From positions 1 through 64,000 of the forward strand of contig JAKPDO010000003.1 of the NCBI GenBank assembly GCA_029552545.1: a stretch of 64,000 nt of DNA, in the 5' to 3' direction. A program made the translations under genes and the position numbers. The notes under the pieces were generated by a model. That model did not search any database. It saw only the letters and a program-made list of their open reading frames with translations, and had not been told where the DNA came from. Shown here one piece after another: positions 1 through 64,000 of this stretch. Origin of the DNA: Planctomycetota bacterium. GTDB lineage: Bacteria; Planctomycetota; Phycisphaerae; Sedimentisphaerales; Anaerohalosphaeraceae. Positions within the stretch are counted from its first letter, which is position 1, and each line of letters begins with the position of its first letter.

Positions 1-423
1 CCATCCCCAAAGACCCTCAGGGTCAACACGATTTACAGGATTGTTCTGCACATACACATAAAGATTTATTCCATCTTCATACCCCATCGTGTCGCGGGAG
101 AGGAATCGGCTGAGGGCGGGGGTGTAATAGCGGGCGCGGAGATAAATCAAATTGTCCGCCTCGGTGAACTGGCTTTCGCCCGTGAAGCCGTAGGGATTGT
201 CGGCTGTCCCAGAAACCGCCCGCACATTGCCGAACCCGTCGTACATATAGGATACCATCCGCTGCCCGAAGGCATCCGTCAACTGCCGCACCGAACCCAA
301 ACCGTCGGCAAGGTAAAACACATCCGCCCCGCCGCCTCGAACCGGCCAAAATGCTCTGTATGCATAGCCGAACTCATTTTGGATAGACTCCGTCACCGTC
401 GGCTGCAAGGAAAGGGATGACTC
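1..423 (-). pseudogene. RHS repeat-associated core protein, N-terminally truncated and cut by the window edge
   Basis: On the minus strand, 141 codons are open from 423 down to the window edge. They read as the conserved RHS core: a YD-repeat-like stretch (SYMYDGFGNVRAVSG), then LRARYYTPALSRFLSRD, then YVQNNPVNRVDPEGLWG. This core normally closes the shell of large RHS/YD-repeat proteins, just before a variable C-terminal toxin that would lie left of the window. An in-frame TAA occupies 424-426 and no ATG is found in the first 50 codons, so the long N-terminal part is missing here. It is probably a decayed or orphan RHS tip. A frameshift further upstream or a sequencing error would be the alternative. 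Family assignment is firm; pseudogene status is an inference. Confidence 0.7.
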
Positions 424-705
424 TTACGCGAAGGACTCCTGATCCGTCTGCCTTGCCCTGATTGTCTCCTGCCTGATTTTATTCTTTCACCGATTACCCT
501 GATGGTGCCCTCTGATGCTGTTTCTAAAATTATCTATTTTCGGCAGAATTTGTCAAGAAAAAATGAAAAAGTCTTTGGGATGGCCGGGAATCTCAAAAAG
601 CGAATCTGGTGGACGGCAACAGAGTCGATTCTGGAATCAACGGCGGTGAGGTGCTGAAAGGAACCGCAGGGACACTTTCCTTTCGGATGTGAAAGCCAGC
701 CGCTG

Positions 706-1719
706 TTATGGAGAAGGGGGATGGAGGATTTTGAGGGTATCTCCGGTATCTTCAAGTTCGTACAGTCGCGCCCGGGACTGGGGGCTCATTGTGGGGTGGT
801 GGACGACGAGCATCAGCCGGCCGTCAAAAGTTTTAAATATCATGCCATGTCCGCTGTTGTCGGTCAGGAGCGGCGGAAGCTGCCGCCAGGGGCCGATGAG
901 ACGTCCGGAGAGAGAATAGGCCAGGGCCTGGGCGTATTGACCATCCTGAATCCAGCTGGACCAAAGCATCAGGAGCCGGCCGGTTTTCGTCCGCCAGAAA
1001 AAAGGACCGTCCGTGACGAAATTTCGCGGCGGGTCATTCGGTTCGGCCTGCCAGGGTTGTATCCAGGGGGCATCGGAACCGCGAAACAGCAGAACCGGTT
1101 CGCCGACGGCAACGGACAGGTCCTCTTTGAGCGGAACCGCTTCAATGGTTCCATCCGTAATCTGGATCCATTCGTGGCAATACACCAGCCAGGGCCTGCC
1201 GTCTTCGATAAAAAGGGTTCCATCCAGTGTCATTTTTTCCGGCGGGGCGGTCGGGCGGTCTGCAAGGGGCTTAAACGGGCCTTCGGGGCTGTCGCTGACA
1301 AAAACCTGTGTGCCCCGCATATGGGTTGTTTGCCGGCTGCGGGGGCCCATCGGGAGCCGTTTATCGCGGTTGTGAAGGGTGACGAACAGGTAATATTTGT
1401 CTTTGTAGAGATGAACTTCCGGGGCCCAGGCGCCGTGGGCGGGGTTGGCCCATCCGTCTTTGGGAACTTCGAAGACAACCTGGGGACCCTGCCATTTGTT
1501 GAGGTCCTTGCTGGTGTAAGCGACGACACCCGCCTGACCTCGCGGCAGAGCACCTGTTGTGACGGAGGTGTAGAGGTAGTAGGTTTGGCTTTTGGAATCG
1601 GGCAGGATGAAGGGGTCGTGGGCGCGAAAGTCCTGCAAAGACATTTCAGAGGCAATCAGAGTACCTGACAGGAGGACTGCCGGTGTAAGAAGGGACCGTA
1701 TGTGCTGTTTAAAACTCAT
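706..1719 (-). CDS. secreted glycoside hydrolase family 43 protein
   Basis: A 337-residue protein with an N-terminal signal peptide (about residues 1-24). The mature part starts with a GH43 five-bladed propeller signature, with the likely catalytic base at Asp35 in AHDPFILP. Further propeller motifs follow (WAPEVHLYKDKYYLFV, DGTLFIEDGRPWLVYCHEW, DGPFFWRTKTGRLLMLWSSW). GH43 enzymes mostly cleave alpha-L-arabinofuranosides or beta-xylosides; the exact substrate cannot be read here. The start at 1719 is preferred because an AAGGAAAA ribosome site lies just before it. An upstream extension in the same frame to 1974 is proline- and lysine-rich and does not look like real protein. The gene diverges from the pcm-like gene and stands apart from the main glycan block at 31-51 kb. 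Confidence 0.85.
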   Translation of the reverse strand: MSFKQHIRSLLTPAVLLSGTLIASEMSLQDFRAHDPFILPDSKSQTYYLYTSVTTGALPRGQAGVVAYTSKDLNKWQGPQVVFEVPKDGWANPAHGAWAPEVHLYKDKYYLFVTLHNRDKRLPMGPRSRQTTHMRGTQVFVSDSPEGPFKPLADRPTAPPEKMTLDGTLFIEDGRPWLVYCHEWIQITDGTIEAVPLKEDLSVAVGEPVLLFRGSDAPWIQPWQAEPNDPPRNFVTDGPFFWRTKTGRLLMLWSSWIQDGQYAQALAYSLSGRLIGPWRQLPPLLTDNSGHGMIFKTFDGRLMLVVHHPTMSPQSRARLYELEDTGDTLKILHPPSP

Positions 1720-1862
1720 TTTTATTTTTCCTTGTTTCCCGGGTTTTCCGGGAAATAGTTTATTTTCGTTTTGGGGTTTTTGAAAGGGTTTATTGAAAAA
1801 AGAGTATTCTTTTTTTCGGAAAAGCGTATGCGGAGTTGTCTTCGGTTTGAACGGAGGATAAA

Positions 1863-2702
1863 ATGGAGGGTATGAAAATGGGGCGAATGATTCGGATGGG
1901 GGTTTTGGGGGTGTGGACAGCGGGGGTTGTTTTTTTCTTATGTTCCTGTCGGAAGCCGCTTCCGAATTCTTCAAGGGAGGACAAGCCGAGGACTACTGCT
2001 GAACGGGCTGAGTCGGCGGCTGCCGTGCCGGAGCGTTCAGCGCGATGGAATCGTCCGCGCACGGCGGAACGGCAACGCGAGCGGATGCAGATGGTCAATC
2101 GGATTCGGCAGGACTACGGCCTGACGGATGAGCGAGTTTTGGAGGCGATGCAGAATGTGCCGCGTCACTGGTTTGTGCCCGCCTCGCAGCAGGCCTATGC
2201 TTATCTTGATTCGCCGCTGCCGATTGGATACGGGCAGACGATTTCTCAGCCGTTTATTGTGGCATATATGACCAGCGTGCTGAAGTTGGAGCCGAATGAG
2301 CGGGTGCTGGAGATTGGAACGGGGTCAGGGTATCAGGCGGCGGTGCTGAATGAGTTTACGCCCCATGTGTTTACGATTGAGATTGTGCGTCCGTTGGCCG
2401 AGCGGGCAATCGAGACGTTTGCCAAGTATGGATATGAGACGATTCAGGTGCGGATTGGGGACGGCTATAAGGGCTGGCCGGAGGCGGCGCCGTTTGATGC
2501 TGTGATTGTGACGTGCGCGCCGGACGAAATCCCCAAGCCGCTGCTGGAGCAGCTCAAGCCGGGCGGCAGGATGATTATTCCGGTTGGCAGCGAGTGGGGC
2601 GTGCAGGAGCTGGTCTTGGTGGAAAAGGACAGCCGAGGAGACATTCGCAGACGTTCTGTAATGCCCGTGCGGTTTGTCCCGCTGATACGGGAGAAAGAAT
2701 AA
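1863..2702 (+). CDS. pcm: exported protein-L-isoaspartate O-methyltransferase-like protein
   Basis: The 279-residue product contains the Pcm fold. The region around VPRHWFVPASQQAYAY and the SAM-binding loop VLEIGTGSGYQAAVLNE are clear, followed by DAVIVTCAP and LKPGGRMIIPVG. Pcm transfers a methyl group from S-adenosylmethionine to isoaspartyl residues of damaged proteins. Unusually, the N-terminus is a hydrophobic signal ending in LCSC, which looks like a lipobox with Cys29 as the lipidated residue, followed by a linker of about 45 residues. The enzyme is therefore predicted to sit outside the cytoplasm, where SAM supply is unclear. GGAGG at 1853-1857 supports the ATG at 1863; the ATG at 1872 (residue 4) is possible. 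A hairpin terminator follows. Confidence 0.87.
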   Translation: MEGMKMGRMIRMGVLGVWTAGVVFFLCSCRKPLPNSSREDKPRTTAERAESAAAVPERSARWNRPRTAERQRERMQMVNRIRQDYGLTDERVLEAMQNVPRHWFVPASQQAYAYLDSPLPIGYGQTISQPFIVAYMTSVLKLEPNERVLEIGTGSGYQAAVLNEFTPHVFTIEIVRPLAERAIETFAKYGYETIQVRIGDGYKGWPEAAPFDAVIVTCAPDEIPKPLLEQLKPGGRMIIPVGSEWGVQELVLVEKDSRGDIRRRSVMPVRFVPLIREKE

Positions 2703-2708
2703 TTCTAT

Positions 2709-2759
2709 ACAGAGACGAAGGACCGCAGGCGAAAAACGCAGCGGCCGTCTCTGTCTTTT
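2709..2759 (+). terminator. rho-independent terminator of the pcm-like gene
   Basis: ACAGAGACG (2709-2717) pairs with CGTCTCTGT (2746-2754). Further pairing lies inside (CCGC with GCGG, GCG with CGC), and CTTTT follows. The T-run overlaps the stop codon of the converging metF-like gene, so the hairpin separates the two convergent transcripts. Confidence 0.75.
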
Positions 2760-5214
2760 AAGCCGGTTTTCGAGCGGCGGAGGCGCAGAAGCGGCCCATT
2801 AGCATCATCACGCGGTTGAGTTTGTCGGCAGAGCCGTCCATTTCCGCATAGGCGGTGATTAACTCAAGCAGTTCGGGATCGGGGTCTTTGCGTCCGTACT
2901 GATGGGAGGTATTCACAATGCCGGCGTCGAGCCCGTACTCCATGGCCTTGGCGACATAGGCGCGGCAGATGCCGATTTTGCGTCCGGGCAGGTCTCGGCA
3001 GCAGTTGCTGATGCCCAGCGAACAGTGACAGTGCTTCAGTTTTGGGTCGCTTTTGATGCGCTTAATCGTTTCAAAGGCACGGTAGGTGTAGCCGGGAATG
3101 CCGGGCTCCATCGGCAGGTCGATGGCGATGGGAAAGACGGTAGAGTCGAAGAAGATTTCTTCGGGCTTGAAGCCGTACTGCATGGCTTTGTCATAGAGAC
3201 TGTGGGCCAGCTGGACGAGCTCCTCGACGGAATGCGAGCCGCCGGGACCTTTGGGACGGCCTTCGGTCACCAGCAGGCCGATGAAACGGAAATCATACTG
3301 CCGCTTGAGGGGCATAATTCGATCGGCCGTGAAGACTTTGATGGAATTGAGCAGCGGGGGTTTGACGGGCTGGTCGGTGTTGTACCATTCCTGCAGGCCG
3401 GCGATGAGAACGTCATTGTTGCTGGTATCGATGCAGACAGGGACCCCTTTGCCCCAGCGGCGGACAAGTCTGACATATTCTTTCATCATTCGCACGGCGG
3501 TTTGCGGATTGTCTTCCCCGAAGGCGTCAAGGTTGACGGCGATATAGTCGGCTCCTTCATCGGCCTGGGTTTCGATGAGGGCCTGGATGTACGACAGCGG
3601 GCCGCTTGGGGCGGTATAGGCGTTCGGGCCGAGGGCGTCCAGTTCTTTCATCACAGCGCCGGTTTTGGGAATCGAGGCATGGATGGCTTCACCGATTTGA
3701 ATCAGAGGTGCGTGCATCGTATGGTCCTTTCCGAATAGATAGTTGATAATCGAGCTCGTATGTTCAAGGGACGGGATGCGCGGTTTGTTAATGCGGGTGC
3801 GGAGAGTCTGCCGGCCGTCGGGCTCGGTAAGGGCGAATTGATAGACCGTTTCGCCGACGCAGATGCGGTTCAGGTTGTTGCCGCAGAAGCCGTTGACGGC
3901 TGCATCCCCGCAGGGGACATTGTCGAGGCCTTTTTCGCATTCCCCGATGGTGCAGCAGCCGAAATTTTCGGGCAGATAGCAGTCGCCGCATTCTTCGCAT
4001 TCGAACAGGAGGTATTTAACGGGTTTTTCGACGGCGTTAAAGAGTTTGTAGGTGCAGTTTTGTTCGTTCTCAGCCCGGAAGAAACGAAGCGTTTTTTTAA
4101 AGGCATGAAAGCCGATATGGTTTGGGTCCAGCAGGAACCGGTGCATAAAGTCAAAGAACCGTTTGCGGACGGTTTTTGTAGGGGTTGAGAGCGGGGTTTG
4201 CCGGCCGGCGTCATCGTAGAGATAAAAGGTCTTTTTCGGGGGCCAATAAAGGTTGTCTTTGAAGGGCTGCCAGTCGGTTCCAATTTCAGCCGCACGACGA
4301 AGAATACGGATAAAGGTTGGGTAGTCGTGGACGCCGCCGACATCAACGCCCGCGGCACCGAGAGCTCGGTACATCGCAATCTGCTGTGCAGCCCGCTCGA
4401 TGTGCTGTTCAACGGATTCAGATTGGAGTTTGGCCAGAAGTTCATCGCTCACGAAGCATCCCGGCAGCTTGATTTCGTGCATCAGACGGGGAGCAGGGGT
4501 AAGTGTTGTGAGCCAATAGACATTTCCGATAACGGGAGTGCGGATATGATTGTCTCGGAGATACTGCATTAACTCGAGGGATTTTCTCCAGTCCCAGCCG
4601 ACCTGAGTGATGAGAAATTGGGCGCCGGCGGCGATTTTCTTTTCCATTTTGTAGTATTGCTGCATCAGGGACGGCTCGGTGTATTTGAACGGCGATACGG
4701 CCGCGCCGGGAAAGAACTGATGGATGGAATCCCACTGGCCGGGTTTGGCGTTCAGGACGGCTTTTTGATTTTCGCGTTTCATCAGCGACAACAGGCCGAG
4801 TGATTCGAGCTCGAAGACCCCTTTGGCGGTGACGGGTTTGTCGCCGGTAAGAGCAAGGATGCTTTCGATGCCGCGCTGACGATACCCAACCAGAGAACTC
4901 AGGAGCGAATCTGCGTTGGCATCTTTGCAGGTCAGATGAGGGATGATATCCAGATTGTCTGCAAGGTGATTCCGGTCAAGGACGGCAATGACATCGGCGG
5001 GGTCGAGGTTGGCGATGCCGCCGGGATTTTGAGGCAGCGTGATGCCGGCTAAGATGAAGTCGGAGGGGATATCTTGGCTCCCTTTTTCCTGATATTGTTT
5101 CAGGAAATTCAGAATAGGGGCAAAACTATAGTTAGGGCCGCCGGTTAACTCGGCAATGACAGCAAATTTTTCCCTTTTCTCTAAGATTTGTCTGAGAGTT
5201 TGTTTGCCGGTCAT
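2758..5214 (-). CDS. metF: fusion of methylenetetrahydrofolate reductase, MetV-like domain and pterin-binding methyltransferase domain
   Basis: An 818-residue cytoplasmic protein with three parts. Residues about 1-300 match MetF (methylene-THF reductase), with an AELTGGP start, DIIPHLTCKD and GIESILALTGDKP. Residues about 350-470 are the MetV/MTHFR_C-like region, rich in cysteines (CEECGDCYLPENFGCC, then CGNNLNRIC), which probably bind metal or an iron-sulfur cluster. Residues about 490-790 resemble the pterin-binding barrel of MetH and AcsE methyltransferases (GEAIHASIPKTG, GADYIAVNLDAFG, CIDTSNNDVL, LNSIKV, GISNCCRDLPGRK). One chain could thus make methyl-THF and pass the methyl group to a corrinoid carrier; that is an inference. 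The gene stands alone, with about 650 bp of non-coding DNA upstream. Confidence 0.85.
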   Translation of the reverse strand: MTGKQTLRQILEKREKFAVIAELTGGPNYSFAPILNFLKQYQEKGSQDIPSDFILAGITLPQNPGGIANLDPADVIAVLDRNHLADNLDIIPHLTCKDANADSLLSSLVGYRQRGIESILALTGDKPVTAKGVFELESLGLLSLMKRENQKAVLNAKPGQWDSIHQFFPGAAVSPFKYTEPSLMQQYYKMEKKIAAGAQFLITQVGWDWRKSLELMQYLRDNHIRTPVIGNVYWLTTLTPAPRLMHEIKLPGCFVSDELLAKLQSESVEQHIERAAQQIAMYRALGAAGVDVGGVHDYPTFIRILRRAAEIGTDWQPFKDNLYWPPKKTFYLYDDAGRQTPLSTPTKTVRKRFFDFMHRFLLDPNHIGFHAFKKTLRFFRAENEQNCTYKLFNAVEKPVKYLLFECEECGDCYLPENFGCCTIGECEKGLDNVPCGDAAVNGFCGNNLNRICVGETVYQFALTEPDGRQTLRTRINKPRIPSLEHTSSIINYLFGKDHTMHAPLIQIGEAIHASIPKTGAVMKELDALGPNAYTAPSGPLSYIQALIETQADEGADYIAVNLDAFGEDNPQTAVRMMKEYVRLVRRWGKGVPVCIDTSNNDVLIAGLQEWYNTDQPVKPPLLNSIKVFTADRIMPLKRQYDFRFIGLLVTEGRPKGPGGSHSVEELVQLAHSLYDKAMQYGFKPEEIFFDSTVFPIAIDLPMEPGIPGYTYRAFETIKRIKSDPKLKHCHCSLGISNCCRDLPGRKIGICRAYVAKAMEYGLDAGIVNTSHQYGRKDPDPELLELITAYAEMDGSADKLNRVMMLMGRFCASAARKPA

Positions 5215-5232
5215 AAAGGATTCTCCATTGAG

Positions 5233-5289
5233 CTGGATTCCCGCCTTCCTTCTTCGCTGAAGCTTCGAAGGACTGGAGGCGGGAATGAC
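5233..5289. repeat. dispersed palindromic repeat, copy 1
   Basis: The outer arms ATTCCCGCC and GGCGGGAAT are inverted, with an inner CTTCG/CGAAG pair. The same element recurs at 57516-57572 in the same orientation, with clear identity over the full length. This copy lies just upstream of the metF start, inside its probable leader. Confidence 0.75.
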
Positions 5290-5585
5290 AGCAGAACGTA
5301 TTTTCTGCTCCAGTATTATGCATAAAGCCGGAGAAGAATAAAGGACGGAACTCTTTTTTTGGGGTTTTTGTTTTTCATAAGGATGTTTTCCAGCGGGTTA
5401 ATCAAATTGTGGAAAACCTGTGAACAACATTTCTATAAAAAATCTTATACAGGGAAAAATGGGTCTGATTTTATTTAATCTAACTGAAAAAAAATGAGAG
5501 AATGAACGGCTGCGAGATTTTTCTGAAATGATTTTTTCTATAATTTGTTTTACAGAAATAAGTTAGTTTAGAATAAATATTGAAG

Positions 5586-5612
5586 CGGTATAATATACCG
5601 ACCGGTCAGTAT
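5586..5612. promoter_or_regulatory. candidate promoter with TetR-type operator
   Basis: CGGTATAATATACCG (5586-5600) is a perfect 15-bp palindrome that contains a consensus TATAAT (5589-5594). It runs into ATACCGACCGGTCAGTAT (5595-5612), an 18-bp inverted repeat with one mismatched pair around GACCGGTC. Sites of this form are typical of TetR-family operators. No regulator gene is adjacent, and the nearest downstream gene is the DUF4870 gene 250 bp away. Confidence 0.45.
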
Positions 5613-5861
5613 GCTCCGACTGTTTTGTTAGATTTTGGTGTATTATGGAGAATGCAACGATAGAATTGTGAATGATTCGTGGATAAGTGCGTTTTTGTAA
5701 TTTGAGATGTTTGCAGTTTTCTTAAGTTACGGACTGCAAAAAGGATGCAAGAGGGGGCTTTTGGGAAAAGAGTTCTTGACAGATTCAGTTGATTGAATTA
5801 GGAAAACAACAGTGAAACAAAAAGAACTGAACTTTACTTTACAGAAACAGGAGGTCAAGCC

Positions 5862-6239
5862 ATGGACCAGAATATGGAGGGTCAAAATCCGGCCGCTGCA
5901 CCCAATGAAAGCGCAACCCCATCCAAGGATGCTTTGAATCTGGCGGTTTTGTGCCATGTGCTGGGTTTTTTTACGAGCTTTCTTGGGCCGCTGATTTTAT
6001 GGCTGATGAAGAAAGATGGTGATGCTTATGTGGAACATCACGGACGAGAGGCCCTAAATTTTCAGATTACGCTTTTGATTGCTTATCTTGTCGGCGGGAT
6101 TTTGAGTTTTGTCTGCATAGGATTTGTAATAATTGCGGCGGCGTGGATAGCAGATATTGTTTTTTCCATTTTAGCGGCGGTAGCGGCGTCGAAAGGGCAG
6201 CGATACCAATATCCTGTATCTCTGCGGCTGATTAAATAA
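5862..6239 (+). CDS. DUF4870 (Tic20-like) small membrane protein
   Basis: A 125-residue protein. After a polar, Asn/Pro/Ala-rich start (residues 1-25) come about three hydrophobic segments (LAVLCHVLGFFTSFLGPLILWLM, ITLLIAYLVGGILSFVCIGFVII, IADIVFSILAAVAAS). The motif YVEHHGREALNFQ between segments 1 and 2 is diagnostic of DUF4870. The function of the family is not established. AGGAGG at 5849-5854 fixes the start. The gene is monocistronic, ended by the hairpin at 6260-6302. Confidence 0.88.
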   Translation: MDQNMEGQNPAAAPNESATPSKDALNLAVLCHVLGFFTSFLGPLILWLMKKDGDAYVEHHGREALNFQITLLIAYLVGGILSFVCIGFVIIAAAWIADIVFSILAAVAASKGQRYQYPVSLRLIK

Positions 6240-6259
6240 AAATAAGGGGAGAAAACGAG

Positions 6260-6302
6260 ACGGCATGTCTTTTTCCTGTGAAAGGAAAGGACGTGCCGTT
6301 TT
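6260..6302 (+). terminator. terminator between the DUF4870 gene and smpB
   Basis: ACGGCA (6260-6265) pairs with TGCCGT (6294-6299), continued inward by GTC/GAC and TTTCC/GGAAA with two mismatched positions. TTTT follows. The hairpin covers the ATG at 6265 that would extend smpB upstream, which argues for the shorter smpB start. Confidence 0.65.
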
Positions 6303-6363
6303 GCTGCGCCCGCAGACCGGAAGAGTCGTTGCAAAACCGCCGGGCGTTGTTATGATGGCCCTG

Positions 6364-6858
6364 ATGGCAAAAGATAAGGAAAAAGAACATCCGTTGGGTA
6401 CAGGACCAATCGCCCAGAACAAGAAGGCCCGTTTCGAGTATGAAATCGTTGAAACGGTCGAGGCGGGGATTTCTCTGTTGGGAACCGAGGTCAAGAGTCT
6501 GCGTGCCAAACAATGCGATCTGGAGGGGGCCTATGCGAAGATTCAGGATGGGGAATGCTGGCTGATTGGCTGCAAGATTGCCCCGTACCTGCAGGCGGGC
6601 GGGACTAATCATGACCCCGTCCGAAAGCGAAAACTTCTGTTGCATCGCAGCCAGATTCGCAAGATTCGAAGCAAGCTGGAGCAGCGTGGATTTACACTGG
6701 TGCCGCTGAAAGTCTATTTCAATGCCAGAGGATATGCCAAAGTGGAATTGGGGCTGGCGCGTGGAAAACGTCAGTATGACAAACGGCAGAAGATGCAGGA
6801 ACGCCAGATGAAGCGGGATTTGGAAAGGGGCAGGAAGAAATACAAAGGGAAATTTTAA
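6364..6858 (+). CDS. smpB: SsrA-binding protein SmpB
   Basis: SmpB binds tmRNA and delivers it to stalled ribosomes for trans-translation. The 164-residue form has the full family pattern: IAQNKKARFEYEIVETVEAGISLLGTEVKSLR, then GECWLIGCKIAPY, LLLHRSQI, LVPLKVYFNARGYAKVELGLARGK, and the basic tail RQYDKRQKMQERQMKRDLERGRKKYKGKF. The frame is open back to 6265, but those extra 33 residues have no family match and overlap a terminator hairpin. The start at 6364 gives the usual MAKDK beginning and length; the ATG at 6355 is a close alternative. No strong ribosome site is visible at either. tmRNA itself is not in the window. Confidence 0.95.
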   Translation: MAKDKEKEHPLGTGPIAQNKKARFEYEIVETVEAGISLLGTEVKSLRAKQCDLEGAYAKIQDGECWLIGCKIAPYLQAGGTNHDPVRKRKLLLHRSQIRKIRSKLEQRGFTLVPLKVYFNARGYAKVELGLARGKRQYDKRQKMQERQMKRDLERGRKKYKGKF

Positions 6859-6888
6859 ATCCTAAACTCCAAACCCTAAATCCTAAAC
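6857..6888. repeat. telomere-like direct repeat after smpB
   Basis: AAATCCTAAAC occurs at 6857-6867 and 6878-6888, with TCCAAACCCT between the two copies, so the stretch is built of AAACCCTAAA-like units. It starts at the smpB stop codon and lies before the DUF1844 gene. Confidence 0.5.
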
Positions 6889-6936
6889 GAAAAAGGAAGA
6901 AAAAGGGTTTTTAGAAAACCAAACCGGAGAATACCG

Positions 6937-7314
6937 ATGGCTGATGAAAAAAAGATTATTATTGATGAAGATTGGAAAAGTCAGGCCCAGAAAGAAAAGG
7001 AGCAGCTGAAGGCGCAGGAGGAGGCCTCCAAGAAGAACGGCCCGGAGAAGGGGCCGATGGAAATGCCGCCGGCGGATTTTCTGGGACTGGTGAGCATTCT
7101 GGCCTCGCAGGCGTTCTATGCCCTGGGGGTGATTCGCAGTGCGGCGGATAAGGACAAGGAGATTGAGCCGGACCTGCCGATGGCACGATACCATATCGAT
7201 TTGCTGGCGATGCTGGAGGAAAAGTGCAAGGGGAATCTGACAAGGGAGGAGCAGGCCGTCCTGACGGAGACGCTCTCTCAGCTGCGGATGGTGTTTGTGA
7301 AGCTGTCGATGTAA
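6937..7314 (+). CDS. DUF1844 domain protein
   Basis: A 125-residue soluble protein. Residues 1-40 are highly charged and probably disordered or coiled. Residues about 45-122 carry the DUF1844 pattern (PPADFLGLVSILASQAFYALGVI, then ARYHIDLLAMLEEKCKGNLTREEQAVLTETLSQLRMVFV). The family is common in Planctomycetota and Proteobacteria and has no known function. A CGGAG site lies 9 nt before the ATG. It follows smpB by 78 bp on the same strand and precedes trpC by 119 bp, so co-transcription is possible but not shown. Confidence 0.85.
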   Translation: MADEKKIIIDEDWKSQAQKEKEQLKAQEEASKKNGPEKGPMEMPPADFLGLVSILASQAFYALGVIRSAADKDKEIEPDLPMARYHIDLLAMLEEKCKGNLTREEQAVLTETLSQLRMVFVKLSM

Positions 7315-7433
7315 GGGGCTTTGGGCGGCTATGATGAAGCCAAAGCGGAGGAAGGGGATTGACGGTCTTTATTGTGCGGCCGAGTTGAATGGTACGGTTC
7401 ATCCATTTTCAAGGCCGGGGGAAACAAAGAGCT

Positions 7434-8249
7434 GTGAGTACAATTCTGGACGAAATTCTGGCTCATAAGAGGCGGGAGGTGGCGGTTCGGAAGGAACAAG
7501 TACCACTGGAGGAACTGCGCAGGAAGATCGGCGGGCTTCCGAAGTGCCGCAATTTTTATCAGGCGGTAACGAAGAAAAATCCCCGCGGGCTGAATGTGAT
7601 TGCGGAGGTCAAGAAGGCCTCTCCATCGGCAGGGGTCATCCGAGAGCATTTCGAGCCGGTGGAGATTGCGCGGATTTATGAGCGGTGCGGAGCGGACGCC
7701 ATCAGCGTCCTGACGGATGAAAAATATTTCGGGGGAAAACTGGAGTATCTGACGGCGGTCAAAGAGGCCGTGCGTCTGCCGGTGCTGCGGAAGGATTTTA
7801 TTGTGGACGCGTATCAGGTGTATGAGGCGCGGGCGGCGGGGGCAGATGCGATTCTGCTGATTGCCGAGGCATTGCCGCAGGGCCAGATTATGGATTTGAT
7901 GATTCTGGCCAATCAGTTGACCCTGACGGTGCTGCTGGAGGTGCACGAGGCGGATCGTTTGCTCCAGATGCGCAGTCTCATTGGGTTTCCGCAGAAACAC
8001 TACAGTGTGCTGGGAATCAACAACCGGGACCTTCGGACAATGAAGGTGGATTTGAATCATACGCGGCGGCTGGCGGAACTGGCGGACAATCGCCGGGAGG
8101 TGATTGCCGAAAGCGGGATTCATACGCGGCAGGATGTCGAGATGCTAAAGGGATTGGGGATAGGAGGAGTGCTGATCGGTCAGGCCCTGTGCGGGAGCCG
8201 CTCGATTGAAGAAAAGTTTGAAGAACTGTTCGGCGGCGGGAGCGCATAG
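7434..8249 (+). CDS. trpC: indole-3-glycerol phosphate synthase
   Basis: TrpC closes the indole ring from CdRP in tryptophan synthesis. The 271-residue TIM barrel shows IAEVKKASPSAGVIREHFEP (substrate-binding Lys and Ser), ISVLTDEKYFGG, PVLRKDFIVDAYQVYEARAAGADAILLI, LEVHEADRL, LGINNRDLRTMKVD and VIAESGIHTRQDV, all in family order. The GTG at 7434 gives the standard MSTILDEILAHKRREV beginning; an ATG at 7389 in frame adds 15 residues without family match. No other trp gene is in the window. The TauE-family gene starts directly after its stop codon, so the two form a transcriptional pair. Confidence 0.95.
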   Translation: MSTILDEILAHKRREVAVRKEQVPLEELRRKIGGLPKCRNFYQAVTKKNPRGLNVIAEVKKASPSAGVIREHFEPVEIARIYERCGADAISVLTDEKYFGGKLEYLTAVKEAVRLPVLRKDFIVDAYQVYEARAAGADAILLIAEALPQGQIMDLMILANQLTLTVLLEVHEADRLLQMRSLIGFPQKHYSVLGINNRDLRTMKVDLNHTRRLAELADNRREVIAESGIHTRQDVEMLKGLGIGGVLIGQALCGSRSIEEKFEELFGGGSA

Positions 8250-9050
8250 GTGGACGGTCTGATTCTGCTGAGTATTGGATTGGTGATGGGGCTGTTTGGG
8301 GGGCTTTTGGGAATTGGGGGTTCCATTGTGATGATACCGGCGCTGACGCTGGTGTATGGAGAGAATCAGCACTTGTATCAGGCGTCGGCAATGATTTGCA
8401 ATTTTTTTGTGGCCGCTGCTTCGATGGCGGCTCATTGGCGGGCGGAGGCCTTTGTCAGGTCGGTCTTGAAGCGGATGCTGCCGGCGGCGGTGGCGGGGAT
8501 TGTTGTTGGGGTGGCCCTGAGCAACTGTCGGTGTTTTGAGGGCTCGAACAGTTTTTACCTGGCTCGGATGTTTGGGGCCTTTTTGGTGTATGTGGCGGCG
8601 TACAATTTGTGGAAATTCTGGTCTCCGCCGGAACCGCGGAGGAAGCCGCCGGCCTCAGAGCAGGTTCGGGGGTTTTTTTCAGCGGGAATCGGGTTTTTAA
8701 CAGGCGTCGGCGCGGGACTTTTGGGAATTGGGGCGGGGACTGTTTCAACGCCTTTGCAGCAGTTATGTCTGAAAATGCCCCTTCGAAATGCAATGAGCAA
8801 TTCGGCGGCGGCGATTGTTTCGATGGCCTGGCTTGGGGCCATTTATAAGAATGCAACCCTGGCTGAGCATGGAATAGCAGTTGGGCAGTCCATACGGATT
8901 GCTCTTTGGGTGCTGCCGGCTGGGATGGTTGGGGGATATTTGGGGGGTATTTTGATGCACAAACTGCCGAAAAACCTTGTGCGGGCGGTATTTACGGCGG
9001 TTTGTCTCTTTGCAGCATACCGGCTGCTGACGGTCCAGCCGAGCCGATAG
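8250..9050 (+). CDS. TauE/SafE-family membrane transporter
   Basis: A 266-residue integral membrane protein with about eight hydrophobic segments in two related halves. Each half starts with a Gly-rich motif: GLFGGLLGIGGSIVMIPAL near the N-terminus and GVGAGLLGIGAGTVSTPLQQ in the middle, a hallmark of the TauE/SafE (DUF81) family. Members export sulfite, sulfonates or other small organic anions; the substrate cannot be told here. The likely start is the GTG at 8250, immediately after the trpC stop, with GGGAG upstream; the ATG at 8286 is possible. A hairpin repeat lies 44 bp downstream. Confidence 0.88.
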   Translation: MDGLILLSIGLVMGLFGGLLGIGGSIVMIPALTLVYGENQHLYQASAMICNFFVAAASMAAHWRAEAFVRSVLKRMLPAAVAGIVVGVALSNCRCFEGSNSFYLARMFGAFLVYVAAYNLWKFWSPPEPRRKPPASEQVRGFFSAGIGFLTGVGAGLLGIGAGTVSTPLQQLCLKMPLRNAMSNSAAAIVSMAWLGAIYKNATLAEHGIAVGQSIRIALWVLPAGMVGGYLGGILMHKLPKNLVRAVFTAVCLFAAYRLLTVQPSR

Positions 9051-9093
9051 AGGGCGAGACTCAAGAAAGAAGGCACTGACTATTTTCTTTAGA

Positions 9094-9113
9094 CCACGGG
9101 CTTGCGCCCGTGG
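9094..9113. repeat. REP-like palindrome
   Basis: CCACGGGC, loop TTGC, then GCCCGTGG: a perfect 8-bp stem with a 4-nt loop. CTTTATA follows, so it may also end transcription of the trpC/TauE pair. Its form is that of REP elements, but no second copy was seen in this window. Confidence 0.6.
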
Positions 9114-9234
9114 CTTTATAGCGAAAGGCTTTTTGAAGTTCTGCAAAAAACCGCATTTTCCTTAAAAAATACCAAAGTCTGGGTTTGTTTACATCTGATA
9201 GAAAGAAGAGATTCCGAGAGCAATAAAGGGATAT

Positions 9235-9762
9235 ATGGAGTCTAAAGATACATTTTTGAAGTTATTTCTTGCTCACAACACCCATTTGTTCAGTTTTATC
9301 CTGACGCTGGTGCCGAATTATTCAGATGCGGAGGATTTGCTGCAGGAAACAGCTTCCCTGATGTGGGAAAAATTTGAAACCTATCGTCCCGGAAGCAGTT
9401 TCTGGGCGTGGGCGCGTCAGATTGCCCGGTACAAAGTCGCCAATTATTATCGGGTGAAAAAAAGCCAGTTTCAGCTGGACGAAGATTTGCTGGAGGATTT
9501 GGGGGCGGCTCATGAACGGATGGTCGGCCATTTAAATGAGCAGAAAGCAGCATTGACCGGCTGTCTGAAAAAACTGCGTCAGGAGGATTTGAATCTAATT
9601 CGGATGAAGTATTTTCAGAATCTGTCGATTGCCGAAATTGCCCGCCAAAGCAATCGGTCGATTCATACGCTCTATAAGCGAATTTCCTTTATTTATTTTC
9701 TGCTGCAGGACTGCGTACAGAAAACCCTGGCGGCGTGGGATATCCGGTATGAATCAGAATGA
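9235..9762 (+). CDS. ECF-type RNA polymerase sigma factor, Rhodopirellula/Verrucomicrobium family
   Basis: A 175-residue sigma factor with only regions 2 and 4. Region 2 holds DAEDLLQETASLMWEKFETYRPGSSFWAWARQIARYKVANYYR; region 4 holds the helix-turn-helix in LNLIRMKYFQNLSIAEIARQSNRSIHTLYKRISFIYFLL. This pattern matches the sigma family typical of Planctomycetota and Verrucomicrobiota. The downstream FecR gene overlaps its end by 14 bp, so the two are translationally linked and probably form a sigma/anti-sigma pair. Two more such pairs lie at 24.0 and 25.8 kb. Target promoters are unknown. Confidence 0.9.
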   Translation: MESKDTFLKLFLAHNTHLFSFILTLVPNYSDAEDLLQETASLMWEKFETYRPGSSFWAWARQIARYKVANYYRVKKSQFQLDEDLLEDLGAAHERMVGHLNEQKAALTGCLKKLRQEDLNLIRMKYFQNLSIAEIARQSNRSIHTLYKRISFIYFLLQDCVQKTLAAWDIRYESE

Positions 9763-11452
9763 ACGCATCCGGTTCTATGAACTGATTACAGCGTCTGTCG
9801 ATGGGACAATCAGTCCCGAAGACTTTGCCCGTCTGAAGGAGATTCTTCGGCGGGACCCCAGGGCCCGTGAGCTGTATGCCGATTATATGACGATTTTGAC
9901 CCACATCAGGACTTCGCCGGAGCTGCAGGAGCCGATAGAGGCCGAAAGCGGCGAGGACAGCGGGCTGGATATGGAACTGTGGGCGGCTCTGGCGGCGTCA
10001 GAAAAGACAGCGGAAACGATAAACCTGCCGAAGAAAGAGGAACCAGTCTTGGGGCTTGAGCGGAAGGAAGGCCGGCGAGAGCAGCCCGTTATCAGTCGTC
10101 TGTCGCTTTATGCCCTTCTGATGTCGTCGGCGGCTCTGATTTTTTTGGTGGTCTATGCCTTTTTATTCACGGGGGTTTCACGGCCGACTGTGGCGCGGCT
10201 GTCGAAAACAGCCGGAGCGAAGTGGGGAGATGGGAGCGGACCTCTCAGCTGGGGCAGCGAACTGAAGACCGGGCCGCTGCATTTGGCCGAAGGGTACGCA
10301 GAACTTCTTTTTGAGGGCGGAACGACGCTGGTGGTGGAGGGGCCGTCATTGCTGGTTCTGGAGTCGGGCAGCCAAATCTTCCTCCAAGAGGGCAAGGTGG
10401 TGGCGAAGATGGAAGGAGGAAAGGAGGGTTTCGTTGTTCGTTCGCCTTCAGCCAGCGTTGTGGACTATGGGACAGAGTTCGGGGTTCAGGTTCATCCGAC
10501 AGGCCATACAGAAACCTATGTGTATGAGGGACAAGTAGAGATTCGGGATTCGTCCAATCCGGTTCGTTTTCGACAGCGTCTTCTTCTCAGTGCCGGTCAG
10601 GGGGCGGAGGCGGATGCGGGCAGCCGAATTGCCGTCAAGCAGATTGACCCCACTCGTTTTGTCCAGACGGAAGAGATGGATGTCCGTTTTCAGGCACAGA
10701 AAGAGGGCGGCTATTATCGATGGAAGGCCTATTCGTATTCGCTTCGCCGCGACCCCTCGCTGGCGGCCTATTTTCCATGTGAGCGTCTAACGCCGGATTC
10801 CGATGTGCTGGAAAATGCGGTGTCAGAGCGGTTTGGAGTCGGATACGGCCGACTGGGGGACGGCTTTGCCGCTGCGCCGGAGTGGACGAGCGGGCGATGG
10901 CCGCAGAAGGGGGCGATGCGGTTTGAGCGGCAAAGGGGACAAAGGGTTCGAGTGCCCTCGCATCCGGCGCTGTGTCTGACCGGACCCATTACGCTGGCGG
11001 TGTGGGTGAATCTCCAGGAAAACACGGAGGCGCTGGGCGGCCATATTCTTTCGTGTCGAGACAACAATCGGGTCAATTTCCAGCTCAGCTATTTCAACGG
11101 GTGGACCAGCGCCGGCCAGGAAGAGTACACGATACAGTTTCTGCGGTATCAGACTTTTACCAAGCTCAGCAGTAAGCCGCTTTTGCTGGAGCCGGGGCGA
11201 TGGACCTTGCTGGCGGTCACGCATGACGGCAAGACGGTGTCGTTTTATGTCAACGGGACGCTCCATAGTACCATACCGTATGTGTATCAGGCGGAACCGG
11301 CGGCGGCGGATTTGCTGATCGGCGATGTGGATGTGCCCGGGGTGGATTATTCGTTCAAGAGATTTCACGGGATTTTGGATGAGGCGGCGATATTCAATCG
11401 GGTTTTGAGCCCGGAGGAGATTCGGCAGATGTATGAAGCCGGAAAGCCGTGA
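9749..11452 (+). CDS. FecR-type anti-sigma factor with C-terminal LamG (concanavalin-like) domain
   Basis: A 567-residue single-pass membrane protein. Residues 1-85 are cytoplasmic (ELITASVDGTISPEDFARLKEIL, a typical anti-sigma N-terminus) and could hold the sigma factor. A membrane helix spans about 118-141. Outside, residues about 148-270 form a FecR domain (LAEGYAELLFEGGTTLVVEGPS, FVVRSPSASVVDYGTEFGV, YEGQVEI). Residues about 345-567 form a LamG/concanavalin-like fold (RVRVPSHPALCLTGPITLAVWVN, GRWTLLAVTHDGKTVSFYVNG, FHGILDEAAIFNRVLSPEEIRQMYEA). The lectin-like domain may bind the inducing glycan; that is an inference. The start is the ATG inside the sigma gene. Confidence 0.88.
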   Translation: MNQNERIRFYELITASVDGTISPEDFARLKEILRRDPRARELYADYMTILTHIRTSPELQEPIEAESGEDSGLDMELWAALAASEKTAETINLPKKEEPVLGLERKEGRREQPVISRLSLYALLMSSAALIFLVVYAFLFTGVSRPTVARLSKTAGAKWGDGSGPLSWGSELKTGPLHLAEGYAELLFEGGTTLVVEGPSLLVLESGSQIFLQEGKVVAKMEGGKEGFVVRSPSASVVDYGTEFGVQVHPTGHTETYVYEGQVEIRDSSNPVRFRQRLLLSAGQGAEADAGSRIAVKQIDPTRFVQTEEMDVRFQAQKEGGYYRWKAYSYSLRRDPSLAAYFPCERLTPDSDVLENAVSERFGVGYGRLGDGFAAAPEWTSGRWPQKGAMRFERQRGQRVRVPSHPALCLTGPITLAVWVNLQENTEALGGHILSCRDNNRVNFQLSYFNGWTSAGQEEYTIQFLRYQTFTKLSSKPLLLEPGRWTLLAVTHDGKTVSFYVNGTLHSTIPYVYQAEPAAADLLIGDVDVPGVDYSFKRFHGILDEAAIFNRVLSPEEIRQMYEAGKP

Positions 11453-11628
11453 GGGGATGGGCGTGCGATTTTAGCGGAGGTGTGATGAAGCGATGACACA
11501 AAGAAGCGGTGGGGAGAAAGTGAGCTGTCAGATGGGGGTGTTTAGACGGAAAAGCGAGGGTGGTTCCGGTCCGGGAGGAAGGGAACCTTTATTTCTAAGA
11601 GGCGGTTTTTAAGGGAAAGGGTCTGACG

Positions 11629-13617
11629 ATGAAGAGGATGAGAGGCGGAATTTTGGAATTGCTTGTCTGGCTGGCCTGCGGGGCAGCCGCCGCGGGATGG
11701 ACAGGGAGCGTGTATCAGGGTGTTTACATAGACGCAGCAGAAAGCAATACGGCGGCAGTCAGCGGGCAGAGCCCGTGGAACAGCGGAACGGGAGATACGG
11801 CGGGTCTGTGGAAGCTTCGCAACACCTTTGGCAATGAGATGATGCTGTGGGAGGCCAACGGGAACACCTCCTATTTGGGGGATTGTCCAATGCTGGTGAC
11901 GACGGTTTCCGGACTGATGCCGGGATTTCAGTATGCGGTTTCCGTGGTGTACTGGAATCCATCGGGGCAGAATATTCGTCTGTTGGCGGGTTTGAGTTCG
12001 GGCAGTTTGAGTGAATTGAATACAAACAACGGCAGCAGCCGACAGACCGGGGCGGTGGATGCGGACCGGTATGAGTATGAAGGTCTGATTGGGACGGTCC
12101 AGGCGGACGGCGCCGGAACAATTCGGGTTTATATTGACGACATCGCCAATACGTACCGAAGCTGGTACGACGGGCTGACGGTTCGGGCGCTGGGGGCTTC
12201 GGAACCGAATCCGGCGGACGAGGCGGTGGATGTGCCGGGCGGGCAGAATCTGACGCTGCAGTGGGCGATGCCGACCAGTGCAGCCAATCCGAATCAGCCC
12301 AGTCCCTACGTCAGCAGGCATTATTTGTATTTGCGGAAGAATGACCCGAATTTGGCAGGAGTTGTTCCGCTGGACGTTGCGGTCACGTCAAATCCGGCGG
12401 CTCAGAGCCGAACGGTGTTTGTAGAGAACAACGCTGTCTATTACTGGCGGGTCGATGAGAGCATTCAGGGGTCGGGACCGAATGACCCCAATACGGTTCG
12501 GGGTGACGTGTGGTCGTTCCGGACGACACAGACGATTCCGACATTTGAGCCGCCGTACGGCAGTCAGCCCAGTGGCGCGGCGGTGTTTGTCGGACAGCAA
12601 ATCACTTTAACAGCGCAAGCGGGCGTTTCACCCGGTCAGGACAATGCCTTTTCTTATAAATGGTACAAAGGGCCGTCCGGTGTAACGACTAACCCTGTGC
12701 TTAATGAAGCGGGGCATATTGAGGGGGCGACGACGGCGCAGCTGAAGATTTGGGTGCAGCCGGGCGATGAGGGATATTACTGGTGCCGGGCGACGAACAG
12801 TCAGGGCATCGGCAATTCCGCAGCAGCCCGAATTGTGCTCAAGAAGCTGCTGGCTCATTACACGTTTGACGGGACACTGAATGATTCAGCGGGAGCTAAT
12901 CACGGGACGATGGGCAGTCCGGTTTATACGGCCGGCATCAGCGGCCAGGCGCTGGTATTTGACGGGACGCAGTCGATGAGCATCGGAACGGGCGGGTATC
13001 CGAACGGCACGGAAGGGGGCGGGCTGTCGGAGGGGACGGTTTCGTTCTGGATTAACTCAAGTGTGACCGGAGCACACAGTTTTATCGGCAGTGCCAATGC
13101 CGCCGATGGAACGATGCTGAATATCCACTACTCCAATGCCAATGCGGTGCAGCTGTATGTGCGGAATGCTGCGTCCAGTCAGATGCTGGTGCAGTTCTCA
13201 TCTCCCATCAATCTGCGGAACGGGCAGTGGCATCTGCTGACGTTTGCGTGGAACAGCGGGATAGGGCAGGGCTGGATTTACCTGGATGGACGTCTGGCCT
13301 ACACCGGGACCTCCACGGCGGTCAGCGGCTTTACGGGCTGGCAGTATCCGCTGACGGTGGGAGCGTTCAATAACGGAGGGACGCCGGCTTCGTTTTATAA
13401 CGGGGCGATGGATGACCTGCGGGTGTACAACTACACGCTGACGGCGGCGGAAGCAGCGCAGCTGTATGTGGATTTTGTTCCCGGAGCGACGATTTGTCCG
13501 ACGGCGCCTGGATATGATTTTGACGGAGATTGCCGGGTTGACCTGGCGGACCTTGCGGAATTTGCAGTCGGCTGGATGGACTGTGGTCTGATTCCGGCGG
13601 ATGCATGCAGGCAATAG
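11629..13617 (+). CDS. large secreted protein: unknown N-domain, FN3-like, Ig-like, LamG, Cys-EF tail
   Basis: A 662-residue protein with a signal peptide (about 1-24, ending GAAAAGW). Residues about 25-190 are a divergent form of an unrecognised domain also found in the next gene and at 18.3 kb. Residues about 190-300 look FN3-like and include TVFVENNAVYYWRVDE. An Ig-like domain (GDEGYYWCRATNSQG) follows near 305-405, and a LamG domain (LLAHYTFDGTLNDSAGANHGT to MDDLRVYNYTLTAAEAAQLY) near 408-615. The tail GYDFDGDCRVDLADLAEF to AVGWMDCGLIPADACRQ is a half EF-hand with three cysteines. No enzyme signature was found; carbohydrate binding is likely. It starts 177 bp after the sigma/FecR pair and is a plausible target. 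Confidence 0.8.
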   Translation: MKRMRGGILELLVWLACGAAAAGWTGSVYQGVYIDAAESNTAAVSGQSPWNSGTGDTAGLWKLRNTFGNEMMLWEANGNTSYLGDCPMLVTTVSGLMPGFQYAVSVVYWNPSGQNIRLLAGLSSGSLSELNTNNGSSRQTGAVDADRYEYEGLIGTVQADGAGTIRVYIDDIANTYRSWYDGLTVRALGASEPNPADEAVDVPGGQNLTLQWAMPTSAANPNQPSPYVSRHYLYLRKNDPNLAGVVPLDVAVTSNPAAQSRTVFVENNAVYYWRVDESIQGSGPNDPNTVRGDVWSFRTTQTIPTFEPPYGSQPSGAAVFVGQQITLTAQAGVSPGQDNAFSYKWYKGPSGVTTNPVLNEAGHIEGATTAQLKIWVQPGDEGYYWCRATNSQGIGNSAAARIVLKKLLAHYTFDGTLNDSAGANHGTMGSPVYTAGISGQALVFDGTQSMSIGTGGYPNGTEGGGLSEGTVSFWINSSVTGAHSFIGSANAADGTMLNIHYSNANAVQLYVRNAASSQMLVQFSSPINLRNGQWHLLTFAWNSGIGQGWIYLDGRLAYTGTSTAVSGFTGWQYPLTVGAFNNGGTPASFYNGAMDDLRVYNYTLTAAEAAQLYVDFVPGATICPTAPGYDFDGDCRVDLADLAEFAVGWMDCGLIPADACRQ

Positions 13618-13653
13618 GGTTGAGAGAGAAAGACATAAACAGGAGAAGAAACC

Positions 13654-15681
13654 ATGAAAACGGCAAGATATATAGGCAGTTTGATTTTGATCGGGCTGTT
13701 GTGCGGGAGTGGGTATGGGGCGCAGAGTTATCTGGACGCCCGGGGCGGAGCGAGCGGCAATACGGTGAATGCAGCGACAGGCAGTCCGACGGACTGGTGG
13801 GTTTCCTCCCCGGCGCAGGATAACCTGTGGGGTCGGCGGACGGGCTTCGCGAACAATCCGAGTTTTACGCTGGGCGGAGACAGCGATATTCTCGAATCGA
13901 GCGGAACCGCAAGCGGACGAGAAAACAGTCCGATGATCAAGACGACCATTTCCGGTCTGCAGCCGGCGATGTACTACAAATTGTGGGTGGTGTACTGGTC
14001 GGCCAACGGTCAGAACTGGTGTGTTCGGGCGGGTCTGACGTCGTCGAATCTGCCGCTGTATGACTTTACCGGTGCGGCAGGAGCGACGGCCGGGACTCGC
14101 ACAGGCAAAACGGAAGGAGACCGAAACGAACTGACGGCGTATCTGGGCTATAAACCCGCCGGCGCGGACGGAATACTGTCGGTGTTTATCGATGACAAGC
14201 CGTCGGATGCCTCCCAGGGCGGCTGGTATGACCGGACGTGGTACGACGGACTCCTTTATGAGGTGTACAATGTGCCGTTTGCTCCTTCGCCGGCGGACGG
14301 AGCGGTGAATGTGCCGACTTCGACGGCAGTGCTGTTGTTTACGCCGATGCGGGACCCGAATCATCTGAATCAGGAGAACCCGAAGATTCTGCTGCACAAG
14401 GTTTATTTTGATGATGACCCGAATCTGGCGGATGCGGACGATTTGCTGGCGACGGTGCCGGCGGGACAGAGCCAGACACAGATGCCTGCCTTGCAGCCGA
14501 ATAAGACGTATTACTGGCGGGTCGATGAGATTCTGGATGATAACAGCGTAGTAACGGGTGTTGTCTGGTCCTTTCAAACGGTCAAAACGATGCCTGATTT
14601 CAATCCGCCCATCGGGTATCAGCCGGTTAATACGGCGGTCTTTGTCGGAGAGGATGCTGTGCTGAGTGCGGCGGCGGGCATCGGAAACTTTACGTATCAG
14701 TGGTATAAAGGGACCTCCGGGGATACGAGTCAGCCGCTGTCGAATGAGCCAGGACACATTTGGGGAGCGAACAGTTCCCAATTGACGATTGCTGCGGCAG
14801 CGTCGGATGAAGGGCTGTATTGGTGTCGGGCGAGCAATGAACTGGGTTCGGCGAATTCCAATGCGGCAAGCATTGCCGTCAAACGGCTTGTCGCCCGCTG
14901 GACGATGAATCAGTCGGATTATCAGGCAGGGCAGTATCTGGATGCAAGCGGAGAAGGGCATGCGGCCGTCCCGAACGGAGCCCCGGCTTTTCTGGTGGGT
15001 GCGGACGGACAGGCGTTTGGGGCTGTTCAGGTGAATTCGGAAAACGGATTTGCCGATGCAGGAACGTGGAATCCTTCCGCTTACACCGGGCAGATAACAG
15101 TTTCGCTGTGGGCCCGATGGAACGGGCAGACGGAACCGGCCAGCTGGCAGGGACTGATTGCCAAGCGGGCTTCGTTTGCGGCGGACGGAATGATGTGGCA
15201 GCTCGAGGTGGACCAGACGAATAACAACGTGGTGTACAAAAACGGCAGCAATACGGCGATTTCTTCGGGGCCGCTGCCGATTGGGCAGTGGGCGCACGTG
15301 GCGGTGGTGTTTGACGGGACGACGGCGGCGCTGTACCGCAATGGTCAGCAGGTCAGCAGCGGAGCGGTTCCGTTCAGCACCGGCGCATCCGCCCCTGTTG
15401 TCATCGGCGCCACCGAAAAAAGCACGGCGGGAGTCTTCAGCTGGCCGTTCTCCGGCGGGCTGGATGATGTGCGGATTTATAATTATGCTCTCGATGCGGC
15501 ATCGATTGCCCAGCTGTACGTGGATTTTGTGCCGGGTGCATCCGTTTGTGTGGACAATCCGGAGATGGATTTGAGCGGTCCGGAAGGACAGGCGGACTGC
15601 AAAGTGAATTTGTATGACCTGGCGGAAATTGCGCGGCAATGGCTGGTTTGCAATCTGATACCGGCATCTGCATGTGAGTGA
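13654..15681 (+). CDS. large secreted protein with same modules as its upstream neighbour
   Basis: A 675-residue protein with a signal peptide (about 1-22). Modules in order: an unrecognised domain (about 23-210) with SGTASGRENSPMIKTTISGL and WCVRAGL; an FN3-like part (about 212-315) ending NKTYYWRVDEI; an Ig-like domain (about 320-410, EGLYWCRASNELG); a LamG domain (about 412-620, ITVSLWARWNGQ, QWAHVAVVFDGTTAALYRNGQ, SGGLDDVRIYNYALDAASIAQLY). The tail ADCKVNLYDLAEIARQW then LVCNLIPASACE is the Cys-EF tag. It lies 36 bp after the previous gene, with an AGGAGAAG ribosome site, so the two are co-transcribed. A strong terminator follows. Role: probably extracellular glycan binding; no catalytic motif seen. 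Confidence 0.8.
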   Translation: MKTARYIGSLILIGLLCGSGYGAQSYLDARGGASGNTVNAATGSPTDWWVSSPAQDNLWGRRTGFANNPSFTLGGDSDILESSGTASGRENSPMIKTTISGLQPAMYYKLWVVYWSANGQNWCVRAGLTSSNLPLYDFTGAAGATAGTRTGKTEGDRNELTAYLGYKPAGADGILSVFIDDKPSDASQGGWYDRTWYDGLLYEVYNVPFAPSPADGAVNVPTSTAVLLFTPMRDPNHLNQENPKILLHKVYFDDDPNLADADDLLATVPAGQSQTQMPALQPNKTYYWRVDEILDDNSVVTGVVWSFQTVKTMPDFNPPIGYQPVNTAVFVGEDAVLSAAAGIGNFTYQWYKGTSGDTSQPLSNEPGHIWGANSSQLTIAAAASDEGLYWCRASNELGSANSNAASIAVKRLVARWTMNQSDYQAGQYLDASGEGHAAVPNGAPAFLVGADGQAFGAVQVNSENGFADAGTWNPSAYTGQITVSLWARWNGQTEPASWQGLIAKRASFAADGMMWQLEVDQTNNNVVYKNGSNTAISSGPLPIGQWAHVAVVFDGTTAALYRNGQQVSSGAVPFSTGASAPVVIGATEKSTAGVFSWPFSGGLDDVRIYNYALDAASIAQLYVDFVPGASVCVDNPEMDLSGPEGQADCKVNLYDLAEIARQWLVCNLIPASACE

Positions 15682-15703
15682 AAGGGAAGAGAATGTTCAC
15701 AAC

Positions 15704-15736
15704 GGGGTCTGTGCCGTTCGGCACAGGCCCCCTTTT
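15704..15736 (+). terminator. strong rho-independent terminator
   Basis: GGGGTCTGTGCCG (15704-15716) pairs with CGGCACAGGCCCC (15719-15731) across a 2-base gap, with one G-T pair, and CCTTTT follows. It ends the 11.6-15.7 kb transcript. It lies inside an in-frame upstream extension of the next gene, which speaks against starting that gene at 15678. Confidence 0.85.
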
Positions 15737-15773
15737 GGGGGGACTTCCGATGAGAGGACCTCAGAAAGGCATC

Positions 15774-18224
15774 ATGATGAGAACGGCTGGATGGATTTGG
15801 TTTTGGCTGCTTGGAGTCCGTGTTTGGACGTTTGCCGGACCGCTGGTTGTGCTCAATGACAACGGCGGATGGTGCTGGTATCAGGATGAGCGGGTGATTG
15901 TGCAGGGACGCAAACTGATTGTCGGCTCGATTGCCAACGGGGCCGGCGCCGGCGGCAGTCTTCGAAACGGGGATATCGAAGTAGTGTCGTACGACCTGGA
16001 CAGCGGGACGGCGGTTCGGGTGACGCTGCATGACAATCTTCAGGCGGATGACCATGATGTGCCCGCATTTTTGGAACTGCCGGACGGCCGGCTTTTGGCG
16101 ATGTACACGCGGCATTTGTCGGACAATCTGATTCACCGGCGCATCAGCGTCAATCCGTTTGATGCGACGGTCTGGGGGAGTGATGTTCAGCTGACGCGCG
16201 GAGCCAGCACGTCGTATTCGAATCTGTTCCGACTGGCCGGTGAAAACGGCGGCGGACGGATTTATGATTTTTATCGGGGAGAGAATTACAATCCGAATTT
16301 TATTGTTTCGGATGATAACGGGCAAACCTGGTCGTATGGGGGTTGGCTGCTTCGAAAAGACGGGCAGCGTCCGTATGTGAAATACGCTTCCAATAATTTC
16401 GACAGGGTTTTTCTGGTTTGCTCCAACGCCCATCCGCGGGAGTATTACAGCAGCGGCTACGGCGGGACGAGCATTTTTGCCGGCTATGTCTATCAGGGCG
16501 GGCTGTATCGGATGGACGGGGTGAAGGTGCGGGATATTACGACGACGGATGCGGCGGCGCCGGAAACACTGACAGTGGTGTATGCCGGGGATTGGACGCA
16601 TCGGGCCTGGCCGACGGATATTCATCTGGATGCAGACGGCATGCCGGTGATGATTTTCTCCGTACAGGTTGCCTCCAGCGGAACCTTTGACGGCAGCGAT
16701 TTGCGGTATTTTTATGCCCGGTGGGACGGCGGTCAGATGCGGACGTATCCGCTGGCGTATGCGGGAACCGCGCTGTATTCGGCGGAGAATGATTATTCGG
16801 GGCTGGCGGCGATTCACCCGGAACAGACGAATGTGGTTTATATTTCCACAAATGCTCATCCTGTGACGGGCCAGCCGCTGATCAGCGGGGCGGATGGGAA
16901 GCGTCATTATGAGATTTTCCGCGGCATAACAGCCGACGGCGGGGCGACCTGGACCTGGGAGTATATAACAAAGAACTCAACCGTGGATAATCTTCGGCCG
17001 ATTATCCCCATCGGGGGCGAGGGGACGATTCTGCTCTGGATGCGGGGGACGTATTCGACATATACGAGCTATAACACGCAGGTGGTTGCGATGTTTGACC
17101 CGGAGCCGATTTTGCCGTATGAGCCGGAGATTCTCAAACAGCCGGAGCCGGTGAGCGTTCCGGCAGGCGGACGGGCCGTTTTTGAGGTGGAGGCAGCGGG
17201 GCTGGAGCCGCTTTCATTTGCGTGGTATAAGGTCAACCCATCCGGTTCGGATGTTCTAATCGCAGAAGGTTCACCGGTTCTGGTTCTGGAGGAGGTGGGG
17301 ACCGGTGATTTCGGACGGTACTACTGTGTGGTGTCGAATTCAGCCGGCTCGGCCATTTCCACCTCGGCAATGCTGATGAAGGCGGATTTGCTGGCCTATT
17401 GGCCGCTGGACGGTTCCTATCAGGATGTCAGCGGAAACGGATATGATGCGGTGGGCGTGGGGAGTCCCTCGTTTACAACCGGCTATTTCGGGCAGTCTGT
17501 TTCTCTGAACGGCAGCAGTTATCTGAACTGCACGAACAGCGCTGATTTAACGCTGGCCGGCGGCGGGACGATTTCCGTCTGGGTCAAAACCAGCGGATTG
17601 AGCACGGCGTGGGCGACAATCATCGGCAAGGGACGGTATTCCTGGCGTCTGTGCCGAAACAATTCGACCAATTATGTCTCCTTCCATTTCAATTCTCCCA
17701 ATTATGAGTTTCAGGCCAATGGAGATATTCCGGTGGTGGACGGGCAGTGGCATCATCTGGCGGCGACGTATGACGGAGGGAGTATTCGGCTGTATGTAGA
17801 CGGACAATTGGATGCTTTTGCCCTGACATCGGAGGCCGTCAATGAACGAACAGACCCGGTGTATATCGGGAACCGGTCGGATGCAGCCCGATACTGGACG
17901 GGACAGATTGATGATGTGCGGATTTACAGTTTTGCGATGAGACCGGAGGAGATCGGGCTGCTGTATGAGGAAGGGCGGGCGTGTTATCGGATTGAGCCGT
18001 TTGATTTTGACCGGAACTGCCGAACGGATATAGCGGATTTGGCGGTTTTGGGAGAACAATGGCTGGACAGCGGCTGGGAGGGGGATGTGTGTGTGAACCG
18101 TCCGGAGGCGGATTGGACGGGAGCTTCGGGTGAGCCGGATTGCGTCGTAGATTTGTATGAGTTTGCGGAGCTGGCATCGGACTGGCTGTCCTGTACGATG
18201 GTTCCGTCTTCGAATTGTCTGTGA
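15774..18224 (+). CDS. secreted BNR-repeat (BNR_4-like) propeller protein with Ig-like, LamG and two Cys-EF tails
   Basis: An 816-residue exported protein (signal peptide about 1-22, RTAGWIWFWLLGVRVWTFAG). Residues about 25-440 fit the BNR_4 family: NDNGGWCWYQDERVIV, FLELPDGRLLAMYTRH, DDNGQTWSYGG, ADGGATWTWEY. Such propellers occur in proteins acting on or binding plant and algal polysaccharides; catalysis is not shown. An Ig-like domain follows (about 450-535), then LamG (about 538-735; GQWHHLAATYDGGSIRLYVDGQ, GQIDDVRIYSFAM). The end carries two EF-type segments, DFDRNCRTDIADLAVLGEQWL and PDCVVDLYEFAELASDWLSC. The start at 15774 follows the AAAGG site and puts the signal peptide at the N-terminus. 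Confidence 0.78.
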   Translation: MMRTAGWIWFWLLGVRVWTFAGPLVVLNDNGGWCWYQDERVIVQGRKLIVGSIANGAGAGGSLRNGDIEVVSYDLDSGTAVRVTLHDNLQADDHDVPAFLELPDGRLLAMYTRHLSDNLIHRRISVNPFDATVWGSDVQLTRGASTSYSNLFRLAGENGGGRIYDFYRGENYNPNFIVSDDNGQTWSYGGWLLRKDGQRPYVKYASNNFDRVFLVCSNAHPREYYSSGYGGTSIFAGYVYQGGLYRMDGVKVRDITTTDAAAPETLTVVYAGDWTHRAWPTDIHLDADGMPVMIFSVQVASSGTFDGSDLRYFYARWDGGQMRTYPLAYAGTALYSAENDYSGLAAIHPEQTNVVYISTNAHPVTGQPLISGADGKRHYEIFRGITADGGATWTWEYITKNSTVDNLRPIIPIGGEGTILLWMRGTYSTYTSYNTQVVAMFDPEPILPYEPEILKQPEPVSVPAGGRAVFEVEAAGLEPLSFAWYKVNPSGSDVLIAEGSPVLVLEEVGTGDFGRYYCVVSNSAGSAISTSAMLMKADLLAYWPLDGSYQDVSGNGYDAVGVGSPSFTTGYFGQSVSLNGSSYLNCTNSADLTLAGGGTISVWVKTSGLSTAWATIIGKGRYSWRLCRNNSTNYVSFHFNSPNYEFQANGDIPVVDGQWHHLAATYDGGSIRLYVDGQLDAFALTSEAVNERTDPVYIGNRSDAARYWTGQIDDVRIYSFAMRPEEIGLLYEEGRACYRIEPFDFDRNCRTDIADLAVLGEQWLDSGWEGDVCVNRPEADWTGASGEPDCVVDLYEFAELASDWLSCTMVPSSNCL

Positions 18225-18300
18225 AAAACGTGTGTGAGGTGTGTTAGGAAAAATGTGAGCATATTAGAACAGGAGTTGTAAACTATTTGTGGAGGAAAGA

Positions 18301-18984
18301 ATGATGAAAAGGTGTGGTTTGATTTGGCTGATGCTTCTTCTGGCCGGTGTGCCGGTGTGGGCGGTGATTTATGTGGATGCCGAAGGCGGCGCATCAGGCA
18401 ATACAGCCCGGGCCAGTGACGGGGATGTTGATGCCTGGTGGACGACAGCTACCGCTCCGGACGGGTTGTGGGGCCGAAGGGCGTTCGGGTATGACCAGCA
18501 GGGGGTATTCAACGGCACAACGAAGGATATCTTTGAATCCAGCGGTACCGGCAGCGGTCGGGAAGACAGCGTCGCAATTCTGACAACCGTCTCCGGCCTG
18601 ACGCCCGGGCAGCTCTATCAGGTCGATGTGGTCTATTGGTCCTCGAACAGCCAGAACTGGTGCATTCGGGCGGGATTTGCTCTGGACGCGATGCTGCTGT
18701 TTGACCGGCTCGGGGATGTCAACAGCGGGGCGATTGCAGGCACTCGGATTGAGGGAATTCAGGACGGCGACCGCTGGGTCTTTACGGGAACCATCGGAAC
18801 GATTGCGGCGGATGGGAACGGCCGGATACGCGTCTATCTGGATGACAAGCCGTCGGATGCCTCCCAGGGCGGCTGGTATGACCGGACGTGGTATGACGGA
18901 TTGGCTTTGAAGGAAGTGCCGGAGCCGACGACGTGTTTGCTGGCTGCGGCCGGGGCTCTGCTGGGGATTCGACGCAGGAAATAA
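18301..18984 (+). CDS. PEP-CTERM protein with the unknown GREDS-type domain
   Basis: A 227-residue exported protein. The signal peptide (about 1-21) is followed by the unrecognised domain shared with the gene at 13654 (IFESSGTGSGREDSVAILTTVSGLTPGQLYQVDVVYWSSN, then WCIRAGF). The C-terminus VPEPTTCLLAAAGALLGIRRRK is a classical PEP-CTERM signal: Pro-Glu-Pro, hydrophobic helix, basic end. Such signals are recognised by exosortase, which is not encoded in this window. GGAGG at 18291-18295 supports the ATG at 18301 or 18304. A 60-bp stretch at 18841-18900 is nearly identical to 14191-14250. The gene is ended by a good terminator. Confidence 0.88.
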   Translation: MMKRCGLIWLMLLLAGVPVWAVIYVDAEGGASGNTARASDGDVDAWWTTATAPDGLWGRRAFGYDQQGVFNGTTKDIFESSGTGSGREDSVAILTTVSGLTPGQLYQVDVVYWSSNSQNWCIRAGFALDAMLLFDRLGDVNSGAIAGTRIEGIQDGDRWVFTGTIGTIAADGNGRIRVYLDDKPSDASQGGWYDRTWYDGLALKEVPEPTTCLLAAAGALLGIRRRK

Positions 18985-19014
18985 TTACTTTTTCTGTACA
19001 TGAATCGATGTTTG

Positions 19015-19046
19015 AAAGCCGTCTCAAGTAGGGACGGCTTTTTTCT
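19015..19046 (+). terminator. rho-independent terminator after the PEP-CTERM gene
   Basis: AAGCCGTC (19016-19023), a 9-nt loop, GACGGCTT (19033-19040), then a T-run. Confidence 0.88.
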
Positions 19047-19155
19047 TTTCTGGTTTAGCGGAAGCATGTTTGGAGATTTTCGGGGAAATGAGGATTGATT
19101 TCGCCGTTCGGAGCTTGGTAAAATATATCCTGAATGAAGCAGCAGGGATTGAGGA

Positions 19156-19593
19156 ATGAAGCGGTGGATTGTCATCGGGTTTTTTCTGACGGGCTTAACG
19201 TATCAAGTCTTTGCCAATCCTATAATTGTTGTTGACCCTCTCAGCAGTTTTTCCTTTTGGCTTGTTTTGAGTGCCGCCGAGATTGTGGAAACGGGGATCG
19301 AGACCCTTCTTTTGCTTTTCTGGGGGATCTGCCTGAAGCCGGTGTATGCGGCGCTGTTTGTCGGGAACCTGCTGATTTATTATTTTTTGTTTCGGCCTCT
19401 TGCAGATGCTGTACCTCAGATTTGGATTGCCGAGGCGGTTGTTGTCGGCCTGGATGGGCTTCTGGTTAAGCTGATTTCTTCTGTGGAAATGTTCCGGGAT
19501 GAGCCGTTTTTGCCTCTGAAGTGGAGGCATGCCTTTCTGATTGCGGCGGTTGGGAATGTTCTGTCCTACTCGGTCGGATTGATAGGGGGATGA
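19156..19593 (+). CDS. small hypothetical membrane protein
   Basis: A 145-residue protein with about four hydrophobic segments: a signal-like N-terminus (IVIGFFLTGLTYQVFA), FWLVLSAAEIVETGIETLLLLFWGI, VYAALFVGNLLIYYFLF and HAFLIAAVGNVLSYSVGLI. The second segment contains acidic residues (AAEIVETGIE), as seen in families of uncharacterised membrane proteins next to secreted-protein genes. I do not recognise the family. A weak GAGGA site precedes the ATG. It faces the maturase gene tail to tail with 4 bp between the stops. Confidence 0.72.
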   Translation: MKRWIVIGFFLTGLTYQVFANPIIVVDPLSSFSFWLVLSAAEIVETGIETLLLLFWGICLKPVYAALFVGNLLIYYFLFRPLADAVPQIWIAEAVVVGLDGLLVKLISSVEMFRDEPFLPLKWRHAFLIAAVGNVLSYSVGLIGG

Positions 19594-19597
19594 CCTT

Positions 19598-20743
19598 CTA
19601 TCTTTTTGCAGAAGAGGGTTGTTTCCGGAGTTTTTGGACGGCGGAGGCAGCCAGTGCCCGGAGGTGAGGCAGGGCGTGGTCCAGGAACATCTTGTAGGCC
19701 CGGCAGAAGTAACTGGGGGTTTTTTCCGTTCCTGTTAGGGGGATTCGGTCTTTGAGGCATCCGCCGCCGCACAGGTCCAGGTAGCGGCAGACCAGGCAGG
19801 AGTCGGCGATTCGGCGTTTTCGGCGGATAAAATTCTGCTTAACCGGGGAGGCCGCCAGCTGTTCGAGCGGGGTATCGAGGAGACTGCCCAGACGCGTTTC
19901 CGGTGTGACAAAGAAGTCGCAGCAGTAGGCACTGCCGTCATGCTCGATGACCAGATAATCGCTGCAAAGCCGTCCGAAGATGCATTCAGCGGGAGGGCCG
20001 CCCGCCAGAACATTTATAAAGTTGTCAAAGGTGCGGACGCTGAGTCTTTCCGTCCAGCCGTCCCGCCAGCGGTCGAAAAACCGGCACAGGAAGCGGCCGT
20101 ATTGCTCGGCGGTAATGCTCCAGGAAGCGGGCTGAGGGGGATTATCAGGGTCGATTTCAAAGCAGGGGACCAGCTGGAGGAAGGTAAATCCCTGTGCTGT
20201 GAAGAAGTCAAACAGGAGGTCCGGCTCGGTGATATTGCGGTCGCTGAGCAGGACAAGGATGTTGAATTCGACGGCGGCCTTTCGGCAGCAGTCAATTGCC
20301 CGGAGGACTCGGCTGTAGGTGCCGCGGCCGGCATGGTCTTTTCGATAAAAATCGTGGATTTCCTGCGGACCGTCCAGACTGATGCCCAGAAGGAAGTTGT
20401 GTTCGGCGAAAAAGCGGCACCAGTTGTCATCGATAAGGACGGCGTTGGTCTGGAATGTGTTTTGGACGGATTGTTCTTGGGTTCGGTATTGTGCCTGGAA
20501 GTGGACGGCTTTTTTGTAGAAATCCAGCCCCATCAGGGTTGGTTCGCCTCCCTGCCAGGCGAATGCATTCATAGGAAAACGCAATTGAAAGTACTGTTTG
20601 CAAAGGGTTTCGAGGACAGCTTCGCTCATCCGGCAGGGCGAGTCGGGAAAGAGGGTCTTTTTGGGGGTATAAAAACAGTACCGGCAGGCCAGATTGCAGT
20701 CTGGCCCCGCCGGTTTGATGAGCAGTGTAAACGGCTGAACCAT
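19598..20743 (-). CDS. anaerobic sulfatase-maturating enzyme (radical SAM, SPASM)
   Basis: A 381-residue enzyme that oxidises the active-site Cys or Ser of sulfatases to formylglycine. The radical-SAM cluster motif CX3CX2C is C16NLAC20RYC23. Family motifs AWQGGEPTLMGLDFY, FQTNAVLIDDNWCRFF, LGISLDGPQEIHD and the C-terminal SPASM cysteines (CIFGRLCSDYLVIEHDGSAYCCDFF, then SCLVCRYLDLCGGGCLKD) are all present. The gene lies 7 bp after the sulfatase stop on the same strand, so substrate and maturase are co-expressed. The enzyme works without oxygen, in keeping with an anaerobic host. Confidence 0.95.
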   Translation of the reverse strand: MVQPFTLLIKPAGPDCNLACRYCFYTPKKTLFPDSPCRMSEAVLETLCKQYFQLRFPMNAFAWQGGEPTLMGLDFYKKAVHFQAQYRTQEQSVQNTFQTNAVLIDDNWCRFFAEHNFLLGISLDGPQEIHDFYRKDHAGRGTYSRVLRAIDCCRKAAVEFNILVLLSDRNITEPDLLFDFFTAQGFTFLQLVPCFEIDPDNPPQPASWSITAEQYGRFLCRFFDRWRDGWTERLSVRTFDNFINVLAGGPPAECIFGRLCSDYLVIEHDGSAYCCDFFVTPETRLGSLLDTPLEQLAASPVKQNFIRRKRRIADSCLVCRYLDLCGGGCLKDRIPLTGTEKTPSYFCRAYKMFLDHALPHLRALAASAVQKLRKQPSSAKR

Positions 20744-20750
20744 CGTTCGG

Positions 20751-22310
20751 TTATCCCCTGGCTCCTCTCAGAATAACCCGGTTTCCGTCCGTCCAGTTGT
20801 CGCGATAGTAAGTGACGGCTTCAAAGGTATCGCCGAGGGAGGCCATTTTGTCATTCAGTTTGCTGCGAAGGTCCTGCAGGGTCGTCTGGTACTCCGGATT
20901 GGGCACCAGATTCGTCATTTGATAAGGGTCGTTTTGGTTGTCAAACAGGAGCTCCTGCGGCGCATTCGCCCGGGAGATGCGGAATCTGGCATAGGTAAAG
21001 CGCTTGGTTCGGACGGCCCGCCACTCGTGGCCGACATCCCAGGCGGCGGTGGCCCCGGTTCCCTGCAGAAAGGCGAACTCCGGCTGCGGACCGGATTGTC
21101 CCAAAGCCAGATGGGCCAGATTCATTCCTTCCCATCGAGAGGGGATGGGCAGATCGAGCAGGCCGAGGAATGTCGGGGCGAAATCGACGGCGGACAGGCA
21201 GGCATCGGAGACGGCACCGGCCGGGATATGCCCGGGCCATCGAATCAAAAAAGGAATGCGGGCCGCCTCTTCATAGAAAATGTTTTTGGCGCGGCGGCCT
21301 TGTGAACCGAACATTTCCCCATGGTCGGAGGAGAAAACGACGATGGTGTTTTCGGCCAGGCCGCTGGCGTCAAGAAACTGCATCAGCCGTCCGAAGTTCC
21401 AGTCGAGGTTGGTTGTCATGGCGTAGTAGTTTCGTCGCCACTTTTCGAGGGAGGCACGTTCAGCGTCGGACAGTCGAGCCCAGTTGTCTGCATAAGGGTC
21501 ATTGGTCGGTTTGTAGTTGGGCGGGTTGGGCAGAGAAGTCTTTGCGAACATGTCCCGATATTCGGCGGGGACGTTTTCGTCGTTCCACGGGTCGTGAGGC
21601 GTGCCCCAGGACAGAACCATCGCGAAAGGCCGGGAGGATTTGACGGCATTGCATTGGAGCCAGTTCATAGCCAAATCTGTCTGGGCATCGGGTTCATAGA
21701 CGCCGGGGCCGTAGTAGATTTTTTCTTTGGATTCAGTGTGGTAGTAGGTGTTGTAGTAATCGTGATGGAAGTTATAGGCGGCCCAGAAGCCGTTAAAGCC
21801 GAGCCGGTGAACGCCGCGCGGGATAAAAGAGTTATTCGGGTTGTCATGGTCGCCGAGAACGTTGGCATACAGATGCCATTTGCCGATATAGGCGGTTTGA
21901 TAGCCGGCGCGGGTCAAGACATGACCGAGGCAGTCCTGATTGGGATTGAACCGCAGCTCGTTGATGACCAAACCGTGGCTGGTGGTGTACTTGCCGGTCA
22001 TCAGCGTGGCCCGGAAGGCCGAACAAACGGGGGTGTTGGCGACAGTGTTGACGAAGTTGGTGCTTTGGGCGGCAAACCGGTCCAGATTCGGAGTGACGGC
22101 TTGGCCCGTATAGTGGGTGCCGTTCCAATAGCGGGCATAGCCGCAGTGGTTAAGTCCCAGCTGGTCAGCAAGGACAATCAGAAGGTTCGGTTTTGGGGTG
22201 GAAGAGCCGGCGAAAAGGGAAGGGGCCATTCGGTTCAAAAGCAGCCCGGCGGCTCCGAGTGTGCCTTGTTTAAGCAGGGTACGGCGATTGATTTTGTTTG
22301 ACGGATTCAT
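20751..22310 (-). CDS. Tat-exported type I sulfatase, formylglycine type
   Basis: A 519-residue arylsulfatase-fold hydrolase. The N-terminus NRRTLLKQGTLGAAGLLLNRMAPSLFAG is a twin-arginine signal, so it is exported folded. The active-site signature is CSAFRATLMTGKY: Cys in first place, Ala instead of the more common Pro in third place, and the conserved Arg. This Cys would be modified by the maturase encoded directly downstream. LIVLADQLG gives N-terminal metal ligands, and FSSDHGEMFG is the second metal site. The substrate, probably a sulfated polysaccharide, cannot be assigned. The start at 22310 is chosen because the AGGAG site overlaps the ATG at 22316. Confidence 0.93.
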   Translation of the reverse strand: MNPSNKINRRTLLKQGTLGAAGLLLNRMAPSLFAGSSTPKPNLLIVLADQLGLNHCGYARYWNGTHYTGQAVTPNLDRFAAQSTNFVNTVANTPVCSAFRATLMTGKYTTSHGLVINELRFNPNQDCLGHVLTRAGYQTAYIGKWHLYANVLGDHDNPNNSFIPRGVHRLGFNGFWAAYNFHHDYYNTYYHTESKEKIYYGPGVYEPDAQTDLAMNWLQCNAVKSSRPFAMVLSWGTPHDPWNDENVPAEYRDMFAKTSLPNPPNYKPTNDPYADNWARLSDAERASLEKWRRNYYAMTTNLDWNFGRLMQFLDASGLAENTIVVFSSDHGEMFGSQGRRAKNIFYEEAARIPFLIRWPGHIPAGAVSDACLSAVDFAPTFLGLLDLPIPSRWEGMNLAHLALGQSGPQPEFAFLQGTGATAAWDVGHEWRAVRTKRFTYARFRISRANAPQELLFDNQNDPYQMTNLVPNPEYQTTLQDLRSKLNDKMASLGDTFEAVTYYRDNWTDGNRVILRGARG

Positions 22311-22391
22311 TTCCATCTCCTGTGTGTCATCTTAACAAAGGAAGCAGCGAATGAAAACGGTTTCTTCCATTTCTTCCATATTGCTGAAGGG

Positions 22392-24032
22392 TTATCTTCG
22401 CAGGGCGGTTTGATACAGATGCTGAATCTCTTTTTCAGAGAGGGCTCGATTGAAGAAAGCGATGTCTGTGATGGCACCGGAAAATCCAGTCCCGAGTTCA
22501 TCGAGAGAGCGTCCGAAGGACAGCTCTGTGTACCGTTCGAGCGGGGTTTCCTGAGGACGGGCGGATTGGGCACACAGTCGCCCGTTCAGGTACATTAATT
22601 TAAGAGCTCCCTTGGCGTGGGTGACGGCAAGAAAGTACCACCGGTCCGGCTCGAGGGGACGGTCGCTGAGAATGGAATTGACTTTTTGAGCGTCCGGCCG
22701 GCGATTCGGATAATAGGCGCTATGTTCCAGCCTGCCTTCTTCGGTGATGCGCAGGATTCGGTAGTAGGAGTTTTCCGGGACGGCAGGGATGTTTTGAGCA
22801 CTCCGGTGAGACCAGATAAGCTGGGGCTCGATGCTATCCGGCCGGAGCCAGCAAAGGACAGTGTAGTCGCCGGAATCATTTTCAAAGATCGGCCATACTT
22901 CGGAGATTCGGACGGACTGCTGCGGCATCATTCTAAGGGCGTAGGAAGGACCGGCCGGACTGGAGAAAGGCCCTTGAACAATTTGCGGTTCTGAGGAAAA
23001 CTGAATCTGCAAGCCGCTTTTCCCCGTGATGTCGGAGAAGGTTTGGGGGAGTTTTTCTTTGAGCCGAAGATAAAGGAGCGGCTCGAGGGTCTGGACGGAT
23101 GCTTCAAAAGGTGAAGGAATCCGATAGGTAAAATCCTGGACTTTCGGGGGGATGAGGGCAAGGATGTGTCCGGAGGCGGAGGCGGCCTGAAAGGCGGTGA
23201 GACGCACGGCTTTTTGGGAAGTGCGAAGGTCGGAACCGAGACGCATTTCGACAGACCCCTCGAGGACGTGGGCTTCGGTTTTGGCGTACTGGTCCATCAG
23301 GACGCCGAATTTGGTTCCATAATCAAGGATGCAGGCGGAGGGGGTTCGAACCGTAAATCCTGCGGCGTTTTTGGGGACATCGGCGGTCAGTTTCCCCTGA
23401 ATCAAAAACAGCTGGTTGTCGTTTTCCAGACGGAATTCAGCGGGACCTTCGAGAAGAACAAAGGCACCTTGCTCAGTGCGGATGCGTACAAGTCCCTGCT
23501 GAAGACGAAGGGTCTGTTTTCCGAGCGAAGCGCCGGGGGAGTACTGTTCAAATTCTTCATCAAAGCGTGCCTGAAAGGTTTCGAGAATTTGTCCATGCTG
23601 GGTATCGCGAACCGGCATCCAGTGCGTATATAGAAGAAGCATCAGAGCGGCGGCAATCGAGGCAAGCATCGGCAGCAGACTGGTTTTGCGGAAGGTCGAA
23701 GAAGGTTTGGGTGTCGGAGCGGGAGCGAGGGGAGTCGGAGATTCTTTTTTGATTCTGACGGCCGGAGAGACTTGCTCCATTTCGGCCAGAGAGAGCCACA
23801 ATTCCTGCTTGAGGAGACCTTCTTCGTCTTCTTCTGCCAGCTCCCATTGAAGGATGCCGGGGGTTTTTTGGAATTGGGCGGTGTTTTCAATGACGGAAAG
23901 ATAGAAGGTTCGCACGTCAGGGCGGGTCTGGAGGAGTTTTTCGAAGGACTCAAATTCCTCCGGTGAGACCGAGCCGTCGAGAATCCGGAGGATGGTTTGG
24001 GTGATTTCAAACTTTTCACGAACGGATTCCAT
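22392..24032 (-). CDS. FecR-type anti-sigma factor with C-terminal LamG domain
   Basis: A 546-residue single-pass protein, paralogous in layout to the one at 9749. The cytoplasmic part (1-100) has the anti-sigma pattern ITQTILRILDGSVSPEEFESFEKLLQTRPDVRTFYLSVIEN. The membrane helix is about 117-138. FecR occupies about 165-300 (EQGAFVLLEGPAEFRLENDNQLFLIQG, GFTVRTPSACILDYGTKFGV, VLEGSVEM). A LamG-like domain occupies about 325-545 (DRWYFLAVTHAKGALKLMYLNGRL, GFSGAITDIAFFNRALSEKEIQHLYQTA). Its ATG overlaps the sigma-factor stop as TGATG, so translation is coupled. Start 24032 is chosen over an in-frame extension inside the sigma gene. The Tat-sulfatase gene follows by 81 bp and could be a target. 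Confidence 0.87.
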   Translation of the reverse strand: MESVREKFEITQTILRILDGSVSPEEFESFEKLLQTRPDVRTFYLSVIENTAQFQKTPGILQWELAEEDEEGLLKQELWLSLAEMEQVSPAVRIKKESPTPLAPAPTPKPSSTFRKTSLLPMLASIAAALMLLLYTHWMPVRDTQHGQILETFQARFDEEFEQYSPGASLGKQTLRLQQGLVRIRTEQGAFVLLEGPAEFRLENDNQLFLIQGKLTADVPKNAAGFTVRTPSACILDYGTKFGVLMDQYAKTEAHVLEGSVEMRLGSDLRTSQKAVRLTAFQAASASGHILALIPPKVQDFTYRIPSPFEASVQTLEPLLYLRLKEKLPQTFSDITGKSGLQIQFSSEPQIVQGPFSSPAGPSYALRMMPQQSVRISEVWPIFENDSGDYTVLCWLRPDSIEPQLIWSHRSAQNIPAVPENSYYRILRITEEGRLEHSAYYPNRRPDAQKVNSILSDRPLEPDRWYFLAVTHAKGALKLMYLNGRLCAQSARPQETPLERYTELSFGRSLDELGTGFSGAITDIAFFNRALSEKEIQHLYQTALRR

Positions 24033-24577
24033 CAGGAGTGCTCCGAAAGGAGATTTCGCTGAATGCATTCGAAGAGAAAACAATGGATTTTGGCGAGGTT
24101 TTTATAGATTAATTCGATAGACTTTCCCCATTGCAGAGCAATTTGTTTGACCGGCAGGGCCTGCTGATATCGAAGATTGATCAGCAGCCGCTCCTTTTCC
24201 GATAACCGTCTGATGCAGGTTTTCAGGGCTTCAACCCTTCGAGGTTTTTCGGTCTGATGCTGCGTGTAGGTTTCTGAGAGAAGACGGAGGGTTTCAGAAG
24301 AGTACCGCAGAGGAGTTCGGGCGGTTTTTCGACGATGCTCCAGGATGAGGAAGTAGGCAATTTTACAGCCCCAAGCGGTGAAACTGGTTCCGGGTTTGAA
24401 TTCCTCAAATTTTCGCCACATCATCGAGGACGTTTCCTGAAAAATGTCTTCGGCATCGGCGGAGTTTGGGACCATCGTGAGAATATAGGTATAGATTTCG
24501 CTTTGGCTTTGGGTGTAATGGCGAAAAAAGATATCTTCTTTACAAAGATTTTTCTTTTCGTCTTGTTCTGCCGTCAT
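24032..24577 (-). CDS. ECF-type sigma factor, Rhodopirellula/Verrucomicrobium family
   Basis: A 181-residue sigma factor. Region 2: IYTYILTMVPNSADAEDIFQETSSMMWRKFEEFKPGTSFTAWGCKIAYFLILEHRR. Region 4: LSEKERLLINLRYQQALPVKQIALQWGKSIELIYKNLAKI. The ATG at 24577 has an AGGA site; a TTG at 24613 would add 12 residues. A TATAAT on the minus strand (24615-24620) could be its -10 box, though the spacing then excludes the longer start. It pairs with the overlapping FecR gene and diverges from the prepilin gene at 24897. Confidence 0.88.
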   Translation of the reverse strand: MTAEQDEKKNLCKEDIFFRHYTQSQSEIYTYILTMVPNSADAEDIFQETSSMMWRKFEEFKPGTSFTAWGCKIAYFLILEHRRKTARTPLRYSSETLRLLSETYTQHQTEKPRRVEALKTCIRRLSEKERLLINLRYQQALPVKQIALQWGKSIELIYKNLAKIHCFLFECIQRNLLSEHS

Positions 24578-24896
24578 TAAAGGTCTTCCTGCATAGTTAA
24601 AGATTCTCTCCAAAATTATAACCGTTTAGTTCTTGTTATTTTGTATAAAAATGGATGAGGATAAGGGGATATTGTAGATATATATAATCTATTTTTTGTA
24701 AACTTCAACCAATTGTCTTTTTTCTAAGTCTATTTTTGTTAAAGGTTTTTGTTTTTTGGGGTGTTTTTTTGAGATTTCCCTTCCAATTTTTCGAATAAGA
24801 ATCAAGTAAAAGTAGGAAAGCTTGGAATCTTTCCAATTAAGTGTTTTGTGGATTTGGACGTTCCACAATAAGGGTTATTGAAAGGAATTTGAACGA
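24578..24896. promoter_or_regulatory. 319-bp divergent promoter region
   Basis: AT-rich DNA between the minus-strand sigma gene and the plus-strand prepilin gene. It contains a minus-strand TATAAT (24615-24620), a plus-strand TATAAT (24683-24688) inside an inverted-repeat-like tract TAGAT..ATCTA (24675-24691), and T-rich runs. No matching -35 box is convincing at either. No ORF of interest was seen. Confidence 0.4.
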
Positions 24897-25775
24897 ATGG
24901 AAAGAAGGTTCGGTAAATATGCTCAGGTCAGGGAGGGACAAGCGAAGGGGTTTACATTAATTGAGCTGCTGGTGGTGATTGCCATTATTGCTCTGCTGCT
25001 GGCGGTGCTGATTCCGGCGCTTTCCAGAGCGAAGCTTTATGCCCAGAAAGTGCTTTGTACTAATGATCTGAAACAACAGGCATTAGGAACCCTGCTGTAT
25101 TCGAATGACAATGATTCGCAAGTACCCCTTTTTAAGCCGGAACAAGGGGCCACCTTGTTCTGGCTCTGGGATGTTCTTTTTGAGACTACCAATCAACTCT
25201 CGCATTATGCCGGTTTCGACGACAATAAGACATTCTTTTGCCCGGCCAATAAGGTCAAGCGCTATGATGATGCTCGTTTTTGGCAATTCAGCTGGCTGGG
25301 AAGCGGACCGTATCCGAATCCGGTTCCGCTTCGGGAGGAGCGGGGGTTGAATACAAAGGCGTATTATCGGGTCTTGCCTTATATTTACATGTTTGAGGCA
25401 ATGGTTGATTCTTCAGGGACTTTACGCTCGACGCAGACTCCGGAACTTGTGAATCCGCGTGAGAGGGCCAAATGGATTCGCCGGATTTCTCAGATTCAGG
25501 CCGCCAGTTCTCGTGAACTGATTATGGACGCGGTTATCAGTAATGGAACGAACCGTCAGACCAGCAGATTTGACCAGCTGACGGAGGGCGGGATTGATGA
25601 GCTGAGCGGCGGGACTCTCTGGGACAATACGAACCATTTTGCCCGTCAGCGAAACAATGTATCTTTGCTGCCGGAAGGGGGAATTGTATCCTTTGCAGAC
25701 GGACATGCCGAGTGGCGGAACTTCTCGCGGATGAATCCGCGGGTTGCAACGAACAATATGTGGTTCTGGTGGTGA
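24897..25775 (+). CDS. prepilin-type N-terminal cleavage/methylation domain protein
   Basis: A 292-residue type II secretion/type IV pilin-like protein. The class III signal is [29 protein letters not shown], with cleavage expected after the Gly by a prepilin peptidase and Glu at position 5 of the mature part. The C-terminus [16 protein letters not shown] resembles the His-to-Asp-Gly motif of planctomycete DUF1559-like pseudopilins. The N-terminal helix would anchor it in the inner membrane. No other pilus or secretion gene is near. It precedes a sigma gene by 26 bp, so it may be co-transcribed with the third sigma/FecR pair. No clear ribosome site; GGAATTTGAACG precedes the ATG. Confidence 0.88.
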
Positions 25776-25801
25776 TGATTTTTCAGAAGCGGCATTTTTA
25801 G

Positions 25802-26329
25802 ATGAATTCGAACAGTTCTCAACATGCAAGATTTTTACGGCTGTATGCGGGCATCCAGACGAAGCTGTTTGCTTTTATTTTGTCTGTGATTCATAACCGC
25901 AATGACGCGGAGGAGCTGTTTCAGGAGACAAGTGTGATTTTGTGGGAACGGTTTGAAACATATGAGCCCGACAAGCCGTTTGCCGCCTGGGCATTGGGAA
26001 TCGCCCGCAATAAGGTTTTGGAATATCTGCGGGCCAACAAGCGGTCTCGGAAATTGTTTTCGGATTCGGTTTACGGACAGATTCTTCGGATTGCTGAAGG
26101 AGGGCAGGACGATATCGGACAGCGGGTTTCCGCCCTCAAGTCCTGTCTGCAGTCGCTGAAGGATGTGGACCGCAAGCTGATTTCTTTCCGTTTTCATGAA
26201 AATATACCGGTGAAGCTGCTATCGCAGTACACAGGCCGTTCGGCGGATTCGCTGTATAAGAGTCTGTCTCGAATTCTTCATTTTCTGAAGTTGTGCATTG
26301 AGCGAAAGGTTGCCAGCGGGGCGATATGA
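25802..26329 (+). CDS. ECF-type sigma factor, Rhodopirellula/Verrucomicrobium family
   Basis: A 175-residue sigma factor. Region 2: LFAFILSVIHNRNDAEELFQETSVILWERFETYEPDKPFAAWALGIARNKVLEYLR. Region 4: LKDVDRKLISFRFHENIPVKLLSQYTGRSADSLYKSLSRILHFL. Length and layout equal those of the one at 9235. The stop overlaps the FecR start as ATGA. No ribosome site is visible before its ATG, so its translation may depend on the prepilin gene upstream. Confidence 0.9.
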   Translation: MNSNSSQHARFLRLYAGIQTKLFAFILSVIHNRNDAEELFQETSVILWERFETYEPDKPFAAWALGIARNKVLEYLRANKRSRKLFSDSVYGQILRIAEGGQDDIGQRVSALKSCLQSLKDVDRKLISFRFHENIPVKLLSQYTGRSADSLYKSLSRILHFLKLCIERKVASGAI

Positions 26330-28005
26330 ATCCTTCGGACTCATTAAAACCATACCGGAAATATGAGCTGCTGCTGCGGCTGATTGAAGGCGATTTGAAT
26401 GATGCGGGTCTGGCGGAGCTGGAACGCTGGTTTCAGAGTTCAGGCGCGGCGGAGGAGTATTGGGAGTTTATCAAGAATTATACAGCCGTGAAGATTTACG
26501 AAGAGTCACGGCTGGATTCTGCGGATTCTGCAGGACCGGCGGACAGTCTCCTGAATGCAGATTTATGGCAGGCGCTGGCTGAAGATGAGCAGACGGCTCC
26601 GGAGGTTCCGGTGTCTAAGGAAACCCTCGATGCTGTATCCGCTCCTTCGAAAGAGATTCCAAAGACCCGTCCGCGGGTGAGCAAACTGTCGATTTATACG
26701 CTGATTCTGTCAACGGCGGCGATTCTGATGGTGGTTGTTTATGCTCATCTGGTGACATTCCGCCGCGGGGTGGAAGTGGCGACGCTGGAGGACAGCATTC
26801 AGGCCAAGTGGGGAGAGACGGACGGGGCTTTAAAGGCCGGAACGCGTCTTGCGACCCGCAGGAGTCATTATCTTCGCGGCGGAGTGGCGAGTCTGAAATT
26901 TGACAACAACGCACTGGTGACTGTGGAAGGCCCCGCCGAGTTTGAAATCGTGTCAGAGGACCGGATTCGGATGCAGTATGGGCGGCTGTACTGCATTGTG
27001 CCGCAGGAGGCACTGGGATTTTCCGTCGTAACGCCGACGGTGATGGTGGTGGATTTGGGAACGGAGTTCGGGGTTCAGTCGGACTTTAACGGGACGACGG
27101 AACTTCATGTGAGCCGCGGACTGACGCGTCTTTTGGCCGGAGACAAGCAGCGGAAGGTGAGTGTCGAGGCCAAAGAGGGAATGGGCTGGCGAGTGTCCGG
27201 CCTGACGTCGGAGGTTCAGGAGATTCCGATGGCAGATTCTCTTTTTGTTCGTCAGATTAATTCGAAGGCGAATGTGGTCTGGCGGGGGCAGAAGGCCCTG
27301 AGTCTGGCGGATATTGTCGGGGGAGGCAACGGATGGGGGACCGGAACTCCGGAAATCGGGATTGACCCGCGCAGCGGCAAGCGCGGGGAGATTCGAGGCG
27401 AGGACCGGGAAGGAAGCCGGGAATATCGGTCTCTTGCCGGCGAACGATATATTGACGGGGTTTTTGTGCCGGAAGGCAGCCGTCCGCAGGTTGTCAGCAG
27501 TCAGGGGCATATTTTTCAGGAGTGTCCGCCGACCAATAATATTTTCTTTGCCGAGATTGTGAATGGAGCGGCGAGGGGCCTGACGACGGCGATTTACCGG
27601 AAGGCCACTTGTCAGATAGGGGGGCGGGAATTCGGGACAGCGGATTATCCCGGTCTCTTTATGCATGCCAATCTGGGGATTACATTTGACTTGAAGGCGA
27701 TTCGGAAGGATTTGCCGACAGGATTTCGGTTTACTCATTTTGCAGCGGAGACCGGTTTGTCTTCGGATATTGATCGAACGCCGAATGCAGAGGTGTGGGT
27801 TCTGGTGGACGGGCAGGTGCGGTTCCATACGCGTCTGCAGGACAAGAGCCAATTTGTTCCGATTCGGATTGAGCTGAAGGAGACGGAGCGGTTTCTGACG
27901 CTGGTGACGACGGACGGCGGAGATGTGGACCATCCGGGCCAGCCGGGAATGCGGGCGACGGATTCGGACTGGTGCGTTTTCGGCAATCCGCGGCTGGAGA
28001 TGTGA
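26326..28005 (+). CDS. FecR-type anti-sigma factor with C-terminal NPCBM-like domain
   Basis: A 559-residue single-pass protein. Residues 1-95 are the cytoplasmic anti-sigma part (LLLRLIEGDLNDAGLAELERWFQSSG). The membrane helix is about 121-145. FecR lies at about 150-270 (GGVASLKFDNNALVTVEGPAEFEIVSEDRIRMQYG, SVVTPTVMVVDLGTEFGVQ). Unlike the two other FecR proteins here, the C-terminus (about 430-559) resembles an NPCBM carbohydrate-binding module: LGITFDLKAIRKDLP, TPNAEVWVLVDGQVRFHTRLQ, FLTLVTTDGGDVDH. So a different glycan-binding fold is joined to the same sensor scaffold. It starts inside the sigma stop codon. A PEP-CTERM gene follows 117 bp later. Confidence 0.85.
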   Translation: MNPSDSLKPYRKYELLLRLIEGDLNDAGLAELERWFQSSGAAEEYWEFIKNYTAVKIYEESRLDSADSAGPADSLLNADLWQALAEDEQTAPEVPVSKETLDAVSAPSKEIPKTRPRVSKLSIYTLILSTAAILMVVVYAHLVTFRRGVEVATLEDSIQAKWGETDGALKAGTRLATRRSHYLRGGVASLKFDNNALVTVEGPAEFEIVSEDRIRMQYGRLYCIVPQEALGFSVVTPTVMVVDLGTEFGVQSDFNGTTELHVSRGLTRLLAGDKQRKVSVEAKEGMGWRVSGLTSEVQEIPMADSLFVRQINSKANVVWRGQKALSLADIVGGGNGWGTGTPEIGIDPRSGKRGEIRGEDREGSREYRSLAGERYIDGVFVPEGSRPQVVSSQGHIFQECPPTNNIFFAEIVNGAARGLTTAIYRKATCQIGGREFGTADYPGLFMHANLGITFDLKAIRKDLPTGFRFTHFAAETGLSSDIDRTPNAEVWVLVDGQVRFHTRLQDKSQFVPIRIELKETERFLTLVTTDGGDVDHPGQPGMRATDSDWCVFGNPRLEM

Positions 28006-28122
28006 GCACGTTTTTGTGTACAGATGTGATAGGAGTGTGAAGTGTGTGTGAAGTGGAGTGTGTTGTGAGGAGTTTGGGAGAAGTGAATTCATGAACCCTT
28101 ATTTTAGTGGAGGAAAGAAGCG

Positions 28123-29070
28123 ATGAAGAGCAGGATTCTTACGGTATTGGGAATGATGTGTATTGCGGCGATGTCGGTTCAGGCATCGACCATTGCGTAC
28201 TGGCGGTTTGAGGAAGGCCCGGACCGGGCCCAGGTTTCGCACGGCGGGCTGCCGGACGGTGTTTATTATGAAGGGACGGCCGACAGCTCCGGCAACGGCT
28301 ATGGTCTTTCTGTGTGGACAGAAGGATGGGCCGGGTATCAATATCGGAGCGATGTAGGGATTTCGTATGTTCCGCGGACAGGCCAGCCCAATCAGTTTGC
28401 CGTCAAGAACACCGGCGGATATCCGACTCTGTTTACGAATCCCGATGATCCGATTCGGACTATTACCCCTTCGGCCTTTACGATTGAGGCGACTTTCAAG
28501 CTGGAAAACGGCGGATGGCGGACGATTGTAGGCCGGGACAGCCGCGGGGCTTTTGCGGGGAATCCGGACCTGGCGGCATTGTATTTCCAGGCGATTCCGG
28601 GCAACGGCCTTGCCATCAAGTTCTGTGATGTTTCGGGCTATTGGCATGAAGCGGTTTCGGCTTCGAACATCTTTACGGGATTTGACTGGGGCACAAATCC
28701 GGACGGCATCGGCGTTCCGTGGTACAGCATGGCGGCCGTGAGCGACGGTTCAACGCTTTCGCTGTATCTGCTGCAGATCGGCGCCGGAACGGGCTGGCAG
28801 CTGATTGCCCAGACGAATATCGCGGCCAGCGGCAGTCCGAATACCGCGCTGACGATGGGACAGGGCAGCGGGTCTGACTGGATTGCCGGCACGTGGACGG
28901 TCGGCCGCGGAATGTATGCCGGCGGTCATACGGACCGGGCGTACGGGTTCCTGGATGAGGTTCGGATTTCGGATGCGGCTCTGTCGGTCAGCGAATTTCT
29001 GATTCCGGAACCGGCCAGCATTGTTTTGATGGGTTTGGGTGCTATGGGACTGCTTCGTCGCAAGCAGTAA
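28123..29070 (+). CDS. PEP-CTERM protein with one LamG-like module
   Basis: A 315-residue exported protein. After the signal peptide (about 1-22) comes one lectin-like module of about 265 residues: TIAYWRFEEGPDRAQVSHGG, FTIEATFKLENGGWRTIVGRDSRG, ALYFQAIPGNGLAIKFCDVSGYWHEAVS, DRAYGFLDEVRISDAALSVSEFL. The end IPEPASIVLMGLGAMGLLRRKQ is a PEP-CTERM signal. Closely related modules lie in the next gene (one) and in the GH43 protein at 31.6 kb (two). GGAGGAAAGAAGCG before the ATG fixes the start. The upstream 60 bp are G/T-rich and nearly lack C. Probably a surface glycan-binding protein controlled by the preceding sigma/FecR pair. Confidence 0.87.
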   Translation: MKSRILTVLGMMCIAAMSVQASTIAYWRFEEGPDRAQVSHGGLPDGVYYEGTADSSGNGYGLSVWTEGWAGYQYRSDVGISYVPRTGQPNQFAVKNTGGYPTLFTNPDDPIRTITPSAFTIEATFKLENGGWRTIVGRDSRGAFAGNPDLAALYFQAIPGNGLAIKFCDVSGYWHEAVSASNIFTGFDWGTNPDGIGVPWYSMAAVSDGSTLSLYLLQIGAGTGWQLIAQTNIAASGSPNTALTMGQGSGSDWIAGTWTVGRGMYAGGHTDRAYGFLDEVRISDAALSVSEFLIPEPASIVLMGLGAMGLLRRKQ

Positions 29071-29100
29071 GGAAAAACGGAAGTTTTGCAGGAGACAGAT

Positions 29101-31422
29101 ATGAAAAAGGTGTGTATGGCAGCGGCAATTTTGTGTTTGATCAGTGCTCCTGTACTGGCCAACACGGTTGCTTATTGGCGGTTTGAGGGCGGAACCCCCG
29201 CGTCTTGTGTGGTTCATACAGGGCCGAACGGGGTTTATTATCCGGACATTCCGGATGTGTCAGGGAACGGCAATCATCTGTGTGTCTGGCAGACCTGCGG
29301 AGGCGGCGGATATATCTATCGCTCTGAAGTGGGCACGCCGAAACTTCGTCTGACCGGAGAGGCGAATCTGCTGAGCGTGAAGAACTCCGGCGGGGGTCCG
29401 GCAATGTGGTGTTCGGCCCCTGGGCTTCAGTATATGACGCCCGCCCAGTTTACGGTAGAGGCCATTTTCAAGCTGGAAAACGGCGGCTATCGGACGATTG
29501 TGGGACGGGACAGTTATGGAACCAATACGGCGGGCGCCACAAGGAATGCGGCGCTGGCGGCTCTGTATTTTCAGGCAGTTCCGAACAATGCATTAGCGAT
29601 TAAGTTCTGCGATGTGGCCGGCTATTGGCATGAGGCCGTTTCCGAAACGAATATTTTCACCGGTTTTGATTATCCGACAAATCCGGACGGCATCGGGGTT
29701 CCGTGGTATGCGATGGCGGCCGTCAGCGACGGCAAGACCCTGTCGCTGTATTTGATGCAGCTGGGCGTCGATACAGGATATCGGCTGATTGCTCAAACGG
29801 ATCTGACAGCCAGCGGAAGTCCCAATACGGCCCTGACGGCCGGAGCCGGAGACGGTGGGGACTGGGATGCAGGCGACTGGTCGGTGGGCCGCGGACTGTA
29901 TAACGGCGGCCATACGGACCGGGCATACGGCTATATTGATGAGGTACGGATTTCGGATTCGGCTCTGACCCCGGCTTCGTTCCTGATGGGCTCCAGCGCC
30001 TATTCGCCGTCTGTGCAGCTTCAGCCGGATTTGGTGCATAACAATGTCCAGGCAACCCTTCAGTGGAAGGCCCCGCGGGATCCGGATTTGAATTCGAGCA
30101 ATCTGGTCAATCCGGCGGTTGTGGATCAGTATGTGTTTGTTGGTCTTGCTGACACAACGGACCCGAATCTTTATTATGTCGGGGCCACCGGGGTGGATCC
30201 GGACAATATACCGAACTGGTCTTATCAGATGACCTGGAACTTTGATAAGGTCTATCGATGGGCCGTTGTTGCTGCTCTCGAAGGCCACCAGCAGTCGTTT
30301 ACGGTCGGGCAGAGCACGCTGCTGAATGTGGACCCGAACAACCCCGTCAGCGAGATTTGGACGTTTGAGTCGCTGTACTCCTCGCCGGTGATTACGGAGG
30401 ATCCGACAGGCGTGACGGTGGATGCGGGCGGAACGGCTGTGTTTGAAGTAGGAGCATTCAGCGTCAGTCCGGCCGTTTACCGGTGGTACAAGTCAACGGA
30501 TAAATCGAATGCGACACCGGCGGATGATGTGCAGGTGGGCACCAGCAGTCCGACGCTGACGATTTCCAACGTGTCTGTTGCGAACGAAGGATTCTATTAC
30601 TGTGTGGTCAGCAACGACAGTCCTGTCACAGCAAGTTCGGCACCGGCCTATCTGGAAGTCAAGCGTCTGATGGCATGGTATGCCTTTGAGAACAATCTGG
30701 ATGATTCAGTCAACGGTTATCATGGAACGGCGGTCAAACTGCCGATGACCTATGAAGCCGGTGTGCAGGGACAGTGTATTTCCCTGAACGGGGTTGATGA
30801 AGCGGTCGAGATTCCGCGGACCATCCAGAACGGTATGACGATTGCGATGTGGATTAAGACCACCTCCACGGCAGGTGTAGGCAACGGCTGGTTTGACGGA
30901 AACGGACTGGTGGACGGTGAGATTGCCGGCTACAACCACAATGATTTCGGTACGGCCCTTCGGGACAGCGTGTTCTGCTTCGGCGTCGGTGATGTCAGCG
31001 GCGCTTACGGGAATGTTCAGTCCGCGAAGGTTGTGAATGACGGCCAGTGGCATTACTGTGTGGCAACGCGGGATGCCCAGAGCGGCGAGATTCGGGTGTA
31101 TGTGGACGGGTCCCTGGAGGCGACCGGCAGTGCTCCGCTGGGCACCAAGGACGAACCGCAGGTTTTGCGGATTGGGTCCCTGCAGACCAACCTTCATTTC
31201 TTTGCCGGTCAGATTGATGAGGTGAAGCTGTACAACTATCCGCTGTCTGAGACAGAGATAGCGGCGATTTACAATCTGGCGACCGGCCGGTCGGTCTGCG
31301 TCACCTCGGCTCGTCCGGATGCCAAGTATGACCTGAACGGCGACTGCATTGTGAACCTCGGAGACCTCGCTCAGATAGCGGCTCAGTGGCTCAACTGCGG
31401 TTTGTATCCGGATTGCTTGTAA
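29101..31422 (+). CDS. secreted multi-domain protein: LamG, FN3-like, Ig-like, LamG, Cys-EF tail
   Basis: A 773-residue exported protein. The signal peptide is about 1-20 (AAAILCLISAPVLA). First LamG-like module about 21-300, close to that of the preceding gene. An FN3-like part follows about 305-420, then an Ig-like domain (VANEGFYYCVVSND) about 425-525. The second LamG (about 528-730) has DDSVNGYHGTAVKLP, GQWHYCVATRDAQSGEIRVYVDGSLE and GQIDEVKLYNYPLSETEIAAIY. The tail KYDLNGDCIVNLGDLAQ to IAAQWLNCGLYPDCL is the Cys-EF tag instead of PEP-CTERM. The start at 29101 follows AGGAGACAG; it lies 30 bp after its neighbour, so the two are in one transcript ending at 31464-31500. Confidence 0.83.
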   Translation: MKKVCMAAAILCLISAPVLANTVAYWRFEGGTPASCVVHTGPNGVYYPDIPDVSGNGNHLCVWQTCGGGGYIYRSEVGTPKLRLTGEANLLSVKNSGGGPAMWCSAPGLQYMTPAQFTVEAIFKLENGGYRTIVGRDSYGTNTAGATRNAALAALYFQAVPNNALAIKFCDVAGYWHEAVSETNIFTGFDYPTNPDGIGVPWYAMAAVSDGKTLSLYLMQLGVDTGYRLIAQTDLTASGSPNTALTAGAGDGGDWDAGDWSVGRGLYNGGHTDRAYGYIDEVRISDSALTPASFLMGSSAYSPSVQLQPDLVHNNVQATLQWKAPRDPDLNSSNLVNPAVVDQYVFVGLADTTDPNLYYVGATGVDPDNIPNWSYQMTWNFDKVYRWAVVAALEGHQQSFTVGQSTLLNVDPNNPVSEIWTFESLYSSPVITEDPTGVTVDAGGTAVFEVGAFSVSPAVYRWYKSTDKSNATPADDVQVGTSSPTLTISNVSVANEGFYYCVVSNDSPVTASSAPAYLEVKRLMAWYAFENNLDDSVNGYHGTAVKLPMTYEAGVQGQCISLNGVDEAVEIPRTIQNGMTIAMWIKTTSTAGVGNGWFDGNGLVDGEIAGYNHNDFGTALRDSVFCFGVGDVSGAYGNVQSAKVVNDGQWHYCVATRDAQSGEIRVYVDGSLEATGSAPLGTKDEPQVLRIGSLQTNLHFFAGQIDEVKLYNYPLSETEIAAIYNLATGRSVCVTSARPDAKYDLNGDCIVNLGDLAQIAAQWLNCGLYPDCL

Positions 31423-31463
31423 GGAACGTCTTTTCGGTAAGGCGGATCCAGTTGGCGATGGGA

Positions 31464-31500
31464 GAAGCGGATGGAGGGAAACCTCCATCTGCTTCTTCTC
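31464..31500 (+). terminator. rho-independent terminator
   Basis: GAAGCGGATGGAGG (31464-31477), a GAAA tetraloop, then CCTCCATCTGCTTC (31482-31495), with one G-T pair, followed by TTCTC. It separates the 28-31.4 kb transcript from the glycan block. Confidence 0.8.
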
Positions 31501-31641
31501 TCTATTTGACGCGAAAGGGAATTGGAAAAGCAAGTTCAAGAAGATGGGGGGTATTCAGGCCTCTGTTTGCCCCGGCGGGCAAAAAACCTGAATGGCCAAA
31601 GAAGTCCCTCTGTCGGCCGGCAGATAAACGGAGACTATCTT

Positions 31642-34600
31642 ATGCGCAAAAGCCGAAAAAACCTGTGGATTATAATGTTTTGGATTGGGTTGGCCGCATC
31701 GGCCGGTTTGCAGGCGGCGGCAACCTATACAAATCCGATTATTTCGGAAGTTGGGCCGGCGGACCCGGCGGTTCTTTATTATGAGGGAATCTATTATCTG
31801 TATCCTACGGGAGATAATGTCAGTTATCATGTCTATACTTCGCATGATTTGGTTCATTGGAGCAAAGGGCCGAAGGTTTTTGTACCCGGCGGTGTGAATG
31901 TCTGGGCGCCCGATGTATTTTACAATCAGGCGGACGGAACGTTTTATCTGTATTATACGCAGGATTCCAAAATAGGAGTGGCGACGGCAGACAAGCCCAC
32001 AGGGCCGTTTGTAAATCAAGGCGTCCTGCTGAACGGCTTTATTGATGCCCATCTGTTCCAGGATGAGGATGGCAGCCTTTATCTGTATTTCAGCGATGTC
32101 GGGCATATTTATGTGCAGCGGATGTCCAGTCCGACGCAGCTGACGGGCACTCGGCAGATGATTCTGCAGCCGTCCCAGTCGTGGGAGATGCAATGGGGGT
32201 CGGTGACGGAAGGGCCCTGGATGCTCAAGCACAACGGGCTTTATTATCTGGTTTATTCGGGCAGCGGCGCGGATTCACCCTATTATGCAGTGGGGTATGC
32301 GACGGCAGCAAATCCAATGGGTCCGTTTACAAAATATGCAGGCAACCCGATTGTTTCCAGCGGCAACGGTGTTTACGGGCCGGGGCATGGAGCCATTGTG
32401 AAGGATGCCCGGGGGAATTTATGGCATATTTATCATCAGAAGACGGATACGGAAATCAGCTGGAATCGTTTTATCTGTCTGGACCCAATGTGGTTTGACG
32501 GACAGGGGATTCTGCACGGGACTGCTACACGCGGTGTGCCGCAGCCGGCACCGGCTGTTGCGGAGAATGCGGGGGCGGCGGCGTATTGGCGGTTTGAGGA
32601 CGGCACAGCGGGCAGTTTCGTTGTTCATACGGCCTCCGATGGAGTGTACGCTCCGGATATTTTGGATGGGACGGGACGAGGAAATCATTTGAGCGTCTGG
32701 TCCACGGGCGGAGGCGGCGGGTATGCCTATCGTTCGGAAGTCGGCGTAACCCCGATTCCGCAGACCGGGGCTGTGAATGCGCTGAGTGTGAAGAACACAG
32801 GCGGCGGGCCGGCGATGTGGTGTTCGGCGGACGAGCTGCAAACGATGAGTCCGGCGGCGTTCACGGTCGAAGCAATTTTTAAGCTGGAGAATGGCGGATA
32901 CCGGACGATTGTGGGCCGGGACAGCTACGGGACAAATACGGGTACACCGGCGTTGTCGGCGTTGTATTTCCAGGCGACGCCGAATAATCGGCTGGCGATT
33001 AAGTTCTGCGACGTGTCAGGGTATTGGCATCAGGCGGTTTCGTCTACAAACGTTTTTAGCAGTTTTAACTATTCGACGAATCCGGATGGAGTGGGGGTTC
33101 CCTGGTATGCGATGGCCGGTGTCAGCGACGGCCGGACACTGTCGCTGTATCTAATGCAGCTGGGGGTGGATACGGCCTACCGGCTGATTGCACAGACGAA
33201 TATAGCGGCCAGCGGCAGCCCGAATACCTCCCTGACGGCGGGGGCCGGCGACGGCGCGGATTGGGATGCAGGCGACTGGTCGGTCGGACGAGGGCTTTGT
33301 GACGGCGGACATACGGACCGGGCCTACGGGTATATCGATGAAGTGCGAATCAGTCAGGCGGCTTTGGCGCCGGAGGATTTTCTTTGCAGCCGTCGCGGGA
33401 TGCCCGGTGTGATGGCCTACTGGCGGTTTGAGGAAGGGCCGGCGGATGCGCGGGTGCCGCACGGCGGACCGGCCAACGGTGCATTTTATCCGGCGGTTCT
33501 GGATGCTTCCGGCAACGGCAATCATTTGTCCTGCTGGTCTGATACCTTTGCCGGTCATATATATCGAACGGATGTGCCCGCCTCGGCGGTTCCGCAGATT
33601 CAGCAGACCAACCAGTTCGGTCTTCAGAATGAGGATTTGCTTCCGGGATTGTTTACCTCTTCGGCGGGACGATCGGATGTTCTGCTGAATCTGGAGACGT
33701 GGGAGCCGTTTGCCTTTACAATTGAGGCCTCGTTTAAGCCCAGCGGCAGCGGCTATCGGACGATTGTCGGCCGTGACGGAAGGAATGTGGCGACTGTCAA
33801 CAGTTCTTTGGCGGCGCTGTATTTTCAGATTCTTCCGACGGATGCCGTAGCAATTAAGTTTGCGGATGTATCCGGCTACTGGCACGAGGCGGTATCGGCG
33901 TCGGGTGTGATTCGCTATGACGGTCGGTGGTATCATATGGCGGCGGTCTGTGACGGACGGCAGCTGCGGCTGTATTTGAATGATACATCCTCCGGGCTCG
34001 GCTATCAGCTGGTTGCTGAAACGAATCTGGCCGCTTCCGGCAGCCCGGATACACGGCTGGTTGCGGATGATTCGGTCGGGACGGACTGGCACGGCGGCGG
34101 CTGGTCGGTCGCACGGGGGTTGTATAACGGAGCGCATACCGACCGGTTTTTCGGCCTGATTGATGAGGTTCGCATCTGCAGCCGGGCGCTGGATGTGTCG
34201 GAGTTTCTCTTCTATGAAGTCAAGTATGCCGGCATCCTTGCAGAACCGGCGGACGTGACGATTCCCGAAAACGGCGGGCAGGGGCAATTGTTCTTCTCTC
34301 TGAAAAATCCGCCTGCAGGGACTGTGACGGTGCATCTCGCTGAACAGCTTCAGCGCGGGCAGGTGGTGCTCGACAGGACTTCCCTGACCTTTACGCCGCT
34401 GGACTGGAATGTGCCGCAGGCGGTTTTGGTGACGGCAATTGACGACGAGGAACTGGAAAATGACCGGCAGGAGATTGCTCTTTCGGTGACGGTCGAAAGC
34501 GTCTCGGATCCGGAGTATGACGGGCTGGAGGTAGAGCCGGTGATTGTGACGCTTCTTGATAATGAATGCGGTGCGATGGGATACGCCGTCTCCGACTTTA

Positions 34601-34707
34601 CGCTGGATTGTGCGATTGATATGGAAGATTTGGTCTATCTGGCGGAGGAATGGCTTGCATGCACGGTGCCCGGTCAAGACGGATGTGAGAATCGAAGCGG
34701 ACAATAA
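31642..34707 (+). CDS. secreted GH43 glycosidase with two LamG modules, Calx-beta-like domain and Cys-EF tail
   Basis: A 1021-residue exported enzyme. After the signal peptide (about 1-26) a GH43 propeller covers about 27-310: NPIISEVGPADPAVLYY (base Asp41), VWAPDVFYNQADGTFYLYYT, IDAHLFQDEDGSLYLYFSD, and the acid Glu in GSVTEGPWMLKHNGLYYLVYSG. Two lectin-like modules follow (about 312-580 and 590-870), the first very close to that at 29101. A Calx-beta-like domain (PENGGQGQLFFSLKNPPAGTV to LENDRQEIALSVTVES) lies at about 875-970, and the tail FTLDCAIDMEDLVYLAEEWLACTVPGQDGC closes it. Likely an arabinofuranosidase or xylosidase. GGAGA before 31642 sets the start. It opens the same-strand glycan block. 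Confidence 0.88.
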   Translation: MRKSRKNLWIIMFWIGLAASAGLQAAATYTNPIISEVGPADPAVLYYEGIYYLYPTGDNVSYHVYTSHDLVHWSKGPKVFVPGGVNVWAPDVFYNQADGTFYLYYTQDSKIGVATADKPTGPFVNQGVLLNGFIDAHLFQDEDGSLYLYFSDVGHIYVQRMSSPTQLTGTRQMILQPSQSWEMQWGSVTEGPWMLKHNGLYYLVYSGSGADSPYYAVGYATAANPMGPFTKYAGNPIVSSGNGVYGPGHGAIVKDARGNLWHIYHQKTDTEISWNRFICLDPMWFDGQGILHGTATRGVPQPAPAVAENAGAAAYWRFEDGTAGSFVVHTASDGVYAPDILDGTGRGNHLSVWSTGGGGGYAYRSEVGVTPIPQTGAVNALSVKNTGGGPAMWCSADELQTMSPAAFTVEAIFKLENGGYRTIVGRDSYGTNTGTPALSALYFQATPNNRLAIKFCDVSGYWHQAVSSTNVFSSFNYSTNPDGVGVPWYAMAGVSDGRTLSLYLMQLGVDTAYRLIAQTNIAASGSPNTSLTAGAGDGADWDAGDWSVGRGLCDGGHTDRAYGYIDEVRISQAALAPEDFLCSRRGMPGVMAYWRFEEGPADARVPHGGPANGAFYPAVLDASGNGNHLSCWSDTFAGHIYRTDVPASAVPQIQQTNQFGLQNEDLLPGLFTSSAGRSDVLLNLETWEPFAFTIEASFKPSGSGYRTIVGRDGRNVATVNSSLAALYFQILPTDAVAIKFADVSGYWHEAVSASGVIRYDGRWYHMAAVCDGRQLRLYLNDTSSGLGYQLVAETNLAASGSPDTRLVADDSVGTDWHGGGWSVARGLYNGAHTDRFFGLIDEVRICSRALDVSEFLFYEVKYAGILAEPADVTIPENGGQGQLFFSLKNPPAGTVTVHLAEQLQRGQVVLDRTSLTFTPLDWNVPQAVLVTAIDDEELENDRQEIALSVTVESVSDPEYDGLEVEPVIVTLLDNECGAMGYAVSDFTLDCAIDMEDLVYLAEEWLACTVPGQDGCENRSGQ

Positions 34708-34742
34708 ACCCACCTGAAGGTGAAGATGGGAAAGGATAAGGT

Positions 34743-37076
34743 ATGAAACGATTTCGGAATGCCTGGATGACAGTAATTTTGCTGACGGCTCTTTTGGGGA
34801 CGACGGGATACGGATGGACGCTCAAGCAGGCCCCGCTGATGACTCCGTGGGCCCAACAGGTAAATCCGGCCGCTGTTTTGCCGGAGTATCCGCGCCCGCA
34901 GATGATTCGTTCGGAGTGGATGAATCTGAACGGACTCTGGCAGTATCAGCCGGGCAATGCGGGGGACCCGGTGCCGACAGGGCAGACGCTGTCGGGAGAG
35001 ATTCTGGTTCCGTTTCCCGTGGAATCGGCGATTTCCGGAGTGATGGAGCACCATGAGCGTCTGTGGTATCGGCGGACATTTACGGTGCCGACCGACTGGC
35101 AGGGCCGGCGGATTCTGCTGCATTTTGATGCGGTGGACTGGGAGGCGGAAGTCTATGTCAACGGTACGTCCGTTGGGGTTCATAAAGGCGGATATGATCC
35201 GTTTACTTTTGATATTACGCCGCATTTGACCGGCAGCGGGCCGCAGGAGGTGATTGTGCGGGTGTATGACCCGACGAACAGCCAGGCGATTGCCTGCGGC
35301 AAGCAGGATTTGAATCCGAGCGGCATCTGGTACACGGCGGTCACGGGCATTTGGCAGACGGTCTGGCTGGAGCCGGTGCCGGAGGTTTCCATTGAACGGC
35401 TGAAAATTGTGCCGGATGTGGACAATCAGCTGGTGCGGGTAAAGGCGATTGTTAACGGTTCCGTGCAGGGGCTGACCGTGGAAGCCGTTGCCTTTCAGGG
35501 AACCGAGAAAGCCGGCCAGGTGAGCGGGGCGGCGGGTGAAGACTTGAAGCTGCGGCTGCGAAATGTGCGGCTGTGGTCGCCGGACGACCCGTATCTGTAT
35601 GACCTGAAGGTGCGGATTAAACAGGGTACGACCGTTCTGGATGAGGTGCAGAGTTATTTTGGAATGCGGAAGATTGGTATCGGGATGGTGAATGGGGTTC
35701 AGCGGCTGCTGCTGAACGGAAAGTTTGTCTTCCAGATTGGACCGCTGGACCAGGGCTGGTGGCCGGATGGGCTTTACCGAGCGCCGACGGATGAAGCACT
35801 GAAGTGGGATTTGGATATGATTAAGGCGTTCGGATTCAATATGGTGCGAAAACATGTAAAGATTGAGCCGGCGCGGTGGTATTACTGGGCGGACAAGCTG
35901 GGGCTTCTGGTTTGGCAGGATATGCCGAGCATGCGAAGTGATTCGTCGGCGGCGCAGCGGATCCAGTTTGAGTGGGAACTGGAGCAGATGGTCGAGGAGC
36001 TGGGTAATCATCCGTCGATTATTATGTGGATTGTGTTCAACGAGGGATGGGGCCAGTATGATACAGTGCGTCTGACGCAGAAGGTAATGGAACAGGACCC
36101 GTCGCGGCTGGTTTCGTGTGCCAGCGGCTGGACGGATTATCCGGTCGGGCATCTGATTGACAAGCACAGCTATCCGGCGCCCGGCGGTGTGGCTCCGACG
36201 GAAACCCGAGCCAGTGTCTGCGGGGAATTCGGAGGTATCGGAATGCGGGTGGAGGGGCATATGTGGAATCCGAATTCGTGGGGCTACACGATGGTCAATA
36301 CGGGTCAGGAGCTGGCTGCGCTGTATGATGCGTATATTCAGCAGCTGGCCGGTCTGCGGGATGAACTGGGACTCAGTGCCGGGGTTTATACGCAGATTAC
36401 GGATGTCGAGGTAGAAATCAACGGTCTGATTACCTATGACCGAAAAGTGATAAAAGCTGATGTGTCGGCAATTCGACAGTCCAATGCGATGAATCGCTCC
36501 TTTGAAGGGGTTGTTCCTACGTCTGAAAAAACGGCCCAGACGTGGCGCTATACGACCAGCCAGCCGAATACCGGCTGGATGAATGAAGGATTCAATGATT
36601 CCGGCTGGCCGGAGGGGCCTGGAGGATTCGGGACGACTGGTACGCCGGGCGCCGTGGTGGGGACGGTGTGGAATACATCGGATATCTGGATTCGTCGGAC
36701 GTTTACTCTGCCGTCGCTGACGCCGGAGCAGATGAATCGTCTCGTGCTTCGGATTCATCATGATGAAGATGCCGAGGTGTATCTGAACGGTGTTTTGGCG
36801 GCCACCGTTACCAATTATACGACCAGTTATGTCTATCTTCCGATAAACGCGGCGGCTCGTGCAGCCCTGCGGGCAGGCCAATCCAATCTGATTGCCGTGC
36901 ATTGTCATCAGACTGCCGGCGGACAGTTTATTGATGTCGGTCTGGCCCTGGAGACCGTGCAGACAACGGATGCCTGCGGACAGTGGGGGTATCCGTATGC
37001 GGACCTAAATCAGGACTGCCGGGTGGATTTCGGGGACTTGGCGATGCTGGCCTCCGAATGGTCCGGAATGCTGTAA
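34743..37076 (+). CDS. secreted GH2 beta-glycosidase with added jelly-roll module and Cys-EF tail
   Basis: A 777-residue exported enzyme (signal peptide about 1-24). Residues about 50-210 are the GH2 sugar-binding domain (MNLNGLWQYQPG, LWYRRTFTVP, HFDAVDWEAEVYVNG). An immunoglobulin-like linker follows (about 215-310), then the TIM barrel. The acid/base Glu is in MWIVFNEGWGQYD and the nucleophile is probably in CGEFGGIGMRV. The enzyme could be a beta-galactosidase, -glucuronidase or -mannosidase; sequence alone does not decide. Residues about 585-735 are a second jelly-roll (GGFGTTGTPGAVVGTVWNTSDIWIRRTF, IHHDEDAEVYLNGVLAA), almost the same as in the next protein. The tail DLNQDCRVDFGDLAMLASEWSGML is a shortened Cys-EF tag. 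It lies 35 bp after the GH43 gene. Confidence 0.9.
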   Translation: MKRFRNAWMTVILLTALLGTTGYGWTLKQAPLMTPWAQQVNPAAVLPEYPRPQMIRSEWMNLNGLWQYQPGNAGDPVPTGQTLSGEILVPFPVESAISGVMEHHERLWYRRTFTVPTDWQGRRILLHFDAVDWEAEVYVNGTSVGVHKGGYDPFTFDITPHLTGSGPQEVIVRVYDPTNSQAIACGKQDLNPSGIWYTAVTGIWQTVWLEPVPEVSIERLKIVPDVDNQLVRVKAIVNGSVQGLTVEAVAFQGTEKAGQVSGAAGEDLKLRLRNVRLWSPDDPYLYDLKVRIKQGTTVLDEVQSYFGMRKIGIGMVNGVQRLLLNGKFVFQIGPLDQGWWPDGLYRAPTDEALKWDLDMIKAFGFNMVRKHVKIEPARWYYWADKLGLLVWQDMPSMRSDSSAAQRIQFEWELEQMVEELGNHPSIIMWIVFNEGWGQYDTVRLTQKVMEQDPSRLVSCASGWTDYPVGHLIDKHSYPAPGGVAPTETRASVCGEFGGIGMRVEGHMWNPNSWGYTMVNTGQELAALYDAYIQQLAGLRDELGLSAGVYTQITDVEVEINGLITYDRKVIKADVSAIRQSNAMNRSFEGVVPTSEKTAQTWRYTTSQPNTGWMNEGFNDSGWPEGPGGFGTTGTPGAVVGTVWNTSDIWIRRTFTLPSLTPEQMNRLVLRIHHDEDAEVYLNGVLAATVTNYTTSYVYLPINAAARAALRAGQSNLIAVHCHQTAGGQFIDVGLALETVQTTDACGQWGYPYADLNQDCRVDFGDLAMLASEWSGML

Positions 37077-37139
37077 TCGCCGAGTGTTTGCAAAAGAAGA
37101 GTATGGATGGAAAACAACAGAGAGATGATGGAGATGAGA

Positions 37140-39755
37140 ATGGTTCGAATGAGTACGGCAGAACAGAAGGGAATCGGTTTTTGGGTTGTTTCGGCGGTTT
37201 GTGTGCTTGGGCTGTTTGCCTCTGCGTGGGGGCTTCCGGCCTCCTCCCTGGTTCGTCCGCCTTCGGTGCCGCTGGTGGTTTGCGACCCGTATTTCAGCAT
37301 CTGGTCGGCTTCAGATACACTTTATGGGGACCTGACACGGCACTGGACCGGACGGCCTCATCCGCTCACGTCGCTGGTGCGGATTGACGGAACGACATAT
37401 CGGCTGATGGGCAAAGAGCCCGCAGAGCTTCCGGTGCTCAAGCAGACAGGCCTTTCGGTGCTGCCGACTCGAACGATTTATACCTTTGAAGGGGCCGGTG
37501 TTCGGCTCCAGATGGAGTTTCTGCAGGCGGCTCTGCCGGACGATATCGACCTGATGAGCCGGCCTGTGGTCTATCTGACATGGCGCTGCTCCGCGTTGGA
37601 CGGGAAGAATCACGCCGTCAGTGTGTACCTGGATGCCGGGATGGAACTGGTGGTCAACGAACCGTCGCAGGAGGTGGTTTGGGAGATGCCTGCGATAAAA
37701 GGATTGAAGGTCCTGAAGGCCGGAACGAAACAGCAGAATGTGCTGGGCCGCAAGGGCGATGATGTGCGGATTGACTGGGGATATTTCTATCTGGCGGCAT
37801 CCGAAAAACAAGCAGTGCAGACTGTCATTGCCAAAGCGGAGGACTGCCGCAGGGATTTTACGGACAAGGGAACGCTGCCGACCCAGATGGACAGGCAGAT
37901 GCCGCGGGCCGTTCGCGACAATGCGCCGGTGATGGCAATACAGTTTGATTTGGGCAAGGTCGGCGGCGACGGCAAAAGCTGTCGGGCTATTCTGGCCTAT
38001 GATGATATTGAATCGATTCTGTATTTCGGCAAGCGGCTGCCGGCCTACTGGAAGCGGAACGGAAAGACCATTCAGATGCTTCTGAGCGAGTCGGATAAAT
38101 TGTATGAGTCGCTTGTGCAGGCGTGCGAACGGTTTGATGCAGAGCTGATGGAAGATTTGTACAAAGCGGGCGGAGCCGATTATGTCGCCATCGGCTGTCT
38201 GGCATATCGGCAGGCGCTGGGGGCCAACAAAATTGCGGCGGACAAAAACGGCATGCCCCTGATGTTCAGCAAGGAGAACTTCAGCAACGGCTGTATGGGG
38301 ACGGTGGACGTGTTTTATCCGTTTGCTCCGCTGGTGCTGCTGCTAAATCCGACGCTGGCGAAGGCCTCGTTTGTGCCGATTCTCGAATACGGACGCAGCG
38401 AGCGGTGGAAGTTCCCGTTTGCCCCGCATGACATCGGAACCTATCCGCATGCAATGGGGCAGGTGTACGGCGGCGGCGAACGTTCCGAAGAGAATCAGAT
38501 GCCGGTGGAGGAATGCGGCAATATGCTGCTCTTGGTGGCGGCAGTGGTGGAGGCCGAAGGGGATATTGAGTTTGCCCGTCAGTACTGGGATGTATTGAGC
38601 CGCTGGGCGGAGTATCTGAAGGCCAAGGGATTGGACCCGGAAAATCAGCTGTGCACGGATGATTTCGCAGGGCATCTGGCCCACAATGTCAACCTGTCGA
38701 TGAAGGCGATTACAGCACTGGGGGCCTATGCGAAGATGGCCGAGAGGATGGGGCAGAAAGAGACAGTGGCCGTCTATCGCAAAACGGCGGAAGAATATGC
38801 CGAACAGTGGATGCAGATGGCCGATGACGGGGACCACTACCGGCTGGCGTTTGACAAACCGGGCACCTGGAGCCAGAAGTACAATCTGGTGTGGGACCGG
38901 CTGCTGAAACTGAATCTGTTTCCCTCGTCGGTGGCGGAAAAGGAGATGACGTACTATCGGAAGATTCAGAAGCCCTATGGGCTGCCGCTGGACAACCGCA
39001 GTGACTATACGAAGCTGGACTGGATTGTCTGGACGGCGTGTCTGACGGGCAAACAGGAGGATTTTGAAGCCCTGATTGCGCCGATAGTGCGGTTTCTGAA
39101 TGAGACGCCGGACCGTGTGCCGATGACGGACTGGTACTGGACGCACAATGCCAAACATCGCGGGTTTCAGGCCCGTCCTGTTGTCGGCGGTGTCTTTATT
39201 CGACTGATGGACAATCCGGAGGTCTGGAAAAAGTGGGTCTCTCGTGCCGAACGTGTACAGGGGACCTGGGCCCCGCTGCCGAAGCCGCCAGTGATTACAG
39301 AAGTCGTTCCGACCTCGCGAGACAGTGCCCAAATCTGGTTCTATACGTTTGAGAAGCCGTCGGAAAACTGGATGCAGGAGCGTTTTGATGCAGCCTCGGC
39401 GGGCTGGAAGCGCGGGCCCGGCGGGTTTGGAACCCGCGGCACGCCCGGCAGCCGGGTGCGGACCGTGTGGAATACGCCGACAATCTGGCTGCGGCGGACC
39501 TTTACACTGGACAAAGAGATTCGTCCGGACCTGTGCCTGCTGATTCATCACGATGAGGATGCTGAGGTGTATATCAACGGTGTCTTGGCAGCTCGGCTGG
39601 ATGGATACACCACGGATTATTCTATCTATCCTCTTTCTCCGGAGGCGCGGGCGGCCCTGCGGCCGGGGAGCAATGTGTTGGCGATTGCCTGCCGACAGAC
39701 CGGTGGAGGCCAATATATTGATGCCGGATTTGCCTATGTGACCGAGCAGGAATGA
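37140..39755 (+). CDS. glutaminase A-like (DUF4965/DUF5127/DUF1793) exported protein with jelly-roll module
   Basis: An 871-residue exported protein. The N-terminal part (RPPSVPLVVCDPYFSIWSASDTLYGDLTRHWTGRPHPL) and the later (alpha/alpha)-barrel motifs (AYRQALGANKIAADKNGMPLMFSKENFSNGCMGTVDVFYP, LCTDDFAGHLAHNVNLSMKAI, YNLVWDRLLKLNLFP, DWIVWTACLTGKQEDF) are those of the DUF4964/5127/4965/1793 family. Members are named glutaminase A in fungi, but many bacterial ones sit in glycan loci and their substrate is unknown. Residues about 720-871 are the jelly-roll module shared with the GH2 protein. The start at 37140 has GGAG at 37130-37133 and puts the signal peptide right after; 37107 is an in-frame alternative. 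It lies 63 bp after the GH2 gene. Confidence 0.85.
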   Translation: MVRMSTAEQKGIGFWVVSAVCVLGLFASAWGLPASSLVRPPSVPLVVCDPYFSIWSASDTLYGDLTRHWTGRPHPLTSLVRIDGTTYRLMGKEPAELPVLKQTGLSVLPTRTIYTFEGAGVRLQMEFLQAALPDDIDLMSRPVVYLTWRCSALDGKNHAVSVYLDAGMELVVNEPSQEVVWEMPAIKGLKVLKAGTKQQNVLGRKGDDVRIDWGYFYLAASEKQAVQTVIAKAEDCRRDFTDKGTLPTQMDRQMPRAVRDNAPVMAIQFDLGKVGGDGKSCRAILAYDDIESILYFGKRLPAYWKRNGKTIQMLLSESDKLYESLVQACERFDAELMEDLYKAGGADYVAIGCLAYRQALGANKIAADKNGMPLMFSKENFSNGCMGTVDVFYPFAPLVLLLNPTLAKASFVPILEYGRSERWKFPFAPHDIGTYPHAMGQVYGGGERSEENQMPVEECGNMLLLVAAVVEAEGDIEFARQYWDVLSRWAEYLKAKGLDPENQLCTDDFAGHLAHNVNLSMKAITALGAYAKMAERMGQKETVAVYRKTAEEYAEQWMQMADDGDHYRLAFDKPGTWSQKYNLVWDRLLKLNLFPSSVAEKEMTYYRKIQKPYGLPLDNRSDYTKLDWIVWTACLTGKQEDFEALIAPIVRFLNETPDRVPMTDWYWTHNAKHRGFQARPVVGGVFIRLMDNPEVWKKWVSRAERVQGTWAPLPKPPVITEVVPTSRDSAQIWFYTFEKPSENWMQERFDAASAGWKRGPGGFGTRGTPGSRVRTVWNTPTIWLRRTFTLDKEIRPDLCLLIHHDEDAEVYINGVLAARLDGYTTDYSIYPLSPEARAALRPGSNVLAIACRQTGGGQYIDAGFAYVTEQE

Positions 39756-39984
39756 GAACAGCGGACAGCCGGCGGCAAAAAACGATAGGAGATTTTAAAC
39801 GGCACAAAGGACGGCCGACATTCTCCCATTCTCCAAAGCGGGTTTGTTCTATTGACGGACATCTGTCTGTGGGTGGACCCGTTCAAAGGCCTGTCAGCCG
39901 TCACGAGGGAAAAAGACGGTACAAATTCCGCTTTCTCAGGACGGTTGATAAGTGGATGCGGACAGGAAGATAAAGGATGCATTT

Positions 39985-42480
39985 ATGACAATCCAGAGGT
40001 GTTTTTGTGTAATTATTCTTTGGGCGGGGCTGGCGGCAGCGGATTCCATTACGGTTGTCGAGCGTCCAAACGCTGCTTCCGTGAACCCGCATTATCTCGG
40101 CAGCCGAGCGCCTCTGAAACCGGTTTATTTTCTGGAACTGCCGGTCGGGTCGATTGAGCCGAAGGGCTGGCTGAGAGAATATCTTAAAAGGCAGCGGGAC
40201 GGAATGACAGGGCATCTGGAGGAAATCAGCGCCTGGCTGCAGAAAGAAGACAATGCCTGGCTGAGTGCGGACGGCAAGGGCAAATGGGGCTGGGAGGAAG
40301 TGCCGTATTGGCTGCGGGGCTATCAGGATTTGGCATACCTTCTGAATGAGCCGGCGATGACGGCAGAGACGAAGTTTTGGATCGAAGGGGTGCTCCGCAG
40401 TCAGCGCCCGGATGGAGATTTTGGGCCGGATATGCGGCTGGAGGACGGCTCGCGGGACTACTGGGGAAATATGGTGATGCTGTATTGTCTTCAGTCGTAT
40501 TATGACTGGAGCGGCGATAAGCGGGTTTTGGACCTGATGCAGCGGTATTTCGCTTATCAGCTGACTGTGCCGGAGGAAAAGTTCCTCACGGGCTACTGGC
40601 AGCGGATGCGCGGCGGAGACAATTTGTACAGCGTGCTGTGGCTGTACAATCATACAGGCGACAAACAGCTGCTCGATTTGGCGGAGAAGATTCATCGGCG
40701 GACGGCCGACTGGCGGATGGAGGGCGACCTGCCCAACTGGCACAACGTGAATATCGCCCAGGGCTTTCGGGAACCGGCCATTTATTTTCTCCTGACCGGC
40801 AATTCCCGTGATTTGGAATTTGCCTATAAGAACTTTTGGGAGGTGCGGAAGCGTTTCGGACAGGTGCCCGGAGGGATGTTCGGCGGGGATGAAAACTGCC
40901 GAACCGGATTTGCCGACCCGCGGCAGTGCGTTGAGACCTGCGGGATTGTCGAGCAGATGTTTTCCGACCAAATGATGATGCGCATCTCCGGAGACCCGTT
41001 CTGGGCGGACCACTGCGAGGAGGTTGCGCTCAATACGTATCCGGCGGCGGTGATGCCGGATTTTCGGGCCTTGCGGTATCTGACGGGGCCGAATCAGCCG
41101 GTCAGCGATGGGGCGGACCACCATCCGGGGGTGGATAACAGGGGCCCGTTTCTGATGATGAATCCATTCAGCCACCGGTGCTGTCAGCATAATCATTCAC
41201 ACGGCTGGGCGGATTATGCCAAGTCGCTCTGGTTGGCGACCCCGGACAGCGGACTTTGTGCAGCGTTGTATGCGGCCTGCCGAGTCAAGGCCAAAGTCGG
41301 CAAGGGGGTTGAAGTTAGCATTGACGAAGAAACAAACTATCCGTTTGAGGAACAGGTTCGGCTGACGGTGCGGCTGTCTGAGCCGACAGCGTTTCCGCTG
41401 TATCTGCGGGTGCCTTCGTGGTGTTCAAAGGCCTCTGTGCAGCTCAACGGACAGCGTGTGTCGGTAGAACCAAAGGCGGGCCGATACATCCGGATGGAGC
41501 GTACCTGGCGGGACGGAGACCGGCTGGTGCTGAATCTGCCGATGGAGCTGCGGATGCAGCGGTGGACGGCCAATCAGAACAGTGCAAGTGTTTCCTATGG
41601 GCCGCTGACGTTCTCGCTGAAGATTCAGGAACTGTATATCCGGGCGGACAGCACAAAGACCGCCGTATGGGATTCGAAGTGGCGGGAGGATGTCAGAAAG
41701 GAACAATGGCCTTCCTTTGAGATATACCCAGCTTCGGCGTGGAATTACGGTCTGGTGCTGAAGGAAACCCGGCCGGAGGAGGGATTTGAGCTCATTCGAA
41801 AGCCCTGGCCCGCCGATGATTTCCCGTTTACGCCGGAGGCGGCGCCGCTGGAGCTGAAAACCACGGCGAAAAAGATTGTCAGCTGGACGCTGGATAAATA
41901 CGGCCTGTGCAGTCCGCTGCAGGACAGTCCCGTTCGGTCCAATGAGCCGACGGAGACGGTGGCTCTGATTCCGATGGGGGCGGCACGGCTGCGGATCTCC
42001 GCCTTTCCGGTGATTGGAGAAGGCCCGGAGGCGAAGGAATGGAAACCCCAGACATTTCCCAGGCCGCCGCTGGCTTTCGTGACGGCTTCGTATCTGCACG
42101 ATGAAATATCGGCTTTGTGTGACGGGCTCGAACCGAGCCGTTCCGCAGACCATTCCATTCCGCGATTTACCTGGTGGGACCGAAAGGGGACAACGGAATG
42201 GGTGCAGGTCTGGTTTGAAAGGCCGCAGGCGATTTCAAAATCTGAAGTTTATTGGTTTGATGATACCGGTATCGGACAGTGCCGAGTGCCGGCATCGTGG
42301 CGCCTGCTGGTTCTGGAGGGGGCGGCATGGAAGCCGGTCAACATTTCAGGGGACTATCCGGTTGTCAAGGACGGCTGGAGCCGTGCAGCGTTTGAGCCCG
42401 TTCAGACACAGGCGGTTCGGCTGGAGGTGCAGCTGAAGGACGGCTTTTCCGGAGGGATTCTTGAGTGGAAGGTGCAGTAG
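39985..42480 (+). CDS. secreted GH127 (DUF1680) beta-L-arabinofuranosidase family enzyme
   Basis: An 831-residue exported enzyme (signal peptide about 1-19). It matches GH127, which removes beta-L-arabinofuranose. The zinc-site residues of the family can be placed: Glu317 and Cys319 in VETCGIVEQM, and the Cys399-Cys400 pair in HRCCQHNHSHGW, where the first Cys is the nucleophile in characterised members. Upstream motifs EVPYWLRGYQDLAYLL and LYCLQSYYDWSGDKRVLDLM form the helical barrel. A jelly-roll part follows from about 460; the last 150 residues look like a further sandwich domain. The start 39985 has AAAGGA; an upstream in-frame ATG at 39952 lacks support. About 230 bp of non-coding DNA precede it, so a promoter for the seven-gene run 39985-51401 may lie there. 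Confidence 0.9.
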   Translation: MTIQRCFCVIILWAGLAAADSITVVERPNAASVNPHYLGSRAPLKPVYFLELPVGSIEPKGWLREYLKRQRDGMTGHLEEISAWLQKEDNAWLSADGKGKWGWEEVPYWLRGYQDLAYLLNEPAMTAETKFWIEGVLRSQRPDGDFGPDMRLEDGSRDYWGNMVMLYCLQSYYDWSGDKRVLDLMQRYFAYQLTVPEEKFLTGYWQRMRGGDNLYSVLWLYNHTGDKQLLDLAEKIHRRTADWRMEGDLPNWHNVNIAQGFREPAIYFLLTGNSRDLEFAYKNFWEVRKRFGQVPGGMFGGDENCRTGFADPRQCVETCGIVEQMFSDQMMMRISGDPFWADHCEEVALNTYPAAVMPDFRALRYLTGPNQPVSDGADHHPGVDNRGPFLMMNPFSHRCCQHNHSHGWADYAKSLWLATPDSGLCAALYAACRVKAKVGKGVEVSIDEETNYPFEEQVRLTVRLSEPTAFPLYLRVPSWCSKASVQLNGQRVSVEPKAGRYIRMERTWRDGDRLVLNLPMELRMQRWTANQNSASVSYGPLTFSLKIQELYIRADSTKTAVWDSKWREDVRKEQWPSFEIYPASAWNYGLVLKETRPEEGFELIRKPWPADDFPFTPEAAPLELKTTAKKIVSWTLDKYGLCSPLQDSPVRSNEPTETVALIPMGAARLRISAFPVIGEGPEAKEWKPQTFPRPPLAFVTASYLHDEISALCDGLEPSRSADHSIPRFTWWDRKGTTEWVQVWFERPQAISKSEVYWFDDTGIGQCRVPASWRLLVLEGAAWKPVNISGDYPVVKDGWSRAAFEPVQTQAVRLEVQLKDGFSGGILEWKVQ

Positions 42481-43637
42481 AATACAAACCTTCTTGGATG
42501 GGTTGGGGGCTGTGTTTTCTTGTCGGACTTGCAGGTCCGGGTGTGATGTCATTTGCCTGCGCAGAAGACCTTCCCGCCGGCATCCTTTTCTCGCAGTGGG
42601 GTCGCGAGACGCTGGAGACAATCGAACAAGACCATCGGCTGGCGGGCGGCGGGTATTCGGAAGACCAGAGCCGCACGGCACCGGCCTATGCATGGGGACA
42701 TTCCATCCTGCTGCTGGCGTATGCGCAGGCGGCAAAAGTTGAGCCCGTTTTCTGCAAAAAGACGGAGGACCTGATCGGCTTTCTCCAGTCGTATTGGGTT
42801 CAGGAAAACGGCATCGGCGGATATGACTGTCTGCCGGAAGGGCGAAAGAAGGTCGAGCGGTATTATGATGACAACGCCTGGATTGCCATGGGCCTGCTGG
42901 ATGCGTATGAGGCCTGCAGAAAGAAAGAATTTTTGGAACAGGCGAGGAAAACCATTGAGTTCTGCCTGAGCGGTGAAGCGCCGCAGGGCGGCATCTGGTG
43001 GAGGGAAGAACCGGCCTCCCCCGGACGCGGACGAAATACCTGTTCGACGGCGCCGACGGCCTTTGCGTGTCTGCGCTATTGCGAAATGACGAAAGACATG
43101 GGCTTTCTGGAAACAGCAGAGCGGCTTCTGGACTGGTTGGAAAAGACCCTTCAGGATGACGATGGTCTGTTTTTCGATCATATCCGGCAGGATGGGTGGA
43201 TCGGCCGGAGGAAATGGACGTACAACTCGGCGATGCCGATTCGCGGCTGGCTTCTTTTGTATCGGCTGACCGGGCGCGAAGAGTATTTGCAAAGGGCCCG
43301 GCGGACGGCGCTGGCCGCCCGACAGCGCTGGATGGATGAAAAAACAGGGGCCTTGCACTGTGAAGCGATGTTTGCCTTTACCCTGATTGAGGCATGGCTG
43401 GAATTGTGGCAGGTTTCCTGTGAGGAAGAGTGGCGGCAGGCGGCACGAAAAGGGATGGAGTATGTTCATCGGCAGGTGAGGGACAAGGAGGGGCGGTATT
43501 CGAGACGATGGGATCGGCTGAATCCGGAACCGATTCAGGAATGGAAACTGCTGTATCCGTCGGCAGCGGCCCGGGGATATTGGGCCCTGGCGGCGGCTTA
43601 CGAAAAAAAGGAAACCAACCAATCAATACGGGAGTGA
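42465..43637 (+). CDS. GH76 endo-alpha-1,6-mannanase family protein
   Basis: A 390-residue (alpha/alpha)6-barrel enzyme. The catalytic Asp-Asp pair of GH76 is Asp135-Asp136 in ERYYDDNAWIAMGLLDAYE. Supporting motifs are GGIWWREE, TAPTAFACLRY, TYNSAMPIRGWLLLYRLTGREEYLQRA. GH76 enzymes cut the alpha-1,6-mannan backbone of fungal and other mannans. The start is GTG at 42465, 16 bp inside the GH127 gene, with GGAGGG upstream. The N-terminus (about 14-33, WGLCFLVGLAGPGVMSFACA) is hydrophobic and is probably an export signal. The next gene starts 2 bp after its stop. Confidence 0.88.
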   Translation: MEGAVEYKPSWMGWGLCFLVGLAGPGVMSFACAEDLPAGILFSQWGRETLETIEQDHRLAGGGYSEDQSRTAPAYAWGHSILLLAYAQAAKVEPVFCKKTEDLIGFLQSYWVQENGIGGYDCLPEGRKKVERYYDDNAWIAMGLLDAYEACRKKEFLEQARKTIEFCLSGEAPQGGIWWREEPASPGRGRNTCSTAPTAFACLRYCEMTKDMGFLETAERLLDWLEKTLQDDDGLFFDHIRQDGWIGRRKWTYNSAMPIRGWLLLYRLTGREEYLQRARRTALAARQRWMDEKTGALHCEAMFAFTLIEAWLELWQVSCEEEWRQAARKGMEYVHRQVRDKEGRYSRRWDRLNPEPIQEWKLLYPSAAARGYWALAAAYEKKETNQSIRE

Positions 43638-43639
43638 AG

Positions 43640-45946
43640 ATGAAGACGGGATGGAAAATGTGGCGGAACGGAGTCGGTATTGCGGCAATCCTTGCTCTGC
43701 AGGCGGTTTGCGGGGCGGCAAAAGAGAAAACGGCGGAGCCCGTTGATTATGTCAATCCGCTGGTGGGGACGGATTCATGGTTTGGGTTTTCGACAGGCAA
43801 TACGTATCCGGCGGTCGGGCTGCCGCGGGGACTGAATTTCTGGACGCCGCAGACGGGCAAAATGGGCGACGGGTGGATTTATCAGCACGATGCGCACAAG
43901 ATTTGCGGATTTCGCCAGACGCATCAGCCCAGCCCATGGATTAATGATTACGGGGCGTTTGCACTGATGCCGCTGGAGGGGCAGCTGGTTTTTGACGGAG
44001 AGAAGCGGGCCAGCTGGTTTTCGCACAAGACGGAGATTGCCAAGCCCTACTATTACAAGGTATATCTGGCGGACCCGGATACGACGGCGGAGATGACGGT
44101 GACCCAGCGGGCGGCTCAATTCCGTTTTTGGTTTCCTGATTCAGAGGCTTCCTATGTGATTGTGGATGGTTTTCACAAGGGTTCGTGGGTGAAGGCCGTC
44201 CCGGCAGAGCGCAAGATTGTGGGGTACTGCCGCAATCACAACGGCGGAGTGCCGGACAATTTCGCCAATTATTTTGTGGTGGTTTTTGACCGCGATTTTG
44301 AAGAAGTGACGCTCTGGCGTGACGGGCAGATTCACGAGGGGACTCCGGAGCAGAAGGGCGAGCATGTGATGGCGGCGGTTCGCCTAAAGACCCGCCGCGG
44401 CGAGCCGGTTTGCCTCAAAGCCGCCTCGTCCTTTATCAGTCTGGAGCAGGCGGAATTGAATTTAAAGCGGGAAGTTGGAAGCGATACCTTTGACCGAACC
44501 TGCCGGAAGGCGCGGGATGTCTGGAATGAGCACCTGGGACGTGTGGAGGTTCGCGGCGGAACCAAAGAGCAGTATCAGAATTTCTATACGGCGATGTATC
44601 GCACCCTGCTGTTTCCGCGGGATTTTACAGAGGTAGATGCGCAGGGACAGCTCGTCCATTACAGCCCCTATAACGGCAAGGTCCTGCCGGGTCCGATGTA
44701 CACAGACAACGGGTTCTGGGACACCTTCCGGGCGGCCTTTCCGCTGACGACGCTTTTGTATCCGGAGGAAAATGCGCAGATGATGGAGGGGCTGGCTAAT
44801 ACGTACCGGGAAAGCGGATGGCTGCCGGAATGGGCCAGCCCGGGACATCGGGACTGCATGATTGGCTCGCATTCGGCGGCGATTATCGCTGATTCGTACC
44901 TGAAGGGAATCCGTGGCTATGACATCAAGACGCTGTACGAGGCGATTCTGAAAAACACGGAAAACAGCGGACCGCTCGGTTCTGTCGGCCGGCAGGGTGT
45001 ATCGTATTACAACGAGCTCGGCTATATCCCGTCTGATGTCGGAATCCGCGAAAGCGCCGCACGGACACTCGAATACAGTTATGATGATTTTACCATCTGG
45101 AAGCTGGCGCAGGTCCTGGGGCGTCCGCAGGAGGAAATCGAGCGGTTCCGCAGGCGGGCTCAGTATTATCGAAATCTGTTCGATTCCTCCACGAATTTTA
45201 TGCGCGGACGCAACAAAGACGGCACTTGGGCCAGCCCGTTTATTCCCGAGAAATGGGGCGGCGATTTTACGGAGGGCTGTGCGTGGCATTATACATGGTC
45301 GGTCTTTCATGACCCGCAGGGGCTGATGGACCTGATGGGCGGGCGGGAGGCGTTTGTCGCCAAACTGGATGCGGTTTTCACCACACCGCCCAAGTATGAT
45401 TGCTCTTATTACGGCTTTCCGATTCACGAGATTATTGAGATGGCGGTGATGAATTTCGGCCAGTATGCCCACGGCAACCAGCCGATTCAGCATATGATTT
45501 ATCTGTATGCCTATGCCGGACAGCCCTGGAAGACCCAGAAATGGGTGCGGGAGGTGATGGAGCGTCTGTATCATCCGACGCCGGACGGCCTGTGCGGGGA
45601 TGAGGACAACGGACAGACCTCGGCGTGGTATGTGTTCTCGGCCCTGGGGTTTTATCCGGTCTGCCCGGGAACGGGAGAGTATGTTCTGGGCTCACCGCTG
45701 TTCGAAGAAGCCGTGATTCGGCTCTCAAATGGTAAAAAGTTTATCATTGCGGCCAAGGGGAACTCTCTGGAAAATCGGTACATTCAGTCGGCCAAACTGA
45801 ACGGGCGAACCATGACTCGGACTTATTTGAAACATGCGGAGCTGCTGAAGGGAGGTCGGCTGGATCTGAAGATGGGGCCTGTACCCAATGAAAAATGGGG
45901 CAGCAGGCCGGACGATGCACCGTATTCGATGTCTCGAGAAAAATAG
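43640..45946 (+). CDS. secreted GH92 exo-alpha-mannosidase
   Basis: A 768-residue exported enzyme (signal peptide about 1-29, IAAILALQAVCGAAK). GH92 enzymes are calcium-dependent exo-alpha-mannosidases acting on alpha-1,2/1,3/1,4/1,6 linkages. Family landmarks: VNPLVGTDSWFGFSTGNTYPAVGLPRG at the start, FYTAMYRTLLFPRDF, TDNGFWDTFRAAFPL, GSHSAAIIADSYLKG, EGCAWHYTWSVFHDPQGL, and LCGDEDNGQTSAWYVFSALGFYPVCPG near the C-terminus. GGGAG before 43640 fixes the start; the frame is open 210 bp further up only because it overlaps the GH76 gene. The following MFS gene begins 60 bp on. Confidence 0.95.
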   Translation: MKTGWKMWRNGVGIAAILALQAVCGAAKEKTAEPVDYVNPLVGTDSWFGFSTGNTYPAVGLPRGLNFWTPQTGKMGDGWIYQHDAHKICGFRQTHQPSPWINDYGAFALMPLEGQLVFDGEKRASWFSHKTEIAKPYYYKVYLADPDTTAEMTVTQRAAQFRFWFPDSEASYVIVDGFHKGSWVKAVPAERKIVGYCRNHNGGVPDNFANYFVVVFDRDFEEVTLWRDGQIHEGTPEQKGEHVMAAVRLKTRRGEPVCLKAASSFISLEQAELNLKREVGSDTFDRTCRKARDVWNEHLGRVEVRGGTKEQYQNFYTAMYRTLLFPRDFTEVDAQGQLVHYSPYNGKVLPGPMYTDNGFWDTFRAAFPLTTLLYPEENAQMMEGLANTYRESGWLPEWASPGHRDCMIGSHSAAIIADSYLKGIRGYDIKTLYEAILKNTENSGPLGSVGRQGVSYYNELGYIPSDVGIRESAARTLEYSYDDFTIWKLAQVLGRPQEEIERFRRRAQYYRNLFDSSTNFMRGRNKDGTWASPFIPEKWGGDFTEGCAWHYTWSVFHDPQGLMDLMGGREAFVAKLDAVFTTPPKYDCSYYGFPIHEIIEMAVMNFGQYAHGNQPIQHMIYLYAYAGQPWKTQKWVREVMERLYHPTPDGLCGDEDNGQTSAWYVFSALGFYPVCPGTGEYVLGSPLFEEAVIRLSNGKKFIIAAKGNSLENRYIQSAKLNGRTMTRTYLKHAELLKGGRLDLKMGPVPNEKWGSRPDDAPYSMSREK

Positions 45947-46006
45947 CAGCGGGTTTCTGCTCTAAGAGAAAATGGAACATTGGACAGGATTGAAGAAGAG
46001 GAACTT

Positions 46007-47167
46007 ATGAAGAACAAAACCGGAGCGATTTTGCTGGCGTTTTTTGTGATGGGTGTCGCCGATGCGATGGGGCCGTTTTCGGAGGCCGTGCGTCAGAATT
46101 ATCAGCTGAGCAATGTGGTGGCGACGCTGCTGTCCTTCTTTGTGTTTATCGCCTTTGCGGTGTTCAGCGTGCCGGGCGGTGTTTTGGCGGCCAAAATCGG
46201 CAAGAAGAATCTGCTGCTGCTGGGACTGGGGCTGAATGCGGCGGCGATGCTGATTCCCTGTCTGTTTGAGCCGGGCTTTGCGTTTCTGCTGGGGTGTATT
46301 TTTGTGCTGGGGGTGGGCACAACCCTGCTGCAGGTGGCGGGCAATCCCATTTTGCGGGATGTCGGTGCCGAGGGAAAGTACAGCCGGAACTTGAGTCTGG
46401 CGCAGGGATTCAAGGGGGTCGGCAGCACGATTTCGTCTTATCTGGTCACGGCGGCGGCCGGATTCTTTCTGCTGGAGCGTTTGGGCTGGCGGGCGGTTTT
46501 TCCGATTTTCTTTGTCCTGATGCTGATTACCTTCATCTGGGCGGCCTTGCTGAAAGTTGAAGAAACCAAGGCGGATGTGCCGCCGAGCATCGGCTCCAGT
46601 CTGGCCCTGCTGGGCAAACCGTTCGTTGCCTTTGCCGTGTTCGGAATTTTCCTGTATGTCGGGGCGGAGGTGTGCATGGGGCGGTTTTTAATGCCCCTGA
46701 TGAAAGGAATGGGAGTGGCGGAGGGTACGGCCTCCAAGTTCGGGCCTGCGTTCTTCTTCCTGATGCTCACGGCCGGGCGGCTTTTGGGGCCGGTGGTGTT
46801 GCATTGGATTACGCCGCGGATATTTTTTGTGATTTCAGCGGTCCTGGGGCTTGCCGGGGCAGTGATTTTGATGTTCGGCAATGCTATGCTGGCGCCGCTC
46901 GGTGTCCTGGCGGCCGGATTGGGCTATGCAAACATCTGGCCGATGCTGTTTTCCATTACGGTCGAAAAAGACCCCAAACACAGCAGTGAACTGAGCGGGC
47001 TGATGTGTATGGCCATCGCAGGCGGGGCGGTCGTGCCGCTGCTGATGGGCAAGTTTGTGGACAGCGGCTGGGGACAGAACGCCTTTTTGGTCCCCGCGGT
47101 CTGTTTTGTGTATTTGCTGGTGCTGTCGCTGTGGAAAGAAGCAAAAAAAGAGGCGGTTTGTGCCTAA
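46007..47167 (+). CDS. MFS sugar transporter, FucP/GlcP-like (FHS family)
   Basis: A 386-residue carrier with twelve predicted membrane helices. The N-terminal half has FFVMGVADAMGPFSEAVRQNYQLS and FAVFSVPGGVLAAKIGKKNLLLLGLGLNAAAML, and the middle LQVAGNPILRDVG, as in fucose/glucose/mannose:proton symporters. By position it would bring in the mannose, or short sugars, freed by the GH92/GH76/GH125 enzymes; no other transporter lies in the block. GAGGA before 46007 supports the start. It lies 24 bp before the ROK gene. Confidence 0.88.
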   Translation: MKNKTGAILLAFFVMGVADAMGPFSEAVRQNYQLSNVVATLLSFFVFIAFAVFSVPGGVLAAKIGKKNLLLLGLGLNAAAMLIPCLFEPGFAFLLGCIFVLGVGTTLLQVAGNPILRDVGAEGKYSRNLSLAQGFKGVGSTISSYLVTAAAGFFLLERLGWRAVFPIFFVLMLITFIWAALLKVEETKADVPPSIGSSLALLGKPFVAFAVFGIFLYVGAEVCMGRFLMPLMKGMGVAEGTASKFGPAFFFLMLTAGRLLGPVVLHWITPRIFFVISAVLGLAGAVILMFGNAMLAPLGVLAAGLGYANIWPMLFSITVEKDPKHSSELSGLMCMAIAGGAVVPLLMGKFVDSGWGQNAFLVPAVCFVYLLVLSLWKEAKKEAVCA

Positions 47168-47191
47168 TCCTTGCGTTTGGGAGAACAGGAA

Positions 47192-48298
47192 ATGGAGAAT
47201 TGGAAGAAAGACCCGAGGACAGTACTGACGCTCGATGCGGGCGGTACAAACTTTGTTTTCTCGGCGATGCAGGGGTTTGAGGAGGTTGTCGAGCCCATTC
47301 GTCTGCCGGCCTATGCGAATGACCTTGCCAAGAGTCTGGAAACGATGGTCAGCGGGTTTCGGCAGGTGAGCAGCCGACTGAAAACAAAGCCGGCGGCCAT
47401 CAGTTTTGCTTTCCCCGGTCCGGCGGATTACCCGAACGGCATTATCGATAATGTCGGGAATCTGCCGGCCTATGCGGGCGGCGTGGCCCTGAAAGATTTT
47501 CTCGAGGAGACCTTTGGGATTCCGGTTTTTATCAATAATGACGGCGATTTGTTTGCGTATGGAGAGGCGATTGCCGGTTTCCTGCCGAAGGTCAATCGGA
47601 TGCTCGAAGAAGCCGGCTCGCCGAAGCGGTATTCAAAACTGTTCGGCGTGACGCTGGGAACAGGATTCGGCGGCGGGATTGTCGCGGACGGCCGGCTGTA
47701 TGTCGGGGACAACTCTGCGGCCGGAGAAATCTGGATTGTCCGCCAGAAACGGCATCCAAACAGTTTTGCGGAGGAAGGGGTGAGCATTCGTGCGGTACGG
47801 GGTTCCTATGCCCGGCTGGCGGGGATTCCATTCGACCAGACCCCCAGCCCTAAGGAGATTTATGAAATCGGGATAGGACAGAGAGAAGGAAATCGGGCGG
47901 CGGCCGTTGGGGCTTATGCGGAATTGGGCGAGGTCCTCGGTGATGCCCTGGCGAACGCCATCACACTGCTGGATGGGCTGATTGTCATCGGCGGCGGGCT
48001 GTCGGCGGCGTATCCTCTGTTTATTGACGCTGTACTGGCGGAAATGAACGCGCAGCTGGAAAGCTACAGCGGCAAGAAATTTAACCGGCTGGTGCAGCGG
48101 TGTTTTGATTTGGAAAGCGAGGAAGGACGTCGGGCCTTTCTGGCCGGGCAGGTAAAAGAAATTACTGTTCCCGGCTCTCGGCGGACGGTTTGCTATGACT
48201 CGATGAAGCGGATAGGGCTCGGCCGGGCGGTGATGGAAACCAGCCGGGCTGTCTCGGTGGGGGCGTATGCCTTTGCGCTGAGTCAGCTGGACAGATAA
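47192..48298 (+). CDS. ROK-family sugar kinase-like protein lacking the zinc-binding cysteines
   Basis: A 368-residue ROK (repressor/ORF/kinase) protein. The ATP-binding start is LTLDAGGTNFVFSAM, the sugar-side residues are in FAFPGPAD and VFINNDGDLFAYGEA, followed by GVTLGTGFGGGIVADGRLYVG and LDGLIVIGGGLSAA. The usual GEIGH motif and CxCGxxGCxE zinc finger are absent; the site reads GEIWIVRQKRHPNSFAEEGVSIRAV instead. There is no N-terminal DNA-binding helix-turn-helix, so a kinase rather than a repressor is likely, perhaps for mannose. Start 47192 follows ACAGGAA. It lies between the transporter and GH125 genes. Confidence 0.85.
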   Translation: MENWKKDPRTVLTLDAGGTNFVFSAMQGFEEVVEPIRLPAYANDLAKSLETMVSGFRQVSSRLKTKPAAISFAFPGPADYPNGIIDNVGNLPAYAGGVALKDFLEETFGIPVFINNDGDLFAYGEAIAGFLPKVNRMLEEAGSPKRYSKLFGVTLGTGFGGGIVADGRLYVGDNSAAGEIWIVRQKRHPNSFAEEGVSIRAVRGSYARLAGIPFDQTPSPKEIYEIGIGQREGNRAAAVGAYAELGEVLGDALANAITLLDGLIVIGGGLSAAYPLFIDAVLAEMNAQLESYSGKKFNRLVQRCFDLESEEGRRAFLAGQVKEITVPGSRRTVCYDSMKRIGLGRAVMETSRAVSVGAYAFALSQLDR

Positions 48299-48325
48299 TT
48301 GCACAATTCAGGAAAGGAACTGAAG

Positions 48326-49756
48326 ATGAATCGGCTCAAAGCCGTAAGCGGATTGATTCAATGGACGGCCTTGCTGGGATGGGCGGTAGGCGGGATTGCG
48401 CAGGCGGCCGATGAATATATCTCTCGCCGTCCGCCTTTGGAAAAGCGAACCTTTGTGAGCGAGGCGGTGGAGGAGACAATCCGCCGGGTCAAGCCGCAGA
48501 TTCGCGACCCCAAACTGGCCTGGATGTTTGAGAATTGTTTTCCAAATACCCTCGATACAACCGTGGATTTTGAAATCATCGATGGAAAACCCGACACCTT
48601 CATTATTACAGGCGACATTGATGCGATGTGGCTGCGGGATTCGACCTGTCAGGTCTGGCCGTATATGCCGCTGATTCAAAAAGATGCCAAGCTGCGGCAG
48701 CTGATTGCCGGGTTGGTCCGTCGGCAGACGAAGTGTGTTCTGCTGGACCCGTATGCGAATGCATTTTACAAAGATATGAATCGGCCCTCTCACTGGGCGT
48801 CGGACCGTCCGTCACCGGGCCCGGGTGTTCATGAGCGCAAATGGGAGGTGGATTCGCTCTGCTATGTGATACGGCTGGCGTATGAATATTGGCGTCAAAC
48901 GGGAGATGTGTCCTGTTTTGATGCTGACTGGGACCGGGCGATGCGGCTGATTGTCTCCACATTTAAAACAGAACAGCGAAAGGACGGGCAAAGCCCCTAC
49001 CGGTTCATCCGCGTTACATCCCGAATGACCGATGCGCCGGTCTTTGACGGCACCGGCCAGCCGATGCGTCCGGTGGGAATGATTGCCTCGATGTTCCGAC
49101 CTTCCGATGATGCGACGGTCCTGCCGTTTCTGGTTCCTTCGAATCTGTTTGCGGTCCAGTCGCTCCGTCAGCTTGCGGAAATGTACGAGAAGGGACAAAT
49201 GGATAGGGCTTTCGCGCGGGAATGCAGGCAGCTGGCCGACGAAGTGGAAAAGGCCGTTTTGAAATGGGGGACGGCCAAACATCTGCAGTTCGGGACGATT
49301 TATGCCTATGAGGCGGACGGATTCGGGAATGTTCTGTTTATGGATGATTCGAATGTGCCCAGCCTGCTGTCGCTGCCGTATCTGGGCATTTGCCGTCCGA
49401 AAGACCCGCTCTATCGGCGGACGCGTCAGTTTCTGCTGAGTGAGTGGAATCCCTGGTATCTGAAAGGCAAAGCCGCCGAAGGGGCCGGCAGCCCGCATAC
49501 CGGCAAGACGCATATCTGGCCGATGGGCATCATTTTGCGGGCGCTGACCAGTCAGGACCCGCAGGAGATTCGGATGTGTCTGCATCTGCTGAAAACGACA
49601 GACGGCGACACGGGTTTTATGCATGAGGCCTTTCATAAAGACAATCCAAACGATTTCACCCGTCATTGGTTTGCCTGGGCGAATACCCTTTTCGGCGAAC
49701 TGATTCTGAAGGTGTATCACGAACATCCGGACCTGCTGAAGCTGGAAGAAATTTGA
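48326..49756 (+). CDS. secreted GH125 exo-alpha-1,6-mannosidase
   Basis: A 476-residue exported enzyme (signal peptide about 1-28, TALLGWAVGGIAQAA). It matches GH125: RPPLEKRTFVSEAVEETI, FENCFPNTLDTTVDF, TFIITGDIDAMWLRDSTCQVWPYMPL (catalytic Asp in GDIDAMW), HERKWEVDSLCYVIRLAYEYWRQTGD, MIASMFRPSDDATVLPFLVPSNLFAV, and GKTHIWPMGIILRALTS. GH125 removes terminal alpha-1,6-mannose, the step that completes the work of the GH76 enzyme. AAAGGAACTGAAG precedes the ATG. It is followed 10 bp later by the GxGYxYP gene. Confidence 0.95.
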   Translation: MNRLKAVSGLIQWTALLGWAVGGIAQAADEYISRRPPLEKRTFVSEAVEETIRRVKPQIRDPKLAWMFENCFPNTLDTTVDFEIIDGKPDTFIITGDIDAMWLRDSTCQVWPYMPLIQKDAKLRQLIAGLVRRQTKCVLLDPYANAFYKDMNRPSHWASDRPSPGPGVHERKWEVDSLCYVIRLAYEYWRQTGDVSCFDADWDRAMRLIVSTFKTEQRKDGQSPYRFIRVTSRMTDAPVFDGTGQPMRPVGMIASMFRPSDDATVLPFLVPSNLFAVQSLRQLAEMYEKGQMDRAFARECRQLADEVEKAVLKWGTAKHLQFGTIYAYEADGFGNVLFMDDSNVPSLLSLPYLGICRPKDPLYRRTRQFLLSEWNPWYLKGKAAEGAGSPHTGKTHIWPMGIILRALTSQDPQEIRMCLHLLKTTDGDTGFMHEAFHKDNPNDFTRHWFAWANTLFGELILKVYHEHPDLLKLEEI

Positions 49757-49766
49757 GGAATTGGCT

Positions 49767-51401
49767 ATGACCCTATTTGTTTTGGCTGTCGTCCTCGGAC
49801 TGGGCGTCAGCACGGCGGGAGCGGTGTCTCCAGAAAAGGCATCCATCGAACAAAGCCCCCTGTATGGCCCCGTGAAGCCGCTTCAGAGGGGACAATCCAT
49901 CTATGTTTTTGTCAAAAAAGCGGATACCCCGGACAGTCAGTTTGTTGCCGTGCAGACCCTGCAGGGAATTGCGGCCCGCACAACCGGACCTCGGATTTGG
50001 ATTGATTTGTCAGATCCGACCTTTCCGGAGTATTTGACGGCCGTACATCAGGTTGTATTTGACCGAACGTATGCAGAAGATTTTACAGGACTGATTGCGG
50101 CCCTGAAGTCCTGCACGAGCGGGCGGTATGTGTTGTATGACTTGCGTGATCGGCCCTCGCTGAGTGCAGCCACGACGATGGCGGGGCTTCTGGACGCGCC
50201 GGCGGCGGATGTCAGTCTTCAGGAGATTTTTGAAAGGGCCGGCTATACGATGGCTCTCGATGTGCGGGAGAAAGACTGCCGATGGGTGTATGAGAATTAT
50301 GGGAAGCAGATAAACCCGGAGGCGATTATTATTCATACCCATACCCGCCGGCAGCATCCGAGTGCGGCCTTTCTGCGGGACTGGGGACCGGCCTTGCGGG
50401 CCCTCGATTGGTGGTATCCGGATAAGGAGCTGTCGCAGAAAGTCTATCAGAAAATCGCTGTTTGCTCACCGGTGTACGGCTGGCAGTCTCCGACTTCCTC
50501 CGATGAAGGAGTTTCGATTCAGCAGCATTCGGAGGCCGGTTTTTTCCAGATTCCCTCTGACTGGATGGTGAATTTGTCGGTTCACGCCTCGCTCGGGCCG
50601 GTGATGAAGGAGCGGCGGTTTGTCCAAAAAGCCGAACGAAAAGAGCCCGTACGGCAGGAGGGGGTTCATACCGTTACCTTCATTCTGAGTGATATGGACA
50701 ACATTTTGACGGAAATCGGTACGCATTCCTTCTTTTCGAACCGCCGGTTTTACCGAAATCCTCATCGGGGACAATTTCCGATGGGCTGGGGAATGGCCCC
50801 GGCTTTGGTGGAGTTATCCCCCGGTGGGGTGGAGATGTGGTATGAGAAGGCGACGGAAAAGGATGCCTTTGTCGGATACTGCGGACTGGGGTATTTTTAT
50901 CCGAGCCATTTTCCGGCCATGGACGTGCATGCAGGACGGCTGAAAGCATATCTGGAGCGGGCCGACCTGCGGACGCTTTTGCTGATTGACCGTCTGGAGC
51001 CCGCCAAACAGCTCACGGAGGATTATGCCCGTGTCATCGAGCCCTTTGCAAAAATCGACTGCCTGCGGGGATTTTTCTATCTGGAGTATATGGCGTACGC
51101 CCATTCGGAAGGGCGGATTTTCTGGGTCAAGGGAAGACCGGTTGTGACGGCACGTTTTGATTTCCGGCGGGAAAAATTTTACCCGCATGTGCGCTCAAGC
51201 CCGGAGGAACTTGCAGAGGCGTTGAATGCCATGCCGAGGAATCCGGACAGTCCGGACGGATACAGTTTTGTAACCGTTCACGCCTGGAGCCGCGGGTTGG
51301 ACGAGGTGTATGAGACCATCCGACTTCTGGAACCCAACGTACGCGTTGTCGGTCCGGAAGAGTTTATTGAGCTGATTCGGCTGAATCTGGGGCCGAAGTG
51401 A
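49767..51401 (+). CDS. GxGYxYP-domain putative glycosidase
   Basis: A 544-residue exported protein (signal peptide about 1-19, FVLAVVLGLGVSTAGA). It has the defining motif GYCGLGYFYPSHFP, and the surrounding ALVELSPGGVEMWYEKA, FILSDMDNILTEIG and FVTVHAWSRGLDEVYETI match the GxGYxYP family (N- and C-terminal domains). The family is listed as a putative glycoside hydrolase without a settled activity. Its place at the end of the mannan operon suggests an action on the same glycan. The ATG at 49767 has GAGGA; a TTG at 49761 is also in frame. Its last 38 bp overlap the converging gene. Confidence 0.82.
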   Translation: MTLFVLAVVLGLGVSTAGAVSPEKASIEQSPLYGPVKPLQRGQSIYVFVKKADTPDSQFVAVQTLQGIAARTTGPRIWIDLSDPTFPEYLTAVHQVVFDRTYAEDFTGLIAALKSCTSGRYVLYDLRDRPSLSAATTMAGLLDAPAADVSLQEIFERAGYTMALDVREKDCRWVYENYGKQINPEAIIIHTHTRRQHPSAAFLRDWGPALRALDWWYPDKELSQKVYQKIAVCSPVYGWQSPTSSDEGVSIQQHSEAGFFQIPSDWMVNLSVHASLGPVMKERRFVQKAERKEPVRQEGVHTVTFILSDMDNILTEIGTHSFFSNRRFYRNPHRGQFPMGWGMAPALVELSPGGVEMWYEKATEKDAFVGYCGLGYFYPSHFPAMDVHAGRLKAYLERADLRTLLLIDRLEPAKQLTEDYARVIEPFAKIDCLRGFFYLEYMAYAHSEGRIFWVKGRPVVTARFDFRREKFYPHVRSSPEELAEALNAMPRNPDSPDGYSFVTVHAWSRGLDEVYETIRLLEPNVRVVGPEEFIELIRLNLGPK

Positions 51402-52044
51402 GCGGCTTGAGCTTAGATTCGGCTGAAAATCGCCACGACAGAAAGCTGATGTACAAAAGCATCAGATGAGCGGACGTTTCGAGCACTTCCTCCAGCCCGA
51501 CGTGCAGTTCATATTCGAGGGGGAGATGGAGAACGCGAAATCCTCGGCGGGCTGTAAATTGGGAAAGACCGTAGGTGAGGAAGGCGGCAAGAAGCCAGAC
51601 TTTCATGGGATGCCACTGATGAAGGATTTTCAGTGCTTCTTTCCATTTCCACGCCAAAACAGCCAAAACCACTAATGCTACATAAATGCCTGTACTGGTG
51701 CCGCTGAAGTGCCATTCGCGGAAAAAGAATGCTCCCGTAAGGGCAGTTAGAAGGATAAAAAGCGGATGGCGTTCCCGACAGGTTCTGGCGAAATAAACAA
51801 AGAAAGCCGTAGCCAGAATCGGCAGTGCCAGAATTTCGTGAGTCCTCTTCTCATAGAAGGTTGTCCAGCCGGCGAAATAAGCCAAATAAACCGTCAGAAA
51901 AGCAGCCAAAGGCACTCCGAACGGCCACCAGAGGGCCCAATCTGCTTCTGCTGTAGCTCTGCCCCCCTTTGTGAAGGATAAGCCCGGAGAGGGTTGATTT
52001 ATTGTCTTCCGTCCCATAGATACATCAGTTGAGGGGTGGTCCAT
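51364..52044 (-). CDS. hypothetical multi-pass membrane protein
   Basis: A 226-residue protein with about six membrane segments (WPFGVPLAAFLTVYLAYFAG, ILALPILATAFFVYFA, LFILLTALTGAFFF, TGIYVALVVLAVLAW, VWLLAAFLTYGL, HLMLLYISFLSW). The stretch HVGLEEVLETSAHLMLLY, with two or three acidic residues at a helix start, recurs in uncharacterised membrane proteins. I do not recognise the family; it lacks the Cys/Arg/His active site of exosortases. The ATG at 52044 overlaps the end of sppA by 46 bp; an ATG at 52017 is possible. No ribosome site is seen at either. It overlaps the GxGYxYP gene tail to tail by 38 bp. Confidence 0.7.
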   Translation of the reverse strand: MDHPSTDVSMGRKTINQPSPGLSFTKGGRATAEADWALWWPFGVPLAAFLTVYLAYFAGWTTFYEKRTHEILALPILATAFFVYFARTCRERHPLFILLTALTGAFFFREWHFSGTSTGIYVALVVLAVLAWKWKEALKILHQWHPMKVWLLAAFLTYGLSQFTARRGFRVLHLPLEYELHVGLEEVLETSAHLMLLYISFLSWRFSAESKLKPLTSAPDSAESAQ

Positions 52045-53066
52045 TGATGGAGGGTTTTCGTGTCGAATTTGAACGACGTTTTTTCCTGTGCGGCCAGCAG
52101 GTCCCAGAAGGCAAACCGTTCCTTGTATTCAATAACACGGGAGCCTTGAATTGCGGCCAATTGTTCGGTGACGGCCACGGCATCCTGCAGATAACCGATT
52201 TGATCGATCAGCCGTTTCTGGAGGGCTTCCGGAGCAGGATAAATGCTGCCGTCGGCCAGACGCCTTACCTCTTCGGGAGTTAAGACGTCCCGCCGGCCTT
52301 CACAAACAACTTCGAGAAACCGCTCAAAGGCGGGCTGAATCAGTTTTTCCTTCAGGTAGGCGGTTTGTTCTTCCGTCGTTCGATGGAAAAGACTGGGCCA
52401 GTCTTTCTTTTCGCCGCTTTTGACAACTACCGGATTGATCCCGAGTTTCTGCTCAAGCAGGTCCTGAATCACCAGATGGCTCAGAATCACACCGATGGAG
52501 CCGGTGATGACGGTCGGTTCAGCAACAATCTTGTCGCAGGCCACTGCGGAGTAATACCCGCCGGAGGCCGCCACAGACTGCATAAAAGCAACGGCGGGTT
52601 TGCCTGTCTGTTCCCGAAAGCGTTTGATTTCATTGTAAATCTGGTCGCTGGAGGAGACGTATCCGCCCGGGCTGACGATGCGGACAATGACACCCCGAAT
52701 GGAGGGGTCGTTGGCGGCCTGTTCGAGCTGTTTGCGTACCAGTTCACTGGCGGTCTCGTCAATAATATCTTTGAGATTAATGACAGCCAGAGTTTGGTGC
52801 CGCGGACCGTCAATAAGAACGGATTCTTCAAACGGCTGCTCGAGGCCGCTGAAAGCAGTGCTGGAGACGAGGGCGGCCATTCCCCCTAAAGCCAGTAAAA
52901 GGAGCAGGTTGGTCAGGATAGAGAGAACCAGCACCACTCCCCAGAAAATTTTCCAGCCGAGCCCCTTTTTGCGAGGGGGAGGCGTAGGGGGAGACTGCAG
53001 GGGAATCGCTGTCGGAATCGAGGCCGGCGCCGATGGTTCTGCCGGTTTATAATTATCAAAATCCAT
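51999..53066 (-). CDS. sppA: signal peptide peptidase SppA, S49 family
   Basis: A 355-residue membrane-bound serine protease that degrades signal peptides. A Pro-rich cytoplasmic start (1-35) is followed by a membrane helix (about 36-72, GWKIFWGVVLVLSILTNLLLLLALGG). The S49 core is IKDIIDETASELVRKQL, VRIVSPGGYVSSSDQIYNEI, FMQSVAASGGYYSAVACDKIVAEPTVITGSIGVIL (nucleophile Ser in VAASGGYY), and the general-base Lys in VVKSGEKKDWPSLFH. It is the short single-domain form of the family. The LpxL-like gene diverges from it across 129 bp. Confidence 0.93.
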   Translation of the reverse strand: MDFDNYKPAEPSAPASIPTAIPLQSPPTPPPRKKGLGWKIFWGVVLVLSILTNLLLLLALGGMAALVSSTAFSGLEQPFEESVLIDGPRHQTLAVINLKDIIDETASELVRKQLEQAANDPSIRGVIVRIVSPGGYVSSSDQIYNEIKRFREQTGKPAVAFMQSVAASGGYYSAVACDKIVAEPTVITGSIGVILSHLVIQDLLEQKLGINPVVVKSGEKKDWPSLFHRTTEEQTAYLKEKLIQPAFERFLEVVCEGRRDVLTPEEVRRLADGSIYPAPEALQKRLIDQIGYLQDAVAVTEQLAAIQGSRVIEYKERFAFWDLLAAQEKTSFKFDTKTLHQWTTPQLMYLWDGRQ

Positions 53067-53140
53067 ACCAAATCCTTCCGAAACTGTTTTTTTATTAGAG
53101 AATTGTAAGAATCCAATAAGAGGGAGTCAAGGAACTATTC

Positions 53141-53168
53141 TTGACAATTCCGGTCCTGTAGAAATAAT
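53141..53168 (+). promoter_or_regulatory. sigma-70 promoter of the LpxL-like gene
   Basis: TTGACA (53141-53146) and AATAAT (53163-53168) lie 16 bp apart. The -35 is perfect and the -10 has five of six matches. The start codon follows within about 30-40 bp. Confidence 0.55.
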
Positions 53169-53195
53169 AGAATTTTTATTATTTTTGAGTCGGGA

Positions 53196-54179
53196 TTGGG
53201 AAAAGCTGTGCTTTTACGCAAGGAAAAGAAGAAAAAAGAACGAAATCCATTTTTGGATTGGTTGGGATATGCGATCCTGCGGATTGTCTTTTTTGTTCTA
53301 GGTTTCTTACCAATTGAGTGGAATCTGCGGCTGGCGTGTTTTTTAGGGCGTTTGCTCTGGAGACACTATCACCGCGGGCGGATGAGGGCCCTGGAGAATC
53401 TTCGGGCGGCCTATCCGGAAAAAGATTCCCGCTGGCACGAAGAGGTGGGTCGACGTTCATTTGAGCATCTGGTGATGCTGGTGATGGATGTGTTTTTTAC
53501 GCCCCGGCTGGTTGTTAAGGAACGCTGGCCGGATTATGCCCGTCTGATGAACATCGAGCGTGTAAAATGGATGATGCAGGAAAAAAAGGGCCTCCTGATG
53601 GCCACCGGCCATTACGGCAATTTTGAAATTATCGGGTATATGCTCGGGCAGTGGGGCTTTAATGTGTACAGCATCGCTCGGCCTCTGGATAATCCCTACA
53701 TCAACCGCTATCTGTACGGCATTCGTCAGCGTCATGGACAGAAGATTATTGATAAATTCGGGGCCTCCGAGCAGATGGAACAGCTGGTCAAAGAAGGAGC
53801 GACGCTGTGCTTTATTGCCGACCAGGACGCCGGCCGCAAGGGTATTTTTGTGGATTTCTTCGGACGCAAGGCCAGCTCCTACAAGAGCATTCCCCTGCTG
53901 GCGATTCACTACAATCTGCCGCTGGTGATTGGAGGCAGTCGGCGGGTGGGAAACCGGTTTTTCTTTGAGATGGAGTGCAGCCGGATTATTTGGCCGCAGG
54001 AATGGCAGGATAAAGAGGACCCGCTGGGCTGGCTGGCTCAGGAATATACGCGGGCACTGGAGGAGTTTATCCGAAAAGACCCGACGCAATACTGGTGGAT
54101 TCACCGCCGCTGGAAGACCCGTCCGAAGGAGGAACTGTCGGCGGCCGGCTGCTCGTCCGAATCAAACCAACAGGAGTAA
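53196..54179 (+). CDS. lipid A biosynthesis acyltransferase-like protein (LpxL/HtrB family)
   Basis: A 327-residue membrane-associated acyltransferase. The catalytic HX4E motif is in LMATGHYGNFEIIGYML. Other landmarks are a membrane segment near the start (FLDWLGYAILRIVFFVLGFLPI), RRSFEHLVMLVMD, SIARPLDNPYINRYL, ATLCFIADQDAGRKGIFVDFFGRKAS and PTQYWWIHRRWKTRP. It would add a secondary acyl chain to lipid A or to a related lipid, which fits a diderm cell. The start is a TTG at 53196 or a GTG at 53208 (323 aa); the GTG has GGGA at a suitable distance and may be the real one. Confidence 0.88.
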   Translation: MGKAVLLRKEKKKKERNPFLDWLGYAILRIVFFVLGFLPIEWNLRLACFLGRLLWRHYHRGRMRALENLRAAYPEKDSRWHEEVGRRSFEHLVMLVMDVFFTPRLVVKERWPDYARLMNIERVKWMMQEKKGLLMATGHYGNFEIIGYMLGQWGFNVYSIARPLDNPYINRYLYGIRQRHGQKIIDKFGASEQMEQLVKEGATLCFIADQDAGRKGIFVDFFGRKASSYKSIPLLAIHYNLPLVIGGSRRVGNRFFFEMECSRIIWPQEWQDKEDPLGWLAQEYTRALEEFIRKDPTQYWWIHRRWKTRPKEELSAAGCSSESNQQE

Positions 54180-54266
54180 GCAAATCTTCAATTGACAGTT
54201 TTTCTGCGGCGGTCTATGATTTCGAAATAGACACAAGAGGTCTTTTATTCTGTCTGGAGGCTGACT

Positions 54267-55658
54267 ATGGCACAAGGCGAAAAAAGCTGGGAAAAGCGGC
54301 TGGCGGGCGGACCGGATGAACTGGCTGTGGATTTTGTTGAGTCGCTGTCGTTTGACAGGCGGTTGTATAAGCACGATATCGCCGGTTCAATTGCACATGC
54401 CGAAATGCTGGCCGCGCGGGGTCTGATAACCCGGGCCGAGCTGGCGGACATCAAAAAGGGGCTTCTGGAGATTGCCGAGGAGATTGCTTCCGGCCGGTTT
54501 GTGTTTGACAAGCGGCAGGAGGATATCCATATGGCGGTGGAGGCGGCGCTGATTGCCAAAATCGGCGATGCGGGCAAGAAGCTGCACACCGGACGGAGCC
54601 GCAATGACCAGGTGGCAACAGACCTGCGGCTGTGGATGCGGGATGAGATTGAGATTCTGCAGGCGTACCTGACGGACCTGCAGCGGGCGCTGGTCAAGCA
54701 GGCCGAGCAGTATGCGGAGGAAATTATGCCCGCCTATACGCACCTGCAGCGGGCTCAGCCGGTGACGATTGGGGCCTATCTGCTCAGTTTTGTGGAGATG
54801 CTGGCCAGAGACTGGAGCCGTCTGAAAGACTGTCGTACACGTCTGAATGTCTGTCCGCTGGGCAGCGGGGCCGTGGCGGGCTCTACTCTGCCGCTGGACC
54901 GGGAAATGACTGCCAAGTCGCTCGGTTTTGCCGACATTACTTATAACAGCATCGATTCCGTTTCCGACCGGGATTTTTGTGCGGAGTTTATCTTCTGCTG
55001 CTCCCTGATTGCCGCCCACCTGTCTCGACTGGCGGAGGACTGGATTCTGTTTGCGACAACCGAGTTCGGCTTTATTCGAATCGCGGATGCCTATTGCACC
55101 TCGTCGAGTATGATGCCGCAAAAACGCAATCCGGATATGCTGGAGCTGATTCGGGGCAAGACCGGTTCAGTCTATGGGGCCCTTGTGGGGATGCTGACGA
55201 TTCTGAAGGCCCAGCCGTCCGCCTACAATCGGGACCTGCAGGAGGACAAGCTGCATGTATTTCGGGCGGCCGATGTAACAGAGGCCTGTGTGCAGATGGC
55301 GCGGGCGATTGTTGAGCATACGGTTTTTCAGACAAAACAGATTGCCGATGGATTGGACCATGGGTTTCTGGATGCAACGGCGATGGCCGAGTATCTGGTC
55401 GGCAAAGGGGTGCCGTTCCGTGAAGCGCACGGAATTGTCGGGACCCTCGTGGCCCAGTGCGAAAAAGAGGGCAAGGTTAAACTGTCGCAGCTGGCTTTAG
55501 AGCAGATGCAGGCCGTCTGCCGGGTAATTGACAGGGATGTATATGATGTTTTGGACCCCGCCGGCGTGTGCAGAAACTACAAGACGCTTGGTGCCGGCGG
55601 TCCGGACAATATCCGGGCACAGGTGAAGTATTGGAAGGAGAAATTGAAAGAACAATAA
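54267..55658 (+). CDS. argH: argininosuccinate lyase
   Basis: A 463-residue enzyme that splits argininosuccinate into arginine and fumarate in the last step of arginine synthesis. The superfamily signature TSSSMMPQKRNPD is intact near residue 283. Also seen are KRQEDIHMAVEAALIAKIGDAGKKLHTGRSRNDQVATDLRLWMRD, YTHLQRAQPVTIGAYLLSFVEMLARD and SGAVAGSTLPLDRE. TGGAGG lies 8 nt before the ATG. It is the only arginine gene in the window. The four-helix-bundle insertion follows 12 bp after its stop. Confidence 0.97.
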   Translation: MAQGEKSWEKRLAGGPDELAVDFVESLSFDRRLYKHDIAGSIAHAEMLAARGLITRAELADIKKGLLEIAEEIASGRFVFDKRQEDIHMAVEAALIAKIGDAGKKLHTGRSRNDQVATDLRLWMRDEIEILQAYLTDLQRALVKQAEQYAEEIMPAYTHLQRAQPVTIGAYLLSFVEMLARDWSRLKDCRTRLNVCPLGSGAVAGSTLPLDREMTAKSLGFADITYNSIDSVSDRDFCAEFIFCCSLIAAHLSRLAEDWILFATTEFGFIRIADAYCTSSSMMPQKRNPDMLELIRGKTGSVYGALVGMLTILKAQPSAYNRDLQEDKLHVFRAADVTEACVQMARAIVEHTVFQTKQIADGLDHGFLDATAMAEYLVGKGVPFREAHGIVGTLVAQCEKEGKVKLSQLALEQMQAVCRVIDRDVYDVLDPAGVCRNYKTLGAGGPDNIRAQVKYWKEKLKEQ

Positions 55659-55670
55659 AAGACAGGAATG

Positions 55671-56109
55671 CAAGAATACAGGAATACCGGTTATCAGGAA
55701 GAAAAGGAGCGTATTTTTATGGGGATTCCAACAAAAACTTTTGAGGAATTACTGGTTTGGCAAAAAGCCCATAAACTTGTTCTGTCTATTTATAGCAGTA
55801 CAATGAGGTTTCCAAAAGAGGAATTGTATGGTCTTGTTTCCCAAATCAGACGTTCCTCCATTTCTGTGGCGGCCAATATTGCAGAAGGATATAGAAAACG
55901 AACTCGAGTGGATAAACAGCGTTTTCTCACAATAGCACATGGTTCTTTGGAGGAAACAAGATATTATTTAATCTTGTCAAGAGATCTTGGCTATTGTGAT
56001 ATATCAAAGATGATGAGTCTCTTGGAAGAGATCAGCAAACTGCTTACCTTATATTACAGGAAAATAGCGACTGTATGATTACATGATTCCTTGTATTCCT
56101 GTATTCTTG
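55671..56109. mobile_element. candidate mobile unit: four-helix-bundle gene between 17-bp inverted repeats
   Basis: CAAGAATACAGGAATAC at 55671-55687 returns as its exact reverse complement at 56093-56109. Both repeats belong to short arrays of GAATAC-type units. Between them lies only the S23-type four-helix-bundle gene. The unit fits exactly between argH and the start of thiL, leaving both intact. No transposase is present. Confidence 0.5.
55719..56078 (+). CDS. four-helix-bundle protein (23S rRNA intervening-sequence / S23 type)
   Basis: A 119-residue all-helical protein. FEELLVWQKAHKLVLSIY, FPKEELYGLVSQIRRSSISVAANIAEGYRKRT, LTIAHGSLEETRYYLILSRDLGY and LLEEISKLLTLYYRKI match the four-helix-bundle family first known from intervening sequences of 23S rRNA genes. 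Relatives include the accessory protein of diversity-generating retroelements. The function is not known. Here it sits outside an rRNA gene, between exact inverted repeats. AAGGAG before 55719 supports this start. Its base composition is visibly richer in A+T than argH and thiL, a sign of separate origin. Confidence 0.93.
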   Translation: MGIPTKTFEELLVWQKAHKLVLSIYSSTMRFPKEELYGLVSQIRRSSISVAANIAEGYRKRTRVDKQRFLTIAHGSLEETRYYLILSRDLGYCDISKMMSLLEEISKLLTLYYRKIATV

Positions 56110-56117
56110 TACTCGCT

Positions 56118-57032
56118 GTGTCTAAAGAAGACGAAATTACATCCTGGTTTGCCCGACAGTCTCGGCTGGACCCGAAGCGGTTTCCGATAGGGATTGGGGA
56201 TGATATGGCCGAAATTCAGCTGGCCGAAGGAGTGTCGGTTCTGATTACCACCGATACGCTGATGGACGGGGTGCATTTTGACCTGTCCTCCTGCACACTC
56301 GAGCAGGCGGGCTATAAGGCGATGGCGGCCTCACTGAGCGATTGTGCGGCGATGGCGACGGTGCCCCTGTGTGCCGTGGCGGCGGTGTCGCTGCCGACGG
56401 ATTTCGGCATCGAACATCTCAAGCAGCTGCATGCCGGACGCGTGCGGGCGGGGGAGCCCTTTGACTGCGAAGTGGTAGGAGGGGATATTACGAAATGGCG
56501 GCATCCGGAGGGCAAGCTCGTTCTTTGTTATACGATGCTCAGCCGGCCCAGCGGGCATCATCCGCCGGTGCGGCGAAGCGGAGCCCAGGTCGGAGACCTG
56601 ATTTGCGTAACCGGCACGCTGGGCGGGTCTATTCTGGGCAAGCATCTGGAGTTTGTCCCGCGGGTGCGGGAGGCGCTGGAGATGACGCGGCTGGCCCGGA
56701 TTCATTCGATGATGGATATTACGGACGGCCTGAGTACGGACCTGAACCGAATCTGTACGCAAAGCGGCGTCGGGGCCCTGCTGGAGGCAGAGGCCGTTCC
56801 CATTTCGGAGGCGGCCAGACGAATGCCCGACCCGCTTGAGGCGGCGCTGAATGACGGCGAGGATTTTGAGCTGCTCTTTACGCTGCGGGAGGACCAGTGG
56901 GAAAAATTGAAGGGCTTTTCAATGGTTCCGCTGACCGTCATCGGGCGGATTACAGACAGCCGCCGGATGCAGATTCGGATGCCGGACGGGCGGGTGGAGC
57001 CACTGGTGCCGCGGGGGTATGACCATTTATGA
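56118..57032 (+). CDS. thiL: thiamine-monophosphate kinase
   Basis: A 304-residue AIR-synthase-fold enzyme that phosphorylates thiamine phosphate to thiamine diphosphate. Typical features are the N-terminal SKEDEITSWFARQS, GIGDDMAEIQLAEGVSVLITTDTLMDGVHFD, YKAMAASLSDCAAMATVP, CEVVGGDITKW, VTGTLGGSILGKHL, MMDITDGLSTDLNRICTQS and ALNDGEDFELLFTL. The GTG at 56118 gives a normal N-terminus; it begins right after the right inverted repeat of the insertion. tsaE overlaps its stop as ATGA. Confidence 0.95.
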   Translation: MSKEDEITSWFARQSRLDPKRFPIGIGDDMAEIQLAEGVSVLITTDTLMDGVHFDLSSCTLEQAGYKAMAASLSDCAAMATVPLCAVAAVSLPTDFGIEHLKQLHAGRVRAGEPFDCEVVGGDITKWRHPEGKLVLCYTMLSRPSGHHPPVRRSGAQVGDLICVTGTLGGSILGKHLEFVPRVREALEMTRLARIHSMMDITDGLSTDLNRICTQSGVGALLEAEAVPISEAARRMPDPLEAALNDGEDFELLFTLREDQWEKLKGFSMVPLTVIGRITDSRRMQIRMPDGRVEPLVPRGYDHL

Positions 57033-57571
57033 CGGAGGCAAACGTTTTTGAAACGATTACGCATTCGCCCGAAGAGACGATGGAACTGGGCCGGCGGTTC
57101 GGGGCGGCGCTGAAAGGGGGCGAAGTGGCCGCCTTGATTGGGACGCTCGGGACGGGCAAGACGCATTTTATCAAGGGGGTTGCAGCCGGACTGGGGGCGG
57201 CGGGGCTGGGAGCCGTGAACAGTCCGACGTTTGTCCTGATGAATGAGTATTGCGCCCGGGACGGACGGCTGACGGTGTATCATATCGATGCCTACCGGCT
57301 CAAATCGATCGAGGAATTTGAGAATCTGGGCGTTTCGGATTATCTGGGGCCGGATGCGGTTCTTTTAATCGAGTGGGCGGATAAGGTGCTGGCGGCCCTG
57401 GAGGGGCTGGACTATATCCGAATTGATTTTTCGCATGAGGGGCCGACAGAGCGGAAGATTATCATAAAAGGACCAGCATCTTTTTTGGCTTGCCTTCAGG
57501 CGGAAAGCAAGTCGGCTGGATTCCCGCCTTCCTCCTTCGCCAAGGCTTCGGAGGACAAGCCGCGGGAATGA
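57029..57571 (+). CDS. tsaE: tRNA t6A biosynthesis ATPase TsaE, with repeat-derived C-terminus
   Basis: A 180-residue P-loop protein needed for threonylcarbamoyl-adenosine in tRNA. Walker A is GTLGTGKT (38-45), followed by NSPTFVLMNEY and IDAYRLKSIEEFENLGVSDYLGPDAVLLIEWADKV. The usual family length is about 150-160. The last 18 or so residues (GFPPSSFAKASEDKPRE) are encoded by the palindromic repeat at 57516-57572, which supplies the stop codon too. The conserved domain is complete before it. The start overlaps thiL by 4 bp; miaB converges from the other side 7 bp after the stop. Confidence 0.94.
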   Translation: MTEANVFETITHSPEETMELGRRFGAALKGGEVAALIGTLGTGKTHFIKGVAAGLGAAGLGAVNSPTFVLMNEYCARDGRLTVYHIDAYRLKSIEEFENLGVSDYLGPDAVLLIEWADKVLAALEGLDYIRIDFSHEGPTERKIIIKGPASFLACLQAESKSAGFPPSSFAKASEDKPRE

Positions 57572-57572
57572 C
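57516..57572. repeat. dispersed palindromic repeat, copy 2, inside the end of tsaE
   Basis: Same element as 5233-5289: TTCCCGCC..GCGGGAA arms and an inner TTCGCC/GGCTTCG part. It is read through by tsaE and encodes the peptide SSFAKASEDKPRE. Peptides of this FAKASEDK form appear at the ends of many unrelated bacterial proteins, as expected for a spreading palindrome. Confidence 0.75.
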
Positions 57573-57578
57573 CGGTGA

Positions 57579-58982
57579 TTATCTGGGTGATATTTCTCCA
57601 AAAAGGGTCAGGGCGGAGGTCTTGCTGATGCGGACCTGAACAAACCGTCCGGCCAGCTCGGCAGGGCCGTTGAAGACAACAATGTAGTCGTGAGCGGTTC
57701 GGCCGATCAGCTGGGGCTGGTCGACGGACTCGGCCTTGTTCAGATGGGGCTTTTTGCTGGGGCCTTCCACAAGCACTTCGAGGGTTTTTCCGAGGAAGCG
57801 CCGGTTGTCTTCTTCCGCGATTTTGTTGACCAGTTCAAGCAGACGAATGTTTCGCTGCTGTTTGACTTCCGCGGGTACATTGTCCTCAAGCCGCTTATCC
57901 GCATAGGTGCCCGGGCGCGGGGAATATTTAAAGATAAAGCAGTTTTTGTAGCGGACTTTTTGGATCAGGTCTGCCGTGGCCTCAAAATCCTCTTCTGTTT
58001 CGCCCGGAAAGCCGACGATAAAGTCGCCGGTGACAGCCAGGTCTGGAACAATCGACCGGGCTTTTTCAATCAGGTCCAGGTACTGGCGGGCCGTGTAGCC
58101 GCGGTTCATCGCCTTCAGAATCGTGTCTGAGCCGCTCTGAGCGGGCATGTGCAGGTAGGGGCAAACCTTGGGCAGACGGGCCATCGCCTCAAAAACAGAG
58201 TCCTCCATTTTGGCCGGATGACTGGTAATGAAATGAATCCACCGGATCGAGTCAATTTGACTGACCATTTCCAGCAGGTCGGCCAACGTATACGTGCGGC
58301 CGTTTTCGGTATAGCGGTAGGAGTTAATCGTCTGCCCCAGCAGGGTGATTTGCTGAATGCCCCGCTCGGCCAGTTTTTGGGCCTGCTGCAGAATGACCTT
58401 GGGCGGCCGAGACACTTCGGGCCCGCGGACGTAAGGGACGATGCAGAAGGTGCAGAAATTGTTGCATCCGCGCATGGCTCGGATAAAGGCCTGCGATTTC
58501 AGATGATTTTCGTCCGAATCATAGGCAACCTCAAACTCGTCCAGCTTCTCGCTCACAGTATGGACATCCGGGCTGTCGGCGGGTCGGCGAATTGTTTCGG
58601 TAACGGCAAGGATTTTTCGCCGTTCCTCAATCGCCTGCTGAAGGAGAGCGGGGACTTCGTGGAGCTGTTCAGGCCCCGCAGCCAAGTCCACAGCCGGATG
58701 TTCGAGCAGCTGAGGCCCGAGCCGCTGGGCCATGCAGCCGATGACCGCCACAAGCAGACGCGGGCGGCTTTTTTTCAAATGCTGCAGATGGCCCAGATGC
58801 GAGAAGACCCGCTGTTCGGCGTGCTCACGGACGGAGCAGGTGTTGATGACAACGACGTCGGCCTCGGCGGGCGAATCGGTCATTTCCCATCCGTTTTCGG
58901 TCAGGGCGGCGGCCAGAAGCGACGAGTCCAGTTTGTTCATCTGGCAGCCGAAACTCTTCAGATGTATTTTTTTGCTGTTCAT
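57579..58982 (-). CDS. miaB: tRNA-2-methylthio-N6-dimethylallyladenosine synthase
   Basis: A 467-residue radical-SAM enzyme that adds methylthio to i6A37 in tRNA. The N-terminal UPF0004 domain has its three cluster cysteines (FGCQMNKLDS, VINTCSVREHAEQR, AVIGCMAQR). The radical-SAM motif is CNNFCTFCIVPYVRG. Then come LLGQTINSYRY, MPAQSGSDTILKAMNRGYT, FIVGFPGETEEDF and a C-terminal TRAM domain (LEVLVEGPSKK to FVQVRISKTSALTLFGE). NSY rather than MtaB-type motifs supports MiaB over its relatives. It converges on tsaE. Confidence 0.95.
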   Translation of the reverse strand: MNSKKIHLKSFGCQMNKLDSSLLAAALTENGWEMTDSPAEADVVVINTCSVREHAEQRVFSHLGHLQHLKKSRPRLLVAVIGCMAQRLGPQLLEHPAVDLAAGPEQLHEVPALLQQAIEERRKILAVTETIRRPADSPDVHTVSEKLDEFEVAYDSDENHLKSQAFIRAMRGCNNFCTFCIVPYVRGPEVSRPPKVILQQAQKLAERGIQQITLLGQTINSYRYTENGRTYTLADLLEMVSQIDSIRWIHFITSHPAKMEDSVFEAMARLPKVCPYLHMPAQSGSDTILKAMNRGYTARQYLDLIEKARSIVPDLAVTGDFIVGFPGETEEDFEATADLIQKVRYKNCFIFKYSPRPGTYADKRLEDNVPAEVKQQRNIRLLELVNKIAEEDNRRFLGKTLEVLVEGPSKKPHLNKAESVDQPQLIGRTAHDYIVVFNGPAELAGRFVQVRISKTSALTLFGEISPR

Positions 58983-59025
58983 CGGAACCGGCCAGTATAA
59001 CGCAATCGGCCGGCCGATTCCAGTG

Positions 59026-60591
59026 TCAGGACACCATTGTTTGAGGAGACGGCGGATAAAGTAAGTCGGTATCCCGGGCGGGCGGCGAAGGCAGCGGGGC
59101 CCCGCAGGCCGGACAATCCGGACGATTGAGCCCGCGTCTGCGCCCGCAAGAATGACAGCGAACCACAGGGTAGTGATTCAAAGCCAGATAGGTCAGAAAT
59201 CCGGCCAGGTTAAAGCAGAAGACAACGGCCAGCCAGACAGTTCCTTTGAACCAGCCGACCCGGCGGGGCTTGTAGTGGAGCAGGGTTAGGATCGTCAGAA
59301 CGGATGCCGCAGAGTAATACAGATAAGGATTTGTCGGTTCCATTCGTTCAGTAAACTCTTTCAAATCCTCCAGAATATAGCGTTCTGATTCCCACAGGAC
59401 TGTCAGGATTTTTCGGAACCATGCGAAGCAGGGCGGAGATGAAAAAGTGACCCATCCTTTAAACTGACTGCATTTATTCTCGTAAAGTTTCACGGATGCA
59501 GAGGGCCTGTACGGTGGTTTAATGTAATCAAATTGACTGAGATGCTCAAAGGTGCCGTCCTCACGAATTTGGTAGAGTTCGATTCTGTAATCGAGGGGCT
59601 TGTCCCGATTTTCTTGCAACCATTTCCGATACTGCTTATTATCCATTGGTGCCTTGGGGAGCCAATGAACTTCCAGGTAAAAGGATTGTCCGGAAGAATA
59701 GAAGGTTCTTCTTCCCTTTTTGAGCAATTCATCCGGAATTTGAAGCGGAATGGCCTTCCGCGGATTTTTCTGGAGCAGAATCGGCGGCTGGTCAATCAAA
59801 TCAATAAGGATGGCGGAAAGGAAAGAAGGTTTATAAGAGGCGGTTTCTTTCCAGTTTACCATGAAAAGTCGGCCGATGGGAACAGACGGATTTTCATACA
59901 GGATTTCTATGGAGCGTTTTTCAAAGTCTGCTTCGAACAATGAATGTTCGGTCCAGAGCAGGCATCGAGGATTCCAGGAAACCGCCGGAATCCACGCGTG
60001 GAAGTTCTGAATCGGTTCAAACGGACGGATTTCGCTTCTGCTCTCTGTAAACCCGCTTGCAGAAAGATACCCCAAAATGTGTTTCTGGAGGCCGTATCCT
60101 GTAAAATACCGCTTGTTGAAGTCATATCGCCAGAATTCTCTGATTTGTTTTTTCTCGTTTCTGACCGTGAAAATCAGGTCTCTGGAAAAATTCTCAGAGA
60201 CTCGCAGATAACCGGTCCAGTCCTCTTTGTACAGCACATCTGCCGGCTTGAGATACTCATGGGGCAGGTCAGAGCGGGAACCTTTCCAGAGCATCTGGCC
60301 TGCTGTGTCATACACTTCAATCATTTCCTGACGGGCGGTCCAGTCGGAATGAAGAAGATGAAGGGTGCCGTCCGGCAGAAAGACTTTGTCCGCTTCTGCA
60401 ATCCGTTGCTGAATTTGTTCGATTTCAGAAAGCTCGGGGTGCTCCCAATCAGGCGAATATTTTTTTCTAAGGACAACTTCAAGTATATTTATGCTTATTG
60501 TCTGAATAATCAGTAAGATGAGCAGCATGACAAGGAGGACAATCACAGCTTTCTGAGCAGAAGAAAACGAATGGATGATGGAGCGTATCAT
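59026..60591 (-). CDS. large membrane protein with C-terminal zinc ribbon, in ABC operon
   Basis: A 521-residue protein that I do not recognise as a named family. It has an N-terminal membrane anchor (about 13-37, KAVIVLLVMLLILLIIQTISINILEVV), a large extracytoplasmic part of about 370 residues with repeated beta-propeller-like stretches, then two membrane segments (LYYSAASVLTILTLLHY, TVWLAVVFCFNLAGFLTYLAL). The end has a zinc ribbon, CHSCGRRRGLNRPDCPACG. It follows the ABC permease gene by 16 bp and so belongs to the GntR/ABC operon. It may be an accessory subunit of that transporter. Confidence 0.75.
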   Translation of the reverse strand: MIRSIIHSFSSAQKAVIVLLVMLLILLIIQTISINILEVVLRKKYSPDWEHPELSEIEQIQQRIAEADKVFLPDGTLHLLHSDWTARQEMIEVYDTAGQMLWKGSRSDLPHEYLKPADVLYKEDWTGYLRVSENFSRDLIFTVRNEKKQIREFWRYDFNKRYFTGYGLQKHILGYLSASGFTESRSEIRPFEPIQNFHAWIPAVSWNPRCLLWTEHSLFEADFEKRSIEILYENPSVPIGRLFMVNWKETASYKPSFLSAILIDLIDQPPILLQKNPRKAIPLQIPDELLKKGRRTFYSSGQSFYLEVHWLPKAPMDNKQYRKWLQENRDKPLDYRIELYQIREDGTFEHLSQFDYIKPPYRPSASVKLYENKCSQFKGWVTFSSPPCFAWFRKILTVLWESERYILEDLKEFTERMEPTNPYLYYSAASVLTILTLLHYKPRRVGWFKGTVWLAVVFCFNLAGFLTYLALNHYPVVRCHSCGRRRGLNRPDCPACGAPLPSPPARDTDLLYPPSPQTMVS

Positions 60592-60607
60592 AACTATCTC
60601 CTCCGGA

Positions 60608-61291
60608 TTAAAACTGTCGGTTTCTGAACTCCTGCCATAGCGGCAGGGCGAGGATAAGCATAGAGAGGCCGGTACAGAGAAAATTCAGAGCCGGCGTTTT
60701 CGGATAAAAGCAAAAATACAGCGACATAAACACAAAAATGACCGGGAACAGCCGCGTCGTGTACCATTTGGCTGTCAGGACGGAACTCAGAGAGGATGCA
60801 AAATAGACAACAAGTCCCTGTGAAATCAGAAACAATCCTTCCAGCCAGACGTGAGGCATGGGCGGCGGGGAATAATCCACTGCAAAGACGCTGTACAAAA
60901 ACAGCAAAGTCCAGAGGCTTAGAAGAGATAGGGCAAAGCCCAAAACGGCGGCAGTGATTTTGACAAAGAAAACGGCTGTGCGGGTGATATTTCGATGAAG
61001 CAAAAACGTCCAGGTTCTGGTAAAGGACGGAAACCAAAACTGGCGTATGCTGAATGCGGCACCAAGACACAGCGATAGGAAAAGCAGAATCGAGCCGGCG
61101 CCGGAAAGGCTGGACCATCGAAAGAGATAAAACGGATCAATCTCTTCCTTTGCTTCATCATCTGGATAATAAGGAAAAGTAGTTGGTTGAATGACGATTT
61201 GGAATCCAAAAATAAAGAGAATTCCTGCGGCCAGCAGGACCCAGGGCAGACATTCGCGAATTTCTTTACGCAGCAGAGCAAGGTATTTCAT
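60608..61291 (-). CDS. ABC transporter permease subunit (ABC-2-like)
   Basis: A 227-residue protein with about six membrane helices (LAAGILFIFGFQIVI, SGAGSILLFLSLCLGAAF, FFVKITAAVLGFALSLLSLWTLLFLY, LFLISQGLVVYFASSLSSVL, LFPVIFVFMSLYFCFY, FLCTGLSMLILALPLW). Its ATG overlaps the ATPase stop by 4 bp, so the two subunits are made together. The cargo is not known; YtrA-controlled systems of this build often respond to cell-envelope stress. Confidence 0.8.
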   Translation of the reverse strand: MKYLALLRKEIRECLPWVLLAAGILFIFGFQIVIQPTTFPYYPDDEAKEEIDPFYLFRWSSLSGAGSILLFLSLCLGAAFSIRQFWFPSFTRTWTFLLHRNITRTAVFFVKITAAVLGFALSLLSLWTLLFLYSVFAVDYSPPPMPHVWLEGLFLISQGLVVYFASSLSSVLTAKWYTTRLFPVIFVFMSLYFCFYPKTPALNFLCTGLSMLILALPLWQEFRNRQF

Positions 61292-62211
61292 ACAGGCATC
61301 TCCCAGCTAAAAAGTTTTCGGGCTTGTTTGGGGCCGGTAAACTCGATGAACTGGTCCTCAATGGACATCGGTACGGGTTCGACGGCGGCCTGGTGCCGGC
61401 GGGCCCATTCATAAATCGCCTCTTCGGGGGTTTTGACGACGGTGGCCTCGAGCATCTGCTGATTACGTTTGGAATAAATCAGACCCGGCAGCGTATCGAC
61501 GGGGATGTTCGGCTGCGGGAACTCAAAGAGATACTTTCGGATCTGCATGCGGAACTCTTCGAGGGTGCAGTCGGCCCGAAGGACGCCTTTGTCAATGACG
61601 GCGATTCGGTCGGCCACCCGCTCCACATCGCTCAGGATGTGGCTGGAAAAAAGAATGGTGCGTCCTTCCTTTTGTATCAGATGAACCATCCCCTCCAGAA
61701 ACTGCCGGCGGACTGCCGCATCCAGACCGAGCATCGGGTCGTCCATAATTAGCAGTTCGGGATTGGCGGCCAGCGTGAGGGCCAGATTGACCTGAGCCCG
61801 CTGGCCGTTGGAGAGCGTCTTGATTTTTCGTTTCGGGGATAATTCGAAATAGTCGAGCATTTCCGCAAAAAACCGCCGGTCCCATTGGTCGGGATAAAAG
61901 GCCTTCTGAAAGTGTTCGAGCTCCCGGATTGTCATCCAGCGTTCAAGGTGATGGCCTTCGGTGATGTAGCCGATGCGGCTTCGCAGGGACGGCGGCAGAT
62001 TGTCGGAGGGATGCCCGAATACTTCGGCACGGCCGGCGGTCGGCGCAAGCAGCCCGAGAATCAGTTTAATCGCCGTGGTTTTGCCGGAACCGTTTCGGCC
62101 GAGCAGCCCGTAAACGCATCCCTTGGGGACACACAGGTTCAGATGATCCAGTGCAGGGGTCTTGTGATAATATTTGGTTAGTTGGAAAGTCTGCAGGACG
62201 AAATCGTTCAT
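61288..62211 (-). CDS. ABC transporter ATP-binding protein
   Basis: A 307-residue ATPase. Walker A GRNGSGKTT (38-46), Q-loop region YITEGHH, signature LSNGQRAQVNLAL, Walker B LLIMDDPMLGLD, and ILFSSHILSDVERVADRI with the switch His. The C-terminal 90 residues are the regulatory extension common in this subfamily. The gene starts 2 bp after the GntR stop. Confidence 0.93.
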   Translation of the reverse strand: MNDFVLQTFQLTKYYHKTPALDHLNLCVPKGCVYGLLGRNGSGKTTAIKLILGLLAPTAGRAEVFGHPSDNLPPSLRSRIGYITEGHHLERWMTIRELEHFQKAFYPDQWDRRFFAEMLDYFELSPKRKIKTLSNGQRAQVNLALTLAANPELLIMDDPMLGLDAAVRRQFLEGMVHLIQKEGRTILFSSHILSDVERVADRIAVIDKGVLRADCTLEEFRMQIRKYLFEFPQPNIPVDTLPGLIYSKRNQQMLEATVVKTPEEAIYEWARRHQAAVEPVPMSIEDQFIEFTGPKQARKLFSWEMPV

Positions 62212-62213
62212 CG

Positions 62214-62624
62214 TTAGGGGCTCCTTTTATTTTGTTCAGACAGAAAACGGCGGACTCGGTTTTCAAAAAATTCGATGAGCTTCTCCGGTGTCAGGCCCAG
62301 ATTCAGGCCCTGAACAATAAGTGTATCGATGCGCTGGCCGAGCAGATTCAGTTGAGCGAGGTCTTTATTGTCTTGAAGGGCGGGGTCGAGGACAAAGGTG
62401 CCCGAGCCGGTTTTGGAGGCGACAAAACCCTGCTGTTCCAGCTCGAGGTAAGCCCGTGCGACGGTATTGGGGTTGATAACCAGCTCTTCGGCCAGTTTCC
62501 GCACGGGCGGCAGTTTATCGCCCGGCCGGAGATGACCGAGAGCAATCGCCCGGCTGATTTGAGAGGCAATCTGTACATAAAGAGGCTCTTTTGAACCAGG
62601 CGAGATTTGAACCCAAAGGGCCAT
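62214..62624 (-). CDS. GntR-family (YtrA-type) regulator of the ABC operon
   Basis: A 136-residue regulator. The winged helix is at about 10-75 (PLYVQIASQISRAIALGHLRPGDKLPPVRKLAEELVINPNTVARAYLELEQQGFVASKTGSGTFV); the short C-terminal helical part (LLGQRIDTLIVQGLNLGLTPEKLIEFF) is of YtrA type, without an effector domain. GGGAGG at a good distance sets the start at 62624; an in-frame ATG at 62714 lies upstream of the operator and would not be used. It opens the operon with the ABC genes and probably represses it. Confidence 0.9.
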   Translation of the reverse strand: MALWVQISPGSKEPLYVQIASQISRAIALGHLRPGDKLPPVRKLAEELVINPNTVARAYLELEQQGFVASKTGSGTFVLDPALQDNKDLAQLNLLGQRIDTLIVQGLNLGLTPEKLIEFFENRVRRFLSEQNKRSP

Positions 62625-62649
62625 GAAAAAATCCTCCCAAATAATACAT

Positions 62650-62674
62650 ATTGTATTAAACGTCTTAATACAAT
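62650..62674. promoter_or_regulatory. operator of the GntR/ABC operon
   Basis: ATTGTATTAA (62650-62659), a 5-nt spacer, then TTAATACAAT (62665-62674): 10-bp perfect arms. On the minus strand a TTGACA (62685-62690) lies just upstream, so the site would cover the core promoter. The form fits sites of YtrA-type GntR regulators, suggesting autoregulation. Confidence 0.65.
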
Positions 62675-62731
62675 TTTCGTCCTTTGTCAACTTTTTTAAA
62701 AAAGAATATGACAATACCCTAACTGTTTGTT

Positions 62732-63676
62732 ATGGAGATAGTTATATTCTCTTTTGAGAACAGCAAATCCATGGGACCGATATCAAAAAGTCGGATGGAA
62801 ATAGAGCGAAAGACGGGAAAGTATAAACTCCGCCGTCCCGGCGTTGCCGGCTTGACCTGGGAGGATATGGAGCGGCTGGAACGTCTTGTAGAAAAAGGAC
62901 TTCGGGTATCCGGCCTTTATAAAATCGGCTTTCAAAATCTTTACGATTTGCGGATTGAGAAGGTCGAAATCACTTCTGAACGTCTGCCGGAGGCGTTTGA
63001 TGGGCTGCAGATTCTATGGCTGTCGGATTTTCATATCGAACCGCTGGAGGGACTGCCGGAGGCCTTAATAAAGGCCGTGGAACCGCTTGATTATGATTTA
63101 GCCGTGTTAGGCGGGGATTGTGCCTTTCATTACGACCTGACGGAAAAGGCGGTTGAGCAGATGCACAAGATTGCCGAGCCGCTCCTGAAGCGTGTGCCTG
63201 TTTACGGGATTTTAGGCAATCATGACCGGTATGAAATGGGCCGCATCCTGGAACATTGGGGGGTTCGGATGCTTGTCAATGAGAATTGCCGAATAGAGCG
63301 AGACGGCCGGGCCCTCTATCTGGCCGCTGTAGATGACTGCCATTATTACAAAGGGGATGATTTAGAGGCCGCCTCATCCGGAATACCGGATGATTGTTTC
63401 AAGATTCTGCTCTCGCATTCGCCGGAAATTATCAACAAAATGGATGGATATTTGTTTGATTTATGCCTTTGCGGCCACACTCACGGCGGACAAGTCTGCC
63501 TGCCGAACGGTTTCCCGCCCGTCATTTGTTCATCTGTCAGCAGACGATTTGCAAAGGGCTTGTGGAAAAAAGATGCCATGCTCGGCTATACATCCAGAGG
63601 CATAGGAGTTTCCGGAATAGCGGTTCGGTTTTTTTGCCCGCCTGAAATTACCCTGTTAACTCTGCGAAAGAAATAG
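62732..63676 (+). CDS. metallophosphoesterase (YaeI-like)
   Basis: A 314-residue calcineurin-fold phosphoesterase. Metal-binding motifs are in order: WLSDFHIE, LAVLGGDCAFH, ILGNHDRYE, LLSHSPEI and CGHTHGGQV. The substrate is unknown; relatives cleave pyrophosphate bonds of lipids such as UDP-2,3-diacylglucosamine. The first 60 residues are polar and not conserved. The start is uncertain: 62732, 62771 and 62795 are all in frame and none has a good ribosome site. It diverges from the GntR operon. Confidence 0.87.
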   Translation: MEIVIFSFENSKSMGPISKSRMEIERKTGKYKLRRPGVAGLTWEDMERLERLVEKGLRVSGLYKIGFQNLYDLRIEKVEITSERLPEAFDGLQILWLSDFHIEPLEGLPEALIKAVEPLDYDLAVLGGDCAFHYDLTEKAVEQMHKIAEPLLKRVPVYGILGNHDRYEMGRILEHWGVRMLVNENCRIERDGRALYLAAVDDCHYYKGDDLEAASSGIPDDCFKILLSHSPEIINKMDGYLFDLCLCGHTHGGQVCLPNGFPPVICSSVSRRFAKGLWKKDAMLGYTSRGIGVSGIAVRFFCPPEITLLTLRKK

Positions 63677-63700
63677 ACGATAACAACCGGTAAGGAGAGG

Positions 63701-63727
63701 ATGAAGAAGATGCAGTACGTCCTGTAA
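63701..63727 (+). CDS. candidate leader peptide upstream of ppk2
   Basis: An 8-residue ORF (MKKMQYVL) preceded by an excellent AAGGAGAGG ribosome site (63692-63700). Its stop codon is part of the left arm of the hairpin at 63720-63745. No codon run of a single amino acid is seen, so amino-acid attenuation is unlikely; coupling of its translation to ppk2 is the more likely role. Confidence 0.45.
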   Translation: MKKMQYVL

Positions 63728-63745
63728 TAGCCCTTTTTTACAGGA
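63720..63745 (+). promoter_or_regulatory. hairpin masking the ppk2 ribosome-binding site
   Basis: TCCTGTAA (63720-63727) pairs perfectly with TTACAGGA (63738-63745). The right arm contains most of the AGGAG ribosome site of ppk2 (63742-63746). A ribosome at the leader stop would open the stem. Confidence 0.5.
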
Positions 63746-63752
63746 GAAAACG

Positions 63753-64000
63753 ATGAGTAAGGACAAGAAAAAGAAGGGGGAAAAGTCTGCTGCGGAGAAG
63801 CCGGAAAAGCTTGACAAGAAATTTTATGAGAAGGAACTGGAAAAACTTCAAATCGAACTGGTAAAGCTTCAGGAGTGGATTAAGCACAAAGGTCTGAAGG
63901 TTGTTGTCCTTTTTGAAGGACGCGATGCTGCCGGCAAGGGAGGAGTCATCAAACGAATCACGCAAAAGCTCAATCCCCGCATCTGCCGGGTGGTGGCTTT
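63753..64000 (+). CDS. ppk2: polyphosphate kinase 2 (partial, cut by window edge)
   Basis: The first 82 residues of a PPK2-family enzyme. After a Lys/Glu-rich start (1-25) comes EKELEKLQIELVKLQEWIKHKGLKVVVLFEGRDAAGKGG with the Walker A loop, then VIKRITQKLNPRICRVVAF. PPK2 enzymes transfer phosphate between polyphosphate and nucleotides. CAGGAG lies 8 nt before the ATG. The subtype (GDP- or ADP-using) cannot be told from the part seen. Confidence 0.93.
   Translation, partial: MSKDKKKKGEKSAAEKPEKLDKKFYEKELEKLQIELVKLQEWIKHKGLKVVVLFEGRDAAGKGGVIKRITQKLNPRICRVVA

Follow-up and report, generated by a model that had tools for sequence, protein, structure and literature searches.

An S23 gene enclosed by inverted arrays of short repeat units between argH and thiL of a Planctomycetota bacterium

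Fragmented 23S rRNA brought genes of the S23 type to notice decades ago, and we know of no function that has been assigned to them since. Heptameric repeats have long been known from cyanobacteria and Xanthomonas, and to our knowledge their origin has remained unexplained. The S23-bearing intervening sequences (IVSs) of rRNA genes in Coxiella, Leptospira and other bacteria are units of ~430-450 bp with an S23 ORF lying within terminal inverted repeats; in the Coxiella IVS, a terminal stem of 28 bp is reported, as are heptamers (GACAGAT) ahead of the S23 ORF (PMC4990558). Heptameric repeats have been described with the units GGGAATC in Xanthomonas and GGGGA(C/T)T in Nostoc (PMC4692102), and TAACTGA in Beggiatoaceae (PMC4679880), and these two papers make no mention of S23 or of the IVS.

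The copy considered here shares with the rRNA IVSs the S23 ORF, the terminal inverted repeats and the overall length, but differs from them in lying between the protein genes argH and thiL and not inside an rRNA gene, in having an intact ORF that belongs to a family under purifying selection, and in having 8-bp units. By the window we mean the whole stretch of DNA analysed, namely 64,000 nucleotides from the genome of a Planctomycetota bacterium (G000).

The element at the argH-thiL junction

The features of the junction are:

54267..55658, + strand: argH, the upstream host gene, intact (ORF; orthologous and adjoining thiL in relatives)
55663..55696, + strand: left arm, a degenerate 8-bp array CAGGAATG CAAGAATA CAGGAATA CCGG... 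(sequence, inverted repeat, period-8 class)
55671..55687, + strand: exact 17-bp core of the left arm (sequence)
55704..55709, + strand: putative AGGAG-type ribosome-binding site of the S23 gene (read from the sequence)
55719..56078, + strand: S23 gene with an ATG start, 119 aa, four-helix bundle (Pfam/NCBIfam, PDB 2GSC by sequence, AlphaFold2)
56084..56114, - strand: right arm, the inverted copy of the 8-bp array (inverted repeat)
56093..56109, - strand: exact 17-bp core of the right arm (sequence)
56118..57032, + strand: thiL, the downstream host gene, with a GTG start directly after the right arm (start aligned with congeners)

The original prediction of exact 17-bp inverted repeats enclosing a single gene holds to the nucleotide: CAAGAATACAGGAATAC (55671-55687) recurs as its reverse complement at 56093-56109, and the enclosed ORF is recovered as S23 by both the Pfam model 23S_rRNA_IVP (PF05635; E=7.9e-36, 122.9 bits against a cut-off of 33.8) and TIGR02436 (E=4e-34). 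The two arms are the only exact copies of the 17-mer in the window, where up to 3 mismatches yield 3 matches against 0.06 expected, and shuffles of the region gave a longest exact inverted repeat of 8.7 on average and 12 at most, against the 17 observed. This observation was right but understated, in that the 17-bp repeats are the core of two inverted 8-bp arrays: the left arm consists of the tandem units CAGGAATG CAAGAATA CAGGAATA C (55663-55687), starting 4 nt after the argH stop, and at 81% identity each arm can be followed over 31 nt (55666-55696 and 56084-56114). As had also been claimed, the unit is AT-richer than its neighbours (GC 0.376 against 0.570 in argH and 0.611 in thiL; GC3 0.33 against 0.68 and 0.71) and sits between two housekeeping genes without damaging them, argH ending before the left arm and thiL beginning after the right one, both intact. 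The ORF listing places S23 as the sole gene between the arms, with no transposase of its own; a HUH (Y1) transposase is likewise absent from the element, whose sole model matches are S23 and a weak one to bAvd.

The AlphaFold2 model of the S23 protein (pLDDT 91) finds its nearest folds in 2GSC (XCC0516) and 2RLD and, more weakly, in Avd. The gene is under strong constraint, with dN/dS values of 0.02-0.10 in the pairs with unsaturated dS; the closest pair shows a dN of 0.013 and a dS of 0.131. Each of the four S23 genes of the 3.09-Mb genome lies between inverted arrays of short tandem repeats, and no two share a unit: GGAATACA (8 bp), and the 7-bp units AGTTTTG/AGTTATA, AATGAAG/AATGGAG, and GATTTCC/AATTTTC. 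The 17-mer was sought near these other four-helix-bundle genes; with up to 2 mismatches it occurs at a handful of further places in the genome, none near an S23 gene, and three of them (C23, C55, and C56) are intergenic repeat arrays lacking an inverted partner. We have discarded the notion of the 17-mer as a dedicated terminal repeat: its other genomic copies are mostly parts of 8-bp arrays, and, because the unit differs from element to element and also forms solo arrays, the 17-mer is just the local version of a variable tandem unit.

Array flanks and their link to the S23 lineage

A survey of 59 relatives recovered 0-13 S23 copies per genome, with 0-5 within the genus. The flanks of the 85 unique S23 loci from these relatives are 7-bp periodic in 61 cases, 8-bp periodic in 20, ambiguous in 2, and without periodicity in 2; thus, 81/85 display 7- or 8-bp periodic flanks, against 4/85 gene bodies and 4% of shuffled flanks at the same threshold, and few loci show any other lag in the range 5-12. 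Comparable flanks accompany 75 of 81 S23 genes in other phyla, drawn from eighty loci of the GTDB species collection that include Acidobacteriota, Bacteroidota, Cyanobacteria, Chloroflexota, Pseudomonadota, Nitrospirota, and CPR; this sample was obtained with a narrower S23 alignment, the S23 subgroups sharing too few conserved stretches, and is therefore biased toward relatives of the present S23. Altogether, flanks with a 7- or 8-bp period accompany ~90% of the 227 S23 genes sampled across many phyla. The same pattern is seen at 13 S23 genes on viral contigs, and in a sample from the class of Thiobacillus, where S23 is found in 46/229 genomes, arrays occur at 26/28 loci. Three loci of gut Bacteroidales (L216, L217, L219) have the S23 gene flanked by inverted arrays with 9-10-bp units, rather than 7-8-bp ones. 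The inverted-array signature could serve as a simple annotation aid for the thousands of genes currently labelled 'four helix bundle protein'.

The type of the repeat unit follows the protein. The 7/8 label requires 8 changes on the S23 tree against 18.1 when shuffled (0/500 shuffles as low), and 18 against 31.9 (minimum 28) with 203 genes of many phyla. Up to 50% protein identity, the 4-mer similarity of the arrays stays at 0.15; it then reaches 0.35 at 60-70% and 0.56 at 70-90% (Mantel 0/2000), a rise that is repeated when other phyla are added. Since both unit type and array similarity follow the S23 lineage, the arms travel with the gene. At the same time, when upstream arms were compared with reverse-complemented downstream arms, partners from one element matched far better (mean 21) than pairs from different elements (mean 11), and with the arrays only, the match is 15.6 within an element against 6.3 between clade-mates. 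As read from these sequence comparisons, the arms drift faster than the protein, with both arms of one element staying alike. The upstream arm also has a strand asymmetry, G outnumbering C in 119 elements and C outnumbering G in 24.

Of the explanations that compete with an S23-driven one, an insert acting at the RNA level fares best, though we regard it as unlikely. Under it, the transcript stem would be cut by RNase III to release the S23 segment, the S23 protein would bind RNA, and base-pairing would select for arm likeness; the release would allow the element to be tolerated in operons. The predicted RNA fold of the element, which is far better than those of shuffles (z -4.6), the occurrence of the same arms in an rRNA IVS (see below), and the closeness of the fold to Avd, a part of an RNA-dependent retroelement complex, all speak for it. 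So does orientation, with S23 pointing the same way as both neighbours in 49 cases and the opposite way in 4 among the relatives (p 7e-11), and in 45 and 6, respectively, in other phyla, as judged from the longest flank ORF, which is an imperfect proxy; but this bias could also arise if S23 lacks a promoter of its own. The arms themselves are harder to reconcile with this alternative, as their mismatches show no preference for G-U compatibility (148 elements; 191 mismatches G-U-compatible and 216 of A-C type; p=0.23). Accordingly, we rejected RNA pairing as the means by which arm identity is kept, and the symmetry of the arms points to maintenance at the DNA level.

Junction history, movement, and solo arrays

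Comparison of the argH-thiL junction in related genomes gave a divided answer. It is empty in four congeners (G002, G003, G004, G005), and in a fifth (G001) as far as the contig reaches, in keeping with a mobile unit; however, an S23 gene of the same lineage occupies it in seven genomes outside the genus (G016, G017, G027, G032, G033, G034, and the Sedimentisphaerales locus L188), due to which a recent insertion at this site is unsupported. A fresh insertion was thus weakened as a candidate by these syntenic copies in other genera, and import into G000 by homologous recombination was set aside after no clear donor tract emerged from sliding identity over the two host genes. The unit in this group varies by genus (GGAATACA, GAACACAA, GGTATATA, AGGAATRT or AAGTATAC), and the arms match in nearly every copy, with G033 having no clear right arm. 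In G027 (L074:616-2930), two S23 genes of one lineage, each with 8-bp arms, lie between argH and thiL and downstream of thiL, respectively, a possible local duplication.

The element at this junction is, therefore, either old and repeatedly lost or has returned to the same place, and the pattern fits an old insertion with losses as well as it fits movement. A purely vertical history, with an old insertion lost in the congeners and the arrays arising by slippage in AT-rich spacers, agrees with the shared lineage at a shared junction and with the spacing of the host genes, which overlap or almost touch in nearly all sampled outgroups but are separated by 8-89-nt spacers at the empty sites within the S23-bearing clade. 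We nevertheless consider it improbable: as the ThiL tree places G000 as the sister of G003 with G004 next, several separate losses within one genus would be needed, and slippage explains neither the inverted matching arms nor their link to the protein lineage.

That arms and gene constitute a mobile unit, as had been suggested, is borne out by other loci. Two loci from different genomes (L157 and L154) have 440 bp in common, bounded by the arrays, with unrelated outer flanks, and the range of S23 counts per genome and the empty sites in congeners point the same way. At a thiolase site, G000 and G003 carry different S23 elements, and G004, G001, and G005 none; a further element next to lemA is common to G000 and G003 only. 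Such inverted termini, sites with unrelated flanks, and patchy distribution would also befit a passive MITE-like passenger, with an unrelated transposase or recombinase recognising the arms in trans and S23 as mere cargo. This is a rather remote alternative, for one transposase acting in trans would be expected to give all copies ends of its own type, whereas nearly every element has a different arm sequence, one that tracks the S23 lineage across many phyla. No target-site duplication was recognisable at the empty sites of several loci, for which the available relatives are diverged, and this may count against the passive passenger as well as against an S23-driven explanation.

The proposed connection to rRNA intervening sequences is upheld by a gammaproteobacterial locus from the Thiobacillus-class sample (L416, genome G094), where an S23 gene with two stops lies inside a 23S rRNA gene (Rfam LSU, 277-2799) and is bounded by inverted heptads (CATCAGAAGACAGAA..., lag-7 identity 0.90). 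Given these arms and the heptamers of the Coxiella IVS, we regard the rRNA IVSs and the intergenic S23 elements as one kind, with the classic rRNA IVS an apparent instance of it.

Arrays are also found on their own. A survey of stretches away from S23 genes in 15 genomes recovered 0.5-13.6 solo 7/8-bp arrays per 100 kb in the S23-bearing genomes and 1 in ~700 kb over seven S23-free ones. Their density follows the number of S23 genes per Mb (Spearman rho 0.88, p 1.4e-5; partial on GC 0.90), with the p-value being optimistic as the 15 genomes are related; the link is correlational. Solo arrays are closer to S23 arms from their own genome than to arms from other genomes (Fisher 4e-6), with 9/42 individually below 0.05 and 33/42 having no significant match to S23 arms, for which the arms of some of the S23 genes were sampled. 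The number of units in an orthologous solo array varies from species to species. One such array, of CAGTTATCA units, has ~4 units in one and ~11 in the other of G000 (C23; L104:1227-1261) and G003 (L137), and an S23 element that G003 has and G000 lacks matches its unit. Inverted array pairs without S23, with 33-42-nt loops, occur at L296:9022-9133 and L302:10798-10905 in S23-rich genomes, and are possible non-autonomous hairpin derivatives. In Pedobacter, one genome has an S23 element (L224) at a junction where another has an S23-less inverted heptad pair with a short loop (L235, 1377-1465). The proposal that arrays came first, as ordinary dispersed heptamers whose inverted copies served as landing sites between which S23 genes settled, draws on the orthologous S23-free arrays with changing copy number and on this Pedobacter pair, but is the least probable of all, as the S23-free genomes are almost free of arrays and the unit type follows the S23 lineage.

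These comparisons establish the architecture and its generality, the link of unit to protein lineage, the DNA-level match of the arms, purifying selection on the gene, and the association of S23 with solo arrays. With a probability of about one half, we propose that the argH-thiL locus is an S23 element of ~450 bp, comprised of an S23 gene and two inverted arrays of 7-/8-bp units, co-directional between operon genes, and that such elements are compact and of low mobility, with S23 recognising and maintaining its repeat arms by a RAYT/REP-like logic that uses an unrelated protein. An S23 oligomer would recognise the repeat unit at the DNA level, where it may be presented in a cruciform or single-stranded form; arm-to-arm copying, promoted or licensed by S23, would keep the arms alike; and the same activity might occasionally copy the whole element, or an array alone, to new intergenic places, with strand cutting supplied by host or other enzymes. 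The history of the elements would be mostly one of vertical persistence and frequent loss, with movement being rare. Counting against an S23-driven explanation are that no catalytic activity of S23 is visible or known and that, according to the literature on Coxiella, S23p is probably not expressed. More tentatively, S23 might be the driver of a bacteria-wide repeat system, in which a lineage-specific 7-8-bp unit is built and copied into inverted arrays and scattered as solo arrays. If so, the heptamer repeats known for so long would have an explanation, and the rRNA IVS would be one of the insertion niches of a class of genetic elements that lack a transposase.

Comparison with known systems

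We found no paper linking S23 to heptamer arrays in the open-access full text, and on that footing the link is likely but not proven to be new. The data tie S23 to heptamer repeats, in that genomes with abundant S23 have abundant 7-8-bp arrays whose unit belongs to the protein lineage, and both the function of S23 and the origin of the heptamers can be tested with one protein and one short oligonucleotide. The bacterial heptamer repeats (cyanobacterial STRR and those of Xanthomonas, Nostoc, and Beggiatoaceae) are, like the S23 arrays, degenerate 7-bp tandem arrays of mostly intergenic location, and those of Xanthomonas also form inverted pairs; most S23 elements have 7-bp units, with the argH-thiL copy having 8-bp ones.

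The Avd protein of diversity-generating retroelements shares the four-helix bundle fold (4DWL, 8UB7; TM 0.76-0.78), but the present S23 has argH and thiL as neighbours and not a reverse transcriptase, and scores far below the cut-offs of the Avd models (bAvd, 22.7 bits against 40; DivGenRetAVD, 28.2 against 80), which places it outside that family. From MITEs and insertion sequences, it is set apart by the absence of a transposase of its own. The RAYT/REP-REPIN systems (PMC3116915) offer a parallel in organization, with one gene flanked by an inverted repeat, a repeat type that follows the protein lineage, and dispersed solo copies; the solo arrays of S23 were likewise found to be dispersed and linked to the gene. 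However, S23 is a four-helix bundle without the HUH transposase domain, and the element is therefore not a RAYT/REP member; its repeats are degenerate 7-8-bp tandem arrays instead of single palindromes, and the arm sequence varies within one genome. The recurrence of this layout at almost every S23 gene examined, over many phyla and also within rRNA, suggests a widespread small genetic element in which protein and repeats belong together.
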